Source: an uncultured Flavobacteriales bacterium (GTDB lineage Bacteria; Bacteroidota; Bacteroidia; Flavobacteriales_D; Crocinitomicaceae). From it: DNA of 64,000 nt. The notes under the pieces were generated by a model. It saw only the letters and a program-made list of their open reading frames with translations. It was not told the DNA's origin and did not search any database. Where the stretch lies: contig CAJQPA010000008.1 in assembly GCA_905480145.1 (NCBI GenBank), forward strand, positions 62,001 through 126,000, read 5' to 3'. This document shows, piece after piece, positions 1 through 64,000 of this stretch (position 1 is its first letter; each line of letters begins with the position of its first letter). Both the position numbers and the translations under genes were made by a program.

Positions 1-117
1 ACAAATGCTATTCAAGGAGTTCAATGGGTCGGAAGCTTTAGAACTAAGAGATATTTCAATGTGATTTCAAAAAAAATAAATGGGTTTTTAAATGACAAAT
101 GGTTAAAAGAGATTTAA
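1..117 (+). CDS. C-terminal tail of an unidentified protein (5' end outside window)
   Basis: Frame 1 is open from the first base to a TAA at 115-117 and gives 38 residues ending in NDKWLKEI. It has no start codon, so the gene begins upstream of the window. The fragment is rich in aromatic and basic residues (QWVGSF, KRYFN) and has no motif I recognise. Its stop codon overlaps the -7 promoter box of the next gene. Coding status is inferred only from the open frame and the close fit to the following promoter. Confidence 0.45.
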   Translation, partial: TNAIQGVQWVGSFRTKRYFNVISKKINGFLNDKWLKEI

Positions 118-122
118 TTTTG
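115..122 (+). promoter_or_regulatory. -7 box TAATTTTG for the Cys-rich lipoprotein
   Basis: TAATTTTG matches the Bacteroidota TAnnTTTG -7 consensus and overlaps the stop codon of the upstream gene. I see no clear TTTG -33 element. Transcription would start near 127, leaving a leader of about 43 nt that contains the tandem AACCAATT repeats. Confidence 0.5.
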
Positions 123-135
123 TAGTTTTACAAGC

Positions 136-159
136 AACCAATTAACCAATTAACCAAAA
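136..159 (+). repeat. Three tandem 8-mers AACCAATT in the 5' leader
   Basis: AACCAATT occurs at 136-143 and 144-151 and is followed by AACCAAAA at 152-159. The block ends 10 nt before the ATG at 170, so it would lie in the mRNA leader where a ribosome binds. It could be a length-variable translational element or a protein-binding site; nothing in the window decides between these. Confidence 0.6.
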
Positions 160-169
160 CGATTTAATT

Positions 170-544
170 ATGAAATTTTTAAAATTTTTATTCCCTCTAG
201 CTTTAGCTTTATTTATGTTTTCATGCTCTAATGATGATCACAATGACGACCATGATCATCATAACGCTGAAGCAAAGAAAGAGTGTTGCAAAGAAGGTGA
301 GAAGTGCGAAGATTCTGATAAAAAAGAATGTGAAGGTCATGATAAAATGGCTCACAAGTGCACAGATGAATGTGCGGAAGGTTGTTCAGGTGAAAAAAAA
401 GGATGTGAAGAAGGCTGTATGAAAGCATGTTGTTCCTCTGATGCTCATGAATGCACAGAAGAATGTGCTGATGACTGCACAGCCGATAAAGGAGGTTGTG
501 AAGAAGGATGTGAAAAAGAATGTTGTGCCGATAAAGAAGCATAA
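170..544 (+). CDS. Cys/His-rich metal-binding lipoprotein
   Basis: This 124-residue protein opens with a lipoprotein signal peptide (FPLALALFMFSC, lipidated Cys19), so it should be anchored in the envelope. Residues 24-31 form an Asp/His run (HNDDHDHH). The rest holds 18 more cysteines. Residues 62-88 and 93-119 are two copies of one unit with the pattern H-x-C-x3-C-x3-C-x6-C-x3-C-x3-C-C. This spacing suggests a thiolate metal cluster, like an exported metallothionein, but I know no named family that fits. Metal binding (copper, zinc or other) is inference. It is monocistronic, with its own -7 box and a strong terminator. The antisense ORF through the same bases is a by-product of the repetitive codons. 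Confidence 0.85.
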   Translation: MKFLKFLFPLALALFMFSCSNDDHNDDHDHHNAEAKKECCKEGEKCEDSDKKECEGHDKMAHKCTDECAEGCSGEKKGCEEGCMKACCSSDAHECTEECADDCTADKGGCEEGCEKECCADKEA

Positions 545-566
545 TTTTTAGGTAATAATATTAATG

Positions 567-603
567 AAACTCTGTTGAATCAAATTCAGCAGAGTTTTTT
601 TTA
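567..603 (+). terminator. Rho-independent terminator after the Cys-rich lipoprotein
   Basis: Arms AACTCTGTTGAA (568-579) and TTCAGCAGAGTT (585-596) pair over 12 positions with one G-U pair and a short loop, followed by a run of T to 602. Confidence 0.85.
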
Positions 604-612
604 TTTCAAATT

Positions 613-807
613 ATGAATGGAAAAATCAGGAAAGAGCTCTCGGTAGGGCAGCTGGTAAAAGTTGTCAAGAAAGAGCATCAGAAAAATGGTCAATTAACTG
701 AGGGGATAATAAAAAGAATTTTAACGAACTCCCAAATACACCCTCATGGAATTAAAGTTGAGCTAGAGAACGGCAGCGTGGGGCGAGTTAAGGATATTAT
801 TTATTAG
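613..807 (+). CDS. YwbE family protein (DUF2196)
   Basis: A 64-residue protein that matches the YwbE/DUF2196 family along its whole length: a short leader, then the conserved stretch LTEGIIKRILTNS, then HPHGIKVELENGSVGRV. The family is small, soluble and widespread; its biochemical role is not established, although the KOW-like basic fold suggests nucleic acid contact (inference). The ATG lies just past the preceding terminator, so expression needs a promoter I could not place, or read-through. Length and end both agree with the family, so I regard it as complete. Confidence 0.85.
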   Translation: MNGKIRKELSVGQLVKVVKKEHQKNGQLTEGIIKRILTNSQIHPHGIKVELENGSVGRVKDIIY

Positions 808-919
808 TCACGAAAATTAATATAGGCTATTCGAATATAGATAAAGAGATAATGCGTAAAAAGGGATATTCAATTATGCATAAAAGTTAAATTCTCGAAA
901 CATTTTTTCAGAATATTCG

Positions 920-927
920 TACCTTTG
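920..927 (+). promoter_or_regulatory. -7 box TACCTTTG with a ~100-nt leader for the cold-shock-domain gene
   Basis: TACCTTTG fits TAnnTTTG. Transcription from about 932 would give a leader of roughly 100 nt before the ATG at 1036. Long AU-rich leaders are known for cspA-type mRNAs, where they respond to temperature; whether this one does is inference. Confidence 0.5.
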
Positions 928-1035
928 CTCAAGGTTAGTTAATTGTGACCTTCTGAAAGTTATGCTTATATCGAAAATACAATTGAATAAAATGAATTAT
1001 TTTGCTTCAAAATAAATTTAAAATAAATTAAATTA

Positions 1036-1590
1036 ATGGCCAGATCTCAAGAGACATTTAGTAAGAAAGAAAAAGAAAAAAAGCGTTTAAAAAAACGTAA
1101 AGACAAAGCCATGAAAAGAGAGGAACGCAAAGCTAGTTCTGAAGGTGGTGGATTAGATAACATGTTGGCTTATGTGGATGAGTTTGGTCAAATTTCAGAT
1201 ACTCCGCCAGATGAGAATGTGAAAAGGAAAGAAATTAAAGCGGAAAACATAGAAATTGGCATACCTAAAAGGACAGATATTCCTGCTGCTGCCGGAAGAG
1301 AGGGTAGAGTAGTTTTCTTTAATGATTCTAAAGGATACGGATTTATTAAAGAAACGGGTACTGAGGAAAAGTATTTTGTCCATGTTAATGGATTGCTTGA
1401 AGAAATTAAGGAGAATGATTTAGTAAACTTCGAGTTGGAAAGAGGAATGAAAGGAATGAATGCTGTTCAGGTTAAGATTGTTAACCTTGAAGAGAAGGCT
1501 GCTAGAGAAGCTGCATTGAAGGCTGCGGAAGAAGCTGAAGCTGAAGAAGAGGAGGACGAAGATTCTAAAGAAGAGAAAACGGAAGAGTAA
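1036..1590 (+). CDS. Cold-shock-domain RNA-binding protein with basic and acidic tails
   Basis: A 184-residue protein in three parts. Residues 1-33 are a Lys/Arg-rich tail. Residues 88-150 are a cold-shock domain with RNP1 (KGYGFI, 99-104) and RNP2 (YFVHV, 113-117). Residues 151-184 are Glu/Ala-rich and very acidic. It should bind single-stranded RNA or DNA in the cytoplasm. The basic head and the conserved linker (GGGLDNMLAYVDEFG) are typical of the Bacteroidota version, which is longer than the 70-residue CspA. Preceded by a long leader and followed by a terminator, so it is probably transcribed alone. Confidence 0.92.
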   Translation: MARSQETFSKKEKEKKRLKKRKDKAMKREERKASSEGGGLDNMLAYVDEFGQISDTPPDENVKRKEIKAENIEIGIPKRTDIPAAAGREGRVVFFNDSKGYGFIKETGTEEKYFVHVNGLLEEIKENDLVNFELERGMKGMNAVQVKIVNLEEKAAREAALKAAEEAEAEEEEDEDSKEEKTEE

Positions 1591-1610
1591 AATCTTGTGA
1601 TTATAAATTG

Positions 1611-1644
1611 AAAGCCGTTTCCCTTGCGAATCGGCTTTTTTTTT
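1611..1644 (+). terminator. Terminator of the cold-shock-domain gene
   Basis: AAAGCCG (1611-1617) pairs with CGGCTTT (1632-1638), followed by an unbroken T run to 1644. It lies against the stop codon of the convergent potassium channel gene. On the minus strand there is no good T run, so it serves mainly the plus strand. Confidence 0.8.
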
Positions 1645-2557
1645 ATGCGTTCTCTAGCTTGTTTAATAGTAAGTGATCCAATACCACAAAACCATCCGTA
1701 TTATAATTGATAGTTGATACAAATTTCTTGTTGAATTCTAGATCGTTTAATGAATAGTTATAGAGCTGATATAGTTTTTGAGTAAATGATTGTTCGTAAT
1801 AATTTACGAGTACAAATAATTCAGCATTAAGGTTTTTTAATTCTTCTTTGCTGTATTTTGATAAGGGACTTTCGTCATTAATTTGGTGAACGATGGTCCA
1901 CATTGTTGGTAAATACATGATGTTACTTCTTTCAAGTTCTAAGATGTAAAACGATCGTTTTACTTCACCATTATTATTCATTTCAGGAATTGACATTGTT
2001 ACTTGAATACTTGGTTCAATCATCATGCTCTTTCTAACGTTCATAAGTCGAAACATTAAGGCTGTGCCTCCATTAAATTCTCGTAAAATAATTTTATTAC
2101 TAAACTCTACTGATGGAGTAGGTTTTGAAAACCTCCCATAGAGTAAACCTGTAATAAATGAAAAACTTAATAGTCCAGCGAGTGCTTCAAATGCAGCGAG
2201 CAAGGAACTGCTGGTCCCTTTAGGAGACATTGCTCCATAACCTACAGTGGTTAATGATTGAGCACTGAAATAACAAGCATTCATAAAATCTTCAAAAATA
2301 TTATTTGATGGGGTTGTAATTTGTTCAATCCCAATAGCTAAATATCCGAGAGCAAATAATGCATTGATCAAAACATATCCCACGAACACAAACATAAAAA
2401 ACATACCCCAAGATATAGTAATCAAATACGTGTACAACTCTGAAAAACTAGAAGAGCTATTATGATGAATGATATTAGATGTTCCGTCATTATTAATCAA
2501 TCGTTGTGCTCCAATTTTGGAGTTATAACCTATACCGGGATCTTTTATTTCTTTCAT
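1643..2557 (-). CDS. Inward-rectifier-type potassium channel (KirBac family)
   Basis: A 304-residue protein with the Kir layout. There is an amphipathic N-terminus, a first membrane helix at about 42-75, and a pore helix with selectivity filter TVGYG at 104-108. A second helix follows at about 118-142, then a cytoplasmic beta domain at about 148-304 (conserved LMFRLMNVR and LELERSNI). It would form a tetrameric K+ channel in the inner membrane. The filter is intact, so selectivity should be normal. Length is usual for KirBac. The gene converges on the cold-shock gene; no operon partner is evident. Confidence 0.93.
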   Translation of the reverse strand: MKEIKDPGIGYNSKIGAQRLINNDGTSNIIHHNSSSSFSELYTYLITISWGMFFMFVFVGYVLINALFALGYLAIGIEQITTPSNNIFEDFMNACYFSAQSLTTVGYGAMSPKGTSSSLLAAFEALAGLLSFSFITGLLYGRFSKPTPSVEFSNKIILREFNGGTALMFRLMNVRKSMMIEPSIQVTMSIPEMNNNGEVKRSFYILELERSNIMYLPTMWTIVHQINDESPLSKYSKEELKNLNAELFVLVNYYEQSFTQKLYQLYNYSLNDLEFNKKFVSTINYNTDGFVVLDHLLLNKLENA

Positions 2558-2672
2558 AAGTTAGAATGCGTTTGGCTATAAAAGTATCCAATTTTAGCTG
2601 CTCTTTTATGTAAGTTGATCATATTTTATTAGAATCACAATACTAATGCTGATTCCATTGGTTCGAATTCGT

Positions 2673-2680
2673 TACTTTTG
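2673..2680 (+). promoter_or_regulatory. -7 box TACTTTTG directly before the helicase start
   Basis: TACTTTTG fits TAnnTTTG. It lies downstream of the farthest in-frame ATG (2646), which argues against that start. Transcription from about 2686 leaves a leader of only 5-11 nt before the ATGs at 2691 and 2697. Confidence 0.55.
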
Positions 2681-2696
2681 CATCAAATTAATGATT

Positions 2697-4055
2697 ATGG
2701 ATAGCTTTCAAGATTTGGGTTTGACCAGACAGTTACAAAATGCAATGGATGACTTGGGGTTCGATAAACCAACGCCAATTCAAGAACAATCTTATTCTGT
2801 TGTACTTTCCGGAAAAGATATTGTGGGTATAGCGCAAACAGGTACAGGTAAGACATTAGCATACATGCTACCTATTTTGAGAGACATGAAATTTTCCAAA
2901 CAGGTGAATCCAAGAGTTTTGGTGCTGGTTCCAACAAGAGAACTTGTTTTGCAAGTTGTCCAGAATATTGAAGACTTCACAAAATATATGTCCGTCCGTG
3001 TTCTAGGAGTATATGGAGGTACCAATATTAATACTCAGGCGCAATCGGTTATGCAAGGAACCGATGTAATAGTAGCAACACCTGGACGATTATATGATCT
3101 TGTCTTAAGTAATGTTTTACAACTTAAGTCGGTTAAAAAACTAATTATTGACGAAGTAGATGTTATGTTGGATCTAGGATTCAGGCATCAAATTCAAAAT
3201 ATCTTTGAGTTAATGCCAGAGCGTCGTCAAAATATCATGTACTCTGCAACTATGACAGATGATGTTGCTCAATTGATTGATGATTCCTTTATTGCTCCGG
3301 TTAAAATATCTATCGCGGTAAGTGGAACTCCTCTTGATAATATTAAGCAGGAATGTTATGCGGTTGAAAATTTCTATACCAAAGTAAACCTTTTGGTTCA
3401 CTTGCTTAGAGATCATGATAATCTCAAGAAAATTCTTGTATTCGTTGCAAATAAAAAGAGTGCTGATCGAGTTTTTGCTGCTCTCGAAACTAAATTTGTT
3501 GATGATGTTAGTGTTATTCATTCTAATAAGTCTCAAAACTATCGTATTCGCTCAATTGAGGAATTTGATCAGGATATTAATAGAATTTTAGTTTCTACAG
3601 ATGTAATGGCTAGAGGGCTTGATTTAGAGAAAATAACACATGTTATTAATTTTGATGTTCCTAACTACCCTGAAAATTATATGCACAGAATCGGTCGTAC
3701 CGGTCGAGCAAAAAATGAAGGTAAATCTATTTTATTTCATACAGAGAATGAATTATTATATAAGGACGCCATAGAAACTCTAATGGGAGTGAAAATTCCT
3801 ATTACTCCTTTCCCAGAGGTTGTTGAAATTTCTAAAGAACTCACTCCAGAAGAACGACCTGATGATGGTATGGGAAGCAGTGAGAATAGAAATGAAAAAA
3901 TAATTGAAAAAGATACTGGTGCTTTTCATGAAAAAAAGGCAAAGAACGCTAAAGTTAATTTAGGCGGTACTTATAAACGTGATATCAAGAAGAAGTATAA
4001 AAAAGCTCAAACCAGAGGAGATAAAACGTATCACAAGAAGCAAAAAAGAGGCTAA
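2697..4055 (+). CDS. DEAD-box family ATP-dependent RNA helicase (DEVD variant)
   Basis: All helicase motifs are visible in order: Q motif (PTPIQEQ), motif I (AQTGTGKT), Ia (PTRELV), Ib (TPGR), II (DEVD), III (SAT), V (STDVMARGLD) and VI (HRIGRTGR). A Lys/Arg-rich tail, likely for RNA contact, follows. It should unwind short RNA duplexes in ribosome assembly or mRNA turnover. Motif II reads DEVD rather than DEAD; a Val for Ala change is conservative and the two acidic residues are kept. I prefer the start at 2697 (MDSFQDLGL, 452 residues) or at 2691, because the earlier ATG at 2646 lies upstream of the promoter box. Confidence 0.93.
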   Translation: MDSFQDLGLTRQLQNAMDDLGFDKPTPIQEQSYSVVLSGKDIVGIAQTGTGKTLAYMLPILRDMKFSKQVNPRVLVLVPTRELVLQVVQNIEDFTKYMSVRVLGVYGGTNINTQAQSVMQGTDVIVATPGRLYDLVLSNVLQLKSVKKLIIDEVDVMLDLGFRHQIQNIFELMPERRQNIMYSATMTDDVAQLIDDSFIAPVKISIAVSGTPLDNIKQECYAVENFYTKVNLLVHLLRDHDNLKKILVFVANKKSADRVFAALETKFVDDVSVIHSNKSQNYRIRSIEEFDQDINRILVSTDVMARGLDLEKITHVINFDVPNYPENYMHRIGRTGRAKNEGKSILFHTENELLYKDAIETLMGVKIPITPFPEVVEISKELTPEERPDDGMGSSENRNEKIIEKDTGAFHEKKAKNAKVNLGGTYKRDIKKKYKKAQTRGDKTYHKKQKRG

Positions 4056-4103
4056 TTTGTGTAATACATCCCTTTTAAGGGGTAGTGCAGACTTGAATAC
4101 TAG

Positions 4104-4247
4104 AACCTAAAATCGACAATATTAGAAACTGCAGATTACGAAGTTTTTAAAGGTGAATTGAAATCAATTTACGCTAACCTCTTTGAAAAGTCAAAAGAGG
4201 GTTCTGAAAGTGTTGTGAATGCTTTTGAAATAGCAGGGAGCTGGTAA
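4104..4247 (+). other. Open frame without start codon, possible gene remnant
   Basis: After a TAG at 4101-4103 the frame stays open for 47 codons to TAA at 4245-4247. It reads like a real protein end (DYEVFKGELKSIYANLFEKS, later NAFEIAGSW). There is no ATG, GTG or TTG near its beginning and no promoter box. It could be the relic of a gene tail or chance. The rest of 4056-4253 shows nothing else. Confidence 0.2.
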
Positions 4248-4253
4248 GGATAA

Positions 4254-4406
4254 TTATTCTTCAGAATTGGATTTTTGATTAGCACGTTGATTCATCTCTC
4301 GAATTTTTTGCTTGTTAGCTTCTTTAGCACTCTGCTTTTTTGATTTCTTTTGATTCATTAGTTTCGTATGCTTTTTCTTATTGCTAGAGTTTTTTTGCTT
4401 CGCCAT
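4254..4406 (-). CDS. Small basic protein, 50 residues, unknown
   Basis: An ATG-initiated 50-residue frame on the minus strand begins MAKQKNSSNKKKHTKL and ends KSNSEE. About a third of the residues are Lys or Arg, and the composition (K, N, Q, S) resembles small ribosome- or nucleic-acid-associated proteins. It starts 11 nt after the stop of the radical SAM gene and so probably shares its transcript. No membrane segment, no cysteine. The family is not one I can name; function is unknown. Confidence 0.55.
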   Translation of the reverse strand: MAKQKNSSNKKKHTKLMNQKKSKKQSAKEANKQKIREMNQRANQKSNSEE

Positions 4407-4417
4407 AATCATCAGAA

Positions 4418-5296
4418 TTAAAATCCAGTTCTAAAGTTTCGCTGACCAATGCCAACTTCAATAGCTTGGTCAATTTGAAGAAGGAAGCGCTCTTTGTCCC
4501 TTCCAAGATTGCCCTTTAGCACAAGACTGTTTGAAGCGTGATCACTTCTAAATATTGTATTCTCTAAAGAGAGATGTTCCATAAATATTTTCATTTCTTG
4601 GAATAACTCAATTGGAGTTAATTCGATAAACTCTCCAAGGTATCTACTTTTGTAATGATCGAGTCCTTTGTGGGCAGTTAGAACTAGAGTAGATGCAAAT
4701 TTAGGCTGTGTTGCATTCAAAACTTTTGCAGAATTAATGGCATGTTGTTCTGTTAGAATTTTACCCCCGACACCATTAATAATCATAACCGAACTATCTA
4801 TTCCCGCTGCTTTTGATTTGTTTAGTCCATCTATTGTGGTTTGATATGTTTCTCCTTTTTGTATCGCATGCAATACTTCACTGTCGCCTGATTCAATGCC
4901 GACATAAACTAAAGATAATCCATTTTCTCGCAGCTCTATTAGTTCATCTATAGATTTCTTCATTAGATTCATTGGCGAAGCATACGTTGAAATTCTTCTA
5001 ACATTAGGAAAAGTACTTTTGACTTTTTTAAGGATGGGCAGCAGCCGCTTATTGGATAAGACCAAAGGGTCACCATCTGCAAGAAAGACTTTTTGAATAC
5101 CTTCCGAGTAGTCTGAAAAAGCTTCTATGTCATTAAAAATATCTTCTTGTTTTCTAGCCGTGAATTTCTTACTCGTGTACATTTCACAGAAAGAACATTT
5201 ATTCCAAGAACAACCGAGTGTTATTTGAATAATAACTGATCGCCCTTCACTCGGTGGACGAAATAATGGTTCATGATAGCTTATCGGAAAATTCAT
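4418..5296 (-). CDS. Radical SAM protein with CX4CX2C cluster motif
   Basis: A 292-residue radical SAM enzyme. The 4Fe-4S cluster ligands are Cys29, Cys34 and Cys37 in LGCSWNKCSFC, spaced C-x4-C-x2-C instead of the textbook C-x3-C-x2-C. This spacing is known in one family of Elp3/MiaB-like proteins. Supporting features are the GDP loop (FLADGDPLVLS) and the downstream VGIESGD and INGVGG strands. Substrate unknown. The ATG at 5296 lies 4 nt from its own -7 box, so the message should be leaderless. The gene shares a palindromic promoter with the MOSC gene and is followed by the small basic protein. Confidence 0.85.
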   Translation of the reverse strand: MNFPISYHEPLFRPPSEGRSVIIQITLGCSWNKCSFCEMYTSKKFTARKQEDIFNDIEAFSDYSEGIQKVFLADGDPLVLSNKRLLPILKKVKSTFPNVRRISTYASPMNLMKKSIDELIELRENGLSLVYVGIESGDSEVLHAIQKGETYQTTIDGLNKSKAAGIDSSVMIINGVGGKILTEQHAINSAKVLNATQPKFASTLVLTAHKGLDHYKSRYLGEFIELTPIELFQEMKIFMEHLSLENTIFRSDHASNSLVLKGNLGRDKERFLLQIDQAIEVGIGQRNFRTGF

Positions 5297-5331
5297 GATT
5301 CAAAGATAATATATATTATATTTGAATCATG
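5294..5331. promoter_or_regulatory. 38-bp near-perfect palindrome acting as a divergent promoter
   Basis: The palindrome has 18 of 19 matched pairs. It contains both start codons at its ends (ATG 5329 on plus, ATG 5296 on minus). It also contains both -7 boxes: TATATTTG at 5317-5324 on plus, and TATCTTTG read on minus from 5308 to 5301. On each strand exactly four bases (AATC) separate TTTG from ATG. Transcription would start at or next to the initiation codon on both sides, so both mRNAs should be leaderless. No -33 elements could be assigned. Confidence 0.75.
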
Positions 5332-5772
5332 GGAAAATTATTAGGCATTGCGACTAGAATTAAATCAAAATCACCAATGGACTTGCATGCTTCGGCTTTG
5401 GTTTCTTTTGAAAAAGGTGTTTTGAACGATTTTCGTGGTAGAAAGTTGGGAGGAAGGCGTCAAGTTACGGTTTTGTCTAAAGAAGCCTGGAATATAGTTT
5501 GCGAGGAGATAGGTTCAGATATCGCATGGACTACTAGAAGAGCTAATTTTTTTATAGAAGGAATAGAGTTAAAAGAAACCACCGGTCGAATTTTGAAAAT
5601 TGGATCACTTGAATTGGAAGTTACGGGTGAATTAGTTCCTTGCAATAGAATGGATGAACAGTTTGATGGTTTAACCAAAATCTTAGAAAAGGATTGGAAA
5701 GGCGGGGTTACTTGTAAGGTCAAAAAAGAAGGGAACGCTAACTTGAATGACGAAGTAGTATTAATCTCTTAG
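5329..5772 (+). CDS. MOSC-domain protein
   Basis: A 147-residue single-domain MOSC protein (molybdenum cofactor sulfurase C-terminal fold). Family features are the N-terminal IKSKSPMDLHAS, the RQVTVLS strand, then LKIGSLELEVTGELVPCNRMD with the conserved Cys, and finally WKGGVTCKVKKEG. MOSC proteins carry sulfur or bind the molybdenum cofactor; several reduce or detoxify N-hydroxylated bases. The substrate here is unknown. Leaderless, divergent from a radical SAM gene, and convergent with DUF1853 at 2 bp distance. Confidence 0.85.
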   Translation: MGKLLGIATRIKSKSPMDLHASALVSFEKGVLNDFRGRKLGGRRQVTVLSKEAWNIVCEEIGSDIAWTTRRANFFIEGIELKETTGRILKIGSLELEVTGELVPCNRMDEQFDGLTKILEKDWKGGVTCKVKKEGNANLNDEVVLIS

Positions 5773-5774
5773 TT

Positions 5775-6584
5775 TTACCACCAGACCACGAAGAACTTTT
5801 TGTATTTGTTTTCATTTGTTTTCATCCAGCATAAAGGTGATCTACTTTCTTTAATTTGACGCTCGATACTCTTTTTAAAGGTTTGCAAGTCAACATAATC
5901 TTTATCCTTAATAGGTGATGATAACCAATCTAGTTTTTGTGGAAGAAAAAACGTGTTATCCCTAAATTGGCTTAAATCTTTATAATTAACATAAAATCCT
6001 GCAACACATTTCTCGTTAATAGTGTCAAAAACGATTTTCTTTGAAGAGATTGGGGTAAAAAGCTGTGCTTTAAAATTAACTCGTTGTAATACGTTGTCAA
6101 CTTTTAAATTGTGATCACTTAGTATTTTAATTGATTCAGGCAAGAAGAGTCTTGGAAGCTGTTTTGATGTTAACTTTTTTAATTTTTGATTTAAACTATC
6201 CTTTTTGTTAGGGCCAATCCACTTATCCAACTCTTGTTTTCCAGCCTTGTCGTCGTATAAATAAAATTTGTAGATCATCTCTAAATGAATAATCTGTTCG
6301 TTTTGTTTCAGAACACAATCTATTTCACCTATTGTTATCTTATCTCGTTGAATTTGAGTGTTTTTAATTATTACCTGGCAGTTATTGATTTTGCCTAATT
6401 GATGAAAAACAAATTGCTCAGTAAGTTTTCCAAGTCGTGGTGTTTTGTCTATATCAATTGGCGTTTCGTGTGTTTGTTTCAAATCAAATTGCCGAAGTCC
6501 AGCGACATCATCATTCTTCCATAGTAAGCGAGTTGAAACAAAACCATTAAATTGATTTTTTATATCGTTTCCATCTTTTTTCAA
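5775..6584 (-). CDS. DUF1853 family protein
   Basis: A 269-residue protein that matches DUF1853. Seen features are the RLLWKND opening, GEIDCVL followed by HLEMIYKFYL, and then WIGPNKKDSL and KLKKLTSKQLPRLF. The order Asp (GEID), Glu (HLE) and Lys (KFY) resembles a PD-(D/E)XK nuclease core; that it cuts DNA is inference, since the family is uncharacterised. The frame begins with TTG (6584) and no in-frame ATG follows nearby, so the exact start is uncertain. It is convergent with the MOSC gene. Confidence 0.75.
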   Translation of the reverse strand: MKKDGNDIKNQFNGFVSTRLLWKNDDVAGLRQFDLKQTHETPIDIDKTPRLGKLTEQFVFHQLGKINNCQVIIKNTQIQRDKITIGEIDCVLKQNEQIIHLEMIYKFYLYDDKAGKQELDKWIGPNKKDSLNQKLKKLTSKQLPRLFLPESIKILSDHNLKVDNVLQRVNFKAQLFTPISSKKIVFDTINEKCVAGFYVNYKDLSQFRDNTFFLPQKLDWLSSPIKDKDYVDLQTFKKSIERQIKESRSPLCWMKTNENKYKKFFVVWW

Positions 6585-6824
6585 ATAGATATTTAATTAG
6601 ATCTTAGAATTAATTCCCTAAAATAGGCTGAAGCTTCAATATATAAAATTACTTTAATTATATATAGCCATGATGAAGTTAGATAATATAAATTCTTTAC
6701 GAGAAAGACAGAAATACCTTTGAATAGGTACTTTCTTCCTAATATTTAATTATAAAGGGGTTATTAAGATTGAATTGTTATTAAAAAAAATGATGTTAAT
6801 TTGATTTATTTAAAAATGAATGAT

Positions 6825-6832
6825 TAGTTTTG
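6825..6832 (+). promoter_or_regulatory. Promoter of the beta-barrel gene: TTTG-N21-TAGTTTTG
   Basis: A -33 TTTG at 6800-6803 and a -7 TAGTTTTG at 6825-6832 are 21 bp apart, a full Bacteroidota promoter. The leader to the ATG at 6849 is about 11 nt and is almost pure A. Confidence 0.6.
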
Positions 6833-6848
6833 AAAAAAAAAACGAAAA

Positions 6849-7502
6849 ATGAAAAAATTATTACTATTAGTTATTACAATATCTAGTCTATCCGTGTCAG
6901 CGCAGAATGATGAAGGTGTATTCTTTGATTTAAATATCGGAGCAAGATTTGCAGGTACTAGTTCAGAATTTGCGGATCAAGGAGCAGGACTTAATATTAC
7001 TGGAGCAACTGGTTATATGTTCTCTAACATTATTGGTATTCGTGGAGTTTTAGGATTTGATTCTTTTAAAACTTCTACGGAAGGTATGGCAGAAGGTGTT
7101 GCTACAACAGTTGAAGATAAATCTTACATGTTAAGAGGTACTTTAGAAGCTGTTTTAAGTATATCTCAACTTGCTAAATTTGACGTTGAAAACTTTGACT
7201 TAAACTTTCATGCAGGTTTTGGTTTCGCTTCTCACGTTAATCCAAGTTGGAAAGAGTACAGATTAGAGGAAGAAGGATTTGAATTTGAAGATCCTGCTTT
7301 AAAAGGAAATGATGACATGGTTAATGTTGTTTTTGGATTAACTCCAAAATACCACATCAACGAGAATATTTCAATTATAGCAGATTTTTCATATGTTATG
7401 CTTATGATGAAAGATTTTACTAATGATAGATTTAACAATGTCGCTGTTGATGGTTTAGACGGAGTTGTTAATGCTTCAGTTGGTATTTCTTACAGATTGT
7501 AA
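6849..7502 (+). CDS. Outer-membrane beta-barrel protein
   Basis: A 217-residue protein with a cleavable signal peptide (MKKLLLLVITISSLSVSAQ). It then shows alternating beta strands with Gly and aromatic girdles, such as FDLNIGARFAG, NIIGIRGVLGFDSF and VNASVGISYRL at the end. This is the pattern of the eight-stranded OmpA-like/porin-family barrels common in Bacteroidota. Pore or adhesion function cannot be told. It has its own promoter and terminator, so it is monocistronic. Confidence 0.8.
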   Translation: MKKLLLLVITISSLSVSAQNDEGVFFDLNIGARFAGTSSEFADQGAGLNITGATGYMFSNIIGIRGVLGFDSFKTSTEGMAEGVATTVEDKSYMLRGTLEAVLSISQLAKFDVENFDLNFHAGFGFASHVNPSWKEYRLEEEGFEFEDPALKGNDDMVNVVFGLTPKYHINENISIIADFSYVMLMMKDFTNDRFNNVAVDGLDGVVNASVGISYRL

Positions 7503-7530
7503 TAAGACATATTTATCTATAATACTTAAA

Positions 7531-7557
7531 AGGAGAGTGAAAGCTCTCCTTTTTTTA
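7531..7557 (+). terminator. Terminator after the beta-barrel gene
   Basis: GGAGAG (7533-7538) pairs with CTCTCC (7545-7550), extended by AA/TT, and a run of seven T follows. Confidence 0.85.
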
Positions 7558-7589
7558 TGCACTATAATTTATAATATCATTTAAAGATT

Positions 7590-7988
7590 ATGAAATTTAT
7601 GAATGATTTTTGTCCTTGTGGTAAGCTGATAGTGTATGAGTCATGCTGTGAAATTATTCATTTTGACATCTCTCAAGCATTAACAGCAGAGGAGTTGATG
7701 CGCTCAAGGTATACAGCTTTCACAAAGGGAATGGGTGATTATTTGTTGTTGAGTCATCATTCATCAGCGCGCCCCTTAGAGAGGATAGGTGAGATTGTCG
7801 AATGGGCAAATTCTGTTATTTGGCAAAGTTTGGAGGTGTTAAATACAACCAACGGGCAGTCGAAAGACACAGTTGGAACAGTTCGTTTTAAGGCAAGTTT
7901 TACTCTAAATGGTAGGGCGGATTTTATTTTGGAAAATTCTAAGTTCACTAAAGAGAATGGTTGTTGGATGTATTTAGGGTTCGCGTAA
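7590..7988 (+). CDS. YchJ-like SEC-C motif protein (UPF0225)
   Basis: A 132-residue protein with an N-terminal SEC-C zinc motif (FCPCGK and YESCC; Cys8, Cys10, Cys19, Cys20) followed by the YchJ core: LTAEELMRSRYTAFTKG, DYLL, WANSVIW, GTVRFKASF. SEC-C motifs bind zinc and often mediate contacts with SecB or ribosomes. The role of YchJ is not known. ATG 7590 or 7599 are both possible; I kept the first. No partner gene nearby. Confidence 0.85.
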   Translation: MKFMNDFCPCGKLIVYESCCEIIHFDISQALTAEELMRSRYTAFTKGMGDYLLLSHHSSARPLERIGEIVEWANSVIWQSLEVLNTTNGQSKDTVGTVRFKASFTLNGRADFILENSKFTKENGCWMYLGFA

Positions 7989-8055
7989 AAAAAACATTTA
8001 ATACCTATAATTCGGTGCCAGATTTTTAGATGATAAAAGTCATGGTTTGATCAAT

Positions 8056-8553
8056 TTAATTCTTGAAGCCAACGACACTAGTAGATTTTATATTTTCCCA
8101 TTCTGCGAGTTCGGTCAAAAATAGAGAAACATGATGAACAATGAGGTTTTCATCTATTTTTGCTGGGTTAACCTTTCCTAATATTTTTTGGGAATCTTGC
8201 GTTGATTCATATTCATTGATATTTGGGGAAAGTAAAATAATAAATACATCACCATTGTAGGCTTGGGTAAAAACAAGATTGCCTCCTGTCTTGGCATAGT
8301 TTCTTTTGCCTGCCTCATCTAAATTGTAAATGCTGTTAAAACTATTGCCGAAGGTTAAGTTGACCCCTTCCTGGTTTCTAGTTGATTCTACAATTAAAAC
8401 ATCCCAATCAAGTTCATACGTTTTGGTAATTTTCCTTAATGTTTCAGATATAAGGTTTTTTGTATGGGTGTGCCAAAGCTCCCTCTTTGTCTTAATTTCT
8501 TCCTGGGTTCTTTTATAGCTTAATACGTCATCTTTCAGATCTTCTAATTTCAT
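8056..8553 (-). CDS. Hypothetical cytoplasmic protein
   Basis: A 165-residue soluble protein I do not recognise. It starts with a charged helical segment (residues 1-50, LEDLKDDVLSYKRTQEEIKTK) and continues with a mixed alpha/beta part containing WDVLIVES and GDVFIILLSP. There is no signal peptide, cysteine or catalytic motif. It lies 49 bp downstream of the TerB-like gene on the same strand and may share its transcript. The codon use looks like the neighbours. Confidence 0.65.
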   Translation of the reverse strand: MKLEDLKDDVLSYKRTQEEIKTKRELWHTHTKNLISETLRKITKTYELDWDVLIVESTRNQEGVNLTFGNSFNSIYNLDEAGKRNYAKTGGNLVFTQAYNGDVFIILLSPNINEYESTQDSQKILGKVNPAKIDENLIVHHVSLFLTELAEWENIKSTSVVGFKN

Positions 8554-8602
8554 GTGAGGCCGGGTTGATGTTGATGGTAATTATTATGTAATAACTCTGT
8601 AC

Positions 8603-9007
8603 TTATTTTTCTAAGGCTAATCTTAATTGACTCAAGAATACCACTTCTGACTTGTTGCTTTTGGCAAACGAAGAGGTGATGTCTAATGCTGTTTTCATGA
8701 TTAACTCAATTGTATTCTTTGTAAATAGGCTTGTGTGAATTGATTTAAAAGACTCAACCTGATTTATTATCCCTTCAACAATAATCTCGTTCTCCAAAAG
8801 GAAGTCAAATACTATTTCAATTTGAAATGCAGCATCTGAATTGAACTCATCTTTGGCGTTGTCTGCATCAAGCCAAACATTTTTAACTATCTGTTTAAGC
8901 TCTGAAACTTCTTCGGGCCTAATCACTTTGTCAGCTTGAGCGGTGGCGTAAAAAACGCGCCCGAGCAATTGATAGAAAGAGACCAATGTAATATCTTTTG
9001 TTTCCAT
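8603..9007 (-). CDS. Probable TerB-like helical protein
   Basis: A 134-residue all-helical protein. The opening (FYQLLGRVFYATAQADKVIRPEEVSELKQIV) has the TerB pattern: an acidic residue after a helix (ADKVIRPEE) that in TerB binds divalent metal. A second helical half follows (SNKSEVVFLSQLRLAL). TerB-fold proteins occur in tellurite and stress-linked membrane complexes. The match is by pattern only and the function here is unknown. It probably heads a two-gene unit with the next minus-strand gene. Confidence 0.5.
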   Translation of the reverse strand: METKDITLVSFYQLLGRVFYATAQADKVIRPEEVSELKQIVKNVWLDADNAKDEFNSDAAFQIEIVFDFLLENEIIVEGIINQVESFKSIHTSLFTKNTIELIMKTALDITSSFAKSNKSEVVFLSQLRLALEK

Positions 9008-9141
9008 GACTCAAGTTTTTAGTGGTTGAAAAATAGTGATCTTAACATCTAAAAGCAACATTTGAATTAGAGCTACTTTTTTTGTGCATTCATAATTTAC
9101 TAAGATGTTTATTTATAAAATTTTTATAGTCGTTTTGTGTT

Positions 9142-9447
9142 TTATGATCTGCTATTTATTTTTTTGATAGAAACCTTTAATTTGTCAAGTGTGCTATTTA
9201 GCGATTTTTCTAAGGTATCTGCATGGCTGGTAATAGCAATTGGTTGCTTGTTCTTTAGCCTAGCTTCAAGCGTGCAACGTTTGTCACCAACTCCTTCTTT
9301 ATTCCCGTTTTCATCTGAGAAGTGGACCTCAATTCGGGTAATGTTGTCCCCAATCCGAGACAGATTTTCATTTATTGTTGAATGTACATATCTTTCAAAT
9401 CTCTCGTTTCCAGATATGTTTTTGTCTGTGTTTATTAGAATAGTCAT
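9142..9447 (-). CDS. hpf: Short ribosome hibernation promoting factor (HPF/RaiA family)
   Basis: A 101-residue protein of the HPF/RaiA (sigma-54 modulation) family. It has the beta-alpha-beta-beta-beta-alpha order, with RIEVHFSDENG, CTLEARLKNKQPIAITSHADTL and a C-terminal helix LDKLKVSIKK. It should bind the 30S decoding centre and silence ribosomes in stationary phase. It is the short form, without the C-terminal dimerisation domain of long HPF, so it may act with a partner or only inactivate 70S particles (inference). The long antisense ORF over it is a shadow. Confidence 0.85.
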   Translation of the reverse strand: MTILINTDKNISGNERFERYVHSTINENLSRIGDNITRIEVHFSDENGNKEGVGDKRCTLEARLKNKQPIAITSHADTLEKSLNSTLDKLKVSIKKINSRS

Positions 9448-9621
9448 GGTTTATTTTATTAGTAATTATAAAAGTAATTGTATTTGCTCTTGTGTGTTTA
9501 GCGCTTTTTATTTTGTTTAAATGACTTCTATTTTTCAATAAAACCCATTACTCTATTAATGTACAAAAAAAATAAGCTAATTGGAACAATTTAAATATGC
9601 CTATTAGTAGTTGTTGATAAA

Positions 9622-9660
9622 AACCAATAAATTGATTATTAATTAATCATTTTATTGGTT
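9622..9660. repeat. 39-bp inverted repeat before the mutagenic polymerase genes
   Basis: Arms of 17 bp, AACCAATAAATTGATTA at 9622-9638 and its complement at 9644-9660, match at 16 of 17 positions around a 5-bp centre TTAAT. The repeat ends 9 bp before the -7 box (9670) and so overlaps the -33 region, the place expected for a repressor operator. It has no T run on either side that would make it a terminator. Confidence 0.75.
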
Positions 9661-9669
9661 AATTATTAA

Positions 9670-9677
9670 TAGTTTTG
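9670..9677 (+). promoter_or_regulatory. -7 box TAGTTTTG for dnaE-dinB
   Basis: TAGTTTTG fits TAnnTTTG. Transcription from about 9682 would leave a ~25-nt leader to the ATG at 9707. The -33 region is covered by the 39-bp inverted repeat. Confidence 0.5.
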
Positions 9678-9706
9678 TCGTTCAACCTCATTAATATTTA
9701 TTCATA

Positions 9707-12700
9707 ATGTATATAAATACGCACACGTATTACAGTTTGCGCTATGGGGTTTTTTCACCAGAAACCCTACTTCAATTGGCGGTAGAGAATGATATTTCAA
9801 GTCTTGTCTTGACAGATATTAACACGACTTCTGCGTGTATTAATTTTGTAAAGAAAGCCAAGGAGTACAACGTAAAACCAATAGTTGGTGTGGATTTTAG
9901 AAATGGAGTAGAGCAACAGTTCATTCTCGTAGCTAAAAGCAATGAAGGATTTGAGAACATCAACATATACCTCACCAATATTCTCCATAATGGATTGAAG
10001 GTTCCTGATGTCGCTCCTGAATTGAGGGAAGTACTTGTGATTTATCCTTTTAAGAAAGAGAGGTGTGTTGTATTAAAAGAGTCAGATTACCTAGGGGTTG
10101 CGTCAGCAGATTTACCGTATGTCCGATTGAAGGCTATTGATATGAGTCGTGCTGTAATTTTACAAACGGTCAGTTTTCGTACAAAAAGAGATTTTAATGC
10201 GCATCGGTTATTGCGTGCTATTGATAAGAACACCTTGTTAAGTAAGCTGCCGACAACCGAGCAGGGGTTTCCTGAGCACAAAATGCTTCCAAAGAAAGAT
10301 TTGCTTGCTTTGTATTCGGAGCATAATGACATTGTTCAGAATACGCTTCAAATCATAAATGACTGTTCAATAGAATTTAATTGTTCAGAGAATCTTATTC
10401 CACAAAATCAAAACACCTATACAGGTTGTGGCGAGAATGATATTGAGATGCTGTACGATTTATGCGAGAAAGGAATGGATTACCGTTATCCAGAAATGAA
10501 CGAAGAGATTCGTCAAAGAATAGAAAAAGAGCTCACTACAATCATTGATTTAGGTTTTGTCTCATACTTCCTCATTAATTGGGATATTGTTTCTTACGCG
10601 CGATCAAAAGACTACTTTTATGTAGGTAGAGGTAGTGGCGCGAATAGTGTGATCGCCTATATTTTGAGAATTACAGATGTAGACCCTATCGAACTTGATC
10701 TATACTTTGAACGATTTATTAATCTTTACAGAAGTAGTCCACCAGATTTTGATATTGATTTCTCTTGGAGGGATAGAGATGATGTGACTCGTTATATTTT
10801 TTCTCGTTTCAAGAATGTGGCTCTTGTAGCCACTTACAACACATTCAAAGATAAAGGCGTTATTCGAGAGCTGGGGAAAGTATTTGGTTTGCCGAAAGAT
10901 GAAATTGATGCTTTGTCCAAAGGGAGAAGGCTTCCAACGCATAGTCACTTGTCAGATTTAGTTTTGAAGTATGGACAGTATATTCATGGTTTTCCAAATA
11001 ACCTTAGTGTTCATTCATGTGGAATTATAATATCAGAAAAACCAATCTCTTATTTTACAGCAACATTTATGCCTCCCAAAGGTTATCCAACAATTCAGTT
11101 TGATATGCACGTAGCAGAAGATGTTGGGCTTTATAAATTCGATATTTTAAGTCAGAGAGGGTTGAGTAAGATCAAAGATACATTGGACATTATCGAATAC
11201 AATCAGCCAGAGAAAGCAAATATAGATATACATGATATGAATCGCTTCAAGGTGGATGAGAAGATAAAAAAGATTCTTCGTGAAGCAAATGCAATTGGCT
11301 GCTTTTATGTAGAGTCTCCAGCAATGAGGATGTTGCTTAAAAAGCTGCAAGTGGATAGTTACCTTGGACTTGTAGCCGCTAGTTCTGTTATACGTCCTGG
11401 TGTTGCTCAGTCTGGAATGATGCAGGAGTATGTCAAGCGTTTCAGAAATCCTGAAAAACGAAATGAAGCACACCCTGTATTGCTAGAGCTAATGCCAGAG
11501 ACATATGGCGTAATGGTATATCAGGAAGACGTGATTAAAGTTGCTCATTATTTTGCAGGTTTAACGTTGGGTGAAGCAGATAAGATGAGGAGGGGGATGT
11601 CTGGTAAATTCAGATCGAGGGAAGAGTTTCAAGCGGTAAAAGATATCTTTTTTAGTAACTGCAAGGAAAAAGGGCATGCACCAGAACTTACTGCAGAGAT
11701 ATGGCGACAAACAGAGAGCTTTGCTGGTTATGCATTTGCGAAAGGACATTCTGCCTCATATGCCGTGGAGAGTTATCAATGCTTATTTCTAAAAGCTTAT
11801 TTTCCTTTAGAGTTTTTGGTGGCGACAGTTAATAATCAAGGAGGATTTTACAGTACAGAACTGTATTTACTCGAGAGCTTTCTCTTTGGCGGAATTACTC
11901 ATCCACCTTGCATAAATAAAAGTAACCTAGAGACAGTGATAAAGGGTAAGCATATTTATTTAGGCTTTCACTTATTAAAGTCGTTTGACACAAAGTTGGC
12001 AAGAGAAATTGTTTCAGAGCGATTGCTGAATGGTGATTTTATTGATTTGGATGACTTTTTAAACCGTGTACTTATCTCTCTAGAGCAAATCACCATTTTG
12101 ATCCGAATAGAAGCTTTTCGGGATACTGGGAAGAATAAACGAGCATTATTGTGGGAGGCGCGTTTTAAAATAAGTAAGAGTGAAAAAAAATCTACTTCAT
12201 TGGAACTGTTTCGAGTTCGTCCGAAAGTATTCAGTGTTCCTAAGTTGGAGCATAGTTGGGAAGAAGATGCGTTTGATCAGATAGAGTTGCTTGGTTTTTC
12301 TTTGTATAGTATGTTTCAGTTGATGTCTGACTCACCTAGGTCTTCTATCATGGCAAAAGATTTGCCACGCTATCAAAATCAAAAGGTGTGGATTGAGGGT
12401 TATTTGATACATGCTAAACGTACAACTACTTCCGGAGGAGAGAATATGTTCTTTGGGACCTTTATAGATAGAGAAGGTAATTGGTTAGATTCTGTTCACT
12501 TCCCAAAAGTAGCGCAGCGGTTTCCGTTTCGAGGGCGAGGTATTTATCGTATTTATGGAAAAGTGACTTTAGAGTATGATTGCGTTCTTCTTGAAGCTGA
12601 ATGGATGGAGAAAATGGGAGTTATTGAGGATCCACGATATGTAGAGGTACGTAACAAGAAGAGAGAGCAAGAGATTGTGACTTGGAACATGAAGAAGGAT

Positions 12701-12739
12701 TATGGGAAGAGGATAAATCGAATTGAGAAGTCTAGTTAA
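9707..12739 (+). CDS. dnaE2: DNA polymerase III alpha-like, error-prone DnaE type
   Basis: A 1010-residue C-family polymerase, shorter than replicative DnaE (about 1160-1500). Its order is an N-terminal PHP domain, the polymerase core with GRGSGANS and the catalytic aspartates in PDFDIDF (about residues 345-350), helix-hairpin-helix regions, and a C-terminal OB fold (VWIEGYLIHAKRT). The PHP start is THTYYSLRYG, which has lost one His of the usual HxH metal pair, so PHP nuclease activity is probably absent. Size and pairing with DinB suggest a damage-tolerance (ImuC/DnaE2-like) enzyme, not the main replicase; this is inference. No ImuA, ImuB or UmuD gene is next to it. Confidence 0.85.
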   Translation: MYINTHTYYSLRYGVFSPETLLQLAVENDISSLVLTDINTTSACINFVKKAKEYNVKPIVGVDFRNGVEQQFILVAKSNEGFENINIYLTNILHNGLKVPDVAPELREVLVIYPFKKERCVVLKESDYLGVASADLPYVRLKAIDMSRAVILQTVSFRTKRDFNAHRLLRAIDKNTLLSKLPTTEQGFPEHKMLPKKDLLALYSEHNDIVQNTLQIINDCSIEFNCSENLIPQNQNTYTGCGENDIEMLYDLCEKGMDYRYPEMNEEIRQRIEKELTTIIDLGFVSYFLINWDIVSYARSKDYFYVGRGSGANSVIAYILRITDVDPIELDLYFERFINLYRSSPPDFDIDFSWRDRDDVTRYIFSRFKNVALVATYNTFKDKGVIRELGKVFGLPKDEIDALSKGRRLPTHSHLSDLVLKYGQYIHGFPNNLSVHSCGIIISEKPISYFTATFMPPKGYPTIQFDMHVAEDVGLYKFDILSQRGLSKIKDTLDIIEYNQPEKANIDIHDMNRFKVDEKIKKILREANAIGCFYVESPAMRMLLKKLQVDSYLGLVAASSVIRPGVAQSGMMQEYVKRFRNPEKRNEAHPVLLELMPETYGVMVYQEDVIKVAHYFAGLTLGEADKMRRGMSGKFRSREEFQAVKDIFFSNCKEKGHAPELTAEIWRQTESFAGYAFAKGHSASYAVESYQCLFLKAYFPLEFLVATVNNQGGFYSTELYLLESFLFGGITHPPCINKSNLETVIKGKHIYLGFHLLKSFDTKLAREIVSERLLNGDFIDLDDFLNRVLISLEQITILIRIEAFRDTGKNKRALLWEARFKISKSEKKSTSLELFRVRPKVFSVPKLEHSWEEDAFDQIELLGFSLYSMFQLMSDSPRSSIMAKDLPRYQNQKVWIEGYLIHAKRTTTSGGENMFFGTFIDREGNWLDSVHFPKVAQRFPFRGRGIYRIYGKVTLEYDCVLLEAEWMEKMGVIEDPRYVEVRNKKREQEIVTWNMKKDYGKRINRIEKSS

Positions 12740-12784
12740 GTTAGTTATGAGTGGAGAAATCACAATTAAAAAAGAAATAATTTT

Positions 12785-13993
12785 ATGAATCGATCAATTG
12801 TACATTTGGATTTAGATACTTTTTTTGTTTCTTGTGAACGACTGATTGATAGCCGTTTAAATGGCTTACCTGTATTGATTGGTGGAACGTCAGATAGGGG
12901 AGTTGTAGCTGCTTGTAGTTATGAGGCACGTCGTTTTGGTATTCACTCTGCTATGCCAATGAAAATGGCACGACAACTCTGTCCAGAAGCTATTGTTTTG
13001 AGAGGTAATTCAGGTACCTATTCCAAATACTCAAAACTAATTACAGATATCATAAAGGAAGATGTTCCGCTTTATGAGAAGACATCGATTGATGAATTTT
13101 ATGTTGATTTAACAGGTATGGATCGATTTTACGGTTGTGAGAAGATAGCTTCTGAGTTACGTACAAAGATCATACGAGAAAGTGGACTACCCATTTCTTT
13201 TGGTCTTTCTCAGAATAAAACGGTCTCTAAGATCGCGACAGGAGAGGCAAAGCCAAATAATGAAATCAGTGTTCTAAAAGGGACAGAAAAACCATTCTTA
13301 GCACCCTTGTCAGTGAAGAAAATACCAATGGTAGGAGATAAGACCTATCGATCACTTTGTGATTTAGGGGTCCGGCAAATAAAAACCATTCAGGAAATGC
13401 CGATAGAACTGATGGAGAATGTTTTTGGGAAGAATGGTATCATGATTTGGAAGAAGGCAAACGGAATTGATAACTCTCCAGTGATTCCTTATCAAGAAAG
13501 AAAGTCTATTTCTACAGAGCGCACATTTGAGAAGGATACGATTGATGTAATAAAGCTCGAAGGTATTATGACTGCTATGGCAGAGAACTTAATTTTTCAA
13601 CTGCGAAGAGGCAATAAACTGACGGCTTGTGTGACAGTTAAAATTAGGTATTCGGATTTCCAGACTTATACCTTGCAGCGTAAAATACCGTATAGCGCTT
13701 CAGACTGTACGATTATCCCTTTGGTGTTAGAACTTTACAAGAAGCTTTACGATCGTCGTGTTCGTGTACGATTGATTGGAGTACGCTTCAGTCACCTTGT
13801 TGAGGGAGCACATCAAATTAATCTATTTGAAGATATTAAACTGCTGGGCCTGTATCAGGCAATGGATCATATCCGAAATAGATATGGTGATCGAGCAGTG
13901 ATGCGTGCATCTGGAATGGATGCGAAAAGTATCAGTCGATGGAACCCCTTTAATGGAGAGCCTCCACCATTGTTAGCAAATAGAAAGAGATGA
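12785..13993 (+). CDS. dinB: Y-family translesion DNA polymerase (Pol IV/DinB-like)
   Basis: A 402-residue Y-family polymerase. The palm carries HLDLDTFF near residue 8 and the catalytic SIDEFYVD near 100-107. GGTSDRGVVAACSYEARRFG forms the fingers, and helix-hairpin-helix and little-finger domains follow. SIDEFYVD in place of SIDEAYLD occurs in UmuC-like members too. QINLF near residue 352 fits the sliding-clamp binding motif. The protein should copy past damaged bases. It starts 45 bp after dnaE2 on the same transcript, so both polymerases are probably induced together. It converges on the next gene with 4 bp between stops. Confidence 0.92.
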   Translation: MNRSIVHLDLDTFFVSCERLIDSRLNGLPVLIGGTSDRGVVAACSYEARRFGIHSAMPMKMARQLCPEAIVLRGNSGTYSKYSKLITDIIKEDVPLYEKTSIDEFYVDLTGMDRFYGCEKIASELRTKIIRESGLPISFGLSQNKTVSKIATGEAKPNNEISVLKGTEKPFLAPLSVKKIPMVGDKTYRSLCDLGVRQIKTIQEMPIELMENVFGKNGIMIWKKANGIDNSPVIPYQERKSISTERTFEKDTIDVIKLEGIMTAMAENLIFQLRRGNKLTACVTVKIRYSDFQTYTLQRKIPYSASDCTIIPLVLELYKKLYDRRVRVRLIGVRFSHLVEGAHQINLFEDIKLLGLYQAMDHIRNRYGDRAVMRASGMDAKSISRWNPFNGEPPPLLANRKR

Positions 13994-13997
13994 GAAA

Positions 13998-16199
13998 TTA
14001 GACGAGGAGCAGTAAATTTTCTCTAAGCAATAAAAGTGCCTCTGAATACCAGAATAGCTCAAAATCATGGAGTTTCTCTTCATAAAGTTTTCTTAATTCT
14101 TTATACGTCAACTTGGTGTTATCTGAAAGACGTTCTAGTATATCCAACAACCATTCTCCCTTAAGTTGCTCTAGTGTGATCTCCACAACATCTGTTTTGG
14201 TGTGAAAGAACAACTGAAGCATATCAACCTCTTCATCTTTGATGTTTTCCGAAAACTCATTAATGATAGGTGGAGCTCCAAGCCAAATAACTCTAGAAGA
14301 TGGTTTTACATTAAATTTTACATTGTCTTCAATACAAGTTTGTATGAAATTTTTCGAGATACTTGTTTTAGGTACCTTAAAGTCAAACCAATCTTTAAGA
14401 GGTAATTCAAAGCCCACGCCATGCATAAAATTAAATAGCGACTTCTTTAAACCATCACTAAAAAGTGTGTGGTCAATTCCTGTAATGTCTTTAAAGTCAA
14501 CGTCATTATTAGCAAACGAAATATCTTTGTAGTTAGGTGTGATATTGAATTCATCAGGGTTCATGCCAATTGGACTGTGGGTTGTCAACGCAAATTGATG
14601 CCAGAATCCAGATTGAATAACACCTAGCTCAAATAGCTGACGCACCATTTCTAAACTATCAATAGTTTCTTGAACTGTCTGCGTAGGGTATCCGTACATC
14701 AAATAAGAGTGAACCATAATTCCAGATTCCGTAAAGTTGTCCGTAACCTGCGCGACTTGCTCTACAGTAACACCTTTGTCAATTAGACTTAAAAGGCGAT
14801 CAGAGGCAACTTCTAAGCCTCCAGAAACGGCAATACAACCTGAAGCCTTCAGTAATTTACAAAGCTGAGAAGAAAAATTCTTTTCAAAGCGAATGTTTGT
14901 CCACCAAGTAACTGTTAAATCTCGATTTAAAATCTCAATGGCCAAAGCCTTCATTAAAGATGGTGGAGCCGCTTCGTCTACGAAATGGAATCCAGTTTCA
15001 CCAGTCTGTGAAATAATTTCTTCCATTCTGTCCACTAATAAATTAGCGGTAATTGGTTCGTAGATTTTTATGTAATCGAGTGAAATGTCACAAAAAGTAC
15101 ATTTACCCCAATAGCAACCATGTGCCATTGTTAGTTTATTCCAGCGTCCATCACTCCATAATGTATGCATCGGATTGGTGATTTCAATAACAGAAATGTA
15201 CTCACTTAAAAGTAAGTCAGAATAGTCTGGAGTGCCTATTTCATTTTGTTTGTAATCAGAAAACTCTATCCCTGTCGTGTACATCACTTCATTATTTTGA
15301 AGTGTGTAAGTTCTCTTTAAATCATTGCCATTGGACGTGTTAGAAACAACGTGCTTATAGATTAGTTCAATGGGTTTTTCTCCATCATCTAAACTGATAT
15401 AATCAAAGAATTCGAAAACACGAATGTCCGACAATGACCTTAATTCAGTGTTCGGAAAACCACCACCCATTGCAATTTTCACATTTGGACATTCTTTTTT
15501 GATAAATTTAGCACATCGAAATGCGCTATATAGATTCCCAGGAAAAGGCACTGAAAAACAGATTAATTTCGGTGATAGCTCAAGTACCTTTTTCTTCAGA
15601 ATAGCTAGGGTAATATTATCGATAAAACTGACGTCTTCATTTAGCTCAGCATATAAATCATTAAAAGAATTAGCACTTTGGCCAAGTCTTTCAGCATAGC
15701 GACTAAACCCAAAATTTGGATCGATACATTCAATAATAAAATCAGATAAATCTTCTAAGAATAAAGTGGCCAGGTGTTTTGCTTTGTCTTGAATACCCAT
15801 ATTTCCAAACGCCCAGTCTAAATCATCTACTTGATCGAAGCGAGAAGCCTGTGGTAAATAATCATTTGAGCAAATTTGTCTAGCAAAGGTTTGATCTTTA
15901 CCTTGCAGAAAGTTAACCACTGGCTCTATAGACTTTAAGTATGAATCTCGCAGGTGATAAATGCGTTCACAATTCTCAGTTTCAATTGATCCTTTCTGAT
16001 TGGCTAATTCAAAAATCTCTTGAAAAGTGCTCCTTTTAAAAAGTTCTAGAATTACCTCGATACCCAAATCCATTTGATAAGAGCTGATGTTTTTGGTATT
16101 CAAAAAACCCTTCAAATAAGCCGTAGCCGGATAGGGGGTGTTAAGTTGGGTAAACGGAGGGGTGATTAATAGAACTTCCTTCAATGCGATTGGTTTCAA
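13998..16199 (-). CDS. B12-binding-type radical SAM protein
   Basis: A 733-residue protein. Residues from about 1 to 300 resemble a cobalamin-binding Rossmann domain (EVLLITPPFTQL, then CFSVPFPGN and IAMGGGFPNT). The radical SAM core follows, with cluster cysteines in HGCYWGKCTFC, again C-x4-C-x2-C, and with HFVDEAAPPSL and VSGGLEVASDRLL. A helical C-terminal part of about 180 residues has no match I know. The DxHxxG cobalamin motif is not visible. Substrate unknown. The start is TTG at 16199, 8 nt after a TATCTTTG box, so it is nearly leaderless. Confidence 0.8.
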   Translation of the reverse strand: MKPIALKEVLLITPPFTQLNTPYPATAYLKGFLNTKNISSYQMDLGIEVILELFKRSTFQEIFELANQKGSIETENCERIYHLRDSYLKSIEPVVNFLQGKDQTFARQICSNDYLPQASRFDQVDDLDWAFGNMGIQDKAKHLATLFLEDLSDFIIECIDPNFGFSRYAERLGQSANSFNDLYAELNEDVSFIDNITLAILKKKVLELSPKLICFSVPFPGNLYSAFRCAKFIKKECPNVKIAMGGGFPNTELRSLSDIRVFEFFDYISLDDGEKPIELIYKHVVSNTSNGNDLKRTYTLQNNEVMYTTGIEFSDYKQNEIGTPDYSDLLLSEYISVIEITNPMHTLWSDGRWNKLTMAHGCYWGKCTFCDISLDYIKIYEPITANLLVDRMEEIISQTGETGFHFVDEAAPPSLMKALAIEILNRDLTVTWWTNIRFEKNFSSQLCKLLKASGCIAVSGGLEVASDRLLSLIDKGVTVEQVAQVTDNFTESGIMVHSYLMYGYPTQTVQETIDSLEMVRQLFELGVIQSGFWHQFALTTHSPIGMNPDEFNITPNYKDISFANNDVDFKDITGIDHTLFSDGLKKSLFNFMHGVGFELPLKDWFDFKVPKTSISKNFIQTCIEDNVKFNVKPSSRVIWLGAPPIINEFSENIKDEEVDMLQLFFHTKTDVVEITLEQLKGEWLLDILERLSDNTKLTYKELRKLYEEKLHDFELFWYSEALLLLRENLLLLV

Positions 16200-16207
16200 T
16201 TACAGAG

Positions 16208-16215
16208 CAAAGATA
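16208..16215 (-). promoter_or_regulatory. -7 box TATCTTTG for the B12-type radical SAM gene
   Basis: Read on the minus strand the box is TATCTTTG (16215 to 16208), a perfect TAnnTTTG. It lies 8 nt before the TTG start and supports that start. Confidence 0.55.
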
Positions 16216-16312
16216 ATAGGAATGCTTAGATTTTTCGTTTGCTCAGGAATTTGCTGTAAAAATGAACCGAATTAATTAATTTCTATATTTTGCAATCTCT
16301 AAAACTTGCAAT

Positions 16313-16825
16313 ATGATTTTAAGAAAAACGAATCTAAACAATATTCCATCTATTATGGCGATAATAAGTGATGCGCAAAGTTATCTTAAAAGTTTAGGAA
16401 TCGATCAGTGGCAGGATGGATATCCAGATGAAGCACAGATTTCATTAGATATAAAAAATGATGATAGTTATGTTATCTCTAATGATGATAACCAAGTGAT
16501 GGGAACTGTCGTGTTTACAACAAGTCCCGAATCAACTTATGATAAAATTGATGGTGAATGGAAAACTAAATCCAATGTTCCTTATGGGGTTATTCATCGC
16601 TTGGCCGTTAGCAATAATTATAGGGGAGTTGGAATAGCAAAATTTGTCTTCGAGTTTTGTGAGAGACAGCTTAAAGAGATGGGAGTTCAAAGCATGAGAA
16701 TAGATACTCATAGAGATAATAAAGGAATGCAGCAATTGATCCTGGGCTTGGGGTATGAATATTGTGGCGTTATTATTTTGAACAGCGGTGCTGAAAGATT
16801 GGCTTACGAGAAGTTAATCGTTTAA
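16313..16825 (+). CDS. GNAT family N-acetyltransferase
   Basis: A 170-residue GNAT enzyme. Seen features: N-terminal LRKTNLNNIPSIMAIIS, central VMGTVVFTTSP, then motif A IHRLAVSNNYRGVGIAKFVFEFC, in which RGVGIA is the acetyl-CoA pyrophosphate loop, and motif B NKGMQQLILGLGYEYCG. It should transfer an acetyl group from acetyl-CoA to an amine; the acceptor is unknown. Monocistronic as far as seen, convergent with the MFS gene at 9 bp. Confidence 0.88.
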   Translation: MILRKTNLNNIPSIMAIISDAQSYLKSLGIDQWQDGYPDEAQISLDIKNDDSYVISNDDNQVMGTVVFTTSPESTYDKIDGEWKTKSNVPYGVIHRLAVSNNYRGVGIAKFVFEFCERQLKEMGVQSMRIDTHRDNKGMQQLILGLGYEYCGVIILNSGAERLAYEKLIV

Positions 16826-16834
16826 TTTCAAATC

Positions 16835-18064
16835 TTATTCATAAGTTGATTTTCCAATTTTCTTAAAAGTGAAAAGTGCAATCATCAAAGCTGAAAAAGG
16901 CATTAGACTAATTAGGTAGTATAATTCAAATCCAATCAATCCATATAGACCTGCAGATAGCAGCGGGAATATTGCCATTGCAAAAGAATTTATTGATTCA
17001 CTGACTCCCATTATTTCTCCTTGCTTCTTTGGATTTGCGTGAATTGAAATTAGTGCGTTAAAGGTCGGGAAACTTAATGATAGACCCAAGTTTAGAATAT
17101 AATAGAATGCTACAAATGGGATTATCGACTCTGTAATAGTTAAACATACAAGTCCTAAAGTACTTAAAGCCAAACCTAAAATTAGTGTTCGGTATTCTCC
17201 CATTATTTTAATGAATTTTTGTGCTACGAAAGCTTGATTGATAGCTAAAAATAACCCGCCAGCAAACATGAAGTAGCCTAGGTGTTGAACATCAAAGCTA
17301 AATAGGTCAATTAGAAATAAAGAAATTGTTGCTATGTAAAACGCCATCATAGATGAAAAAAAGAATTTGAGCAAAAACAAAAGTTTAATGATTGGTTTGG
17401 GTTTTATTTCTTTAATTCTTTTTAGAATTCTAAAACTTTTAAGGATTGACTGTTTCTTTCTAGGTGTTCTTTTTTCAAGTGGGTGTGATTCTTTAAGTAG
17501 GACAATAATTGTTATCAAAGTCAGAGTAGAGATAATGATAGAAATCAGCATTGTTCCTGTATAACTCCATGAAGTTGAGGCGGCTAGTCCTCCAAGTCCA
17601 GGTCCAATGATCATTCCAATACCAGCGATTCCGCCTAGGTAGCCAAATATATAAGACTTTTCTTGTCTTGTCGTAATGTCGGCGATGTAAGCGTTAGCTA
17701 CAGCAGTATTGCCTCCCGTTACACCGTCGAGTATTCTTGAAAGAATAATAATCCACAATGGTAAGGCAAGTCCCAAAATTGAATTGTCCGGCAGTGATAA
17801 TGCAAATACAAAAACGATCCAACTCAATAAAGTTCCTGCTTGACTTATAAGAAGAATGGGTTTTCTTCCATTAGAATCCGATAAAGCACCTAGAATAGGT
17901 GCACCTATAAATTGTGAAGCTGAGTAGAGGGTTAGTAATAATCCAAAAACCCATTTGGGAGCTCCATAATCTTCGACAACGAAGGGTAATATAGGCATTA
18001 AAATGCTAAAACCCAGTACATTGACCAGGGTTAGAAGGTAAGCAGGGACTAATCTCGTTTTCAT
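16835..18064 (-). CDS. MFS exporter, TetA/multidrug type
   Basis: A 409-residue major facilitator protein with about 12 membrane helices. Motif A is clear between helices 2 and 3 (GALSDSNGRKPILL), and the helix 1 pattern NVLGFSILMPILPF and the helix 5 region GIGMIIGPGLGGLAA are those of the drug:H+ antiporter-1 (TetA) group. It should pump a small hydrophobic compound out of the cell using the proton gradient; substrate unknown. A TAGTTTTA box four bases before the ATG suggests another nearly leaderless start. Confidence 0.88.
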   Translation of the reverse strand: MKTRLVPAYLLTLVNVLGFSILMPILPFVVEDYGAPKWVFGLLLTLYSASQFIGAPILGALSDSNGRKPILLISQAGTLLSWIVFVFALSLPDNSILGLALPLWIIILSRILDGVTGGNTAVANAYIADITTRQEKSYIFGYLGGIAGIGMIIGPGLGGLAASTSWSYTGTMLISIIISTLTLITIIVLLKESHPLEKRTPRKKQSILKSFRILKRIKEIKPKPIIKLLFLLKFFFSSMMAFYIATISLFLIDLFSFDVQHLGYFMFAGGLFLAINQAFVAQKFIKIMGEYRTLILGLALSTLGLVCLTITESIIPFVAFYYILNLGLSLSFPTFNALISIHANPKKQGEIMGVSESINSFAMAIFPLLSAGLYGLIGFELYYLISLMPFSALMIALFTFKKIGKSTYE

Positions 18065-18192
18065 GGCGTAAAACTACTTCAATTTTACTAATACACCTCA
18101 AAGTTATGAGTTAGCCACACGAAATTAGTCATGCCATTTTTAAATGTTTTTTTAATGATTTTATATCTTACCGGAGTTGATCAAGATACTTT

Positions 18193-18645
18193 TCAGTATA
18201 TACTAGAATCGGATCTATAACTGGTGATATCTAGGGGTGTTTTAAAATCAGATGTATGTTTGGTTATTTTGGCTATCACAGTTTCAATATACTCCACAGG
18301 TGCTAATCCCTTTTCAATATATTCAACGGCGCCATTTTTCAAAGCTTTCAATGTAATGTTCAAGTGTTCTTGAGCTGAAAGATAAATCACGTTAGGGACC
18401 GTGTCAAATTTTCGCTTAATAACTTGTAAAACTTGCAGCCCAGTGCAATGTTCTAATTTGTGATCTAGAATAATTATATCTGGAGCATCTTTGAGACGGC
18501 GTATAAATTCTATCTCTGATTGAAAAGATTTCACTATTCTGTTTTTACCAGAAAGCTTACCTTCTAGCATTGTTCCAAAATATTCGTTGTCATCTAGTAT
18601 GTAAATTTTTATTTCATTTTTCATCATGCAGTGGTTTTGATTCAT
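18193..18645 (-). CDS. Single-domain response regulator (receiver only)
   Basis: A 150-residue protein made of one receiver domain: acidic pair in YILDDNEYFG, phospho-acceptor Asp in IIILDHKLEHC, Ser in YLSAQ and Lys in YIEKG. A short Ser-rich tail follows. It has no output domain, so it may relay phosphate or act by protein contact, like CheY or Spo0F. It lies 117 bp downstream of the H-NOX-associated hybrid kinase, whose HPt domain is a plausible donor (inference). The start could also be at Met7 or Met8. Confidence 0.88.
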   Translation of the reverse strand: MNQNHCMMKNEIKIYILDDNEYFGTMLEGKLSGKNRIVKSFQSEIEFIRRLKDAPDIIILDHKLEHCTGLQVLQVIKRKFDTVPNVIYLSAQEHLNITLKALKNGAVEYIEKGLAPVEYIETVIAKITKHTSDFKTPLDITSYRSDSSIY

Positions 18646-18744
18646 TCCATCTTTACAATTACCACTCCTAGAATTTAAAGTGTTGATTTACAGCACATTA
18701 TTTGTATTACCCGAAGAGTAAAACGTCCCATTATGACAGAATAT

Positions 18745-18759
18745 TTCCCATACTGGGAA
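18745..18759. repeat. Inverted repeat TTCCCA-TAC-TGGGAA between kinase and receiver genes
   Basis: Perfect 6-bp arms around a 3-bp centre lie 3 bp beyond the kinase stop (18763) in the 117-bp gap to the receiver gene. No T run follows on the minus strand, so it is a candidate operator or attenuator hairpin and not a standard terminator. Confidence 0.45.
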
Positions 18760-18762
18760 TGA

Positions 18763-21540
18763 TTATTGTAACTTCTGCATTCTAATAATTAACGTTTCAA
18801 GGTGGACGACAAACATCTCAGTAGTTGCGAAGAAGTCACATTCTTCAAATTCTAACGTCCTTGCTAAATCGATAAGGCCAGTTTGCTTTAGGTGTGATAA
18901 ACTGGGTCTAATAGCGTGACAAATGTTTTTAACGGTTTCGATATCTTTATTTATAATAGATTGTTTTAGCTCTAAAATACGTATATGTGAATCCTTAATG
19001 AATATTGAATTTAATTTTTTTTGAAATGCATCCTCATGATCAACTTCATTTTCAATGGACCCGCTTAAATCATTATTTTTTGATAATAATTTAGGATTTA
19101 AATTTTTAATTAAAATAGCGTGAAGTTGATCAAAAGAGTATGGCTTTGAGAGAAAATCATTCATTCCGACATTATAACATTCGTCTTTGTTTGCTTTATC
19201 TGCGTTGGCGGTGAGTCCTATTATTTTTAAATCACTAAACTTTGAATCTTCACGAATAATTTCCGTTGCCTTTATACCATTCATGATTGGCATTCGCATA
19301 TCCATTAATACGAGGTCAACTTCGTTGGATTTAATGTATTCCAATGCCTCAAGTCCATTGTCTACAATTGTAAAGTCTGCCTTTAAATTAATCATTTGGC
19401 TTTCAATTAGAAATTGGTTCACTTTATTGTCTTCCGCAACAAGTATTTTTACTCCGGAAAAGTTCTTTTGATCCAGCACGATTTTTTTTGCTTGTGTCTC
19501 TAATTCGTTCTTTTTTATTTTTTTCAATTTAAGAAAGAACTCGAATGATGTCTTGCCTTCATTTGAGAAAACGCTTATTTCTCCACCCATTAAGTCTAGA
19601 ATCTTTTTTACTATGGGTAAACCTAAGCCTGTTCCCCCAAATACTCCATTTGAATTGTTTGTAGCCTGCTCAAAGTTTTCAAAAATAGAGTCTATGTCTG
19701 TTTTTGGAATTCCAATTCCAGAATCACTGATTACAAATTGTATTACATCTGAATCGAAAGAAGAACTGAATATCTCGGTTTTGAAATCTACATAGCCATT
19801 GGTTGTGAATTTAATGGCATTGCTTAATAGATTTTGTACAACTTGTCCTAGCTTTATTGGGTCAAAAAGATAATAAGCTTCTTTGTCGATTTTTAATTCC
19901 ATAGAGTAATCAAATCCTTTTCCAATGGTTTGATTTCTCAAAAGTTCAAAACTTTGATTTAGACATGAGTAAAGGTTGGCGGTAACTGGTTCTATTTTTT
20001 CTTTTTGAGCTTCAATTTTAGCCAATAATAGAAGTTCATTTATTAATGAGAGTAAACTACTACTAGCGTGGTTAACATGCTTTAATTGTGCCAGTAACTG
20101 AGGATCTTTGGCAATTTTATTCATTAATTCAGTAATTCCAATTATTGCATTTAATGGTGTCCTAATTTCATGACTAATATTGGCTAGAAAAAGCTCTTTT
20201 GACTTTAAAGAATCTTCTGCTTTGTCTCTTGCAACTTTCAATTCAACTTCTAGCATCTTTTGTTCGGTTATGTCAAGATGGATTCCAAATGAACCTTTGA
20301 TACGGTTGTATTCATCATAGAAGGGGGCACCGCTTACCAGGACCCATATTTTTACCCCATCCTTCCTTATTATTTGAATCTCGTATACATTACCTTTTCC
20401 TTCTTTTCTGTCTTTTAATTGTGGTTTGTATTTTTCACGACCTTTATCGTCCAGTAAAAAATCGGCCCCTTTTCGTCCTTTTAATTCATCAACGCTATAG
20501 CCTGTTAGACTACAAAATCTAGGATATGCATTAATTATTACGCCTTCAGGGTCGACTTCCACGAGGCCTAACTCCATGTTTTCAATTATGGATCTGTACT
20601 TTTCTTCACTTCTTTGTAGCGCTTTTTCTAACTTTTTTCTGTCGGTAATATCTCTTGCTGTCGCATTAAAGGAGATTCCTTTATCAATATTATATCCAGA
20701 GGTTTCAACATTCTGTCCTAACCAGATTTCTTTTCCGTTTTTGTTATGTATTGGAAACTCTGTGTAGGTTGCATTCAACTTACTCTCCAATTGAAAGTTA
20801 TAAAAGCTGGAGACTTGTTTTTTATATTTTGGAGTAACCAAGTCACTAAATGTCATTGACAAAAGCTCTTTTTGGCTATAGCCTGTAAGCTTTATACATG
20901 CCGGATTTACATAGGTAAAAGCGCCGTTTGATTTAATTCTGTAGATGATATCACTAGAAGATTCAATAAGATCTTGGTATTTTCTTTTTTGATTTTCTTT
21001 TTCTTCTTCTAATTTCTTCTTTTCTGTAATATCTTCAATAACAACGATTCTTGCTTTTAAATTTTGAAAATCTATTGAGTTCCCTTTGGTTATCACTTCA
21101 AAAGTATTCCCTTTGGCGCCTATATGGGTCCATGTTTTATTTTTTTTTGGTTTTTCACCAATACTTTTGACGTACTTTATTACATTTTTTGAATCGGACT
21201 TATGATGCAAGTCACAAATTGTCATCCTTAGAAATTCGGAATTTGAATAACCATACTTTTGAACTGCAGTTTTATTAACCGCTAAAATTCTAAGATCGGC
21301 CAAATTATAAACCATAATAGGGAAGGGGTGCTTATTGAATAATATGTTTAACTGTGATTCACTTTCTTTAATTTTTTCCGTTCTTTTTGAGATTTCCTCT
21401 TCCAAGTTAGTGTTTAGTGCAACTAATTTTTCATTCACATCGAAGAGTTCACGGCTTTTATCCTCCATGATTCTTTCTGCTTCCTTTCTGGCCGCACGTT
21501 CCCTTTGGATTATTCTGTCAAATGTAGTTTTATCAGTCAA
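18763..21540 (-). CDS. Hybrid sensor histidine kinase: three PAS, HisKA, HATPase, REC, HPt (H-NOX partner)
   Basis: The order is an N-terminal coiled coil, three PAS domains, the His phosphorylation site in ANISHEIRTPLN and the ATPase boxes QNLLSNAIKFT, DSGIGIP and GGTGLGLP. A receiver with Asp in LMDMRMP and a C-terminal HPt domain (His in CHAIRPS) follow. There is no membrane helix, so it is cytoplasmic, consistent with control by a soluble H-NOX. The frame extends to an ATG at 21627, but that stretch lies wholly inside the H-NOX gene. I prefer a TTG at 21540 (TTGACTGA, overlapping the H-NOX stop by 8 bp), giving 925 residues. This implies translational coupling and fixed stoichiometry. It is the likely partner of the flanking regulators. 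Confidence 0.9.
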   Translation of the reverse strand: MTDKTTFDRIIQRERAARKEAERIMEDKSRELFDVNEKLVALNTNLEEEISKRTEKIKESESQLNILFNKHPFPIMVYNLADLRILAVNKTAVQKYGYSNSEFLRMTICDLHHKSDSKNVIKYVKSIGEKPKKNKTWTHIGAKGNTFEVITKGNSIDFQNLKARIVVIEDITEKKKLEEEKENQKRKYQDLIESSSDIIYRIKSNGAFTYVNPACIKLTGYSQKELLSMTFSDLVTPKYKKQVSSFYNFQLESKLNATYTEFPIHNKNGKEIWLGQNVETSGYNIDKGISFNATARDITDRKKLEKALQRSEEKYRSIIENMELGLVEVDPEGVIINAYPRFCSLTGYSVDELKGRKGADFLLDDKGREKYKPQLKDRKEGKGNVYEIQIIRKDGVKIWVLVSGAPFYDEYNRIKGSFGIHLDITEQKMLEVELKVARDKAEDSLKSKELFLANISHEIRTPLNAIIGITELMNKIAKDPQLLAQLKHVNHASSSLLSLINELLLLAKIEAQKEKIEPVTANLYSCLNQSFELLRNQTIGKGFDYSMELKIDKEAYYLFDPIKLGQVVQNLLSNAIKFTTNGYVDFKTEIFSSSFDSDVIQFVISDSGIGIPKTDIDSIFENFEQATNNSNGVFGGTGLGLPIVKKILDLMGGEISVFSNEGKTSFEFFLKLKKIKKNELETQAKKIVLDQKNFSGVKILVAEDNKVNQFLIESQMINLKADFTIVDNGLEALEYIKSNEVDLVLMDMRMPIMNGIKATEIIREDSKFSDLKIIGLTANADKANKDECYNVGMNDFLSKPYSFDQLHAILIKNLNPKLLSKNNDLSGSIENEVDHEDAFQKKLNSIFIKDSHIRILELKQSIINKDIETVKNICHAIRPSLSHLKQTGLIDLARTLEFEECDFFATTEMFVVHLETLIIRMQKLQ

Positions 21541-22069
21541 GCTGTTTAATGTTAAATACAACCTCCGATTCACTGATTTTTTCCATTTCAATTTCTGATC
21601 TCTTTCCAAAATTTTTGAAACATCCAAGGATCAAACCATGTGCAAAATCTGACATCCCTCTTTGGGAACTGTATGTCATTTTTAAATGATTTATCGCAAT
21701 TCGATCCGGAACAAAAGATGGTAGCTGTGCATCAGGGTATAACTTCAGAACTTCTTTATGAATATAAGAGTCTACTAGTTCTAGGAACGATAATGGATCG
21801 GAAACGTTTTCGAAGAATGAAGGGTAGTGACTTTTAAACCGTCCAAAAAGATGTTCTCCATATACCCGGAAGAGTTGCACAGATGAAATACCCGTCGCAT
21901 CGCTCAATTCTTTTACAAGGATAAATATTTCTTTATGGTCATAGGTGCCAATCGAGGAATACACTCCTTTTGATTTTAAATTACTACGTTGAATTATATC
22001 ATCAGCTATTTTAAAACTGAATTCATTTTCTATCATTTCGATTAATTCGGTAAATACAATTCCTTTCAT
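21533..22069 (-). CDS. H-NOX haem nitric-oxide sensor
   Basis: A 178-residue H-NOX (HNOB) protein. The start MKGIVFTELIEMIE is diagnostic. The proximal haem ligand is His104 in YIHKEVLKLYPDA. Pro117 (LPSF) is the haem-distorting proline, and YSSQR at 133-137 is the YxSxR motif that holds the haem propionates. By the same offset, the position of the distal Tyr found in O2-binding members falls on Phe142, so this one should bind NO and not O2 (inference). It sits 10 bp after a sigma-54 response regulator and overlaps the hybrid kinase, so it probably inhibits or activates that kinase on NO binding. Confidence 0.93.
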   Translation of the reverse strand: MKGIVFTELIEMIENEFSFKIADDIIQRSNLKSKGVYSSIGTYDHKEIFILVKELSDATGISSVQLFRVYGEHLFGRFKSHYPSFFENVSDPLSFLELVDSYIHKEVLKLYPDAQLPSFVPDRIAINHLKMTYSSQRGMSDFAHGLILGCFKNFGKRSEIEMEKISESEVVFNIKQLD

Positions 22070-22079
22070 ATGATTAATA

Positions 22080-23450
22080 TTATTCGTGATTTATCTCGTT
22101 TTTACTATCTGACTTAATTTCTTTTAAAAGTCTGTATATACTGGATTTACCAATGTTTAGCTTTTTTGAAACTTCAAGTATATTGTTGTCGTGGTTTTCA
22201 AGAAATCGGAGTATTATTTTTTCATTGATTTCTTTTAGGGTAAGGTCGCTTTCTAGCAGGTCATCCATAATTCTCGACTTGTTAAATATGATGTCGCCTG
22301 AGTCAATTTCACCGTCATCGCACATTACACAAGCTAAATCTATAATTGATTTTAATTCCCTAACGTTTCCAGGAAACCTATAACTCAATAGTTTTTCAAG
22401 TGCATTTGAAGATAAAGTAATCTTATCCAATCGATTCTCTGCGCAATACAAAGAGGCGAAATGATGAGCGAGAAGTACAATATCATTTTTACGCTCACAT
22501 AATTTAGGTAAGTGGATAGGTAGTCCGATTAACCTGTAGTATAAGTCTTCTCTGAACTCACCTTTACTTACGAGTGAAGGCAAATCTTGGTGCGTGGCAC
22601 AAATAAATCTACAAGTAATAGGTGTAGATGCATTACTACCTAACTTAGTAACCTCGCGTTCTTGTATAACGCGCAGTATTTTTACTTGAGTGCTGAGACT
22701 AATTTCTCCAATTTCATCTAAAAATATTGTGCCATTTTTGGCTTGTTCAAATTTTCCTATTCTTGTTTTCTCAGCACCTGTAAACGCTCCTTTCACAAAG
22801 CCAAAAAGTTCACTTTCGATTAAAGATTCTGGAATAGCTGAAAGATTAACCGCTACGAAGGGTTCTTTCGCTCGTTTTGAATTGAAATGAATGGCTTTTG
22901 CTACTACTTCTTTTCCAGTACCTGTTTCTCCAGTTAAGGATACGTTTATAGAACTTGCTATTGCTTTATCTATGTATTTGTAAACTTTTTTTATGACTTT
23001 GCTGGCTCCAATAATGTATTTAGAAAGATCATATTTCTCATTTACTTCTTCCTCTAAAACTTCAATTCTAGATTTTAGCTCTCTGCGCTCCATTAAATTA
23101 GCAAGACTTCTGCCTATCCTGTGATTGGCGTCATCATTCTTTACTATATAATCAAAAGCTCCATTTTGGATAAGGTGGAGTGCTGTTTCGACATCGTCCT
23201 GCCCAGAAACTAATATCACTTCCGTATTAGGTGATTCTGACTTAATCCGTTCTAAAATTTTATCTCCCTTGAGATCAGGTAGGTTATAATCCAATGTGAT
23301 TAAGTCAGGTTTGAACTTTAAGTATTCGAACAAATCTGCTGCTGTCTTAACTTTTTTAACACTATGCTTATGGAGTAATGTTAAATGATATTCGAGAAAT
23401 TCAGAATACCAATTATCATCTTCAGCTATAATAATTTGTAGTGTCTCCAT
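22080..23450 (-). CDS. NtrC-type sigma-54-dependent response regulator
   Basis: A 456-residue protein in three parts. It has a receiver domain (Asp54 in ITLDYNLPD), a sigma-54 activator AAA+ domain with Walker A GETGTGKE (174-181), GAFTGA (221-226) and Walker B IFLDEIGE, and a C-terminal Fis-type helix-turn-helix (LNIGKSSIYRLLKEI). It should bind an upstream enhancer and drive open-complex formation by RpoN holoenzyme. First gene of the H-NOX cluster, so it is the likely output of the kinase. No convincing TGGCAC-N5-TTGC site was found in the neighbouring gaps, so its targets probably lie elsewhere. Confidence 0.93.
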   Translation of the reverse strand: METLQIIIAEDDNWYSEFLEYHLTLLHKHSVKKVKTAADLFEYLKFKPDLITLDYNLPDLKGDKILERIKSESPNTEVILVSGQDDVETALHLIQNGAFDYIVKNDDANHRIGRSLANLMERRELKSRIEVLEEEVNEKYDLSKYIIGASKVIKKVYKYIDKAIASSINVSLTGETGTGKEVVAKAIHFNSKRAKEPFVAVNLSAIPESLIESELFGFVKGAFTGAEKTRIGKFEQAKNGTIFLDEIGEISLSTQVKILRVIQEREVTKLGSNASTPITCRFICATHQDLPSLVSKGEFREDLYYRLIGLPIHLPKLCERKNDIVLLAHHFASLYCAENRLDKITLSSNALEKLLSYRFPGNVRELKSIIDLACVMCDDGEIDSGDIIFNKSRIMDDLLESDLTLKEINEKIILRFLENHDNNILEVSKKLNIGKSSIYRLLKEIKSDSKNEINHE

Positions 23451-24029
23451 AGTTTTATTTTATTCTAATATACAGAAAAGACTGCGCGTGCTTAGTAATT
23501 AAACCGCTTTTTAATTCGTCAATGAACAGAATGTACTTCGCAGTTAACAAACCTTAATCTTGAGTTAATATATTTTCTCAAATTGAGAATGAGTTGTTAT
23601 TTATGGGAATTGAATGGAGGACGTATTAATAATATACGCATAGAATCAATACGTTATGCATTTGGTTCTTAATTTGAATAAGTTGACCAAAAAAAATAAA
23701 ATGAAACATAAGTAGAGTAATAGTTAGTACAAAAAGACCAAATACAAGTATTGATGTGTGCACTGAATACACTCAGGACTTTAATAAATGAGTTTTGTAA
23801 ATATTATCTATTCGGTTGCAAAGTCAAACCAAACATCTGGTATTGCAGACAATGATTAAACGGTCTATTGTGGTTACAAACCTTGAACTTGTGAAAATTA
23901 TACATTTCAACAAACAAAGGGGTAAACTGAATATCCTGTATAATCAATGTCTGCAAATGACTTATTTTTGCAAGTATGATAGCAGAGAATCGGCTGACAT
24001 CAATGTGCTCTCATATTGTAAAAGCTTCA
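23451..24029. other. 579-bp intergenic region without a convincing gene
   Basis: This AT-rich gap lies upstream of the sigma-54 regulator and beyond the 3' end of the MoxR-like gene. It holds the inverted repeat at 23575-23589. It also has a plus-strand TATTTTTG box at 23963-23970, followed after five bases by an ATG (23976) that opens only 27 codons and runs into the next gene. An 87-codon plus-strand frame here (23816-24079) lacks protein-like composition. I see no RNA gene fold. Confidence 0.5.
23575..23589. repeat. Inverted repeat TTCTCAA-A-TTGAGAA upstream of the sigma-54 regulator
   Basis: Perfect 7-bp arms around one base, 125 bp upstream of the regulator ATG. The size and symmetry suit a dimeric regulator site; it could be an enhancer for autoregulation, but that is inference. 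Confidence 0.4.
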
Positions 24030-25493
24030 TTAATTATTTCCGTAGAAAAGTTTATTTAATTCATTATTCTCAAAAGTAAAAGCAGCTTCGGTTTCTGTTC
24101 TGTCTAGTTTGTTGTTGATAGCCAAGGCCCATAAAACCAATTCCATTAAGAAATATTGGTCATTTCCATTTATTTCTGGCGAGTATTTTTCTACTAGATC
24201 TTTTAAAGATTTAATGGAATCAAGATTCTTATGGTAAGTCGCATCCTTTGTATAGTTACCGATTTCTAAAAAGCTGTTGTTATCGAACCAGGCAATAATA
24301 TCTGAATATGCTGTTGGAACACCCTCTTTTTCTAATTTTTGAATAGGGGGGAAGATACTTTCGAATTTTGTTTTAACTGCTTCGTCTATCAAGGCTTGTG
24401 CAACTTCAGCAGCACCTTCCTGTTCACCTTCATAGACTAATTCTATTTTACCTGTAATTGATGGAATTATAGACATGAAATCTGTCAACCGAATGTTGGT
24501 GTGTACTGAATTAGACTCAATTAGTCGTAAATTTGCAGAAGCCATTAAATTTTCCATGGCACTGATACTTAAACGGGCACTTACACCGCTTTTAGCATCA
24601 ACATATTCGCTGTCACGAGCCACGAATGAAACTTGTTCTAATAATTCTTTCGCGAATTCACTAATGCCAATTTGCTTTCTATCGCTCTCGCTGATTCTAG
24701 CTTCTTGGGCTGTAATTTTTTTAGCAAGTTCAATCGTTTTTGGATAATGCGTGAAAATTTGTGAGCCAATTCTGTCCTTTAATGGAGTAACAATACTTCC
24801 TCTATTTGTATAATCTTCAGGATTAGCCGTGAAGATGAACTGAATATCTAAAGGCATTCTCAACTGAAAACCTCTAATTTGAACATCACCTTCTTGAAGA
24901 ATATTAAACAATGAAACTTGTATACGAGATTGTAAATCAGGTAGTTCGTTTATGACAAAGATGCATCTGTTAGCTCTTGGAATCATTCCATAATGTAAAA
25001 CTCTTTCATCCGAATAGGGTAACTTTAACGTTGCCGCTTTGATTGGATCAATATCTCCAATTAAATCAGCAACATTAACATCTGGTGTTGCTAATTTTTC
25101 AAAGAACCTATCTGAACGGTGCACCCATGAAATAGGAGTGAGGTCGCCTTTTTCAGCCAACAAATCTTTGGCATATTTTGATATCGGATTGAATGGACTA
25201 TCATTAATTTCAGAACCTTTCACAATTGGCATGTATTCATCCAATAAATGAATCATATTTCTTGCAATTTTTGTTTTAGCTTGACCTCTTAATCCCAGTA
25301 AATTAATGTGATGGCCAGAAAGTATAGCTTTTTTCAATTGTGGAACAACCGTATCTTCATAGCCCCACAAGCCTTCAAAAACAGGTTCTTTTGCCTTTAT
25401 TTTAGCAATCAGATTTTCTCTCAATTCATCATTAATGCTTCTTTCTCTGTATCCTGAATCTCTCAGAGATTTATAAGTAATATTTTCTTTCAT
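24030..25493 (-). CDS. MoxR/magnesium-chelatase-like AAA+ ATPase
   Basis: A 487-residue AAA+ protein from the ATG at 25493, chosen because it follows the upstream VWA stop by one base; the frame extends 13 codons further into that gene. Walker A reads GLRGQAKT, the Ala-Lys-Thr form usual in the MoxR group. CIFVINELPDL is the Walker B region, QFIFTANPEDYTNRG the sensor loop, and TPLKDRIGSQIFTHYP the arginine-finger area. MoxR ATPases act as chaperones that assemble or activate other proteins together with a VWA partner. The partner here is the gene before it. Client unknown. Confidence 0.88.
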   Translation of the reverse strand: MKENITYKSLRDSGYRERSINDELRENLIAKIKAKEPVFEGLWGYEDTVVPQLKKAILSGHHINLLGLRGQAKTKIARNMIHLLDEYMPIVKGSEINDSPFNPISKYAKDLLAEKGDLTPISWVHRSDRFFEKLATPDVNVADLIGDIDPIKAATLKLPYSDERVLHYGMIPRANRCIFVINELPDLQSRIQVSLFNILQEGDVQIRGFQLRMPLDIQFIFTANPEDYTNRGSIVTPLKDRIGSQIFTHYPKTIELAKKITAQEARISESDRKQIGISEFAKELLEQVSFVARDSEYVDAKSGVSARLSISAMENLMASANLRLIESNSVHTNIRLTDFMSIIPSITGKIELVYEGEQEGAAEVAQALIDEAVKTKFESIFPPIQKLEKEGVPTAYSDIIAWFDNNSFLEIGNYTKDATYHKNLDSIKSLKDLVEKYSPEINGNDQYFLMELVLWALAINNKLDRTETEAAFTFENNELNKLFYGNN

Positions 25494-25494
25494 T

Positions 25495-26640
25495 TTATAT
25501 TTTTTTAATTCTATTCTTTTCGTAATCCTCAAAAATCATTTCTCCTAGTCCTTTGAGCCCAGTTAAAAACGCTTTTCCATTATTTCGGGCTGTAAACATT
25601 TCTACAAATTTTCTTAAATAAGGATCTTGCGCTATCATAAACGTGGTAATGGGTATTCTCAATTTTCGCGCCTCTGCAGCCTTGTTGAGGCATTTAGAAA
25701 CAATCATTTCATCCAAACCATTACTATTCATGTAGAACTCGCCATTGGGCATTTTTATGCAACTCGGTTTTCCGTCGGTTATCATAAATATTTGCTTGTT
25801 GGTGTTTCTTTTTCTCCTTAAAATATCCATTGCTAATTCTAATCCAGCAACCGTATTCGTGTGATAGGGCCCAACTTGTAGATAGGGTAGGTCTTTTACT
25901 TTAATCGGCCAAGCTTCATTTCCAAATACAATGATATCAATAGTGTCTTTTGGGTATTTTCGATGAATCAATTCAACCAATGCCATGGCAACTTTCTTTG
26001 CAGGCGTTATTCTATCTTCTCCATATAAGATCATAGAATGACTGATGTCAATCATTAAAACCGTGCTCATCTGTGCTTTATGCCTTGATTCTTCGACGAT
26101 TAAATCATTTTCTGTAAGTTTAAAGTCATTAATTCCATGATTTATCTGGGCGTTCTTAATGCTCTCACTGATATCAACGCTGGATAAGTCATCACCAAAT
26201 TGAAAAGGCCGGTTGTCGCCATATTTTTCATCACCGGTTCCTACTTTTTTAGTTTTATGATCTCCGATACCACTCTTTTTTAATTTCCCGAATATCTGAT
26301 CCAACGCAAATTGACGGAGAACACTTTCTAGTTTGGCGGTAAGTAAGTCTTTTCCTTTTCCTGGTCCATTAGTTCCTTCTTCACGATCTTTATTTTCTTT
26401 GATATACCCACGTTTTCTTAAGTCTTCCTTAAAATCTTCGAGCGAATATGCTTCGTTAAAAATACCAAATTCTTTATCCAGCTCATTGAGCCAGTTAAAA
26501 GCTTCTTCTAAATCTCCAGAAGTATGAGTGATGAGTTCCTTAAAAATGTCAAATACGCGATCAAAAGGAGCTATTTCTTTATCCGTGTATTTGCTGAATA
26601 CAAAACCTTCATTAAAATTCTTTGGATTATAATTACTCAC
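25495..26640 (-). CDS. VWA-domain protein, partner of the MoxR-like ATPase
   Basis: A 381-residue protein. The N-terminal half is charged and helical with a Gly/Lys linker (TNGPGKGKDLL). The C-terminal half is a von Willebrand A domain with a complete metal-ion site: DISHS, the Thr in HTNT and the Asp in MITDGKPS. There is no signal peptide, so it is cytoplasmic, as in the RavA-ViaA type of pair. The start is GTG at 26640. The stop is one base from the ATG of the ATPase gene, so the two are translated together and probably form one machine. Confidence 0.85.
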   Translation of the reverse strand: MSNYNPKNFNEGFVFSKYTDKEIAPFDRVFDIFKELITHTSGDLEEAFNWLNELDKEFGIFNEAYSLEDFKEDLRKRGYIKENKDREEGTNGPGKGKDLLTAKLESVLRQFALDQIFGKLKKSGIGDHKTKKVGTGDEKYGDNRPFQFGDDLSSVDISESIKNAQINHGINDFKLTENDLIVEESRHKAQMSTVLMIDISHSMILYGEDRITPAKKVAMALVELIHRKYPKDTIDIIVFGNEAWPIKVKDLPYLQVGPYHTNTVAGLELAMDILRRKRNTNKQIFMITDGKPSCIKMPNGEFYMNSNGLDEMIVSKCLNKAAEARKLRIPITTFMIAQDPYLRKFVEMFTARNNGKAFLTGLKGLGEMIFEDYEKNRIKKI

Positions 26641-26903
26641 GATAAATTGATGTATTGTGTTTTTTATAAATATCGGAATTATATTATTCTGATTAGCCTT
26701 ATATTTATTTTAATTGACGTAATAGAGGCCGTAGCATTTTTTAAATTTGGTTAATCTTCATTTAATTTGATGTAGGTAAAATAGTATTATATACTAATTC
26801 GGGCTATTTAATTTCATTTAAATCGTCATACTAACACTATTATTAACTATCAACCAAATGTCTTATAATTAATATTATGTTAAACAGTATGTAATTAAAA
26901 TAA

Positions 26904-28385
26904 CTACAAATGCATCATTTCGATTGTTGTGTCATACAAGTTCTTCTTATTCACCTTCGCTTTTAGCCAAGCATAATAACTCATGAGAAAAATATCTTCT
27001 TCTTCTCGACTTTTAAAAGACAGTGAATTTTTAATCGTTTCTCTGAATGAACTAGAATCGGCCACAAACTCATCTTTGTAATAAATCCTTACCAGTTTTA
27101 AAAATTCCATTGCTTGTATATGTTCTGTTTTATCAAAGTGCGCGCGATATTTTCTAACAAAACTATTAAGACGTGATTCAACGAAATCAACTGAATTTAA
27201 TTCTATGTGCAGCAAAATCTCAATAAAGCTTTTGTTCAGCAACCAATCAAAACCAACGTTTCGCTCGTACCAGCTATCACTTCGTTGAAATTTAACTAAT
27301 ATTTTATTGGCCAATTCTAATTCGTTTTGTTGAAAATGGATTGTAACCCTCGCCAACTTTGCATTTAATAATTGTTCCTCTGCATCTTTACTTATGTTAA
27401 ATAGCCTATCTAATTCATTTGCAGCTAATTTATGATTGCCTGTGTAGTTTAGATTTAATGCTCTTAAAGTTGTATATTTTATTTGAAATCGCTTGTAATA
27501 CTTGTTGCTATATCTTTCCATTTGTGTATTCATGTTTTCTAGAAAATCCATACTCAGTCTAAAATTCTTTTTCCGAAAGTAAATATTAGCCACGCTATAT
27601 AGCAGATCTATGTGGTAAATAAGCATTTTTTGGGTGTCTTCTACTCCACCCTGTAATTCTCTAATTTTATCTACAAAAAATAGCTCAATCTCATGATAGT
27701 TCCGTTTATGAGCGCCTGCAATATCAGCAATTAAGGCCAATTGGTATAAAGATTGAAAACTATACCCTTTTTCATCTGGAATGTTCAATTTTGAATAACT
27801 TGCCTCTAGTAGTATTCCTAATTCTACTGCTGAACCATCTAGTTCAGCTTGATTGTATGCTTTTCGAACTGAAGCATAAACCATGTTCAGTTTTTCTTGT
27901 TCAATAAAGTTCTGGTTGTTTATAGCCAATTTCTCAAATAATATAGATTGATCTTGAGATAGCTCATGGTGAGAATGCTCAACCAATGTATGATAAATTT
28001 CATTCAACAAGGTGTAATGGCTTATCTCAATCGCCTCAAACTCTAGCTTATGGATCGTTTTAAAGGCTATTTTATACTTTCCATAAGCGAACAACTTGCG
28101 GGAAAGTAACAATCGTTTTATTATTTCAATTTCGGTGGTTACTTCCGTTTGAAGTGTTCGGGTTGAGATAAAATCTACCAATCGATCATAGAGTCTTTTC
28201 TTTAATACGTTATAGGCATTGGAACCTATTTTCTTTTTGATTATTTCTTCCTTGCTATCAATTAAAGCTTTAAATAAATCAACGTTTCGTGTATCATGTC
28301 GTTTGTTTCGTGAAGTCAAATAACTAATAAAACTGCGCCGATCAGTACTAGATAATAAAGAAATCAATTCATTAATACTACTCAT
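26904..28385 (-). CDS. Large helical-repeat protein of unknown function
   Basis: A 493-residue protein that is almost entirely alpha-helical, with pairs of helices of about 34-40 residues that look like TPR or similar solenoid repeats (for example FAYGKYKIAFKTIHKLEFEA, NYHEIELFFVDKIREL, NFRLSMDFLENMNTQ). No catalytic motif, signal peptide or membrane helix. Such proteins are common in Bacteroidota genomes; a scaffold role is inference. It faces away from the YiaA-like gene across an intergenic region with a 12-bp inverted repeat. Confidence 0.65.
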   Translation of the reverse strand: MSSINELISLLSSTDRRSFISYLTSRNKRHDTRNVDLFKALIDSKEEIIKKKIGSNAYNVLKKRLYDRLVDFISTRTLQTEVTTEIEIIKRLLLSRKLFAYGKYKIAFKTIHKLEFEAIEISHYTLLNEIYHTLVEHSHHELSQDQSILFEKLAINNQNFIEQEKLNMVYASVRKAYNQAELDGSAVELGILLEASYSKLNIPDEKGYSFQSLYQLALIADIAGAHKRNYHEIELFFVDKIRELQGGVEDTQKMLIYHIDLLYSVANIYFRKKNFRLSMDFLENMNTQMERYSNKYYKRFQIKYTTLRALNLNYTGNHKLAANELDRLFNISKDAEEQLLNAKLARVTIHFQQNELELANKILVKFQRSDSWYERNVGFDWLLNKSFIEILLHIELNSVDFVESRLNSFVRKYRAHFDKTEHIQAMEFLKLVRIYYKDEFVADSSSFRETIKNSLSFKSREEEDIFLMSYYAWLKAKVNKKNLYDTTIEMMHL

Positions 28386-28424
28386 ATATCGTAATTTTTA
28401 TTTGTCAATATAGCTATATTATTG

Positions 28425-28467
28425 GATATTAATTACTAAATTATAATATTATATCGTAATTAATATC
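28425..28467. repeat. Inverted repeat GATATTAATTAC ... GTAATTAATATC in a divergent intergenic region
   Basis: Perfect 12-bp arms at 28425-28436 and 28456-28467 are separated by 19 bp. They lie between the divergent genes ending at 28385 and starting at 28538. The centre-to-centre distance of 31 bp is about three helical turns, so two dimers or a looped dimer could bind the same face of DNA. Confidence 0.45.
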
Positions 28468-28537
28468 GATATTTTCTATTTCAATAACAATGAACTCTTC
28501 CCACCTTTGACCTATAAATTTTAAAAAACACAACGCT

Positions 28538-28999
28538 ATGATGAATGAAAATGAAGAGTACAACGAGAAAATGAAATCAAATCAGTCACAAACACTTGGG
28601 TTCAAACCAACGGCCGCTTTTATTGGTGCGTCATGGGCAGCTTTAGGAATAGGTTTAATTTCCTACTGTGTCGGATTGTGGAATTCCGACATGCTACTCA
28701 ATGAAAAAGGGTATTACTTTACGGTAATACTATTTGGTTTATTCTCAGCAATATCTGTTCAGAAATGTGTCCGAGATCGCTCTGAAGGTATTGAAGTGAC
28801 TGATATGTATTACGGGATAAGTTGGTTCACTACAATTGCTGCAGTTATTCTATTGGTTGTTGGACTGAGGAATGCTGAACTATTATTAAGTGAAAAGGGG
28901 TTTTATGGAATGGCCTTTACTTTAGCGATGTTTGCTTCTGCAGCAGTTCAAAAAAATACGAGGGATATAAAAGCCTTCAGTAAATTGGAGGAGAGATGA
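28538..28999 (+). CDS. YiaA/YiaB-type inner membrane protein
   Basis: A 153-residue protein with four membrane helices arranged as two copies of the YiaAB two-helix domain. The first copy is FIGASWAALGIGLISYCVGLWN with YYFTVILFGLFSAISVQK. The second is ISWFTTIAAVILLVVGLRN with FYGMAFTLAMFASAAVQK. Both copies share the NAELLLSEKGFY-type linker and end in VQK followed by RD. Function unknown. The N-terminus (first 25 residues) is acidic and soluble. Ends with a strong terminator. Confidence 0.88.
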   Translation: MMNENEEYNEKMKSNQSQTLGFKPTAAFIGASWAALGIGLISYCVGLWNSDMLLNEKGYYFTVILFGLFSAISVQKCVRDRSEGIEVTDMYYGISWFTTIAAVILLVVGLRNAELLLSEKGFYGMAFTLAMFASAAVQKNTRDIKAFSKLEER

Positions 29000-29024
29000 A
29001 GCTGATATAATTAATAATTATACT

Positions 29025-29056
29025 AGCGGCTCAAGGTTATTCTTGAGCCGCTTTTT
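29025..29056 (+). terminator. Strong terminator after the YiaA-like gene
   Basis: AGCGGCTCAAG (29025-29035) and CTTGAGCCGCT (29042-29052) form a perfect 11-bp stem with loop GTTATT and a T run. Confidence 0.95.
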
Positions 29057-29118
29057 CTTGTTTGTAAAATTTATTAACTGCTTTGTGAGGTTGTCTAAAT
29101 AATCGACATCTTTACAGC

Positions 29119-29229
29119 GTGTTTAAGGTCATAAAAAATATATTTCCCACACTTTTTATATCCGAGTGGTATTTCACTTTTAATAGAATCGTTTATCCAT
29201 ATCCAGAATTACCGTCTAGTATAGATTAA
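29119..29229 (+). CDS. Possible 36-residue ORF coupled to the next gene
   Basis: A GTG at 29119 opens 36 codons (ending in VYPYPELPSSID) that stop with TAA at 29227-29229. The stop overlaps the ATG of the following membrane protein by one base (TAATG), the classic coupling arrangement. Composition is protein-like and rich in aromatics (FISEWYFTFN). There is no ATG and no good -7 box, so it may be the tail of a decayed gene or chance. Confidence 0.3.
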   Translation: MFKVIKNIFPTLFISEWYFTFNRIVYPYPELPSSID

Positions 29230-29696
29230 TGAAAAACATCAATTTATACTCCATCATTGTTATCGGTATTTTCATCTTATCGATGTTTCTGCCTTATGAG
29301 GTGCATGACGTTTATTCTGGAGGTTCATGGAGTGCAAAAGGCACTCTTATACAGGAGAATGTTCCTTCTGTGGGTGCAAATTATATGGAAGTTTATGGGG
29401 TCTTGTTTTTCTTGATATTTATTATGCTCATTAATTTGATAAAAAGAAATTTTATAATGGCCTTATTTTCATCTATTCTCGGCTTCTTATCTTTGTTATC
29501 CATACCTTTTTTATATTTTACGCTTGTCTTTACTTTTTTTGGTCCTAACAATAGAATAGGGTTTGGATTAGTCCTAGCTTATATAATCGTTTGCTTTTAC
29601 GCAGTTATTCTTTTACTCAATGTCTTGTCAGAATTTAGAAAAAAAGAAAGAAATCATGAGGGCTTGACAGATGACTTAATAGATTCAAATTTTTAG
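29229..29696 (+). CDS. Hypothetical four-helix membrane protein
   Basis: A 155-residue protein with a first helix near residues 5-22 (SIIVIGIFILSMFLP), an outside loop with GGSWSAKG, and three further helices up to about residue 138, then a charged C-terminal tail inside the cell (RKKERNHEGLTDD). No family recognised. It lies one base before the LysE-type transporter gene, so the two are probably co-expressed and perhaps linked in function. Confidence 0.65.
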   Translation: MKNINLYSIIVIGIFILSMFLPYEVHDVYSGGSWSAKGTLIQENVPSVGANYMEVYGVLFFLIFIMLINLIKRNFIMALFSSILGFLSLLSIPFLYFTLVFTFFGPNNRIGFGLVLAYIIVCFYAVILLLNVLSEFRKKERNHEGLTDDLIDSNF

Positions 29697-29697
29697 A

Positions 29698-30312
29698 ATG
29701 GCAATACTTATTGGAATTCTTCTTGGTTTAAGTACGCTGGTATTTATTGGGCCGGTTTTACTCTATTTGATAAAAGTTAGTCTAGAAAATGGATTTAGAG
29801 GTGGTGCTGCGGTTGCATTAGGTATTATTATAGGCGATGTTATTTGTGTTGGTATTGCAGTTACTGGTTTTAAGAAAATATTTGATGATGAAAATAATTT
29901 ATTTTGGTTTGCTATGGTTGGAGGTGCAATTCTTCTTGCAATGGGAATAAAGAACATTTTTAAGCCGACTTTAGAGTTTGATGTCTCTCAAAAAAAGAAA
30001 ATAAAAAATCAGACTCTACTTATCTATTTTATCAATGGATTTGCCTTAAATTTCATAAATCCTTTTGTTTTCGCTGTTTGGTTTGGTTTTAGTATTTTTT
30101 TACAATCTCAAGTAGAGCATGACTCAGAAGTTCTAATAGGACTTGTGTTTGCTTTGCTTGTTATATTTATTACAGATCTATTGAAAGCATACTATGCCAA
30201 ACGAGTGTTTTCATTGATTGCTCCTAATCGCTTGAAAAAACTTTTTAAGGCTTTTGGTTTTATTATGGTTCTATTCTCACTGCGTCTCTTCTATTATTGT
30301 TATGTGATCTAA
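29698..30312 (+). CDS. LysE/RhtB-family transporter
   Basis: A 204-residue protein with about six membrane helices. The opening (ILLGLSTLVFIGPVLLYLIKVSLENGFRGGAAVALGIIIGD) has the LysE signature: a Gly-Pro turn in helix 1, then the FRGG loop and the Gly-rich second helix ending in Asp. NFINPFVFAVW is the family's central motif. It should export an amino acid or similar small metabolite; substrate unknown. Translationally linked to the membrane protein in front. Confidence 0.85.
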   Translation: MAILIGILLGLSTLVFIGPVLLYLIKVSLENGFRGGAAVALGIIIGDVICVGIAVTGFKKIFDDENNLFWFAMVGGAILLAMGIKNIFKPTLEFDVSQKKKIKNQTLLIYFINGFALNFINPFVFAVWFGFSIFLQSQVEHDSEVLIGLVFALLVIFITDLLKAYYAKRVFSLIAPNRLKKLFKAFGFIMVLFSLRLFYYCYVI

Positions 30313-30350
30313 TTTAATATCTTTATTATTCACACATTAAAACTTAACTT

Positions 30351-30851
30351 ATGATACCAAATTTAGGAATTGTTGCATTGGCAGCATTAATCCCAATGAT
30401 TATGGGGTTTCTCTATTACAATCCAAAAACACTAGGCACTGCCTGGATGGAAGCTAGTGGTGTAGATGAAGATACAATGAAAGAGTCTAATATGCTATTG
30501 GTTTTTGGTGCTAGTTTATTATTAAGTTTCTTTATAGGGATGGGTATTTTTCCGTTAGCTGTTCATCAAACCGGACTTGTTTCTTTATTTGGGAACGATC
30601 CAAGTTTGGTTCTTGGTGATATGAATAGCGTTCCAGAGCTAGGTTCATTAATGGACTTATATGGCGATAGATTTAGAACCTTTGGACATGGAGCATTACA
30701 CGGCTTTGTTGCGGGTATACTAATTGTCTTTCCTGTTATGGGAACGAATAATTTGTTTGAAAGAAAGCCATTTAAACTAACAATAATTAACACCGGCTAT
30801 TGGTCGATCACCTTAGCCTTAATGGGAGGTGTTCTCTGTCAGTGGGCATAA
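30351..30851 (+). CDS. DUF1761 membrane protein
   Basis: A 166-residue protein with four membrane helices and the DUF1761 layout: helix 1 ending in GFLYYNPKTLGTAWMEASG, an amphipathic linker, helix 2 LLLSFFIGMGI, helix 3 HGALHGFVAGILIVFPVM and helix 4 near GYWSITLALMGGVLCQW. Family function unknown. Separated from LysE by 38 bp without a terminator, so read-through is possible; a terminator follows. Confidence 0.85.
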   Translation: MIPNLGIVALAALIPMIMGFLYYNPKTLGTAWMEASGVDEDTMKESNMLLVFGASLLLSFFIGMGIFPLAVHQTGLVSLFGNDPSLVLGDMNSVPELGSLMDLYGDRFRTFGHGALHGFVAGILIVFPVMGTNNLFERKPFKLTIINTGYWSITLALMGGVLCQWA

Positions 30852-30876
30852 TTAGAGTTACTAGATCTATATATAA

Positions 30877-30906
30877 AGGGAGTTGTAATTGCAACTCCCT
30901 ATTTTT
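30877..30906 (+). terminator. Terminator after the DUF1761 gene
   Basis: AGGGAGTTG (30877-30885) pairs perfectly with CAACTCCCT (30892-30900), loop TAATTG, followed by ATTTTT. Confidence 0.9.
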
Positions 30907-30924
30907 ATACAAATGTCAGCGACT

Positions 30925-32061
30925 TTAGTTTCCCATTATTCTCTCAATAAGATTACCAAACGTTTTGGATACATTTTTCATGTCTGGTTGTGGTTTAGAT
31001 ACTGTAATTTTTCCATTAGCCCCCTCTGTTAATTCATATTTCCAAAAGAATGGAGAATCATGCTCCACCCCATTTTGTCCAAATCTAATGTCATAAAAGA
31101 ATAATTTGGGACCCTTCTTTTCTAAATAGTACCAGCCAGCAGCTATCTTCAATAGTTGCTTGACCACTTTCTGGTTTCTGTATGGGTCTAATAAGTGATG
31201 ATTCTTCTTTATCTCTTCAGAAAACTCAATAGGTTTGCTGTCTAATAAAGAATAATAGGATACCAAATATCCTGTCTCAGTTTCTACTTGTGCATTCCAA
31301 AGGACAGCGTTTAGTGGGGTCGGCTTTGTATCCATTTCAATATACTCAAAATCACTCGCGTCAAGTTTGTCTTGAAATTTAGTATACCCAACTCCCTTAG
31401 AAACAAATGTTAAGAGCATGTATGTTGAACTAATTATTAACCCCGCATTATTCCATTTCCTTCTTTTGGGATTTTCTCGATTATAAAATAAGACTGCAAT
31501 CACGCAAATTAAAAATGGTATCGTATACATTGGATCTACAACGAATATATTTTTAAATGCCAATCGATAATCAAAGGGCCAGAAAAATTGAGTTCCCCAT
31601 GTAGTATGTGCATCCAACATTGGGTGTGTTATTAATCCCAAAAACATAAGTTTAGTCCAATCTTTCCATGATGCTTCTACCCTATTCTCTTTTAGTCTAG
31701 AAGCTGAATAGAACAAAGCGGCTAGCAAGGATAATGATAATCCTTTGGCTAAAACACCCTCATTATTAAAAAAGAATACCGAAACCAAAACGGCTGAAAA
31801 GGCGGCTAGAGATAGTTTCTCATACCTTTTTATGAGATACGCGAATAATGGAGCGAATAGCACGCTAAAGAGAATTGAGTGTGAAAAACCCCGGTGCATT
31901 TCTGTGTTAGTAATTGGATCAACAAAGAATTTTGCTAATACATCAAAGTCTGGAATAGTTCCAGCCACAGCACCCCATAATAAAGCGCGATTACCAATTT
32001 TTTTTCCTAGAACAGCCTCTCCTACTGCTGCCCCTAATACAATTTGTGTTAATGAATCCAT
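30925..32061 (-). CDS. YdjM-type membrane-bound metal-dependent hydrolase
   Basis: A 378-residue protein. The start (MDSLTQIVLGAAVGEAVLG) and the motifs TIPDFDVLAKFF, HRGFSHS and THPMLDAHTTWG are those of the YdjM family, whose His and Asp residues probably bind metal at the membrane surface. About five helices in the first 210 residues are followed by a soluble C-terminal domain. E. coli YdjM is LexA-controlled; a similar control here is not shown. ATG 32061 overlaps the stop of the gene before by one base (TAATG), so the pair is coupled. Confidence 0.85.
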   Translation of the reverse strand: MDSLTQIVLGAAVGEAVLGKKIGNRALLWGAVAGTIPDFDVLAKFFVDPITNTEMHRGFSHSILFSVLFAPLFAYLIKRYEKLSLAAFSAVLVSVFFFNNEGVLAKGLSLSLLAALFYSASRLKENRVEASWKDWTKLMFLGLITHPMLDAHTTWGTQFFWPFDYRLAFKNIFVVDPMYTIPFLICVIAVLFYNRENPKRRKWNNAGLIISSTYMLLTFVSKGVGYTKFQDKLDASDFEYIEMDTKPTPLNAVLWNAQVETETGYLVSYYSLLDSKPIEFSEEIKKNHHLLDPYRNQKVVKQLLKIAAGWYYLEKKGPKLFFYDIRFGQNGVEHDSPFFWKYELTEGANGKITVSKPQPDMKNVSKTFGNLIERIMGN

Positions 32062-33233
32062 TAGTTTGAGAAATTTGCTTTGAATGGTTTACGTAATTCA
32101 AACTCACTCGGAGAGATTGATTGAATAATTGGTTTTAAAAGCAGGTTTGAGACTGTACTTTTATGCTTAATATATAACGTCATGTTAGTTGGCAATGCGC
32201 CGATTGAACTTTTTATTAATTCCGATGTTCTTCCTAGTTGCAGGTCTTTTACTTTAGCACTAATCGCTTGTTCTACATAGTTATATAACAAACGTTGATA
32301 AACGTTATGTTTAGTATTGAAAGAATAATCCAGGCCAACATAGTTTGCTTCCAAAGAGTCTCCATTTAGAAAAGATGTGCTAAAGCCTACTAACTCCTCG
32401 TTAAGATAAGCTCCTGTAATCGTAAATTCTGTATTTAACTTGTCACTGAATTCAATAAATGAACTAACGTCAAGATTTCCAAAACTAAAGTCGGACTTCT
32501 CCAGAACATTATCAAAAAGTTCCTGTAATCGTTCTTTGTTATCAATAATTTGAGTTGTGTTGAGTTGTTTTAGTATGAGGTGATCTGATTTTTTATAAAC
32601 AGACTTCGCTCGCGTGCGAAATTTAGTCTTCATACTAGATAGATAGTCATCAAATGAAACCCAACTTTCATGAATATCTAAAACCATATTAACATCTACC
32701 ATAAAGTCCCGATAGCTGAATCTCTTTAATTGTTCTGCAATTGAACTTGATTTAGGCCAGAAATCTTTAAACAAAGTAACGGATGCTTTATCTTTTATTT
32801 TTTCTTCTGACTTAAGGTGGCTGGTAACACTGTCGATTTCTTCCATCGCCTCTTGTGAAGTTATTGAAGTGTCCCAAAGAAAACCATTCTCGCCATCAGC
32901 AAATACACTTCCACAAACTAAAACATTAATCGTCAGTGCCTCTGTCAGTTTTTTTGATAAGTGGTAACTTAATTTGCATAACTGAGCAGAATATACTTTT
33001 CGCTTGTCAACAAATTGAACTAATTGAAAAACAGAGATTAGAACCGGTGTTTGCTCAGAGTTGTAAGATATTTCATAAAAGAAATCAATCTTATTTTTCA
33101 TCGCTACTTCTATTGAGGAAAGGTAATTGATAGACAGGTAAATATTTCTCCCACCTCGCACTTTTTCCCAGTCCTCTTTAGGTATTGACTCCACATTCTT
33201 AAAAATAGAACGTGTAAATATATTTTTTGACAT
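32061..33233 (-). CDS. GNAT/FemAB-like acyltransferase (COG3146 type)
   Basis: A 390-residue protein with two tandem GNAT-like halves, as in the FemAB and peptidogalycan groups. Visible segments are RGGRNIYLSINYLSSIE near the start, FDDYLSSMKTKFRTRAKSVYKK in the middle, and LVGFSTSFLNGDSLEANYVGLDY and LQLGRTSELIKSSIGA in the second half. The middle and last two patterns fit this family. It may transfer an aminoacyl or acyl group to a cell-wall or lipid precursor; donor and acceptor are unknown. First gene of a coupled pair with YdjM. Confidence 0.7.
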   Translation of the reverse strand: MSKNIFTRSIFKNVESIPKEDWEKVRGGRNIYLSINYLSSIEVAMKNKIDFFYEISYNSEQTPVLISVFQLVQFVDKRKVYSAQLCKLSYHLSKKLTEALTINVLVCGSVFADGENGFLWDTSITSQEAMEEIDSVTSHLKSEEKIKDKASVTLFKDFWPKSSSIAEQLKRFSYRDFMVDVNMVLDIHESWVSFDDYLSSMKTKFRTRAKSVYKKSDHLILKQLNTTQIIDNKERLQELFDNVLEKSDFSFGNLDVSSFIEFSDKLNTEFTITGAYLNEELVGFSTSFLNGDSLEANYVGLDYSFNTKHNVYQRLLYNYVEQAISAKVKDLQLGRTSELIKSSIGALPTNMTLYIKHKSTVSNLLLKPIIQSISPSEFELRKPFKANFSN

Positions 33234-33258
33234 TGAGTATTTCTTATTTTCTTGAAAG

Positions 33259-33266
33259 CAAAATTA
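33259..33266 (-). promoter_or_regulatory. -7 box TAATTTTG for the GNAT-YdjM pair
   Basis: Read on minus from 33266 to 33259 the box is TAATTTTG, fitting TAnnTTTG. The leader to the ATG at 33233 is about 20 nt. Confidence 0.45.
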
Positions 33267-33327
33267 ATACAATCAGACCAAGATTTTTAAACTTTATGTC
33301 TAATGGTTCAAATAATAGATAAACAGG

Positions 33328-34722
33328 CTATCTTTTTTGAATTTTCACTTCAAAATTACTAGGCATCATTGTGAATGCCATGATCTCTTTAATATCTTCT
33401 TGAGGAGTCTTCGCGCTAATCTTGAAATTTTTAATAAGCATTGAAAGGACCATTTTCATTTCAAGCATAGCTAAATTCCTACCAGGACAAAAACGTGGAC
33501 CTGAACCAAAAGGAGTGAAAGCATTTGTATTATGGTGCGGACATGGACTCCCCTTCTTCATCCATCTTTCTGGAATCATTTCCGAAGCTTTCGAGAAATT
33601 CTCATCTCTAGTATAGCTGCTTCTCATGTGGGTCAGTAAACGCTCTCCTTTTTTGAACTCGTATCCTTTAATCACAGTGTCTTCTAAAGGTTCAAAAAGC
33701 ATAATTGGCGCAACAGGTTTTAATCTCATTGCCTCCATTATTACGGCTTCCGTATATTTCATTTCTGTATGAAGTGAAAAAGAATCCATAAAAGGTTTGT
33801 CTCCAAGAATAGTATTCACTTCTTGGAAACATTTTTCTTGAATATCTGGTCTTTCAATCAATATTGAAGCGGCCCAAGCTAAAGAATGAGACGTGGTATC
33901 TTCTCCGGCTAATAATATGGTCAATAAGTTTCCGGTAACATCTTTATTTTCCATTCCTCCTTCTTCGTCTGCAGCAATTAATATTGCGTCCAGCATATTC
34001 TCAGGACTATCTTTCAAGTTAGGATTTTCAATTATTCTTTTTTTACCATCCGATACAAAATCGTTGACAATCATTTGGATAGCTTCACAGGCTTTATCAA
34101 ACTCTTTATCGACTTTTGTTCTAAGTAGTTTGTGAAAAGGAATTGGAGAATTAATTCGTTTAAATATTGTGGGAAATATTTTCTCCATATGATCCTGAAT
34201 AACGCTGCCACTTTGTTCTTGGGTGTTCATGTCAATACCAAATGCTAAGCTTGTTGTTACGTCTACAGTAAAGCGAAACAAGTCTTGTTGAATGTTGGCC
34301 TCTCCACTTAAAGATGCCGCTTTCTCCCACTTGTTAAATAATCTCTCAGTCGATGTTAAAATAGAAGGAAAAAAAGTTTGTTGATGCTTGACATCTAAAC
34401 CTTTTGTAATGATTTTTCGTTGCAGTTTCCATTCATCTCCTTCTGCAGTGAAAAGCCCGTGAGCTCCTGCGTCTTTTAGGATATTACCCATCTTCTGTTG
34501 GCGAATAAACAAATCAGGTCGCTCTTTAAGAATTTCTGCTATTATTTCATAATCAAGAATACCAATGAGCTGTATATGACCGAGTCGAAACTTAAAAACA
34601 TCTCCAAACTCTTCACCCCATTTTTGGATATCATTATGAATCGTATCCGATTTTACTTGTAATAGATTTCCTAATAAAGGAATACCTTTAGGTCCAGGAA
34701 GTTTAGCAGAGCAAATAGGCAT
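33328..34722 (-). CDS. Cytochrome P450
   Basis: A 464-residue P450 with the usual landmarks. These are the Pro-rich hinge (LPGPKGIPLLGN), the I-helix oxygen motif AGEDTTSH, the K-helix ExxR (EAMRLKP) and the haem loop FGSGPRFCPGRN with the axial Cys near residue 411. There is no membrane anchor, so it is soluble. It should hydroxylate a hydrophobic substrate such as a fatty acid or terpene using external ferredoxin electrons; no redox partner is adjacent. It starts 15 bp after the stop of the RhlE-like helicase, an unusual pairing, and has no promoter box of its own in that gap. Confidence 0.95.
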   Translation of the reverse strand: MPICSAKLPGPKGIPLLGNLLQVKSDTIHNDIQKWGEEFGDVFKFRLGHIQLIGILDYEIIAEILKERPDLFIRQQKMGNILKDAGAHGLFTAEGDEWKLQRKIITKGLDVKHQQTFFPSILTSTERLFNKWEKAASLSGEANIQQDLFRFTVDVTTSLAFGIDMNTQEQSGSVIQDHMEKIFPTIFKRINSPIPFHKLLRTKVDKEFDKACEAIQMIVNDFVSDGKKRIIENPNLKDSPENMLDAILIAADEEGGMENKDVTGNLLTILLAGEDTTSHSLAWAASILIERPDIQEKCFQEVNTILGDKPFMDSFSLHTEMKYTEAVIMEAMRLKPVAPIMLFEPLEDTVIKGYEFKKGERLLTHMRSSYTRDENFSKASEMIPERWMKKGSPCPHHNTNAFTPFGSGPRFCPGRNLAMLEMKMVLSMLIKNFKISAKTPQEDIKEIMAFTMMPSNFEVKIQKR

Positions 34723-34737
34723 ATTGTGTTGTATAAG

Positions 34738-36012
34738 TTATCGTCTTCTCTTGTTTCGATTGTTCCCTCCAGAATTACCTCTGGCCGCTTTGCTTTTCTT
34801 ACGAGCCTCTTTTCTTTTTTGATCCATTTTCGCATAACTTTTTTTCAATTCTTCATATTCAGCAACCGCCGAATTTGTTATTGGAAATGGGTGGTCGTTA
34901 ATCACATCAATCTTTTTATTTACAAGCTTTTCAATGTCCTTTAAATAAGGTCTTTCATCGATATCACATAGTGAAATAGATAGCCCGCTCGCTCCTGCGC
35001 GACCGGTTCTTCCAATTCTATGAACATAAGTTTCTGGTTCGTTTGGGAGGTCGTAATTTAAAACATAGGCCAAAGAGTCAATGTCTATTCCTCTAGCGGC
35101 AATATCTGTTGCTACCAAAACCCTCTTCTTTCCAGCTTTAAATTCTGCTAACGCTCTTTCACGAGCTCCTTGACTTTTGTCTCCATGAATAGCAGCAGAA
35201 GGAATGTTAGCTTTATCCAGTACTTTTGCTAAACGATCTGCACCTCTTTTGGTTCTGGAAAAAACAAGCATACTAATGATTGCTTTATCATTTAGAATAT
35301 GCTTTAGTAAATCTTTTTTCTGAGGTTTTAAGACGTGATAGACTACTTGCTTTACGGTGTCAGCAGTTGAAGATACTGGATCAACTTTAATTTGCTCAGG
35401 CCTGTGTAATATTTTCTTTGCTAAGTCAGCAATTACCAGCGGCATTGTTGCTGAAAAGAACATTGTCTGTTTCTGCTTTGGTAATTTAGGTAGAATCTTA
35501 TTGATGTCATGGATGAATCCCATGTCAAGCATTCTATCTGCCTCGTCAAGTACAAAAAAATCAACATGATTCAAATTGATATATCCTTGATTCATTAAAT
35601 CTAACAAACGACCAGGAGTAGCCACCAAAATGTCAACTCCTTCGCGAAGTCTTTGTACCTGTGGACCTTGGCTAACTCCACCGAAAATAACGACGTGCTT
35701 CAATCCAAGCCCTTTCCCATAATCCCTTATGCTATCGGCGATTTGTGCTGCTAACTCTCTAGTTGGAGTTAATATTAATGCCTTGATTGGTCGCTTACTG
35801 CTATTGTCATTTCTTGACTTGCTAATAAGTTGTAATAAAGGAATTGAAAATGCTGCTGTTTTCCCTGTGCCCGTCTGAGCACAGCCTAATATATCTTTTC
35901 CCTGTAAAGCTAAAGGAATGGCTTGTTGTTGTATTGGTGTTGGTTCTGAGTAGCCTAGCTTCTCTAAAGATCCTAATATTTCGGGTAAAAGCCCTAATTC
36001 TGTAAATTTCAT
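34738..36012 (-). CDS. DEAD-box RNA helicase, RhlE type
   Basis: A 424-residue helicase with Q motif PTPIQQQ, motif [23 protein letters not shown] (VLDEADRM), [13 protein letters not shown]-type motif V ([12 protein letters not shown]) and HRIGRTGR, then a basic Arg/Asn-rich tail. It should remodel RNA in ribosome assembly or decay. I start it at the ATG at 36012: the farther TTG at 36018 lies inside the -7 box. Three bases separate TTTG from ATG, so the message should be leaderless. It probably continues into the P450 gene. Confidence 0.93.
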
Positions 36013-36015
36013 GCT

Positions 36016-36023
36016 CAAAGATA
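36016..36023 (-). promoter_or_regulatory. -7 box TATCTTTG three bases before the RhlE-like start
   Basis: On the minus strand TATCTTTG (36023 to 36016) is followed by AGC and the ATG at 36012. It decides the start codon and predicts a leaderless transcript. Confidence 0.65.
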
Positions 36024-36175
36024 CGGTTTAATAAGTAGAACTTACTTTCTTCGAAATGAGGTTATACAATTAGAATGTTATTAAATATCGGTTTTAACAT
36101 GACTTATCTTTCCATAGTATTAAACGCATATTTAACTTTTAGTAGGTCTTTTCTTGAAACTGAAATTGCAATAAG

Positions 36176-36565
36176 CTAAAAAGGCCAGTTGGAAAAACCT
36201 CCTTTTAAGTCATAAACTTCTGAAAACCCAAGTTCTTTAAGGATTTTTGAGGCTTTTCCACTTCTCCCTCCAGAATGACAGTAAATCAATGTTTCTGTTT
36301 GTTTATTCAATTCTGATATTTTTTCTGAGAAATCAGAAGCATAATAATCAATGTTAATTGCTCCTGCAATACTTCCCGCTGCAAATTCATCTGGAGTTCT
36401 AACGTCAACAATTTGAACTGAAGGATTTTCTAATTTCTTATTGAATGTTTTCGCATCAATTACTTCAACCACGCTGATTAATTCTGATTTTTCATTTTTG
36501 TTTTGCGCTTCAGAGCATGAGATAATCAAAACTGTTGCAATCATAAAAAGGAATACTTTCTTCAT
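36176..36565 (-). CDS. Rhodanese-domain lipoprotein
   Basis: A 129-residue protein with a lipoprotein signal (VLIISC, Cys17) and one rhodanese domain: QIVDVRTPDEFAAGSIAGAINID and the active-site loop YCHSGGRSG with Cys96. It should carry sulfur as a persulfide on Cys96, in the periplasm or at the inner face of the outer membrane. Single-domain exported rhodaneses are common in Bacteroidota. Physiological donor unknown. Divergent from the DUF4268 gene. Confidence 0.9.
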   Translation of the reverse strand: MKKVFLFMIATVLIISCSEAQNKNEKSELISVVEVIDAKTFNKKLENPSVQIVDVRTPDEFAAGSIAGAINIDYYASDFSEKISELNKQTETLIYCHSGGRSGKASKILKELGFSEVYDLKGGFSNWPF

Positions 36566-36637
36566 AATACTAATGTTAATTTATTGCAAAATAGGATTTT
36601 TTTGTGGTTGGATCATTCATTACTATTATTATAAGCG

Positions 36638-36645
36638 TATTTTTG
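36638..36645 (+). promoter_or_regulatory. -7 box TATTTTTG for the DUF4268 gene
   Basis: TATTTTTG fits TAnnTTTG and lies inside the longest reading frame. Transcription would start near 36650, which supports the ATG at 36667 over the ATG at 36604. Confidence 0.55.
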
Positions 36646-36666
36646 CAGATCTATCAATACATATAC

Positions 36667-37131
36667 ATGTTATCAAAAGAAGATTTAAAGGAAAAGAACA
36701 GCGTGTTTTGGGAAGCTTTTCGAAAAGAAATGAACAATGAGTCATCGGTTTCTGGACGGCAAATAAATTGGATAAACTACCCTACCGATGTCAAGGATAT
36801 TTATGTAAGAATGGAGGTTGATGGCAATGGTGCTCGAGTTTGTTTTGATATCCAACCTAAAAGTGATGATATCCGTTCTATATTGTGGGAACAAATGACA
36901 GAACTAAAAGCTGTTATGGAGAATGAAATGCAAATTGAGGCGAATTGGAATGAAGAAAGTCATTATTGGAATGGTCGCTTAATTTCTAGAATCAAATGGG
37001 AGAATAATGATTTGGACTATTACAAGTCTGAAGACATTCCTAAAGTTATAGAATTCTTAAAAGATAAATTAATCCGATTTGATAAATTTTATCAAGAATA
37101 TAAAGATGTTATTGTGAACCTAGCCAGTTAA
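36667..37131 (+). CDS. DUF4268 protein
   Basis: A 154-residue protein from the ATG at 36667 (MLSKEDLKEKNSVFW). It matches the DUF4268 pattern: KNSVFWEAFRKEM at the start, RMEVDGNGARVCFDIQPKS in the middle, SHYWNGRLISRI and a C-terminal helix LIRFDKFYQEYKD. In other bacteria the domain is found next to nuclease-like modules, but here it stands alone. The 21 residues upstream in the longest frame are hydrophobic but lie before the promoter box, so I exclude them. Confidence 0.75.
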   Translation: MLSKEDLKEKNSVFWEAFRKEMNNESSVSGRQINWINYPTDVKDIYVRMEVDGNGARVCFDIQPKSDDIRSILWEQMTELKAVMENEMQIEANWNEESHYWNGRLISRIKWENNDLDYYKSEDIPKVIEFLKDKLIRFDKFYQEYKDVIVNLAS

Positions 37132-37154
37132 TTGGTTTTAACTATTTTTGAATT

Positions 37155-37955
37155 ATGATTAAAGAACTATTTTTTACAACTGCTCTATTGCTTTCGGCAG
37201 CGGCGAACGCTCAAACAGAAATTTACAACGAGGATTTTCAATCGGGATTTCCAATAAATTATTCTATTGTCAACAATGATGGTATGACACCAGCTACTGC
37301 AGTTTCTGATTTTACAGACGCTTGGGTATTGCTATCTGATCCTGATAACGACTCAGATACAATAGTGGGGTCCACTTCATTTTTTGAAACTCCAGGCAGA
37401 GCTGACCGTTGGTTAATTTCATCAGCCATTTCCTTGAGTGCATTTGGAAATATGCTATACTGGGAAGCTCGTTCTCACGACCCTTCATTTCCCGATGATT
37501 ATTATGTATTAGTTTCAAGAACAGACACCCAACTCTCTAGCTTTACAGATACCGTTGCATCAGTACTCAACGAACTTGAAGGGTGGCAAGCCCGATCAGC
37601 CAATCTAAGCGAGTATGATTTGGACAATGAAACAATCTATGTGGCATTTGTTAATACGACCATAGATGGCTTTAAATTGTATATAGATGATATCAGAGTC
37701 GAGGTTGAAGATCCTGCGGGAATCCATGAATTAGTTCAGACTAATGTTACAACATTCCCAAATCCATCAATTGACTATATTGAAGTTTCTGGTAACAAAA
37801 CATTTAACAACTATAAAATATTTTCTCTTTCTGGTGAAATAATTATTGATAGCACTGATTCAAGGATTGACGTTACTCGATTAGAAGCTGGAAATTATTT
37901 AATGGTGGCTGAAGGAGACGATTCAATCGGAAGAGCTAGCTTTATTAAGCTATAG
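37155..37955 (+). CDS. T9SS cargo with choice-of-anchor J-type domain
   Basis: A 266-residue secreted protein. It has a signal peptide (about 1-20, ending NAQ) and then a cleaved-adhesin/choice-of-anchor J beta domain. The opening is EDFQSGFPINYSIVNNDG, with DRWLISSAISL and LYIDDIRVEV later. From about residue 195 a type A T9SS sorting domain follows (VTTFPNPSIDYIEV to ASFIKL). It should pass through the T9SS to the surface; ligand unknown. The stop shares the palindrome CTATAG with the stop of the convergent gene, so the ends overlap by 6 bp. Confidence 0.88.
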   Translation: MIKELFFTTALLLSAAANAQTEIYNEDFQSGFPINYSIVNNDGMTPATAVSDFTDAWVLLSDPDNDSDTIVGSTSFFETPGRADRWLISSAISLSAFGNMLYWEARSHDPSFPDDYYVLVSRTDTQLSSFTDTVASVLNELEGWQARSANLSEYDLDNETIYVAFVNTTIDGFKLYIDDIRVEVEDPAGIHELVQTNVTTFPNPSIDYIEVSGNKTFNNYKIFSLSGEIIIDSTDSRIDVTRLEAGNYLMVAEGDDSIGRASFIKL

Positions 37956-38372
37956 TTCCATAAAAGGTTTTAATTGCAGCCCAAGCTGAGAATCTGATTC
38001 TTTGGCTGGCTTGAGTGATATGCTATCTTCAAATATATAATGCATGTTATATACCCATGATTCTTTTGAGAAATCAATGCGTAATTCTTGAGCTTTAGAA
38101 TCTACATTGAAGACACCTTTTTTTGATTGACCTGTCCCTAGATTCTTGAAGGGAATAAAATCACATACTCCACTCTTGTGAAATATAATAATGTCCTTGT
38201 CTAAATGGGTATTAGAAGAGATCACAGCCCCTTCAAATATGACCTTGTTTACGACCCAAACTTTACTGTTGTCATCATGGAATAGATTCCTATAATCAAC
38301 ATTATTAAAGTCAATTCCAGCAGTGCATGAGCTGAAAGTTATTAAAATTAGTATTTGAATATAACTTCTCAT
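37950..38372 (-). CDS. Hypothetical lipoprotein
   Basis: A 140-residue protein with a lipoprotein signal (ILILITFSSC) and a small beta-rich body (VWVVNKVIFEGAVIS, VCDFIPFKN, WVYNMHYIFED). No family recognised. The ATG at 38372 overlaps the stop of the preceding lipoprotein gene by one base (TGATG); the frame can be extended by one TTG codon, but the overlapping ATG is the better start. The pair probably acts together. Confidence 0.65.
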   Translation of the reverse strand: MRSYIQILILITFSSCTAGIDFNNVDYRNLFHDDNSKVWVVNKVIFEGAVISSNTHLDKDIIIFHKSGVCDFIPFKNLGTGQSKKGVFNVDSKAQELRIDFSKESWVYNMHYIFEDSISLKPAKESDSQLGLQLKPFMEL

Positions 38373-39016
38373 CAAAACAACATGCCATTAGAAATTAGAA
38401 TCTGGTAAACATCTTTAGAAATACTTTCTTTCGCATTTGCTTTAACAGGACCATTTCCACCACCTCCATAAATAGCTTCAACTGATTCAAATCGAAATCG
38501 ATTCTCTTTCCATAGAAACAAACAGTTAAAATGAGCCTCCTCATCAGGAATAAAGAATCGAATGATAATATCATCGACATTACCCTCATTACTTCTTGTC
38601 CCTATTAAATTGCCTCTAAATCCATTCACTTTTACAAGCTTACCGCCTTCTCTTTCAAAGGCAATCAAGTGTCGCATAGGTAAAGCTACTTTTTGCCCTT
38701 TCATGACCGTTAATGCTTTTACTTGAAGAAGAAAGGCTTCAGGAACTGCTTTAGTTTTATTTAATTCTAACACTTTATAATTACGATAACTGCATGGCGA
38801 AACTATAGATGTATCGGATTGATAAAAATTGCAAACATCCAATTCGCGTAATAGCATACTATCGACAACTGACAACTTATGTTCAGAATTGAACAAGGTC
38901 TCAATTGCTGAAATTTGTCCAATTGTACTTTGCTTTTTCTTCTCTATTTGTTCTTCACAAGAAAAAAGTAAAATTGATAGAAGTAAAATAGATATTGTTC
39001 TCATGGTAAAGCTCAT
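38372..39016 (-). CDS. Hypothetical lipoprotein, first of a coupled pair
   Basis: A 214-residue protein with a lipoprotein signal (TISILLLSILLFSC, then EEQ). The body has two cysteines in a short loop (DVCNFYQSDTSIVSPC) that could form a disulfide, followed by beta-rich sequence and a Gly-rich end (YGGGGNGPV). I recognise no family. It may start at the ATG at 39016 or at 39004; the second gives a shorter signal peptide. Overlaps the next lipoprotein gene. Confidence 0.65.
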   Translation of the reverse strand: MSFTMRTISILLLSILLFSCEEQIEKKKQSTIGQISAIETLFNSEHKLSVVDSMLLRELDVCNFYQSDTSIVSPCSYRNYKVLELNKTKAVPEAFLLQVKALTVMKGQKVALPMRHLIAFEREGGKLVKVNGFRGNLIGTRSNEGNVDDIIIRFFIPDEEAHFNCLFLWKENRFRFESVEAIYGGGGNGPVKANAKESISKDVYQILISNGMLF

Positions 39017-39036
39017 AATTCAAATGTGAAAATTAG

Positions 39037-39888
39037 TTACGGAAAAGTGACTTGAGCAGTTTGCAGAGTTTTGGCGAAAGCATCCTCATCAATATTCGTC
39101 TTGATGTTATTTTTATCAAACCAATCTAACATCAACTCTGTTGGCATGTTTCCAGTTAAGTCATTTGTTGCCATTGGACACCCGCCTAGACCTTTTATAG
39201 CGCCATCAAATCGATAACAGCCTGAATTAAATGCAGCTTCAACTAGACTTTGAGCCTCTTCTCTAATAGTGTGCAAATGTGCTCCAAATTCAATTTTGGG
39301 AAAAGAGGGAATTAAAGTTGAAAAAAGGGAGGTAACCATTTCGGCACTAGCAGCACCAATTGTGTCTGAAACTGCTTGAATATTAATACCTAGCTTATCA
39401 TATAGTTTTTCAGACCAATTTGCAACAATATCTGGATGCCACTCTTCCTGATATGGATTGCCAAACCCCATTGATAAATACAAAACAACTTCTTTATTGT
39501 TTTTGTCTGCCAGTTCTTTGATGGCTTCAACACGATGAAATGATTCTTCAATTGTTGAATTTGTATTTCTTTTTTGAAATTCTTCTGAAACTGAAAAAGG
39601 ATAGCCTAAATAGTTAATTCGTTCAAAAGAGCAAGCATCTTTAGCACCTCTTTCATTTGCGACGATTGCTAACAATTTCGAGTTAGAATCATCTAATTTA
39701 TCAAGAACTTCTGCCGTGTCGCGCAATTGAGGGATAGCTTTTGGAGAAACAAAACTTCCAAAGTCAACTGTGTCGAAATTACACTTCAATATATCATTAA
39801 TGTAAGTGATTTTTTTTTCGGTTGGAATAAAATCATGCAAACCCTGCATCGCATCCCTAGGGCACTCAATTAGTTTTAAATCTTTCAT
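39037..39888 (-). CDS. Hydroxymethylglutaryl-CoA lyase
   Basis: A 283-residue TIM-barrel lyase. Features: LIECPRDAMQGL (catalytic Arg-Asp), FGSFVSPKAIPQ, SDTIGAAS, the metal-binding GAHLHT and the signature loop GLGGCPMA with the active-site Cys. It should split HMG-CoA into acetyl-CoA and acetoacetate at the end of leucine breakdown. It follows pyrD by 5 bp on one transcript, although the pathways differ. The conserved residues appear intact. Confidence 0.88.
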   Translation of the reverse strand: MKDLKLIECPRDAMQGLHDFIPTEKKITYINDILKCNFDTVDFGSFVSPKAIPQLRDTAEVLDKLDDSNSKLLAIVANERGAKDACSFERINYLGYPFSVSEEFQKRNTNSTIEESFHRVEAIKELADKNNKEVVLYLSMGFGNPYQEEWHPDIVANWSEKLYDKLGINIQAVSDTIGAASAEMVTSLFSTLIPSFPKIEFGAHLHTIREEAQSLVEAAFNSGCYRFDGAIKGLGGCPMATNDLTGNMPTELMLDWFDKNNIKTNIDEDAFAKTLQTAQVTFP

Positions 39889-39893
39889 AATTA

Positions 39894-40928
39894 TTAATTT
39901 TTAGAATTAATAATGGCTTTATTAATCTTTTTAATTAGCCCAGGTCCTTCATAGATGAAGCCAGTATAAAGTTGAATAAGGTCTGCTCCTGCCTCGATCT
40001 TCTCTAAAGCATCTTCAGCAGAATGAATTCCACCTACACCTATTATAGGAAATGCTTTATTTGATTTTTCGGCAAGGTAGCGAATAACATCTGTTGACCT
40101 ATTTTTGACCGGTTTCCCAGATAAACCTCCTGGTCCAATAGAATCCACCAAGGCATTAGAACTTTTCAAGTCATCACGTGAAATTGTCGTGTTGCTTGCT
40201 ATCACACCATCTAGGTTTACTTCTTTTATTATTTCGATAATATCATCCAATTGCTCGTTCGTTAAATCAGGTGCAATTTTAAGTAGTATAGGCTTCCTCT
40301 GCTCTTTTGCAGTATTCGCAGCTTGTAAAGCTCGTAACAATGCTGTTAATGGTTCTTTCTCCTGAAGCGCCCTTAGGTTTGGAGTATTCGGAGACGAAAC
40401 ATTAACCACAAAATAATCGACATACGGAAATAAGGCTTCAAATGAAATTAGATAATCATCAACAGCATCTTCATTAGGAGTAATTTTATTTTTCCCAATA
40501 TTACCACCAATAATGACATCTGTTTTCCTTTTTTTTAAATTGGCAATAGCATTTTGAACACCGAGATTGTTAAACCCCATGCGATTAATAATAGCATTAT
40601 CTTTTTGCAACCTAAACAATCGAGGTTTGGGATTTCCATCTTGTCCTAAAGGTGTAACGGTGCCAATTTCAATGAAGCCAAATCCACAATAACTTAAATC
40701 ATTATACATGGATGCATTTTTATCAAAACCCGCAGCTAGACCGACAGGATTTTTAAACTTGAGACCAAATAATTCTTTCTCTAATGACTTAGATTCGATT
40801 GAATATAATTTCTTCCAAATAAACTTCATACCGGGAATAGATAGGACATTCTTTAGTAGTTTAGATGTCGTATAATGTATTTTTTCTGGATCAAACTTAA
40901 ATAAGAAAAAACGAATAATTTTATACAT
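39894..40928 (-). CDS. pyrD: Quinone-dependent dihydroorotate dehydrogenase
   Basis: A 344-residue class 2 PyrD. The N-terminal helices ([20 protein letters not shown]) dip into the membrane and take up quinone. The FMN barrel follows, with [48 protein letters not shown] and [17 protein letters not shown]. The catalytic Ser of class 2 enzymes lies in NVSSPN. It oxidises dihydroorotate to orotate for pyrimidine synthesis. First gene of a pair with HMG-CoA lyase. Confidence 0.95.
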
Positions 40929-40945
40929 AGGTTATTGTTTAAATG

Positions 40946-40953
40946 CAAAGATA
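40946..40953 (-). promoter_or_regulatory. -7 box TATCTTTG of pyrD, overlapping a terminator
   Basis: On the minus strand TATCTTTG (40953 to 40946) begins inside the T run of the terminator of the gene before and lies 17 bp before the pyrD ATG. Confidence 0.6.
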
Positions 40954-40982
40954 AAAAAAGAGGTGACCAATGGCCACCTCTT
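40951..40982 (-). terminator. Terminator of the PorG-like gene (minus strand)
   Basis: On the minus strand AAGAGGTG (40982-40975) pairs with CACCTCTT (40965-40958), with an inner GG/CC pairing, and a T run follows to 40951. Confidence 0.9.
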
Positions 40983-41007
40983 AAATAATTTCATATCTAG
41001 AAATGCT

Positions 41008-41967
41008 CTAGAATTTATACCTTCCTTTCCAACGATTCATTTTACGTTGTTTCGCGTAATCTTTGTAAGTGACATTGCGAATAAAAGTCAAATTTAAATA
41101 AAAGTAGGCATCATCTTCATCTTTATCTCCTCTTTGCTGACCTGCACCAAACCAAGTTGAATTTTGAACGCTTGGGTTCGAAAGGTAAGCAGCCTCTGGT
41201 CCAACCTGAGCAGCCAGTAAATTGCGGTCATAATATACATCATGGACGTCATCTATATAATCAGAGAATGTCATTGTATAAGTCGCTTCAATTCCCATTC
41301 GCCACATTTTACTTATGCCCCATCTGTATCCAATACCTAAAGGGATTGTCAACGTTACGGGTAAGTTTTTTTTAGCTCCACCAGGAAGTCCTTGTCCTTC
41401 CGTTTTTAGAGGTCGTAAGGCTACCCAATCATCGTTGTATCTTGCTTTTGGGTTGAAATAAGAAACACCTATACCACCAAATAAATACAATTGTGTATTC
41501 TTATTCTTCATTTTCTTACTATGGCGTGAAAGGTTGTATCTGTTCCCTACTTTTTCGTTCGCCAATACAATAACTTCAAGCCGCTGTGCTAATTCAATGA
41601 TAATCGATCGGAAATGTAAATTTCTTGAATTTCGTATAATCTCTTTAGTCAATGCATCATCTCCTCTTAAGAGGCCAATATTAAAAGATGTCGTAGTCGC
41701 CCAATAAGGATGAAAACGGTATCTATACCCGAGCATTCCACCTATACCAGTTGAAGGCCAATCTAAATCAGCTAAACTATAGCCTTTCCCGATTTGATCT
41801 CTACCTCCTAAGTCACCTAAGAATTGTGTCCCCCCAATTCCAAACATAATCTCCTTTTTATTTAAAGACCAATTAGTTTGTGAATTAAAGTTCGTATGCT
41901 GTCCGTATGCAATCGAGCAAAGAAGCAAGATGCTTAGACTTAATATGTATTTCGCTGATTTAATCAT
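41008..41967 (-). CDS. PorG-like outer-membrane beta-barrel (DUF6089 type)
   Basis: A 319-residue protein with a signal peptide (LSILLLCSIAYGQ) and a barrel. Typical segments are EIMFGIGGTQFLGDLGGRDQIG, IGGMLGYRYRFHPYWA, LYLFGGIGVSYFNPKA and TLTIPLGIGYRWGIS. The GGTQFLGDLGG opening and overall length fit the DUF6089 group that includes the T9SS component PorG; the identity is a pattern match. If correct, it belongs to the secretion machine used by the sorting-domain proteins in this window. Own promoter and terminator. Confidence 0.7.
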   Translation of the reverse strand: MIKSAKYILSLSILLLCSIAYGQHTNFNSQTNWSLNKKEIMFGIGGTQFLGDLGGRDQIGKGYSLADLDWPSTGIGGMLGYRYRFHPYWATTTSFNIGLLRGDDALTKEIIRNSRNLHFRSIIIELAQRLEVIVLANEKVGNRYNLSRHSKKMKNKNTQLYLFGGIGVSYFNPKARYNDDWVALRPLKTEGQGLPGGAKKNLPVTLTIPLGIGYRWGISKMWRMGIEATYTMTFSDYIDDVHDVYYDRNLLAAQVGPEAAYLSNPSVQNSTWFGAGQQRGDKDEDDAYFYLNLTFIRNVTYKDYAKQRKMNRWKGRYKF

Positions 41968-41997
41968 AAATCCTTAGTTATCACAGTATATAATATA

Positions 41998-42005
41998 CAA
42001 AAATA
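41998..42005 (-). promoter_or_regulatory. -7 box TATTTTTG of the PorG-like gene
   Basis: Minus-strand TATTTTTG (42005 to 41998) fits TAnnTTTG, with a leader of about 25 nt to the ATG at 41967. Confidence 0.5.
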
Positions 42006-42086
42006 AGCATAGTTTTCGAGATAGAAACAACAATTTAAGCCATTTTATTAAACTTGGATTGTTAATTAAACTAAACCGATTTAGTA

Positions 42087-42854
42087 TTAGTATTCTCTAT
42101 TAACGGGGGTGAGATTCATTGAAGGGAGACTAGTACTAAGCCCTTCGGAATTAATAGCTTTTATTTTGGTAATGAAAACCATCTCGTTTAGATTGTATTG
42201 CGAAATAATTTTACATACATCATTGCTAATTGAGTTTCCATCAACATTTACTACAACATCTTCTTTTCCATTGTAATACTGCAGTGAAAATGAAGTGATT
42301 TTCGAATCTAGACATTCTATTTTATTAGAGCAAAGCTCTAGGATTGCAATCTCTCCAGTATAAACTCTGTTAATACTCGGGAATTTAGTGAGAGGCTTAA
42401 CGGGAATAGCTTCATACTCATTTATTATAATTTTTTCAGGTAAATAAATTTCTGCATCACCTGTCTCCTCTAATTTATTTGAACTATCATCGTAAGGCTT
42501 AGGGACAATATCTTCAGGTCCATTATTTATGGGAATCATTTCTCGAAATGAGGTTTCTTGCACATCATTTGGAGAGATAAATGCCAATGTCTCTGATTCA
42601 ATCTTCCGTTGCTCTAGCGGTAAAACTGCTTCTAATTTTGAGGGTTCAGTTGTATTATCTGGAGGTATAGAGCTTACGACTTTTAAGGATAGAGTAACTG
42701 CTGCTAGCCCTACAGGCCCGTAAAACCAAGGTGACTTCCAGATTGGAGGTTTTAGTTTTTTTACTTGACTCAAAACTTGTCCGAAATTCTGTTTTGACTT
42801 CACATAATCTTTACTCAGTGGTTCCCGATCAATCAGGATTTTTACTTTTTTCAT
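42087..42854 (-). CDS. Membrane-anchored partner of the ECF sigma factor
   Basis: A 255-residue protein. The first 45 residues are cytoplasmic and basic (KKVKILIDREPLSKDYVKSKQ). One membrane helix follows at about 48-65 (YGPVGLAAVTLSLKVV), then an acidic linker and a periplasmic beta-rich domain with two cysteines (LELCSNKIEC). It begins 9 bp after the sigma gene, the usual place for an anti-sigma factor, and the topology fits that role. There is no recognised anti-sigma domain, so the function is inferred from context. The C-terminal domain could sense an envelope signal. Confidence 0.6.
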   Translation of the reverse strand: MKKVKILIDREPLSKDYVKSKQNFGQVLSQVKKLKPPIWKSPWFYGPVGLAAVTLSLKVVSSIPPDNTTEPSKLEAVLPLEQRKIESETLAFISPNDVQETSFREMIPINNGPEDIVPKPYDDSSNKLEETGDAEIYLPEKIIINEYEAIPVKPLTKFPSINRVYTGEIAILELCSNKIECLDSKITSFSLQYYNGKEDVVVNVDGNSISNDVCKIISQYNLNEMVFITKIKAINSEGLSTSLPSMNLTPVNREY

Positions 42855-42863
42855 TGCACTAAA

Positions 42864-43430
42864 TTATTTCACAAATAGTTTTTTCATTTTGTCAAGTGCT
42901 CTAAATGAGCGTACCTTGGCATTATTTTCAGTTATCTCCAGAATTTCACCAATTTCTTTATATGATCTTCTTTCAAAATACCTCATTTCCAGTATTTGCA
43001 GGTCGTTTTCATTTAATTTTGACAAGCAAGAAATTAATTTTGCTTTATTTTCTGAAGAGTTATCCTCTTCAAATTCTTCAATCATTTCGAAAATGTGCAT
43101 GTTTTCCACATTCACAGTTTTTCTTGCCTTTCTATCTCGAAAAGCCTGGTACAATTCACTTTTGGCTATTCTATATAGCCAAGAAGAAAAAGGCACTCCT
43201 CTGTATTCGTATTTATGAAGGTTATTCATCGCCTTAATAAAAACTTGAGATGTAACATCAAATGCTAACTCCTGGTCATCCATCCGTTGATAGATGTAAC
43301 GAAATATCTGATCATGATATTTCGTATACAGCGGACCGAATCTTTCCGGATCCTTTTTCGCACTTGTGATCAAAGACATTTCATCCATAAGACGATCTTT
43401 GGTCTGGTGATAAATTGGGTTCACTGCCAT
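42864..43430 (-). CDS. ECF-type RNA polymerase sigma factor
   Basis: A 188-residue sigma factor with region 2 (FGPLYTKYHDQIFRYIYQRMDD, ELAFDVTSQVFIKAMNNL, FSSWLYRIAKSELYQAFRDRK) and region 4 (LSKLNENDLQILEMRYFERRSYKEIGEILEITENNAKVRSFRALDKMK). Region 3 is missing, as in ECF sigmas. It should direct RNA polymerase to a stress or envelope regulon. Its gene is followed by a membrane protein of anti-sigma topology. No autoregulatory site was identified. Confidence 0.92.
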   Translation of the reverse strand: MAVNPIYHQTKDRLMDEMSLITSAKKDPERFGPLYTKYHDQIFRYIYQRMDDQELAFDVTSQVFIKAMNNLHKYEYRGVPFSSWLYRIAKSELYQAFRDRKARKTVNVENMHIFEMIEEFEEDNSSENKAKLISCLSKLNENDLQILEMRYFERRSYKEIGEILEITENNAKVRSFRALDKMKKLFVK

Positions 43431-43678
43431 TTGTTCTGGTTTAGTTGTTCTAGCTGGTGGAATAAAGCTTACAGACCTTATTCTTTTCTATAACTGTTAT
43501 TTATTAAATTAGTTACACATATAACGCAAAGTTCTTGCCGTTTATTATGTGTGCATAGTTAATTTATTTTTAAATGCATTATTTATTGAAATGTTAAACC
43601 CTATTATCGCTCTTTTCATTGTCTTTAGCAATTCAATATTAGAGTTTACCTGATGATATAATATTCGAACTTTAATTG

Positions 43679-43686
43679 TAAATTTG
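43679..43686 (+). promoter_or_regulatory. -7 box TAAATTTG of the surface copper locus
   Basis: TAAATTTG fits TAnnTTTG and lies 13 bp before the ATG at 43700. It is the only box seen before the three tightly packed plus-strand genes, so they are probably one transcript. Confidence 0.5.
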
Positions 43687-43699
43687 AGAAAACGATCAT

Positions 43700-44371
43700 A
43701 TGAAAAAAATATACTTCGCATTAGGATTTATTTCATCCACCTTATCTTTAAATGCACAAGACTACATAATAGCTCCTAACGACACTGTTGTTGTTGAACT
43801 AACATCAGCAACATACACATCAAATGATATTAATTTAGATCATGATAATCTCACGACAGATTCATTATTATTACAATGGGAAATTGTTGAAAATACAATT
43901 CCCGCTGATTGGGATTATTCTTATTGTGATTATACGAACTGCTACTCTTCCAGTGTTACAGATGCTACCATGACTAAATTTGGGCCTTCTGAATCAGGGT
44001 TTATAAAGGTTACTATTTCCGCCGGTTCTGCAGCGAATGCAATGATAAGATTTAAAGTCTATAACGATGGTTTTCCTGAAAATGCAGACACGCTAACATT
44101 TATTTATAATTCTACTTTAGGGATTATTGATAACCAATCAATAAATTATGTTTCGGTATTTCCAAATCCTTCAAATGGTGAATTCACAATAGATAACGTT
44201 ATATCAAACTCGCAAATTTCAGTGATTAACTCTCTTGGTCAAATAGTTTTAAATGCTGAGTCAGTTAATTCAAAATATACTTTTAATTCTAATTTAAATC
44301 CTGGAGTATATTTCATAAAATTATCTAATGGTAGGAAGCAGTATGCAACTAGAAAGTTAATCATTAAATAA
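43700..44371 (+). CDS. Small T9SS cargo, first gene of the copper locus
   Basis: A 223-residue secreted protein: signal peptide ending LNAQ, an Ig-like beta domain of about 120 residues with a likely disulfide (YCDYTNCY), and a T9SS type A sorting domain from about 150 (VSVFPNPSNGEFTI to RKLIIK). No metal motif is evident. It precedes the oxidase genes by 5 bp. A scaffold or electron-transfer role at the cell surface is possible but not shown. Confidence 0.82.
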   Translation: MKKIYFALGFISSTLSLNAQDYIIAPNDTVVVELTSATYTSNDINLDHDNLTTDSLLLQWEIVENTIPADWDYSYCDYTNCYSSSVTDATMTKFGPSESGFIKVTISAGSAANAMIRFKVYNDGFPENADTLTFIYNSTLGIIDNQSINYVSVFPNPSNGEFTIDNVISNSQISVINSLGQIVLNAESVNSKYTFNSNLNPGVYFIKLSNGRKQYATRKLIIK

Positions 44372-44376
44372 AATTA

Positions 44377-45240
44377 ATGATTAAGTACACTTTAATAACT
44401 CTTCTTTGCTCAATTAGTTTATTGTGCTCAAGTGCTACCATTGATGTTCGATTAGTTATTAACTCTGGAAGCCATTCACTTACTGGCGGAGCGTTTGTCG
44501 CAGCTAAAACATATTCTGTATCTAACACTTTTGAGGACAATAGTGACATTTTTATTTGGAATCATGATGATATTATCAATCTTAAGGTTGTTAATTTGGA
44601 TTCAGAACCACATGGTTTATTAATAGAAAACCATGTCAATATTAGTTCAATTCTATCCGGCGATTCTGTTTCTCAGTCATTCACACTAGCGGAAGAAGGT
44701 GTTTTTCGTTATTTCGATCCACTGAATAGCCCATTTAATGAATATTTAGGTTTATCAGGGATTGTTCATGTTAAATCTGTTTTGGATACTTCTTCATATT
44801 TTTATTGGGACATAAGAGAGATTGATTCTTCATGGAATGAGTTAATAATTTTGAACACTCCTCCTAACCTTGTTGACTATGACCCTGATTACTTTACTAT
44901 TAATGGGGTTAGCAGTCCAGATATTAATATGGATGTGTTAGCTCGACCAACTGGTATAGTTGGAGAAGAATTCAAAGTAATTTTGGTAAACAATGGACAA
45001 AGTATACATTCCATGCATTTCCATGGATATCATTTAACAATTGCCACTGATTCAAAAAGACCATCACACGTGGGGCGTAGTAAAGATACTTTCCCCTTAT
45101 ACCCAAGAGAACATCTTGTTTTGAGTTGCACGCCGGATAAGCCAGGAGAATACCCAGTACACGATCATAATCTAGTTGCTGTTACAGGCGGTCAGCAATA
45201 TGCAACAGGTATGTTTATAACAATGTTGATTGCAGAATGA
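44377..45240 (+). CDS. Multicopper-oxidase-like protein lacking the type 1 copper Cys
   Basis: A 287-residue exported protein (signal peptide about 1-19) with two cupredoxin domains. Domain 2 carries HSMHFHGYH (His214, His216) and VHDHNLV (His262, His264). These are two of the HxH pairs that hold the trinuclear copper centre. The usual HCH is HDH: the type 1 Cys is replaced by Asp263 and the later type 1 His is absent, although GM (278-279) remains. Domain 1 has no HxH pair. Alone it cannot be a complete oxidase. The stop overlaps the next gene by 4 bp (ATGA), and that gene has the missing halves. It lacks a T9SS domain. Confidence 0.8.
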   Translation: MIKYTLITLLCSISLLCSSATIDVRLVINSGSHSLTGGAFVAAKTYSVSNTFEDNSDIFIWNHDDIINLKVVNLDSEPHGLLIENHVNISSILSGDSVSQSFTLAEEGVFRYFDPLNSPFNEYLGLSGIVHVKSVLDTSSYFYWDIREIDSSWNELIILNTPPNLVDYDPDYFTINGVSSPDINMDVLARPTGIVGEEFKVILVNNGQSIHSMHFHGYHLTIATDSKRPSHVGRSKDTFPLYPREHLVLSCTPDKPGEYPVHDHNLVAVTGGQQYATGMFITMLIAE

Positions 45241-46415
45241 GAAAGACAATATTATATCTTATATTTTCATCATCGTTTTCTATCAATGCCCAAATTGATT
45301 ACTCTAAATTAGTTGTAGGAAGAACAACTGGAGAGCAATTAATGCATGACGGAGCAATGGTTAGAACTTTTGGTTTTGCAGAAACCTTAAGTGAAGATAT
45401 AAAAGTACCCGGACCCACTATTGAAGTTACCGAAGGTGATAGCATAGAATTTGATTTTTGGAATGTATCGCAAGGTGCTCCGCACACCATACATTTACAT
45501 GGATTGGATGTCAATCAAGAAAATGATGGTGTACCCTCACTCTCATTTGAAGTTTTACATATGGAGCATGGTTTTTATAAATTCAAAGCCCCTCACCCTG
45601 GAACATATATTTACCATTGTCATGTTGTTTCAACAATTCACGTGCAAGCAGGGATGTATGGTGTTATAATTGTCCAACCATCTAATGGAAATCAAAATCA
45701 AGTATGGAACGATGGTGAAATCTATGCAAGAGATTTACTATGGACTTCATCAGAAATTGATACGAATTGGCATACATTAACGGTGCTCGATCACAATCAC
45801 TCCTCCAATACTCCTCATTATGTGCCAGCTGACTATGCACCACAATATTTTATGATTAATGGGGAATCTGAGACTCAATTATCGCAAGAATCGGGATATT
45901 ATTATACCGGCCAAAATGAGAAAGTGTATATGCGACTAGTGAACATCGGGTACTATGGAGTTCGATACATTTTCCCTTCTTCTCTGAATGCCACCACTAT
46001 CGCAAGTGACGGAAGACCTTTACCGTCCAGTTTTGAGAATGATACAATTGAAGTTCTTCCTGGTGAAAGATATGGAACTATGATAGAAACAGGAACTGAC
46101 ATTCTCTATCCTGTTGTTGTTGAGTACTTTAATTTAAACAATCAAGTTGTAGAGTCATCACAAAACGTTATCATTAAAACATCTCCTCTTGGAATTGAGA
46201 CTGAAAATATTACTGGACTTAAAGTAACTCCTAATCCATCTGGATCTGGTGTATTTAACATAAACAGTGATATATTGGTTGATTATTCTATTTACTCCAT
46301 TCTCGGGGAGCTAATCATTCAAGGTAATTCAAGTGCAATCGATTTAAGCGATGAGCCTAATGGAATGTACTTTCTGCAAACTGAAAATTCAATCCAGAAA
46401 CTTATCAAAAAATAG
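45237..46415 (+). CDS. Multicopper-oxidase-like protein with type 1 site and T9SS signal
   Basis: A 392-residue protein: signal peptide ending NAQ, two cupredoxin domains and a T9SS sorting domain from about 323 (VTPNPSGSGVFNI). Domain 1 has HTIHLHG (His86, His88) and YHCHVVSTIHVQAGM, which contains the HCH pair (127-129), a complete type 1 copper site (Cys128, His135, Met140) and the links to a trinuclear centre. Domain 2 (about 165-310) has lost all histidine pairs. The trinuclear site is therefore only half present, and the other half is in the preceding protein. It should oxidise a small substrate or Cu(I) with O2 at the cell surface (inference). Converges on mbnH with 1 bp between. Confidence 0.85.
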   Translation: MRKTILYLIFSSSFSINAQIDYSKLVVGRTTGEQLMHDGAMVRTFGFAETLSEDIKVPGPTIEVTEGDSIEFDFWNVSQGAPHTIHLHGLDVNQENDGVPSLSFEVLHMEHGFYKFKAPHPGTYIYHCHVVSTIHVQAGMYGVIIVQPSNGNQNQVWNDGEIYARDLLWTSSEIDTNWHTLTVLDHNHSSNTPHYVPADYAPQYFMINGESETQLSQESGYYYTGQNEKVYMRLVNIGYYGVRYIFPSSLNATTIASDGRPLPSSFENDTIEVLPGERYGTMIETGTDILYPVVVEYFNLNNQVVESSQNVIIKTSPLGIETENITGLKVTPNPSGSGVFNINSDILVDYSIYSILGELIIQGNSSAIDLSDEPNGMYFLQTENSIQKLIKK

Positions 46416-46416
46416 A

Positions 46417-47403
46417 CTAATTATAATTTTTCATATAGCTTGTGTCTACAAGTGTTGAAAAAAAGTTTATCAAATCATTTTCTTGTTCATCAGAAAGTTT
46501 AAATGAAGTTATCCTTTTATCTTTGAGCTTGTGAGGCTCTCCACCTCTTCTATAGTGGTCTATAACATCATGTATTAAGGCTTTAGATCCATCATGCATA
46601 TAAGGTGCAGTAAGTGTAATGTTTCTTAATGAAGGAATTTTAAATTTACCAATGTCGCTCGAGTCATTAAATATTCTAAATCGCCCTTTATCAGTCCCAT
46701 AATTCATATAGAGTCCATTATTGATTGTTTCATATGTTGTGAAATTCGGTGCAGGATGGCACTTTGTACAATACAAATCTTCTGAAAATATTCTCCATCC
46801 TCTTTTGGCACTATTGGAAATAGCATCAATATCGTTATTGGAATAAAATTGATCAAATGGTGAGCTCTTTGAAATTAAAGATCTTTCAAAGGCTGATATA
46901 GCTCTTGTTAAAACCCAAGGATCAAAGTCTCTATTAAAACATTCTTTAGCCGCTTTTGAATATTCAGGAATAGCTTTTAGTTTAGAAATCAAATCCAACA
47001 TGTTCATATTCATTTCAACATGTTCTTGTATTGGAACGATAACTTGCTGCTCTAATGTTGGGAGATGTCCGTCAAACATTACTGTTGGCAAATCTCTTGA
47101 ATTCAATATGCTAGGAGAATTCCTTTCCGTTAGCCTGCCTTCTACTCCAACAGAAACTTTTAAGCCATCTGTAAAAGCCATTTCTGGAAGGTGGCAAGAA
47201 GAACATGAAACAGTTTCGTCTGATGATAGTCTTTTGTCAAAAAAAAGTTTCCTGCCAAATTCAATTTTCTTCAGTTCATTATCACTGTCTATATGAACTG
47301 AAGAAAATTCTGCAATAGCTGTATTTTTAGAATTGCGGCATTGCGCAAGACAAATAAATATACCTGCAAAGAAAAAACACTTTAATAAGGTTTTAGTTTG
47401 CAA
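46417..47403 (-). CDS. mbnH: MbnH-like dihaem cytochrome c peroxidase family enzyme
   Basis: A 328-residue MauG/CcpA-superfamily protein, exported, possibly as a lipoprotein (Cys22 in ICLAQC). Two haem c sites are visible: VSCSSCH and YCTKCHPAPNF. Other family segments are GRKLFFDKRLSSD, RNSPSILN and APYMHDGSKALIHDVIDHY. MbnH and CorB enzymes oxidise a Trp of their partner (MbnP, CorA/MopE) to kynurenine, creating a copper ligand. The partner gene lies directly upstream with an 11-bp overlap. The start is TTG at 47403, inside the end of mbnP, so translation is coupled. Confidence 0.8.
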   Translation of the reverse strand: MQTKTLLKCFFFAGIFICLAQCRNSKNTAIAEFSSVHIDSDNELKKIEFGRKLFFDKRLSSDETVSCSSCHLPEMAFTDGLKVSVGVEGRLTERNSPSILNSRDLPTVMFDGHLPTLEQQVIVPIQEHVEMNMNMLDLISKLKAIPEYSKAAKECFNRDFDPWVLTRAISAFERSLISKSSPFDQFYSNNDIDAISNSAKRGWRIFSEDLYCTKCHPAPNFTTYETINNGLYMNYGTDKGRFRIFNDSSDIGKFKIPSLRNITLTAPYMHDGSKALIHDVIDHYRRGGEPHKLKDKRITSFKLSDEQENDLINFFSTLVDTSYMKNYN

Positions 47404-48352
47404 CCTTAATAGAGTTTAATGTAGTTCCGTTAACGTCAGTAATATTAAATATGTATGCTCCAGAGGAAAGATTTGAACTTGTGTAAGTCCCAGAATTTTC
47501 ATTGGTGCTATTCGAAACTATTACTTTGCCATTCAAATCAATCAAGTTGTAAGAATTTGCTCCCGTAACTTCGTTCCATTTAATTTCTACATTACCTCCA
47601 TTGTTAACAAAGAATAAACTACCAACTTTTGAAAGCTCTGTAATCCCAGCACTCGCAGGAGATTCAAAAACAGCTCTGTCGTTAACATTGTTCATTGTCG
47701 CAGCATTAATTCCAGTTGATCCATGCTGAACGCCTAATGTAGCAACGTCAGCTCCGAAAAGCCATTGTTCCAAATTACAATTGATATTTATCTGAGTTCT
47801 TTCATTCATATAAGTTCCGACCGTAGGTAATTGGAAATTTTTAAAATTTGCATCACCAAGATCATGAAGTTGGAACAAAGTTGTAGGTTCTCCATCACCA
47901 TTACTATCTGCTCTCCCATCTACTAATAAAAATTTGTATCCAGAAGTCCATCCCCAATGCATAGAAGGCGTCTGAAAACTTAAAAAGTGACCTGTAGGGT
48001 ATTGTGTAATGTCAAGATGGTTTATAGGTTCGGGGACACCAACACTAAAGTTTATCTGTTCAATATTAGGAACGTCATATTGACCTAAATCAAATGACCC
48101 AGCATCTGTTTGAACTAAAAGCACGGTATCAGAAAGGTCCAAATCCTGGCCGCCATCGTAAATAACATGAATATTTGAAATGTAATAATTAAAAGCACTT
48201 ATAGTCATTGCAGCACCTGTAATGTCTTGCACTATTTCATCTAAAATAAGATCTTGATTACTAGCTTTTGGATGAAAAGTTAGATTCAATGTTTTTTGAG
48301 CAAATGAATTTCCAACAATGGCGATTGCAATTAAGGTAACTATTTTTTTCAT
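47393..48352 (-). CDS. mbnP: MbnP-like copper protein with T9SS sorting domain
   Basis: A 319-residue secreted protein: signal peptide ending SFAQ, an MbnP-family domain of about 215 residues and a C-terminal T9SS sorting domain (about 245-319, ending NSIKVAN). The family motif is MHWGWTSGYKF at 131-141. The Trp residues 133 and 135 are the candidates for conversion to kynurenine by MbnH. ISAFNYYISNI and FQLHDLG are other family pieces. In known members the modified site binds copper. The sorting domain would put this copper site on the outside of the cell. It follows a methyltransferase gene by 13 bp. Confidence 0.82.
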   Translation of the reverse strand: MKKIVTLIAIAIVGNSFAQKTLNLTFHPKASNQDLILDEIVQDITGAAMTISAFNYYISNIHVIYDGGQDLDLSDTVLLVQTDAGSFDLGQYDVPNIEQINFSVGVPEPINHLDITQYPTGHFLSFQTPSMHWGWTSGYKFLLVDGRADSNGDGEPTTLFQLHDLGDANFKNFQLPTVGTYMNERTQININCNLEQWLFGADVATLGVQHGSTGINAATMNNVNDRAVFESPASAGITELSKVGSLFFVNNGGNVEIKWNEVTGANSYNLIDLNGKVIVSNSTNENSGTYTSSNLSSGAYIFNITDVNGTTLNSIKVAN

Positions 48353-48365
48353 TCTCTTCGTTTTT

Positions 48366-49136
48366 TTATTTACTTACAATATACAGTATTTCTTTTTTAT
48401 CTAAACGATATTTTTCAATGAGTTCTTGGCTATAATTGGATTCCTTGTCAAACTCAATTACCCCAAAACCAGCCTTTTTTAGCCAATTTGGATAATCTCT
48501 TCCGAATAATCTAACATGATCCTTTTGCCAATAATATTTCTCTCTATCTTCTTCAGAAGTAATAGAAGGATCCTCAAAAGTTTCTTCTCTTGTGAAATCT
48601 TGAGGCACCTGCATAATCCCCCAGCCTCCGGGCTTCATAACGCGGTGTAGTTCAGACATGCATCTAATGGCGTCATCAACATGCTCCATAACATGATTGC
48701 AGAAAATAACATCAAAACGATTATCTTCCAATGGAATATCATGTAAATCAAAATGAAGGTCAGCTATCGGAGAAACTAAATCACCAGTCAAATAGTTTAA
48801 ATTACCCTGGCTCTTGAATTTTTTATGAAAACATTGTTCTGGCGCAATATGCAAAACTGAGAGATCTTTTTTAGTGAAAAAATTCGAATGACCCTTAAGA
48901 TATAGCCACATTAAACGATGCCTTTCAAGCGTTAAATCATTTGGACATAATACATTATCTCTATGAGCTACATCTGAACCATATGAAAGAAATTTTGAAA
49001 ATTTCTTTCCACAAACAGTACATTCGACATTATCGCCTTTATACAGAAATGGAGCAATAAACTTAAAGGGATAACTCAACCTAATTAATAATGGTCGTGG
49101 TAATTTATTCAATAGTATTTTATACAGTTTTTTCAT
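48366..49136 (-). CDS. Class I SAM-dependent methyltransferase
   Basis: A 256-residue enzyme. The SAM-binding core is VLHIAPEQCF, LTGDLVSP, FDLHDIPLEDNRFDVIFCNHVMEHV and ELHRVMKPGGWGIMQVP, as in the Methyltransf_11 group. The N-terminus carries CTVCGKKF with a later Cys (VLCPND), a likely zinc ribbon. The end describes RLFGRDYPNWLKKAGF. It could modify a lipid, polysaccharide or small molecule. It precedes mbnP on the same strand by 13 bp; whether it is functionally tied to copper handling is unknown. Confidence 0.85.
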   Translation of the reverse strand: MKKLYKILLNKLPRPLLIRLSYPFKFIAPFLYKGDNVECTVCGKKFSKFLSYGSDVAHRDNVLCPNDLTLERHRLMWLYLKGHSNFFTKKDLSVLHIAPEQCFHKKFKSQGNLNYLTGDLVSPIADLHFDLHDIPLEDNRFDVIFCNHVMEHVDDAIRCMSELHRVMKPGGWGIMQVPQDFTREETFEDPSITSEEDREKYYWQKDHVRLFGRDYPNWLKKAGFGVIEFDKESNYSQELIEKYRLDKKEILYIVSK

Positions 49137-49213
49137 TCTTTCAAACTTCTAGCCAAATGTAATCAAAAGAATTTTGAGGAATATTATTAGTTTCAAATTG
49201 TTTGTGATTTTAT

Positions 49214-49221
49214 TACTTTTG
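49214..49221 (+). promoter_or_regulatory. -7 box TACTTTTG inside the longest DUF4421 frame
   Basis: TACTTTTG fits TAnnTTTG and is followed after three bases by GTG at 49225. It lies inside the longest open frame (TTG at 49174), which shows that frame starts too far upstream. Confidence 0.6.
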
Positions 49222-49224
49222 GAT

Positions 49225-50220
49225 GTGAGAATTTATTTGATCCTATTTGTTTTTTTGTTGCCATTAAACCTGCTATCTCAGGGCAAAGACTCAACCGCTT
49301 ATACTTTATACCAAAAACGAGTTGTTCTATATGCGGATTTAGGATTCAATTCAGCTCCTTTTAGTCTTAAGGATAATTATAATCTAGGGGTAAAAAAGAT
49401 AAAGTATAAGAATAACATAAGAGCAGTTTTAGGTATTGGCCTCGCATATAAATGGTTTGCTTTCCGTTTAGGTTTGCCTATTCCTGGTCAAATCAAATCA
49501 ATAAGTCGTTTTGGAAAAACTAATTATTATGATTTAGGTGTTAAGTTTTCAGTCAAACAAATATTTATTGACATTGACTTTAGATATTACAACGGTTATG
49601 TAATAAAAGGAGAATATAAATGGAATGATAAACTCAATGAATTAAACCCAAATGGAATTTACCCTTCCATCACATCTTTTAGCACATCGATTAACTCATG
49701 GTATTTTAATTCTAAGAATTTAAATATGAGGGCTGTTTTTGGAAAGGTTGGCCACTATGAAAAACCCATTCACACCTGGTACATTAAGTCTTCTGTTAAC
49801 TTATTTGGAATATCAAATGGTGTTTCATCAATAGTTCCCGTAGAATTATCAGACACCACTGATCGGCAAAAAACACAATCTATCGTTGCTTTTGATGTTG
49901 GAGCTATTCCTGGATATACTTATGTTAATCGTGTCAATAATTGGCAATTCGCACTTTTTGGTGGCTTGGGAGGTGTTGTCCAGGTTCAGTCTTACAAAAA
50001 ACAGAACGGCGAGTCTAAAGGCGCACTTGGTTTAGCTCCTCGCATTGACCTTAAATTCATCGGTGGTTATTCCAAGCCAAAATATTTTATTTTACTCGCT
50101 ACCGACTTTGATATTAAATCACTTAAAATAGAACGATTAAGCTATAACCAAAGTTTTTATAACATCAGGTTAATCACTGGTGTTAGACTATTAAAGAGAA
50201 AAAATAAAAAGGGAATTTAG
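49225..50220 (+). CDS. DUF4421-like outer-membrane protein
   Basis: A 331-residue protein from the GTG at 49225. I chose it because it lies 3 nt after a TACTTTTG box and because the protein then starts with a clean signal peptide (RIYLILFVFLLPLNLLSQG). The body is beta-rich: RAVLGIGLAYKWFAFRLG, FIDIDFRYYNGYVIKG and YIKSSVNLFGIS, with a final strand YNIRLITGVRLLKRKNKK. The pattern fits the DUF4421 barrels of Bacteroidota. Function unknown. The last 4 bp overlap the end of the convergent gene. Confidence 0.7.
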   Translation: MRIYLILFVFLLPLNLLSQGKDSTAYTLYQKRVVLYADLGFNSAPFSLKDNYNLGVKKIKYKNNIRAVLGIGLAYKWFAFRLGLPIPGQIKSISRFGKTNYYDLGVKFSVKQIFIDIDFRYYNGYVIKGEYKWNDKLNELNPNGIYPSITSFSTSINSWYFNSKNLNMRAVFGKVGHYEKPIHTWYIKSSVNLFGISNGVSSIVPVELSDTTDRQKTQSIVAFDVGAIPGYTYVNRVNNWQFALFGGLGGVVQVQSYKKQNGESKGALGLAPRIDLKFIGGYSKPKYFILLATDFDIKSLKIERLSYNQSFYNIRLITGVRLLKRKNKKGI

Positions 50221-50660
50221 AGAAAAGGAGAAGTACTTACAGGGATCAACCATTGATCTCTCAATTCTTTTAAGCTTACAACCATTGGGTTGAAGACATT
50301 CCATTCACTAAAATCTTTGATTTCTGATATATGAATGTATTTAAAATCGTTGTTTTTCTTGAGGTAAACATTCATTCTGTTAAAGAAATCAATAGATAAT
50401 TCTTTACCAAGTTCTTTTACGAAACGAACAGAAGCATCAATCGAACAACCTGAAGCATTACTCTGAGATTCATCAACACAAAGAATAATAAAACGATTTT
50501 CATAAACTAAGTGATCTCCAAATAATTGATTACCATGAGCAGCCCATTGGGCAACGAATGCTTTAAGTTCAGAATTTAAGAATAAGATTTCTGCTTCTTT
50601 TAGTATACGATCAGATTGATAAATCCAAACACGGCTATTTTCATTTAAATGCTGAAACAT
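50217..50660 (-). CDS. Hypothetical protein, last gene of the amidase operon
   Basis: A 147-residue soluble protein from the ATG at 50660, which follows the upstream stop by one base. Pieces such as WIYQSDRILKEAEILFLN, WAAHGNQLFGDHLVYENRFIILCVDES and SGCSIDASVRFVKELG are conserved in Bacteroidota. Homologues are sometimes labelled as ABC transporter ATPases, but I see no Walker motif, so that name is misleading. Function unknown; its place behind two Fe-S proteins suggests a link to the same process. Confidence 0.75.
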   Translation of the reverse strand: MFQHLNENSRVWIYQSDRILKEAEILFLNSELKAFVAQWAAHGNQLFGDHLVYENRFIILCVDESQSNASGCSIDASVRFVKELGKELSIDFFNRMNVYLKKNNDFKYIHISEIKDFSEWNVFNPMVVSLKELRDQWLIPVSTSPFL

Positions 50661-50661
50661 C

Positions 50662-51450
50662 TTAAAGGTCCGCCGCGGTTGCAATCAACTCAGCTACGTC
50701 TAATACTTCAACTGAACCTTCTTTTTCAAGATTCTTTACACCATCAGTCATCATTGTATTGCAAAAAGGACAACCAGTAGCAATAATATCAGCTTTTGTT
50801 TCGACAGCCTCTTCTGTTCTTTCAATATTGATTTCTTTATCTCCCTTTTCAGCTTCTTTGAACATTTGAGCTCCACCAGCACCGCAGCAAAGTCCTTTAG
50901 TCTTGCAACGCTTCATTTCAACAAGCTCACTGTCTAATTTTTCAATAAGCGATCTGGGTGCTTCAAAAACATTATTTGCCCTACCTAAATAACAAGGATC
51001 ATGGAAAGTAATTTTCTTTCCTTTAAAAGTATCTCCTTTTTCAAGAGTTAATTTGCCTTGATTAATTAATTCCTGAATCATTTGAGTATGGTGAATTACT
51101 TCATAATTCCCACCTAGTTCAGGGTATTCATTCTTAAGCGTGTTAAAGCAATGAGGACAAGCTGTAACTATTTTTGATATTTCATAACCATCTAACACTT
51201 GGATATTCATCATTGCCTGCATCTGGAATGTAAATTCATTTCCTGCTCTTTTGGCAGGATCTCCCGTGCAACTTTCTTCTGCTCCAAGAACAGCAAACTT
51301 AACTTCACACTTGTTTAAAATCTTAACAAGTGCTTTCGTTATTTTTTTCGCTCTATCATCAAAGCTTCCAGAACAACCTACCCAAAATAAAATTTCAGGT
51401 TTTTCTCCTTTGGCGATCATCTCGGCCATTGTAGGTACAATCAAACTCAT
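50662..51450 (-). CDS. Fe-S oxidoreductase subunit, HdrB/D type (CCG domains)
   Basis: A 262-residue protein with two cysteine-rich CCG domains: CPHCFN with an earlier FWVGCSGSFDDR, and the complete GLCCGAGGAQMFKE with GCPFCNTMM. These bind a 4Fe-4S cluster and carry electrons, as in heterodisulfide reductase or glycolate oxidase subunits. It is cytoplasmic. It pairs with the membrane Fe-S protein encoded 20 bp upstream; the two likely form one complex linking quinones to a cytoplasmic donor (inference). Confidence 0.88.
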   Translation of the reverse strand: MSLIVPTMAEMIAKGEKPEILFWVGCSGSFDDRAKKITKALVKILNKCEVKFAVLGAEESCTGDPAKRAGNEFTFQMQAMMNIQVLDGYEISKIVTACPHCFNTLKNEYPELGGNYEVIHHTQMIQELINQGKLTLEKGDTFKGKKITFHDPCYLGRANNVFEAPRSLIEKLDSELVEMKRCKTKGLCCGAGGAQMFKEAEKGDKEINIERTEEAVETKADIIATGCPFCNTMMTDGVKNLEKEGSVEVLDVAELIATAADL

Positions 51451-51470
51451 TTCTTAGATCTTAAATTCGT

Positions 51471-52787
51471 TTATTCTTCGTTTGCCCAGTTCAATCTGTC
51501 CGAGGGACTAAATTGCCATGGCGCTCCGTTATTTTCAATATTTGTCAACATCCCCGCCAATTCAGTCGGGACCTTAGACTCTTCCATTACCAAATATCTT
51601 CTTAAATCAACTATGATTGATAAAGGGTCAATGTTAACAGGGCATTCTGTTACACAAGCATTACATGATGTACAAGCCCATAATTCCTCTTCTGAAATAT
51701 AATCTCCTAACAAGCTTTTTCCATCATCATAGTCAGCACCGTGCTTTCTTTTGTTATCACCAACTTCTACTAGACGGTCTCTAGTGTCCATCATAATTTT
51801 TCTTGGTGAAAGAAGTTTACCCGTAATATTTGCAGGACATGATGAAGTACATCTACCACATTCCGTACAAGAATAACTATCCATCAAATTTTTCCAAGTA
51901 AGGTCAGTTACATCTTTCGCTCCAAACATTTGAGGAACAGTATTTTCTCCTTCTGGAGGCGCAGCATAAGGATCAGCGTTCGGATCCATCATTAATTGCA
52001 CTTCTTTCGTTACTGAAGCCATATTTGTGAACTTCCCCTGTGCTTCTAAATTTGAATAGAATGTATTAGGGAAAGACAATAATATGTGTAAATGTTTAGA
52101 GTAAGGTAAATAATTTAAGAAAGAGAATACCATAATAATATGTCCCCACCACCCTATTCTTTCAATTGTATGAAGTGTTTCAATACTCAGTCCATCGAAA
52201 AATAAAGGTCCAACAAAACTGCTAACTGTAAAACCATACGACTCTCCTGTTTCAGCTATATGCATCATTTCATCTGCACCATTCATTGTGAAGATACAAG
52301 TCACAAGAATTACTTCCATGAAAAGAATCATGTTTGCGTCTACTTTTGGCCAACCTTTCATTTCACTCATTACCAATCGAGGAACTTTAATTAAGTTTCT
52401 TCTGCTTAGAAATACAAAAGTTGCAATCAAAGCAAGTAAGGATAGAACTTCAATAAAACTAATAATGAACGTGTAAAATGCACCAAGAGATTCAGCAAAC
52501 ATTCTATGACTGCCAGTTACACCATCAATAAAAATTTCGATCAATTCAATCTGAGTAATTACAAAAGCAGCATAAATGAATAAATGAAGAATTGCTGGAA
52601 TAGGACGGGTAAACATTTTCTTTTGTCCTAAAGCAACAAGAGTCATGGTTTTCCAACGTTCTTTTTTGTTATCCGTCCTGTTAACATCTAATCCTAGATT
52701 AATGTTAGAGCGAATTTTCATCACATTCCAACCAAAAAAACCTAATCCACCAACAAGCAGAATTGTAAAGAGTATTGAAGAAATCAT
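51471..52787 (-). CDS. Membrane-bound 4Fe-4S electron-transfer protein
   Basis: A 438-residue protein with about five helices in the first 250 residues, similar to the haem-b subunit NarI/HdrE type. Two 4Fe-4S motifs follow: CTECGRCTSSCP and CTSCNACVTECP. It should pass electrons between the quinone pool and the CCG protein next to it. This fusion of the HdrE-like and HdrC-like parts is known in Bacteroidota. Second to last pair in the amidase-MCE operon. Confidence 0.88.
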   Translation of the reverse strand: MISSILFTILLVGGLGFFGWNVMKIRSNINLGLDVNRTDNKKERWKTMTLVALGQKKMFTRPIPAILHLFIYAAFVITQIELIEIFIDGVTGSHRMFAESLGAFYTFIISFIEVLSLLALIATFVFLSRRNLIKVPRLVMSEMKGWPKVDANMILFMEVILVTCIFTMNGADEMMHIAETGESYGFTVSSFVGPLFFDGLSIETLHTIERIGWWGHIIMVFSFLNYLPYSKHLHILLSFPNTFYSNLEAQGKFTNMASVTKEVQLMMDPNADPYAAPPEGENTVPQMFGAKDVTDLTWKNLMDSYSCTECGRCTSSCPANITGKLLSPRKIMMDTRDRLVEVGDNKRKHGADYDDGKSLLGDYISEEELWACTSCNACVTECPVNIDPLSIIVDLRRYLVMEESKVPTELAGMLTNIENNGAPWQFSPSDRLNWANEE

Positions 52788-52801
52788 ATGTGTTAAAATT
52801 A

Positions 52802-53839
52802 TTACTTAATCGTGTCTAATAAATTATGGAGTTTTTGTTCTTCGATATTTGTCAAAGGCACTCCTTTAGTTTTAGCACCAAAGACAGAAACATGAATGTA
52901 CCTTTCAGGGTGAACTTGTATATCATTGACTAAATTTTGTAACTCTTCATTTGTTTTAACCAACTCATTATATAATGTTTCATCTCCTAATAACTTACCA
53001 AGAGTACCATCACCATTGTTTGCTTTTTCTAGTGTAGCATTGATACTGCCTAAGGTGTTTTTAGCATTAGTAATTACTCCCTTAAAATCAGATGTAACTA
53101 ACTCACTCGTTATTTGCTCAACGTTTCCAATAATGGCTTTTACCTTGTCGTTACTCTTCTTTAGATTAAGAGTAATGGTTTCCACATTTGCCAGAATTCT
53201 ACTCAGCTTAATTTTTTCATCAACAATTAGTAATTCAATTTCTTCAGCAGCGTTTCCAAATCTTTTTATTGCAATCTGAACCTCCTTTAAACTGCCTTCG
53301 AGAGATGATGAAGCTGTTGTATCCCAAAAAGCAGAAACACCATTTACCATTTTATCTATTGAACTCAATGCTGCTGAAACTTTTTTACTCAAAGGATCGG
53401 CATAAGATTTCACTTCATCGATCATATCTGTCGCTACACTTCCGGAAAGAGTATCGCCATCTTTGTAATATCCCTGAGAAATGTCTGATCTAAGTAATAA
53501 TTTTAAACCTTTGGTTCCTAATAAATCTAGTGACGTAATTTCAACAATAGAGCCAATTGGCATTTTAATATTATCTTCTTGAATGTTAAACGAAACTTTA
53601 ACTAATCTTGTAGAATCCGATCCACCTTCATAAATAACTGATTGCACACGGCCTACAGTTACCCCATTTAAGTTCACAGCACTAGCGGGAGACAATTGAC
53701 CAGCATCAGCAAAATATGCATAGTAGTGATCATCGCCACCGAAAAAGCTATTACCTTTTAAGAAATTAACACCCGCAACTAATAATCCAATTGCCGCAAC
53801 TGTAATAACTCCGGTTTTTAATTCTTTAGATATTTTCAA
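52802..53839 (-). CDS. MlaD/MCE-domain lipid transport protein
   Basis: A 345-residue protein with an N-terminal membrane anchor (GVITVAAIGLLVAGVNFL). One MCE domain follows (ADAGQLSPASAVNLNGVTVGRVQSV, IGSIVEITSLDLLGTKGLKL). The C-terminal half is a long coiled coil (NVEQITSELV, ATLEKANNGDGTLGKLLGDETLYNELV). It should form a hexameric ring or tube for phospholipid movement between membranes. The start is TTG at 53839, 4 bp after the amidase stop. No ABC permease is in the operon, as is common in this phylum. Confidence 0.88.
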   Translation of the reverse strand: MKISKELKTGVITVAAIGLLVAGVNFLKGNSFFGGDDHYYAYFADAGQLSPASAVNLNGVTVGRVQSVIYEGGSDSTRLVKVSFNIQEDNIKMPIGSIVEITSLDLLGTKGLKLLLRSDISQGYYKDGDTLSGSVATDMIDEVKSYADPLSKKVSAALSSIDKMVNGVSAFWDTTASSSLEGSLKEVQIAIKRFGNAAEEIELLIVDEKIKLSRILANVETITLNLKKSNDKVKAIIGNVEQITSELVTSDFKGVITNAKNTLGSINATLEKANNGDGTLGKLLGDETLYNELVKTNEELQNLVNDIQVHPERYIHVSVFGAKTKGVPLTNIEEQKLHNLLDTIK

Positions 53840-53843
53840 AACT

Positions 53844-54992
53844 TTATTTTTCTGCTAATTTAATAGCTTTTTGCAAATTAATGCGCTCATCATTCATGAA
53901 CGCAACAACAAAAGCATGTTGAAAACCACTATTTCTCAATTTCTGCTTCATTTCATTTGCTTTTTGAAAGTCTTGTATGTAACTACCTATGGTGTATTTG
54001 AACAATCCATCTTGTTGATATTGCGAAACTGTGTATCCGTTAAATTTTATGTCAGTTAATGCAATTTTTTCTCGAGAAGTTTCAATTTGCACCTTAAATT
54101 CAACTTTATTCTCTTTTGACTGAGAGTTTTCTGTCGCAGATGCTTCTGTTTTTAATGCTTCAATTGGAAGCGGAGCAACTTGCTCTATTTCTTCATCAAT
54201 TCCTTCTAATTCATTTTTATACTGTTGAAAAGCGACAAACATAGCCCCTGACATTTGTCGCTGAGTAGCTTCTGTATTTAAGAATTTCTCTTCTTTGGGA
54301 TTTGTCAGAAATCCTGTCTCAATTAAAACACTCGGCATTGTTGTTTTATACAATACTAAGAATCCAGCTTGCTTCACTCCCCTGTCATATCGACCTATTC
54401 CTTTGAACTGGCTTTGTAATTTAGAAGCAAAGCTTATGGACTGATCAAGAAAAACACTCAACTGTATTTGTCTTGCGATAATTGCGTCAGGTGACATGTC
54501 AAAATCTTTGTATTTAGCCCCACCATCATCTTCTAAGTGGATAATTGCATTTTCTCTTTCAGCAACTTTTTGCTGTGACTCTGTTCTATGAAGCCCAAGC
54601 ACATAGGTCTCTGTTCCAAAAGCTTGTGCACTTGCTGCATTCGCGTGAATGCATATAAATAAATCCGCTTTATTTCTATTCGCAATTTTTGCTCGCTCAC
54701 TCAACTCTACAAAAACATCTGTTTTACGCGTATAAATTACTTTAATTTCAGGATACTTCTTAGCAATTAGATCTCCCAATTGAATAGCCATTGCTAAGCA
54801 AACATGCTTTTCTTTTGCTGATGCTCCATGACAACCAGGATCTTTACCTCCATGACCAGCGTCAATTACTACCGTTTGTATAGCAGAATAAAAAGACTCG
54901 TCTTCCTGAGCAAGGAGCGAATTGATGGGCAATAACACAATAATTGTTATTATGGCACGTATTCTGATATTTCGGGATAACTTTTCAATCAT
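53844..54992 (-). CDS. N-acetylmuramoyl-L-alanine amidase with SPOR-like tail
   Basis: A 382-residue protein with a signal peptide (IITIIVLLPINSLLAQ). An amidase_3 domain follows (VVIDAGHGGKDPG with Zn ligand His47, the Glu in KEKHVCLA, FICIHANA and VLIETGFLTNPKEE). The C-terminal SPOR-like module (FKYTIGSYIQDFQKANEMKQKL) should bind denuded glycan. It cleaves the peptide from peptidoglycan during cell division. First gene of a five-gene minus-strand operon (amidase, MCE, two Fe-S, unknown). Its promoter overlaps the lptD leader. Confidence 0.93.
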   Translation of the reverse strand: MIEKLSRNIRIRAIITIIVLLPINSLLAQEDESFYSAIQTVVIDAGHGGKDPGCHGASAKEKHVCLAMAIQLGDLIAKKYPEIKVIYTRKTDVFVELSERAKIANRNKADLFICIHANAASAQAFGTETYVLGLHRTESQQKVAERENAIIHLEDDGGAKYKDFDMSPDAIIARQIQLSVFLDQSISFASKLQSQFKGIGRYDRGVKQAGFLVLYKTTMPSVLIETGFLTNPKEEKFLNTEATQRQMSGAMFVAFQQYKNELEGIDEEIEQVAPLPIEALKTEASATENSQSKENKVEFKVQIETSREKIALTDIKFNGYTVSQYQQDGLFKYTIGSYIQDFQKANEMKQKLRNSGFQHAFVVAFMNDERINLQKAIKLAEK

Positions 54993-55009
54993 TTGATACT
55001 TAATTTTAA

Positions 55010-55017
55010 TAGTTTTG
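55010..55017 (+). promoter_or_regulatory. -7 box TAGTTTTG of lptD
   Basis: TAGTTTTG fits TAnnTTTG. Transcription from about 55022 would begin five bases before the leader ORF. It lies inside the longest lptD frame (from TTG 54993), which shows that start is too early. Confidence 0.6.
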
Positions 55018-55026
55018 CTCTTAATA

Positions 55027-55059
55027 ATGTATCACAAAACAAATTTAACGCTCTTTTAG
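55027..55059 (+). CDS. Ten-codon leader ORF coupled to lptD
   Basis: ATG at 55027 encodes MYHKTNLTLF and stops with TAG at 55057-55059. The G of the stop is the first base of the lptD GTG start (TAGTG), so ribosomes ending here can restart at once. The ORF begins about five bases from the predicted transcription start. A role in setting LptD translation is inference. Confidence 0.45.
   Translation: MYHKTNLTLF
55040..55047 (-). promoter_or_regulatory. -7 box TAAATTTG of the amidase operon
   Basis: Read on minus (55047 to 55040) the box is TAAATTTG. It lies inside the lptD leader ORF. Transcripts of the two operons would therefore overlap at their 5' ends between about 55022 and 55034. Confidence 0.45.
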
Positions 55060-57605
55060 TGTTCAAAAAGCATTCCATACAGTTAGTTTTGCTCCTGGCA
55101 TTGTTCATAATGTTTAGTAGTCAAGACTGTTATGGTCAGAAGAAAATTGATTCAGTCACCATTAATAGTAACGATATTGAATCTATGATCCTTTATAGCG
55201 CTAAGGATTCAATCTATTCGGACTTAAAAAACAAGCAGATACATTTATTTAATGAAGCAAAAATTGATAATGGTGAAATAACTGTTAAAGCCGGATATAT
55301 TTTGATTGATTTAGAGAAAAATGAAGTGTACGCTACATATATTCTTGATGTCGATTCAGTAGAAGTTCAACACCCTGTTTTCTCAGAAGGGAGTGAAGAA
55401 ATTATTGCGTCGTCCATTCGATATAATCTGAATACAGAAAAAGGATACATTGAAGAGGTTAAAATAAAGCAGGATGAAAACTTTTTGTATATGGAAATAG
55501 CCAAGAAGCATTCCAATGATGAGATTCATTTTAAAAAAGGGAGGTTTACGACATGTGATTTGGATGAACCGCATTATCACTTTCAACTATCAAAGGCCGT
55601 CATGATTCCTGAAAAAAGAATAGTCTCAGGACCAATGAATCTTTGGATCAAAGGAGTTCCCACTCCTTTAGGCTTGCCTTTTATGGTTATTCCACAGCAA
55701 GAAGACCGAACACACGGTATAGTTTTCCCTCAATTAATCCCATTGTCAGCATATGGATTTGGTCTTCAAGATTTGGGCTACTACTTCCCTATTAATGATA
55801 GACTTCAAACTACTGTTTTCGGAACAATATTTAACAGAGGAAGTTGGGGGGTGAGAAGTGTTACTGACTATGCAAAAAAATATAAATTCCGTGGAAATAT
55901 AAACCTAGGTTACCAGCGGTTTAAGTCAGGTTTTCCTGACAGTACAATTTCAAACAAAATTACACTTCAATGGCAACATCGTCAGGATATAAAAGCGAGC
56001 CCCTATTGGAACTTTTCATCCAGCGTGAATTTTATGTCGGATAACGATTCTAAAACAAATTTAGATCCTCTCAATCAGGATTATTTTAAGAATCAATTTA
56101 ATTCAGATCTAAATATAACCAGAAATTTTCCGGGTAAGCCTATTACAGCAGGCGCCAAAATTAGATTGCTTCAGAATTCAGCTCAAGCCAATAAAACAAT
56201 TTCGTTATCGAGTCCTATAATAAATCTTAACGTTACAAGGTTTTTCCCTTTTAAGAAGTTAATGACAAAAAGTTCTGGGTGGCGTGAATTATTTTACCGT
56301 TTTGGCGTTAGTTATAGTTTTGAAGGGCAAAACAAGGCGACTTTCGCAGATTCTCTTTTGTCAAGTGAATACCTTCCGTTAATTGGAGATGAATTTTTAA
56401 ATGGTATAAACCAATCTATTTCTATTCAAACGACAGCCAGTCTATTTAAAAACACTTGGAAATTTTCTCCTATTATCCGTTACGGGAACACAATGAATTT
56501 TCAGACGATTAGTAAGGATTATGATCCAGTAACAAACAGTCCTGTCAACAATTTAAAACAGAATTTTGGCATGGCGAATTCTTTAAGCTTAACTGCTCAG
56601 TTAAATACAACGGTATATAGTTACTATAAATTTATTGGCAATAAAGAATCATTATTGAGACATATCCTTACTCCTTCATTCTCTTATCAATATATCCCTA
56701 ATTTATCTAATACAATTACTTCCAATAATGGAGTTGACCAAACGCCTATTACTTATTCTCCATTTGAGCAATCATTGTACAGAGTTAATCAAACAACTGA
56801 TATTCAGCGTGTCAATTTTAGTTTTAATAATACATTTGAGTTAAAACGGAAATCAGATAAAGATACTGTCACTGGTTTTAAAAAAACCAGATTAATTGAC
56901 GCCTTAATGATTCAAGGAAATTATGATTTATTAAAAGATTCCTTTGCTTTATCAAATATCAGATTAAGCTTAAGAATTAGTCCAATCAAATGGTTAAGCT
57001 TTGTTTCAAACGCTAATTTCTCCCCATACAACTGGGACAGCACGACGGGTTCCATTTTAAAGGAGTATGCTGTTAAGGCTGGTAAACTAGGTCGAATTAT
57101 TCAAAGTAGCTTCTCTACCACTGCAACCCTAACTTCAAGGCAAAGTCGAGAAAAACTAAAAGAAAGTACTTCTCAAGTTCAAGAAAGTTCTCGTGATGTT
57201 GGGTGGAATGATGATTATAATTATTTCCTTTTACATCCAGAGTTTATAGTGAATTATGATATCCCTTGGAAAATTTCATTTTCACATATCTACAATATTA
57301 ACTTGAACCAAAGTATTTCTTCTTTAAATCCAGATCGATTAAGTCAGACTCAAACATTGATGACAAACGGAGATATTAGTTTTACAAAAAGATGGAAGTT
57401 AGCATCTACAATTAATTTAGACTTAGAAGATGTTGGTGTTACCAACGCACGGTTTTCACTAAGTCGCAATATGCATTGCTGGTCTCTTGCTTTTCATTGG
57501 ACTCCAATTGGTGGAAATAAAAGTTTTCTATTTAGCATTAGATCAACATCATCGTTGTTTAAAGATGCCAAAATTGATATCCGTAAACCACCAGCTTTCT
57601 TATAA
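55059..57605 (+). CDS. lptD: LPS-assembly outer-membrane protein LptD
   Basis: A protein of about 848 residues from the GTG at 55059. That start gives a signal peptide (SIQLVLLLALFIMFSSQDCYGQ) and overlaps the leader ORF; the longer frame from TTG 54993 begins before the promoter box. The N-terminal part is an OstA-like jellyroll (LYSAKDSIYSDLKNKQIHLFN, AGYILIDLEKNEVYA, KHSNDEIHFKKGRFTTCDLDEPHY). The C-terminal part is a large barrel with PTPLGLPFMVIPQ, GFGLQDLGYYFPIND and RGSWGVRS. It should insert LPS into the outer leaflet. It heads a seven-gene run. Confidence 0.9.
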   Translation: MFKKHSIQLVLLLALFIMFSSQDCYGQKKIDSVTINSNDIESMILYSAKDSIYSDLKNKQIHLFNEAKIDNGEITVKAGYILIDLEKNEVYATYILDVDSVEVQHPVFSEGSEEIIASSIRYNLNTEKGYIEEVKIKQDENFLYMEIAKKHSNDEIHFKKGRFTTCDLDEPHYHFQLSKAVMIPEKRIVSGPMNLWIKGVPTPLGLPFMVIPQQEDRTHGIVFPQLIPLSAYGFGLQDLGYYFPINDRLQTTVFGTIFNRGSWGVRSVTDYAKKYKFRGNINLGYQRFKSGFPDSTISNKITLQWQHRQDIKASPYWNFSSSVNFMSDNDSKTNLDPLNQDYFKNQFNSDLNITRNFPGKPITAGAKIRLLQNSAQANKTISLSSPIINLNVTRFFPFKKLMTKSSGWRELFYRFGVSYSFEGQNKATFADSLLSSEYLPLIGDEFLNGINQSISIQTTASLFKNTWKFSPIIRYGNTMNFQTISKDYDPVTNSPVNNLKQNFGMANSLSLTAQLNTTVYSYYKFIGNKESLLRHILTPSFSYQYIPNLSNTITSNNGVDQTPITYSPFEQSLYRVNQTTDIQRVNFSFNNTFELKRKSDKDTVTGFKKTRLIDALMIQGNYDLLKDSFALSNIRLSLRISPIKWLSFVSNANFSPYNWDSTTGSILKEYAVKAGKLGRIIQSSFSTTATLTSRQSREKLKESTSQVQESSRDVGWNDDYNYFLLHPEFIVNYDIPWKISFSHIYNINLNQSISSLNPDRLSQTQTLMTNGDISFTKRWKLASTINLDLEDVGVTNARFSLSRNMHCWSLAFHWTPIGGNKSFLFSIRSTSSLFKDAKIDIRKPPAFL

Positions 57606-57627
57606 AAATCAATTAACTTGGCCATCA

Positions 57628-58206
57628 ATGATAGACTTTAACTTTACAAACAACAATAAACTAGATTCTGGAAGTATATTAGTGTCAGAACCTTTCTTGT
57701 TGGATGACTATTTTTCACGCTCTGTAATTTTTCTTTGTGATCATAATGAAGAAGGTAGTTTTGGTTTTGTATTGAACAAATATGTTGACACCAAAATTTC
57801 TGATTTTGTTGATGGGTTTCCTAAGCTAAACACCAAGATAAGTGTTGGCGGGCCAGTAGATATGTCAAACCTCTTTTATATTCATACTTTTGGAAAACAA
57901 GTAAAAGGTAGTGTAAAAACTTCAAATGACTTGTTTATCGGGGGCGATTTCAATGACATTAAAAAGATTTTAACAGAAGATAATACAGCGGTTAATCAAA
58001 TTCGTTTTTTTATAGGATATTCCGGTTGGGATAAAGGCCAATTATCCTCAGAACTAGATACAAAGTCATGGATTGTGCTTAATAACGTTTCTAAATCAAA
58101 AATACTGGATTGTTCTAACGAAGACATTTGGAAAGACACCATGGAAAGTTTGGGAGGTAAATTTGAGCAAATGTCCAAGTTTCCGATTAATCCATCTGAC
58201 AATTAA
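57628..58206 (+). CDS. YqgE/AlgH family protein
   Basis: A 192-residue protein from the ATG at 57628 (MIDFNFTNNNKL), 22 bp after lptD. The longest frame begins inside lptD and is rejected. Family motifs: SGSILVSEPFLLDDYFSRSVIFLCDHNEEGSFGFVLNK, SVGGPVDMSNLFYIH, and RFFIGYSGWDKGQLSSEL. YqgE/AlgH proteins are cytoplasmic, widely conserved and of unknown molecular role, with links to alginate control and the envelope. Confidence 0.92.
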   Translation: MIDFNFTNNNKLDSGSILVSEPFLLDDYFSRSVIFLCDHNEEGSFGFVLNKYVDTKISDFVDGFPKLNTKISVGGPVDMSNLFYIHTFGKQVKGSVKTSNDLFIGGDFNDIKKILTEDNTAVNQIRFFIGYSGWDKGQLSSELDTKSWIVLNNVSKSKILDCSNEDIWKDTMESLGGKFEQMSKFPINPSDN

Positions 58207-58218
58207 CAAAATAGACAA

Positions 58219-59499
58219 ATGAGTATTCTTGCACCTTTAGCGGAAAGAATGAGACCGAAGTCATTAGACGACTATTCAGGCCAAGATCACTTGTTGAAAA
58301 AAGGTGCTTCGCTCAGACGAGCGCTTGATTCAGGATTGATTCCTTCAATGATATTCTGGGGACCACCAGGTGTTGGAAAAACAACATTAGCCTTCTTGAT
58401 TGCGAAACATTTAAATCGACCAATACATACATTGTCAGCAATTTCATCAGGAGTTAAAGAGGTTCGGGAGATAATTCAAAATGTTGAGAAAGCTGGTATG
58501 TTCCAACAATCTGGAACGATTCTTTTTATTGACGAGATACATCGGTTTTCTAAATCACAACAAGATTCTCTTTTGGGAGCAGTTGAAAAAGGAACAGTAA
58601 CTTTAATTGGAGCGACCACTGAAAACCCTTCTTTCGAGGTCATCTCCGCCCTACTTTCTCGTTGCCAAGTGTATACTTTAAACGGACATAGTGAAGAATC
58701 ACTATCGGCTATTCTTAACAAGGCTATTACTGAAGATATAATTCTCAAAAAAAAGGAAATTACATTAAAAGAAACCAATGCCCTGATAGCAATTTCTGGC
58801 GGTGATGCTAGAAAACTGTTAAATGTCTTCGAAATAATCATTGGGACCTTTACAAAGAAAAAAATCATCATCACTAACGATGTGATAAACGAAAGAGCTC
58901 AGCAATCTGTAGCAAGCTATGATAAAGATGGAGAACAGCATTATGATATAATATCAGCATTCATAAAATCTATTCGTGGTAGTGATCCAAATGCGGCTGT
59001 GTATTGGCTGGCAAGAATGGTTGAAGGTGGTGAAGATCCTAAATTTATTGCAAGACGATTAATCATTTCTGCCTCAGAAGATATTGGCTTAGCAAACCCT
59101 AATGCCTTACTTATTGCTAATACCTGCTTTCAAGCAGTTCAGTTTGTTGGGTGGCCAGAATCACGACTTATTCTTTCACAATGTACCATCTACTTGGCAA
59201 GTTCTCCAAAAGGAAATGCAGCATACATGGCCATTAATGAAGCCCAAGAACTAGTTAAGCAAACGGGGAATTTAGGAGTCCCTCTCCCTCTAAGAAATGC
59301 TCCAACAAAATTAATGAAGCAATTAGGATATGGAAAAGGTTATCAATATTCACATGATTTCCCTGGAAATTTTAAAGCTCAAGAGTTTTTACCTGAAGAA
59401 TTATCAAACATCAATTTTTTCAAAGCAGGAAGCAGCTCAAAAGAGCAAGAAGTAGAAAATAAAATCAATGCACTCTGGGGTGATAAATACAAGAAGTAA
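58219..59499 (+). CDS. rarA: Replication-associated recombination protein RarA (MgsA)
   Basis: A 426-residue AAA+ ATPase. The start (LAERMRPKSLDDYSGQDHLL), Walker A GPPGVGKTT, Walker B LFIDEIHRF and sensor GATTENPSFEV are followed by the C-terminal DUF/MgsA part (YDIISAFIKSIRGSDPNAAVYWLARM, SEDIGLANP). RarA acts at stalled replication forks with SSB and the clamp. The gene overlaps the next by one base. Confidence 0.95.
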   Translation: MSILAPLAERMRPKSLDDYSGQDHLLKKGASLRRALDSGLIPSMIFWGPPGVGKTTLAFLIAKHLNRPIHTLSAISSGVKEVREIIQNVEKAGMFQQSGTILFIDEIHRFSKSQQDSLLGAVEKGTVTLIGATTENPSFEVISALLSRCQVYTLNGHSEESLSAILNKAITEDIILKKKEITLKETNALIAISGGDARKLLNVFEIIIGTFTKKKIIITNDVINERAQQSVASYDKDGEQHYDIISAFIKSIRGSDPNAAVYWLARMVEGGEDPKFIARRLIISASEDIGLANPNALLIANTCFQAVQFVGWPESRLILSQCTIYLASSPKGNAAYMAINEAQELVKQTGNLGVPLPLRNAPTKLMKQLGYGKGYQYSHDFPGNFKAQEFLPEELSNINFFKAGSSSKEQEVENKINALWGDKYKK

Positions 59500-60422
59500 T
59501 GCTAGAGAAGTTTGCCTATTACTGTTTAATATATCCATTATCACTGCTCCCACTGAGAATAGTGTACCTAATAACAGATTTCTTTTTTTTGATCCTTATT
59601 ACAGTTTTTCCATATCGAAAAGCCGTTATTGATAAGAATTTAAAATTGAGTTTTCCTAATTTATCCGATCACGAACGAAAGAAGATTAAGCGAAAATTCT
59701 ATAGACATTTTACCGATATTTTAGCTGAAGGAATTAAGAATTTGAGTTTTTCAAAAAAGCAATACCACGAGAGAATAACTGTTAAGAATCATTCCTTAAT
59801 GGATCGACTCTATAAAGAAGACAGAAATGTTTTACTTGTTTCAGGACATTACAACAATTGGGAATGGATTATTACTGCCCAGGATATGATGTTCCCTCAT
59901 AAAGCATTTGGAATTGGTAAACCCATGACTTCAAAATTTTGGGACAAGAAAGTGAATCAGCGAAGAAATCGATTTGGCATGACAGTCATTAGCAGACTTA
60001 ACCAAAAACAAGTACTTGGAGACTATAAAGAGAAACCACATGCAGTATTGCTTTTATCTGACCAATCACCTGCTGACCCTTTAAAATGCTATTGGACTCA
60101 GTTTCTTAATCAAGAAACTGCGGTTATATTTGGAGCTGAATTATTAGCCCATCAAAAAGACTATGCTGTAGTGTTTTTTGCGACTAATAAGCTAAGGCGT
60201 GGACATTATGAAATAGAGTTACAACTCATAACAGAGAATGCACGTGATACCAAATGGGGGGAAATAACGGAGGCACACACAAAATTACTTGAAAAAACAA
60301 TACGAAAGTCACCTGAAAACTGGATATGGTCTCACAAAAGATGGAAAAGAGTCATTCCTAAGAATTTTGAGAAATTAAAGAAAGATCAAGAAAAACGATT
60401 TAATGAAAAATTTAATAAATAG
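59499..60422 (+). CDS. LpxL/HtrB-type lipid A acyltransferase
   Basis: A 307-residue enzyme with an N-terminal membrane segment (YPLSLLPLRIVYLITDFFFLIL). The acyltransferase signature GHYNNWEW is the His-x4-Glu form of LpxL/LpxM. LLLSDQSPADP follows and the protein ends KSPENWIWSHKRWK. It should add the late fatty acid to lipid A (or a related lysophospholipid) at the inner membrane. It fits with lptD in the same operon, since both act on LPS. Confidence 0.9.
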   Translation: MLEKFAYYCLIYPLSLLPLRIVYLITDFFFLILITVFPYRKAVIDKNLKLSFPNLSDHERKKIKRKFYRHFTDILAEGIKNLSFSKKQYHERITVKNHSLMDRLYKEDRNVLLVSGHYNNWEWIITAQDMMFPHKAFGIGKPMTSKFWDKKVNQRRNRFGMTVISRLNQKQVLGDYKEKPHAVLLLSDQSPADPLKCYWTQFLNQETAVIFGAELLAHQKDYAVVFFATNKLRRGHYEIELQLITENARDTKWGEITEAHTKLLEKTIRKSPENWIWSHKRWKRVIPKNFEKLKKDQEKRFNEKFNK

Positions 60423-61431
60423 TCTTATTATTATCCTTGTTACGACAAGTGTATTTGGTCAACTTAAGTCCAAGAAATACATCAAGAAGAATAAAAAAGT
60501 AGAGGCATACCAATATGGAGTTAACGGGATATATGGCAGGGGAATAACCTTTAATAGTAGCCGCTTATACATCAGTAATTCAGATGGTTCTGTATACTTC
60601 GTTAAAGATAAAGAACAAGGTTCAATTCTGATTTTTAAAATGCCAAATATTGAAGAGTTAAGAGATGTCGAAGTCGTTGGTGAGAACATTCTTGCTATGC
60701 AAAGTGGAGATAATGGAGTTATTGTTCAAATGAATCTCAATGGCAACGTCAAACTTATAGAAGCCCCTGAATGGAAAGGTGTTTTTTTAGATGGGATGGA
60801 TTTTATTGGAGAAAGAGGTTTTCTTATGGGAGATCCTGTCAATGGAGTTTTTAGCTTGTTTCACACGAACGATGGAGGGAATTCATGGCAAAGGTGCAAA
60901 GGAGAAGTCAATGCCTTTAAGGGGGAAGCTGGTTTTGCTGCGAGTGGATCTAATGTTCAAATGCTCAATGACAGCACTTATACTTTTGTATCAGGCGGAG
61001 AGAAAAGTAGATTTTTTAAATCTACCAACCATGGTAACACCTGGAAAGCAATAGAATTACCTTATTACCCTGGAGAATCAACAGGCCCCTATTCCATGTG
61101 TTTCTCTTCAGATTCTATTGGAGTAATAGTTGGTGGAGATTACAAAGACCCAACTCTTAAAATGAATGTCTGTTTTTACACTTATGATGGTGGTGATTCG
61201 TGGTTCAATGCTGAGAATCCTACTCGTGGCTATCGTTCTTGTGTGTTCTTTAAAGATGATGTTTTCTACTCCTGTGGAAGAAATGGTCTGGATTTCTCAA
61301 TAAACTATGGTAAAGACTGGACAGGTTTCGCCGATGGTGCATTCTTTAGCTTAGCCGCCAACGAAACAGATCTTATTGCAACCATGAAAGATGGTTCAGT
61401 AAAATTCTTTAACCTAATTGATTTAAAATGA
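60403..61431 (+). CDS. Secreted BNR/YCF48-like beta-propeller protein
   Basis: A 342-residue protein with a signal peptide (INSLIIILVTTSVFGQ). The body repeats a propeller blade with the BNR motif (TNDGGNSWQRC, STNHGNTWKAIEL, TYDGGDSWFNAE, NYGKDWTGF), as in YCF48-type and sialidase-like proteins. It is often named an oxidoreductase, but I see no redox motif. Probably a binding or assembly protein at the cell surface or in the periplasm. It overlaps the acyltransferase gene by 20 bp and the next gene by 4 bp. Confidence 0.82.
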   Translation: MKNLINSLIIILVTTSVFGQLKSKKYIKKNKKVEAYQYGVNGIYGRGITFNSSRLYISNSDGSVYFVKDKEQGSILIFKMPNIEELRDVEVVGENILAMQSGDNGVIVQMNLNGNVKLIEAPEWKGVFLDGMDFIGERGFLMGDPVNGVFSLFHTNDGGNSWQRCKGEVNAFKGEAGFAASGSNVQMLNDSTYTFVSGGEKSRFFKSTNHGNTWKAIELPYYPGESTGPYSMCFSSDSIGVIVGGDYKDPTLKMNVCFYTYDGGDSWFNAENPTRGYRSCVFFKDDVFYSCGRNGLDFSINYGKDWTGFADGAFFSLAANETDLIATMKDGSVKFFNLIDLK

Positions 61432-62078
61432 ATAAAGTAGAATTAATCATCGAAGAGATTAAAGGGCAATTTGAGAATGACACAAGTGGCCATGATTGGC
61501 ATCATATCAATAGAGTTCTAAATATTTCAAGATACCTCCATTCAATTGAGGGGGGGAATTTGGAAGTTATAGAACTCGCGGCAATACTTCACGACATATC
61601 TGACCACAAATTTAATGGTGGGAAATTAGATGAAGGTGGTAAAGTTGCTCAAGAAATACTAACCAATCACAAAATCGATACGGAAACGATTGCTAAAGTC
61701 CGCTACATTGTTGATAACATTAGCTATAAGGGAGCAAATACAGAAACTGAAATGAATACCCTTGAAGGGAAAATAGTTCAGGATGCAGACCGAATTGACG
61801 CTATCGGAGCCATTGGAATTGCACGTACTTTTGCATACGGAGGAAATACCAATCAAGCTATTTACGATCCTGCACTTAAGGTGAACATGCACGAATCTTT
61901 TGAAGATTATGCGAAAGCAAAAACCTGTACAATAAATCATTTCTATGAAAAACTTTTATTGTTAAAAGATAGGCTTAACACAAAGACTGGAAAAAAACTA
62001 GGACAAGAAAGACATGAATTAATGGAGAATTATTTAAATTCATTTCTTAATGAATGGAATTTCTTTCAAGAAAAATAA
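61428..62078 (+). CDS. HD-domain phosphohydrolase
   Basis: A 216-residue HD protein. Metal ligands are in GHDWHHINRV, the HD pair ILHDISDHKF and QDADRIDAIGAIGIARTFAYGG. This YedJ-like type removes phosphate from nucleotides or related metabolites; substrate unknown. It overlaps the BNR gene by 4 bp (ATGA) and is followed by the ROK kinase after 2 bp. Confidence 0.9.
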   Translation: MNKVELIIEEIKGQFENDTSGHDWHHINRVLNISRYLHSIEGGNLEVIELAAILHDISDHKFNGGKLDEGGKVAQEILTNHKIDTETIAKVRYIVDNISYKGANTETEMNTLEGKIVQDADRIDAIGAIGIARTFAYGGNTNQAIYDPALKVNMHESFEDYAKAKTCTINHFYEKLLLLKDRLNTKTGKKLGQERHELMENYLNSFLNEWNFFQEK

Positions 62079-62080
62079 CA

Positions 62081-63034
62081 ATGAACAATAAACTTGCTTT
62101 AGGAATAGATATAGGAGGCACTAATACTGCATTCGGACTGGTTGATGAAAAAGGCGCAGTCATTTTCCATGATAGTATTCCGACCCGAGACTATAATGAC
62201 GCCGCTTTATTGATTGACAAAATTTACAGAATTCTTCACTACACTGAATTTAGCCAAAATATTATTGGCATTGGAATTGGCGCTCCAAACGGAAATGCTT
62301 TTTCAGGCAGTATAGAGTTTGCTCCTAACCTCAAATGGAAAGGAATTATTCCAATCGCCAAAATGTTTGCGAGTAAATTCAACATACTATCCTACCTAAC
62401 AAACGATGCCAATGCAGCCGCTTTGGGTGAGAAGATTTACGGGGCCGCTAAGGATTTAGAAGATTTTGTTTCTATAACACTTGGAACTGGCCTAGGAAGT
62501 GGTGTTATTGTTAATGGCCAATTAGTTTATGGCTCTAATGGCCTCGCTGGAGAGTATGGTCACATTAGAGTAGTTCATGATGGAAGAGATTGCGGATGCG
62601 GTAGAAAAGGATGTTTAGAAACCTATGCTTCATCCACCGGAATAGTGCGTTCAATAGATCTTCTAGATTCCCCAAACAAGAGCACATCTATCCTGAATCT
62701 AATAAAGAAACCCACCGCTATTGACATTTTTAATTCTGCAGAAAAAGGAGATAAATTCAGTCAAGAAATCATAGATTTTACAGCTGAAAAGTTGGGCAAT
62801 GCTCTAGCTGATTTTGCTTGCTTCTCCAACCCTGAGGCGTACATATTATTTGGAGGAATTGCTCAAAGCGGCGAAGGCTTTAGAACCAAAGTGCAACACC
62901 ATATGGATGAAGGATTATTACCAATATATAAGGGTATTGAAGTAAGACTGTCAAAACTTCATGGAGATAACGCAGCCATTTTAGGAGCTTCATCTATCGT
63001 TTGGAGTAAAAAAGATAAAATCAAGATTACTTAA
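62081..63034 (+). CDS. ROK-family sugar kinase (glucokinase-like)
   Basis: A 317-residue protein from the ATG at 62081 (MNNKLALGIDIGGTNTAFG); the longer frame starts inside the HD gene. It has the phosphate loop DIGGTNTAFG, IGIGAPN, TNDANAAALGE, SITLGTGLGSGVIV, GEYGHIRVV and the zinc motif CGCGRKGCLE. It should phosphorylate glucose or N-acetylmannosamine/-glucosamine with ATP. Last gene of the lptD run; 69 bp to the next gene. Confidence 0.93.
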   Translation: MNNKLALGIDIGGTNTAFGLVDEKGAVIFHDSIPTRDYNDAALLIDKIYRILHYTEFSQNIIGIGIGAPNGNAFSGSIEFAPNLKWKGIIPIAKMFASKFNILSYLTNDANAAALGEKIYGAAKDLEDFVSITLGTGLGSGVIVNGQLVYGSNGLAGEYGHIRVVHDGRDCGCGRKGCLETYASSTGIVRSIDLLDSPNKSTSILNLIKKPTAIDIFNSAEKGDKFSQEIIDFTAEKLGNALADFACFSNPEAYILFGGIAQSGEGFRTKVQHHMDEGLLPIYKGIEVRLSKLHGDNAAILGASSIVWSKKDKIKIT

Positions 63035-63103
63035 AAATAAATTTTCAAGTTGAATATAAATAGTGTAACCTAATAAACAAGTCACTAACAAAATATTCAC
63101 TTT

Positions 63104-63565
63104 ATGAAACTAGCTACCCTATTTTCAGCACTAGCTTGTTCGCTCATGCTGACCTCCAGTTCATTTTCTCAAAAGATGAATAATGAAAAATTAATTAAAC
63201 ATCTTTCAACCGAATGCGACAGTATTTCTGGAAGCAATGGTAATTGGCAGTTGTTTTTTAGAGGAATAGTTGTTCTGGCTGTGACAAATAAAAAAACAAA
63301 TCGATTAAAATTATTATCGCCGATAGCATACACTAAAGAAGTAAAATCAGAAGTGCTTGGCTTATGCATGAAGGCAAATTTCGACAATCTAAAAGATGTC
63401 AAATATGCTATCTCAAACAACATTATCTGGAGTGTTTTTGATCACGAATTTAAAATACTCACGACAGATCAAATAGACCGAGTAATGCTTCAGATTTACT
63501 TCAGTACAGGGACTTTTGGAGGTAACTACTCAAGTTCAGATATATCAATCGCAGAAAACAAGTAA
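63104..63565 (+). CDS. Small secreted protein of unknown function
   Basis: A 153-residue protein with a signal peptide (LFSALACSLMLTSSSFSQ). The mature part is alpha/beta (WQLFFRGIVVLAVTNKKTNRLKLLSPIAY, FDNLKDVKYAISNNIIWSVF, DQIDRVMLQIYFSTG) with two cysteines (Cys38-Asp-Ser-Ile-Ser and Cys87 regions). I recognise no family. It ends exactly where the convergent gene ends. Confidence 0.7.
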   Translation: MKLATLFSALACSLMLTSSSFSQKMNNEKLIKHLSTECDSISGSNGNWQLFFRGIVVLAVTNKKTNRLKLLSPIAYTKEVKSEVLGLCMKANFDNLKDVKYAISNNIIWSVFDHEFKILTTDQIDRVMLQIYFSTGTFGGNYSSSDISIAENK

Positions 63566-64000
63566 TCATTCGTTTACTTTTTTGAGAATTAAATAATGCT
63601 CAAACTTATCCTGAATAAAAGTAATCAACTCCATTTCTGAAGCTGTTTTTAGGAAATTTTCATCAATATTTAAAAACTCTACGAATTTTTCAAACTCATC
63701 CGGAGTTAATTCTATGATATTAAAAGCGACATAGGTTCTAAGCAGCTCTTGAACAATTCTATTTTGATTATCAGAATGCTCCCATTCTGCAACAGTTCGC
63801 TTAGAACGTTCTTTCTTAGAAAAAGCTTGGTATAATGCGGTAATAGGACTCTGAAGAACTTCTATACCAGTGACCATTCTAGTTTCACGCATTGCCAAAG
63901 TAGATCTCTCCTCTCTTATTTGTGCCAAAGATTTAATTGGCCTAACAACAACCTCTTGAATTTCCTGTGCCTTTCCAGAAATGTAAATATTAACAATGTG
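63566..64000 (-). CDS. Hypothetical protein, 5' end beyond the window
   Basis: The minus-strand frame is open from the window edge to its stop at 63566, at least 144 residues. The visible part has a beta segment (HIVNIYISGKAQEIQEVVVRP) and then helical, charged sequence (TALYQAFSKKERSKRTVAEWEHS, LTPDEFEKFVEFLN). A start at 63928 is possible in sequence (TTG), but the open frame upstream looks coding, so I treat the gene as truncated. It resembles the C-terminal half of small exported Bacteroidota proteins with a carboxypeptidase-regulatory-like N-terminus; this is a guess. Confidence 0.6.
   Translation of the reverse strand, partial: HIVNIYISGKAQEIQEVVVRPIKSLAQIREERSTLAMRETRMVTGIEVLQSPITALYQAFSKKERSKRTVAEWEHSDNQNRIVQELLRTYVAFNIIELTPDEFEKFVEFLNIDENFLKTASEMELITFIQDKFEHYLILKKVNE

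Follow-up and report, generated by a model that had tools for sequence, protein, structure and literature searches.

The locus raises the question of whether two groups of genes that run towards each other, one for a putative copper oxidase and the other for the pair MbnP and MbnH, work together outside the cell. It lies in a window of 64,000 nucleotides (by which we mean the whole stretch of DNA that was analysed) from a draft genome of 2.44 Mb in 63 contigs. The named relatives nearest to the window are Flavobacteriales, many of them labelled Crocinitomicaceae. Three genes, orf1 (43700..44371), orf2 (44377..45240) and orf3 (45237..46415), follow each other on the plus strand in tight spacing, orf2 overlapping orf3 in an ATGA. 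On the minus strand, mbnH (46417..47403) overlaps mbnP (47393..48352) with its TTG start. A single base separates the stop codons at the facing ends of orf3 and mbnH, exactly as the initial annotation had claimed. The five-gene set is kept in relatives, which implies that it is not a product of chance. We favour, with moderate confidence, the explanation that orf1, orf2 and orf3 provide an exported heteromeric oxidase and that mbnP and mbnH are an optional accessory to it. The interpretation given in the initial annotation holds in part.

The first gene of the series encodes a small Ig-like protein of 223 amino acids with a tail typical of type A cargo of the type IX secretion system (T9SS), for which PF18962 yields 48.3 bits. 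By Pfam, the tail is found in 55/55 aligned members, and the two cysteines of a CxxxxC motif, C76 and C81, are invariant in these same 55. The AlphaFold2 model (pLDDT 91.4, pTM 0.60) does not hint at a function, since the 50 PDB matches listed comprise only generic Ig-like structures. The gene adjoins the oxidase pair in 56 of 73 usable loci. A culturable organism that has all of orf1, orf2 and orf3 is Lishizhenia tianjinensis.

The oxidase pair orf2 and orf3

Both orf2 and orf3 match Cu-oxidase families. They are homologous to each other across both domains (HHalign probability 99.5, E 4e-22), and single-chain two-domain oxidases match both of them by sequence. The AlphaFold2 model of orf2 (pLDDT 94.2, pTM 0.90) has its best Foldseek match in 3g5w, with a TM of 0.77 over the length of orf2. 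In alignments with 2zwn, an oxidase of one chain, the parts kept by the two proteins correspond to its two halves.

The conservation of the ligands was counted in two sets. For the first one, adjacent full-length pairs were taken from 81 loci (80 regions and the window), nine being left out because their genes were truncated or broken or had not been called as a pair; the remaining 72 pairs are not independent, as G149 and G092 contribute three loci each and G309 two. In all 72, orf3 has H83, H86, H88, H127, C128, H129, H135 and M140, and orf2 has H214, H216, H219, H262 and H264; H211 of orf2 is present in 67. The first domain of orf2 is degenerate, H79 (69/72) being its sole kept residue of ligand type. 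Conversely, not a single His or Cys column of orf3 outside domain 1 reaches 90% conservation in these pairs (H179, for instance, is found in 39/72). The second set, consisting of the window and 71 orf2 sequences of named loci (n = 72), partly overlaps with the first; there H211, H214, H216, H219, H262 and H264 are present in 72/72 and H79 in 66/72.

If the residues are assigned to the coppers as in two-domain oxidases and nitrite reductases, which we presume to be justified, H83, C128, H135 and M140 of orf3 make up the type 1 copper site, H86, H88, H127 and H129 of the same protein one half of the trinuclear site, and H214, H216, H262 and H264 of orf2 the other half. Neither chain on its own comprises a type 1 site plus the eight trinuclear-site histidines. 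The full complement is present across the pair, half of it per chain, in 72/72. That orf2 and orf3 keep opposite halves of an active site predicts a heteromeric enzyme, and very likely the two proteins indeed form a heteromeric multicopper oxidase. The oxidase is better understood as one enzyme divided between two proteins. This complementarity had been missed by the initial annotation.

The two genes also occur together. The order was represented by 399 genomes; 104 of them have orf2, 105 have orf3 and 103 have both, which means that both are matched in 103 of the 106 genomes having either. According to the listed coordinates, the two genes sit side by side in most genomes; in G101, G201 and G239 the listed matches are on different contigs. 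A phylum-wide sample, searched at E <= 1e-25 (stricter than the scan of the order) with six candidates scored per genome, revealed orf2 in 1/395 genomes, the window's own, which makes it a rarity beyond the order in that sample. A few orf2 loci belong to Saprospirales and Cytophagales (among 80 of the 114 named loci).

The single-chain two-domain relatives form a trimeric ring. Two kinds of subunits cannot alternate evenly in such a ring, a point that counts against the heteromer. At L175, orf2 and orf3 seem to be fused (689 amino acids), but this is not counted as proof of a complex: since the joined product retains a second segment resembling a signal peptide and the usual end of orf2 is missing, it is probably due to a frameshift or an assembly error.

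MbnP, MbnH and their linkage to the oxidase

The mbnP product scores 102.5 bits against PF20243 (cut-off 27) and 45.2 bits, below the cut-off of 140, against the equivalog model TIGR04052. Trp133 and Trp135 are located as the initial annotation had them; they form an MxWxW motif with M131 and, like M131 and H210, are invariant in 45/45 long MbnPs aligned, linked and unlinked ones included. H122 is present in 42 of these 45. The conserved histidines are possible copper ligands. The mbnH product is a di-heme MauG/CCP protein (PF03150, 163 bits) with two c-type heme motifs, CSSCH and CTKCH. Its score against TIGR04039 (236.2 bits) is below the cut-off of 362.85, yet this is its top NCBIfam model; its top PDB match is 6e1c. 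By eye, its N-terminus resembles a lipoprotein signal.

The genome of the window contains two further MbnP genes, encoding 228 and 254 amino acids and tail-less by eye, each followed by an MbnH-like gene. To the order we applied a profile of ten linked MbnPs and scored five candidates per genome, so that the genome counts are lower bounds. The profile is matched in at least 259/399 genomes at E <= 1e-20, and there are strong matches (E <= 1e-50) in at least 184/399; among the matches listed, the strong ones mostly extend through the tail positions. In 19/19 opened mbnP loci without a known oxidase neighbour, mbnH adjoins mbnP, two of these mbnH genes being cut by contig ends. The number of genomes and the constancy of this neighbourhood imply that a tailed MbnP with its MbnH is a common pair in the order and not a peculiarity of the locus. 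Most T9SS-tailed MbnPs of the order have no oxidase nearby, a circumstance that was not visible to the initial annotation from the window alone.

Linkage was surveyed in 82 loci (80 named ones, the window and L082), 73 of which have a usable oxidase pair. A pair was called linked if a tailed-type MbnP, with more than 150 bits to the profile of ten MbnPs, is encoded within 8 kb. This applies to 21/73 pairs, where about 2% would be expected if a genome has three MbnP genes in 2.44 Mb, like that of the window; for 52/73 a T9SS-type MbnP is absent within 8 kb in the DNA examined. The synteny in relatives, whose absence would have refuted the initial annotation, does exist, in several gene orders, but for a minority of the pairs. 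Three further pairs have mbnH alone within 8 kb, among them L134, whose weaker MbnP match of 93 bits was left out of the linked count. By coordinates, at least 16 of the 45 genomes having both oxidase and T9SS-type MbnP have them within 8 kb. Linked pairs are found in Crocinitomicaceae, in other Flavobacteriales and in one member of the Saprospirales (Aureispira).

The arrangement varies. The mbn genes are convergent with the oxidase in the window, L123-L125 and L127-L129, downstream on the same strand in L135, L138, L141, L147, L151, L160, L164, L172 and L173, upstream on the same strand in L131, L190 and L193, mixed in L170, and on the other strand at a distance of 5.6 kb in L195. Several relatives have the oxidase and mbn genes in a single tight run on the same strand with 4-bp overlaps. 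A TonB receptor had been considered for the gene 3' of mbnH in the same-strand group; the protein of about 770 amino acids instead resembles, by eye, a T9SS-tailed, PorZ-like propeller. It is followed by a gene that by eye looks like recO.

In an oxidase tree built by a quick method the unlinked label takes 11 changes, at least seven by starred branches, and in the MbnP tree the linked members fall into at least three separate lineages. Even in the window's own oxidase clade, to which L122 and L126 belong, the company differs: at L126/L046 (G313) mbnH is beside the oxidase and mbnP is not, and at L122/L042 (G384) neither of them is. The link between oxidase and MbnP is real, yet optional.

Could MbnP and MbnH nevertheless be mere neighbours of a heteromeric oxidase? 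The oxidase cassette would then have landed where mbnP and mbnH already lay, and their convergence with it would be devoid of functional meaning. Six relatives (L204, L205, L206, L208, L213 and L215) speak for it: they share the window's gene order methyltransferase - mbnP - mbnH - sigma factor without any oxidase, and the gap between mbnH and the sigma-factor gene measures 74-302 bp in them as compared to 2986 bp in the window. The 1-bp convergence, which the initial annotation had pointed out, does exist but is accordingly a local affair. The cassette was either gained in the lineage of the window or lost in the six relatives. In the MbnP tree, L204 and L205 group with the linked L123 and L124 and not outside the window, a grouping in keeping with some loss or with gain more than once. 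L203 carries the unlinked label there but stops at a contig edge and is uninformative. Co-occurrence at the genome level, tried as a support for a functional tie, is absent: strong matches to T9SS-type MbnP are found in 45/104 genomes with the oxidase versus 139/295 without (p = 0.57), from which it follows that neither of them needs the other. Against a mere neighbourhood stands the recurrence of the linkage with other MbnP lineages, at other sites and in other gene orders, including the same-strand runs with 4-bp overlaps, and also G149, which carries the convergent five-gene block at two sites. On balance, we consider an accidental neighbourhood rather unlikely and a functional tie between oxidase and MbnP more probable than not.

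Export and the proposed mechanism

The genome encodes a T9SS, as indicated by a SprA_N match of 530 bits and 61 matches to T9SS tails at E <= 0.001. With TIGR04183 (cut-off 23), orf1 reaches 50.1 bits, orf3 32.9 and mbnP 28.6, the last score being weak; against PF18962 mbnP remains slightly below the cut-off of 27 with 25.6 bits. The sorting domain of MbnP and the T9SS member of the oxidase pair, both postulated before, are thereby confirmed, and orf1, orf3 and mbnP qualify as type A cargo. The tail is also seen in 10/10 orf3 and 10/10 MbnP sequences of chosen sets of ten. By TIGR04183, it is missing from orf2 in all 72 members scanned (0/72), which leaves orf2 to travel with orf3 or to remain inside. 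For a site shared by both subunits outside the cell, orf2 would have to get there as a passenger of orf3. Precedents for passenger transport are known elsewhere, as Tat hitch-hiking and piggyback import into peroxisomes (PMC9251779); the accessible part of that article uses piggyback for peroxisomes and cites Tat hitch-hiking, and does not link the T9SS to either. Titles and abstract beginnings in the literature yielded zero instances of passenger export by the T9SS.

The mechanism we propose for the exported heteromeric oxidase with its optional accessory reads as follows. The genes orf1, orf2 and orf3 would form one operon that encodes an exported multicopper oxidase. Its subunits orf2 and orf3 would go back to the duplication of a two-domain oxidase, a different domain having lost its copper site in each. 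Domain 1 of orf3 would contribute the type 1 copper and half of the trinuclear cluster, domain 2 of orf2 the other half, and a working site would form solely where the two proteins touch. The complex would be taken outside by the T9SS tail of orf3, with orf2 as its passenger. The mbnP-mbnH pair has ended up beside the oxidase several times. MbnH, acting in the periplasm, may turn W133 or W135 of MbnP into kynurenine by oxidation, after which MbnP would be exported through the T9SS and, outside the cell, either hold copper for the oxidase or take up copper that the oxidase handles. Of all this, the genes, the complementary invariant ligands, the tails and the recurring linkage are read directly from sequence, and the heteromer, the carriage of orf2, the kynurenine, the transfer of copper and the substrate are inferences. 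A more specific version, in which the secreted split oxidase, with orf2 carried by orf3 via the T9SS, has a kynurenine-bearing MbnP as a dedicated extracellular copper donor, can be offered only tentatively.

The oxidase might also be, as the initial annotation had suggested, a surface cuprous oxidase that turns Cu(I) into Cu(II), which MbnP would then capture. This idea is compatible with the mechanism just outlined, and the neighbourhood of a copper-binding family as well as a weak match of orf3 to TIGR01480, the model of copper-resistance oxidases, could be quoted in its favour. The score of 63.9 bits, however, is far under the cut-off of 478.95 and close to those of the models for copper nitrite reductase (TIGR02376, 72.5 bits, under its cut-off of 296.3) and ascorbate oxidase (51.1 bits), and a substrate is not readable from sequence; we regard this specificity as unlikely. 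Least probable of all is that orf3 is a secreted blue copper electron carrier and orf2 a periplasmic copper-binding protein acting separately, for although the one-sided distribution of the tails would suit them, the eight invariant trinuclear-site histidines would be superfluous in a type 1 protein standing alone or in a plain copper binder, and the almost strict joint occurrence of the two genes does not agree with this reading either.

Comparison with known systems

The two-domain multicopper oxidases, such as the metagenome laccase 2zwn and 3g5w, the blue copper oxidase of Nitrosomonas europaea, resemble the pair described here in fold and ligand motifs. They have, however, both halves on one chain, whereas here two proteins each have one degenerate domain, and one of the two, orf3, has a T9SS tail. 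In titles and abstract beginnings, no description of a two-domain oxidase split into a heteromer in this way was found. As to T9SS type A cargo, orf1, orf3 and MbnP share its TIGR04183 tail; the difference lies in orf2, which is expected to share a site with orf3 and lacks a tail.

The MbnP of methanotrophs carries a kynurenine. With the methanotroph MbnP/MbnH (PF20243, TIGR04052/TIGR04039, 6e1c) the pair of the window has in common the adjacent genes, the WxW and the di-heme partner; it differs by the T9SS tail, by NCBIfam scores below the cut-offs and by its linkage to an oxidase operon. The pair is conserved far past the producers of methanobactin (PMC3621798, as far as accessible).

The combination of kynurenine-copper proteins, T9SS and oxidase had been called undescribed. 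Kynurenine-copper proteins at the surface are, of course, known: the accessible text of PMC3912023 describes CorA and MopE of methanotrophs as surface or secreted proteins that bind copper by two His and a kynurenine and are co-transcribed with a di-heme protein. New would be the T9SS route, of which that text makes no mention for CorA and MopE, and the link to an oxidase. Neither a T9SS-exported MbnP nor an oxidase-MbnP link was found described in titles and abstract beginnings, most subscription papers lying outside the search. By analogy, CorA/CorB and MopE/SACCP would work like MbnP/MbnH here, although the MbnP profile did not reveal a relation to CorA or MopE in the PDB, all seven matches at E <= 1 falling into the tail (positions 234-319).

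If the proposal is correct, an enzyme of a well-studied class has been divided in nature at this locus, its catalytic cluster being forced to lie where two different proteins meet, and the locus can serve to test whether the T9SS carries a protein without a sorting tail. In one order of the Bacteroidota, MbnP and MbnH, known from the copper work on methanotrophs, occur widely as a T9SS-tailed pair, and this commonness offers a route to their role outside methanotrophs.

A second oxidase candidate

The genome from which the window derives contains, on contig G000:C1 near 9516-11099, a frame of 580 aa in which matches to a Cu-oxidase and to a T9SS tail lie together on the same strand. The product is therefore probably a single-chain, T9SS-tailed multicopper oxidase.

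Varying complements of mbn genes

The set of mbn genes beside the oxidase operon is not constant among the relatives. At one locus (L126/L046, genome G313) the operon is adjoined by mbnH, while mbnP is absent there; this MbnH may thus act on a protein other than MbnP. At another (L170/L075), a single mbnP beside the operon is flanked by two differing mbnH-like genes.

Oxidase relatives and downstream genes

At locus L188, the relatives of orf2 and orf3 are far longer, 1092 and 680 aa, respectively. A short second relative of orf1 (139-145 aa) is found downstream of orf3 at L064, L065, L068 and L071. In the same-strand group, where oxidase and mbn genes form one tight run, the genes directly downstream of the operon look, by eye, like a PorZ-type propeller gene and recO (L054, L055, L059 and L062).
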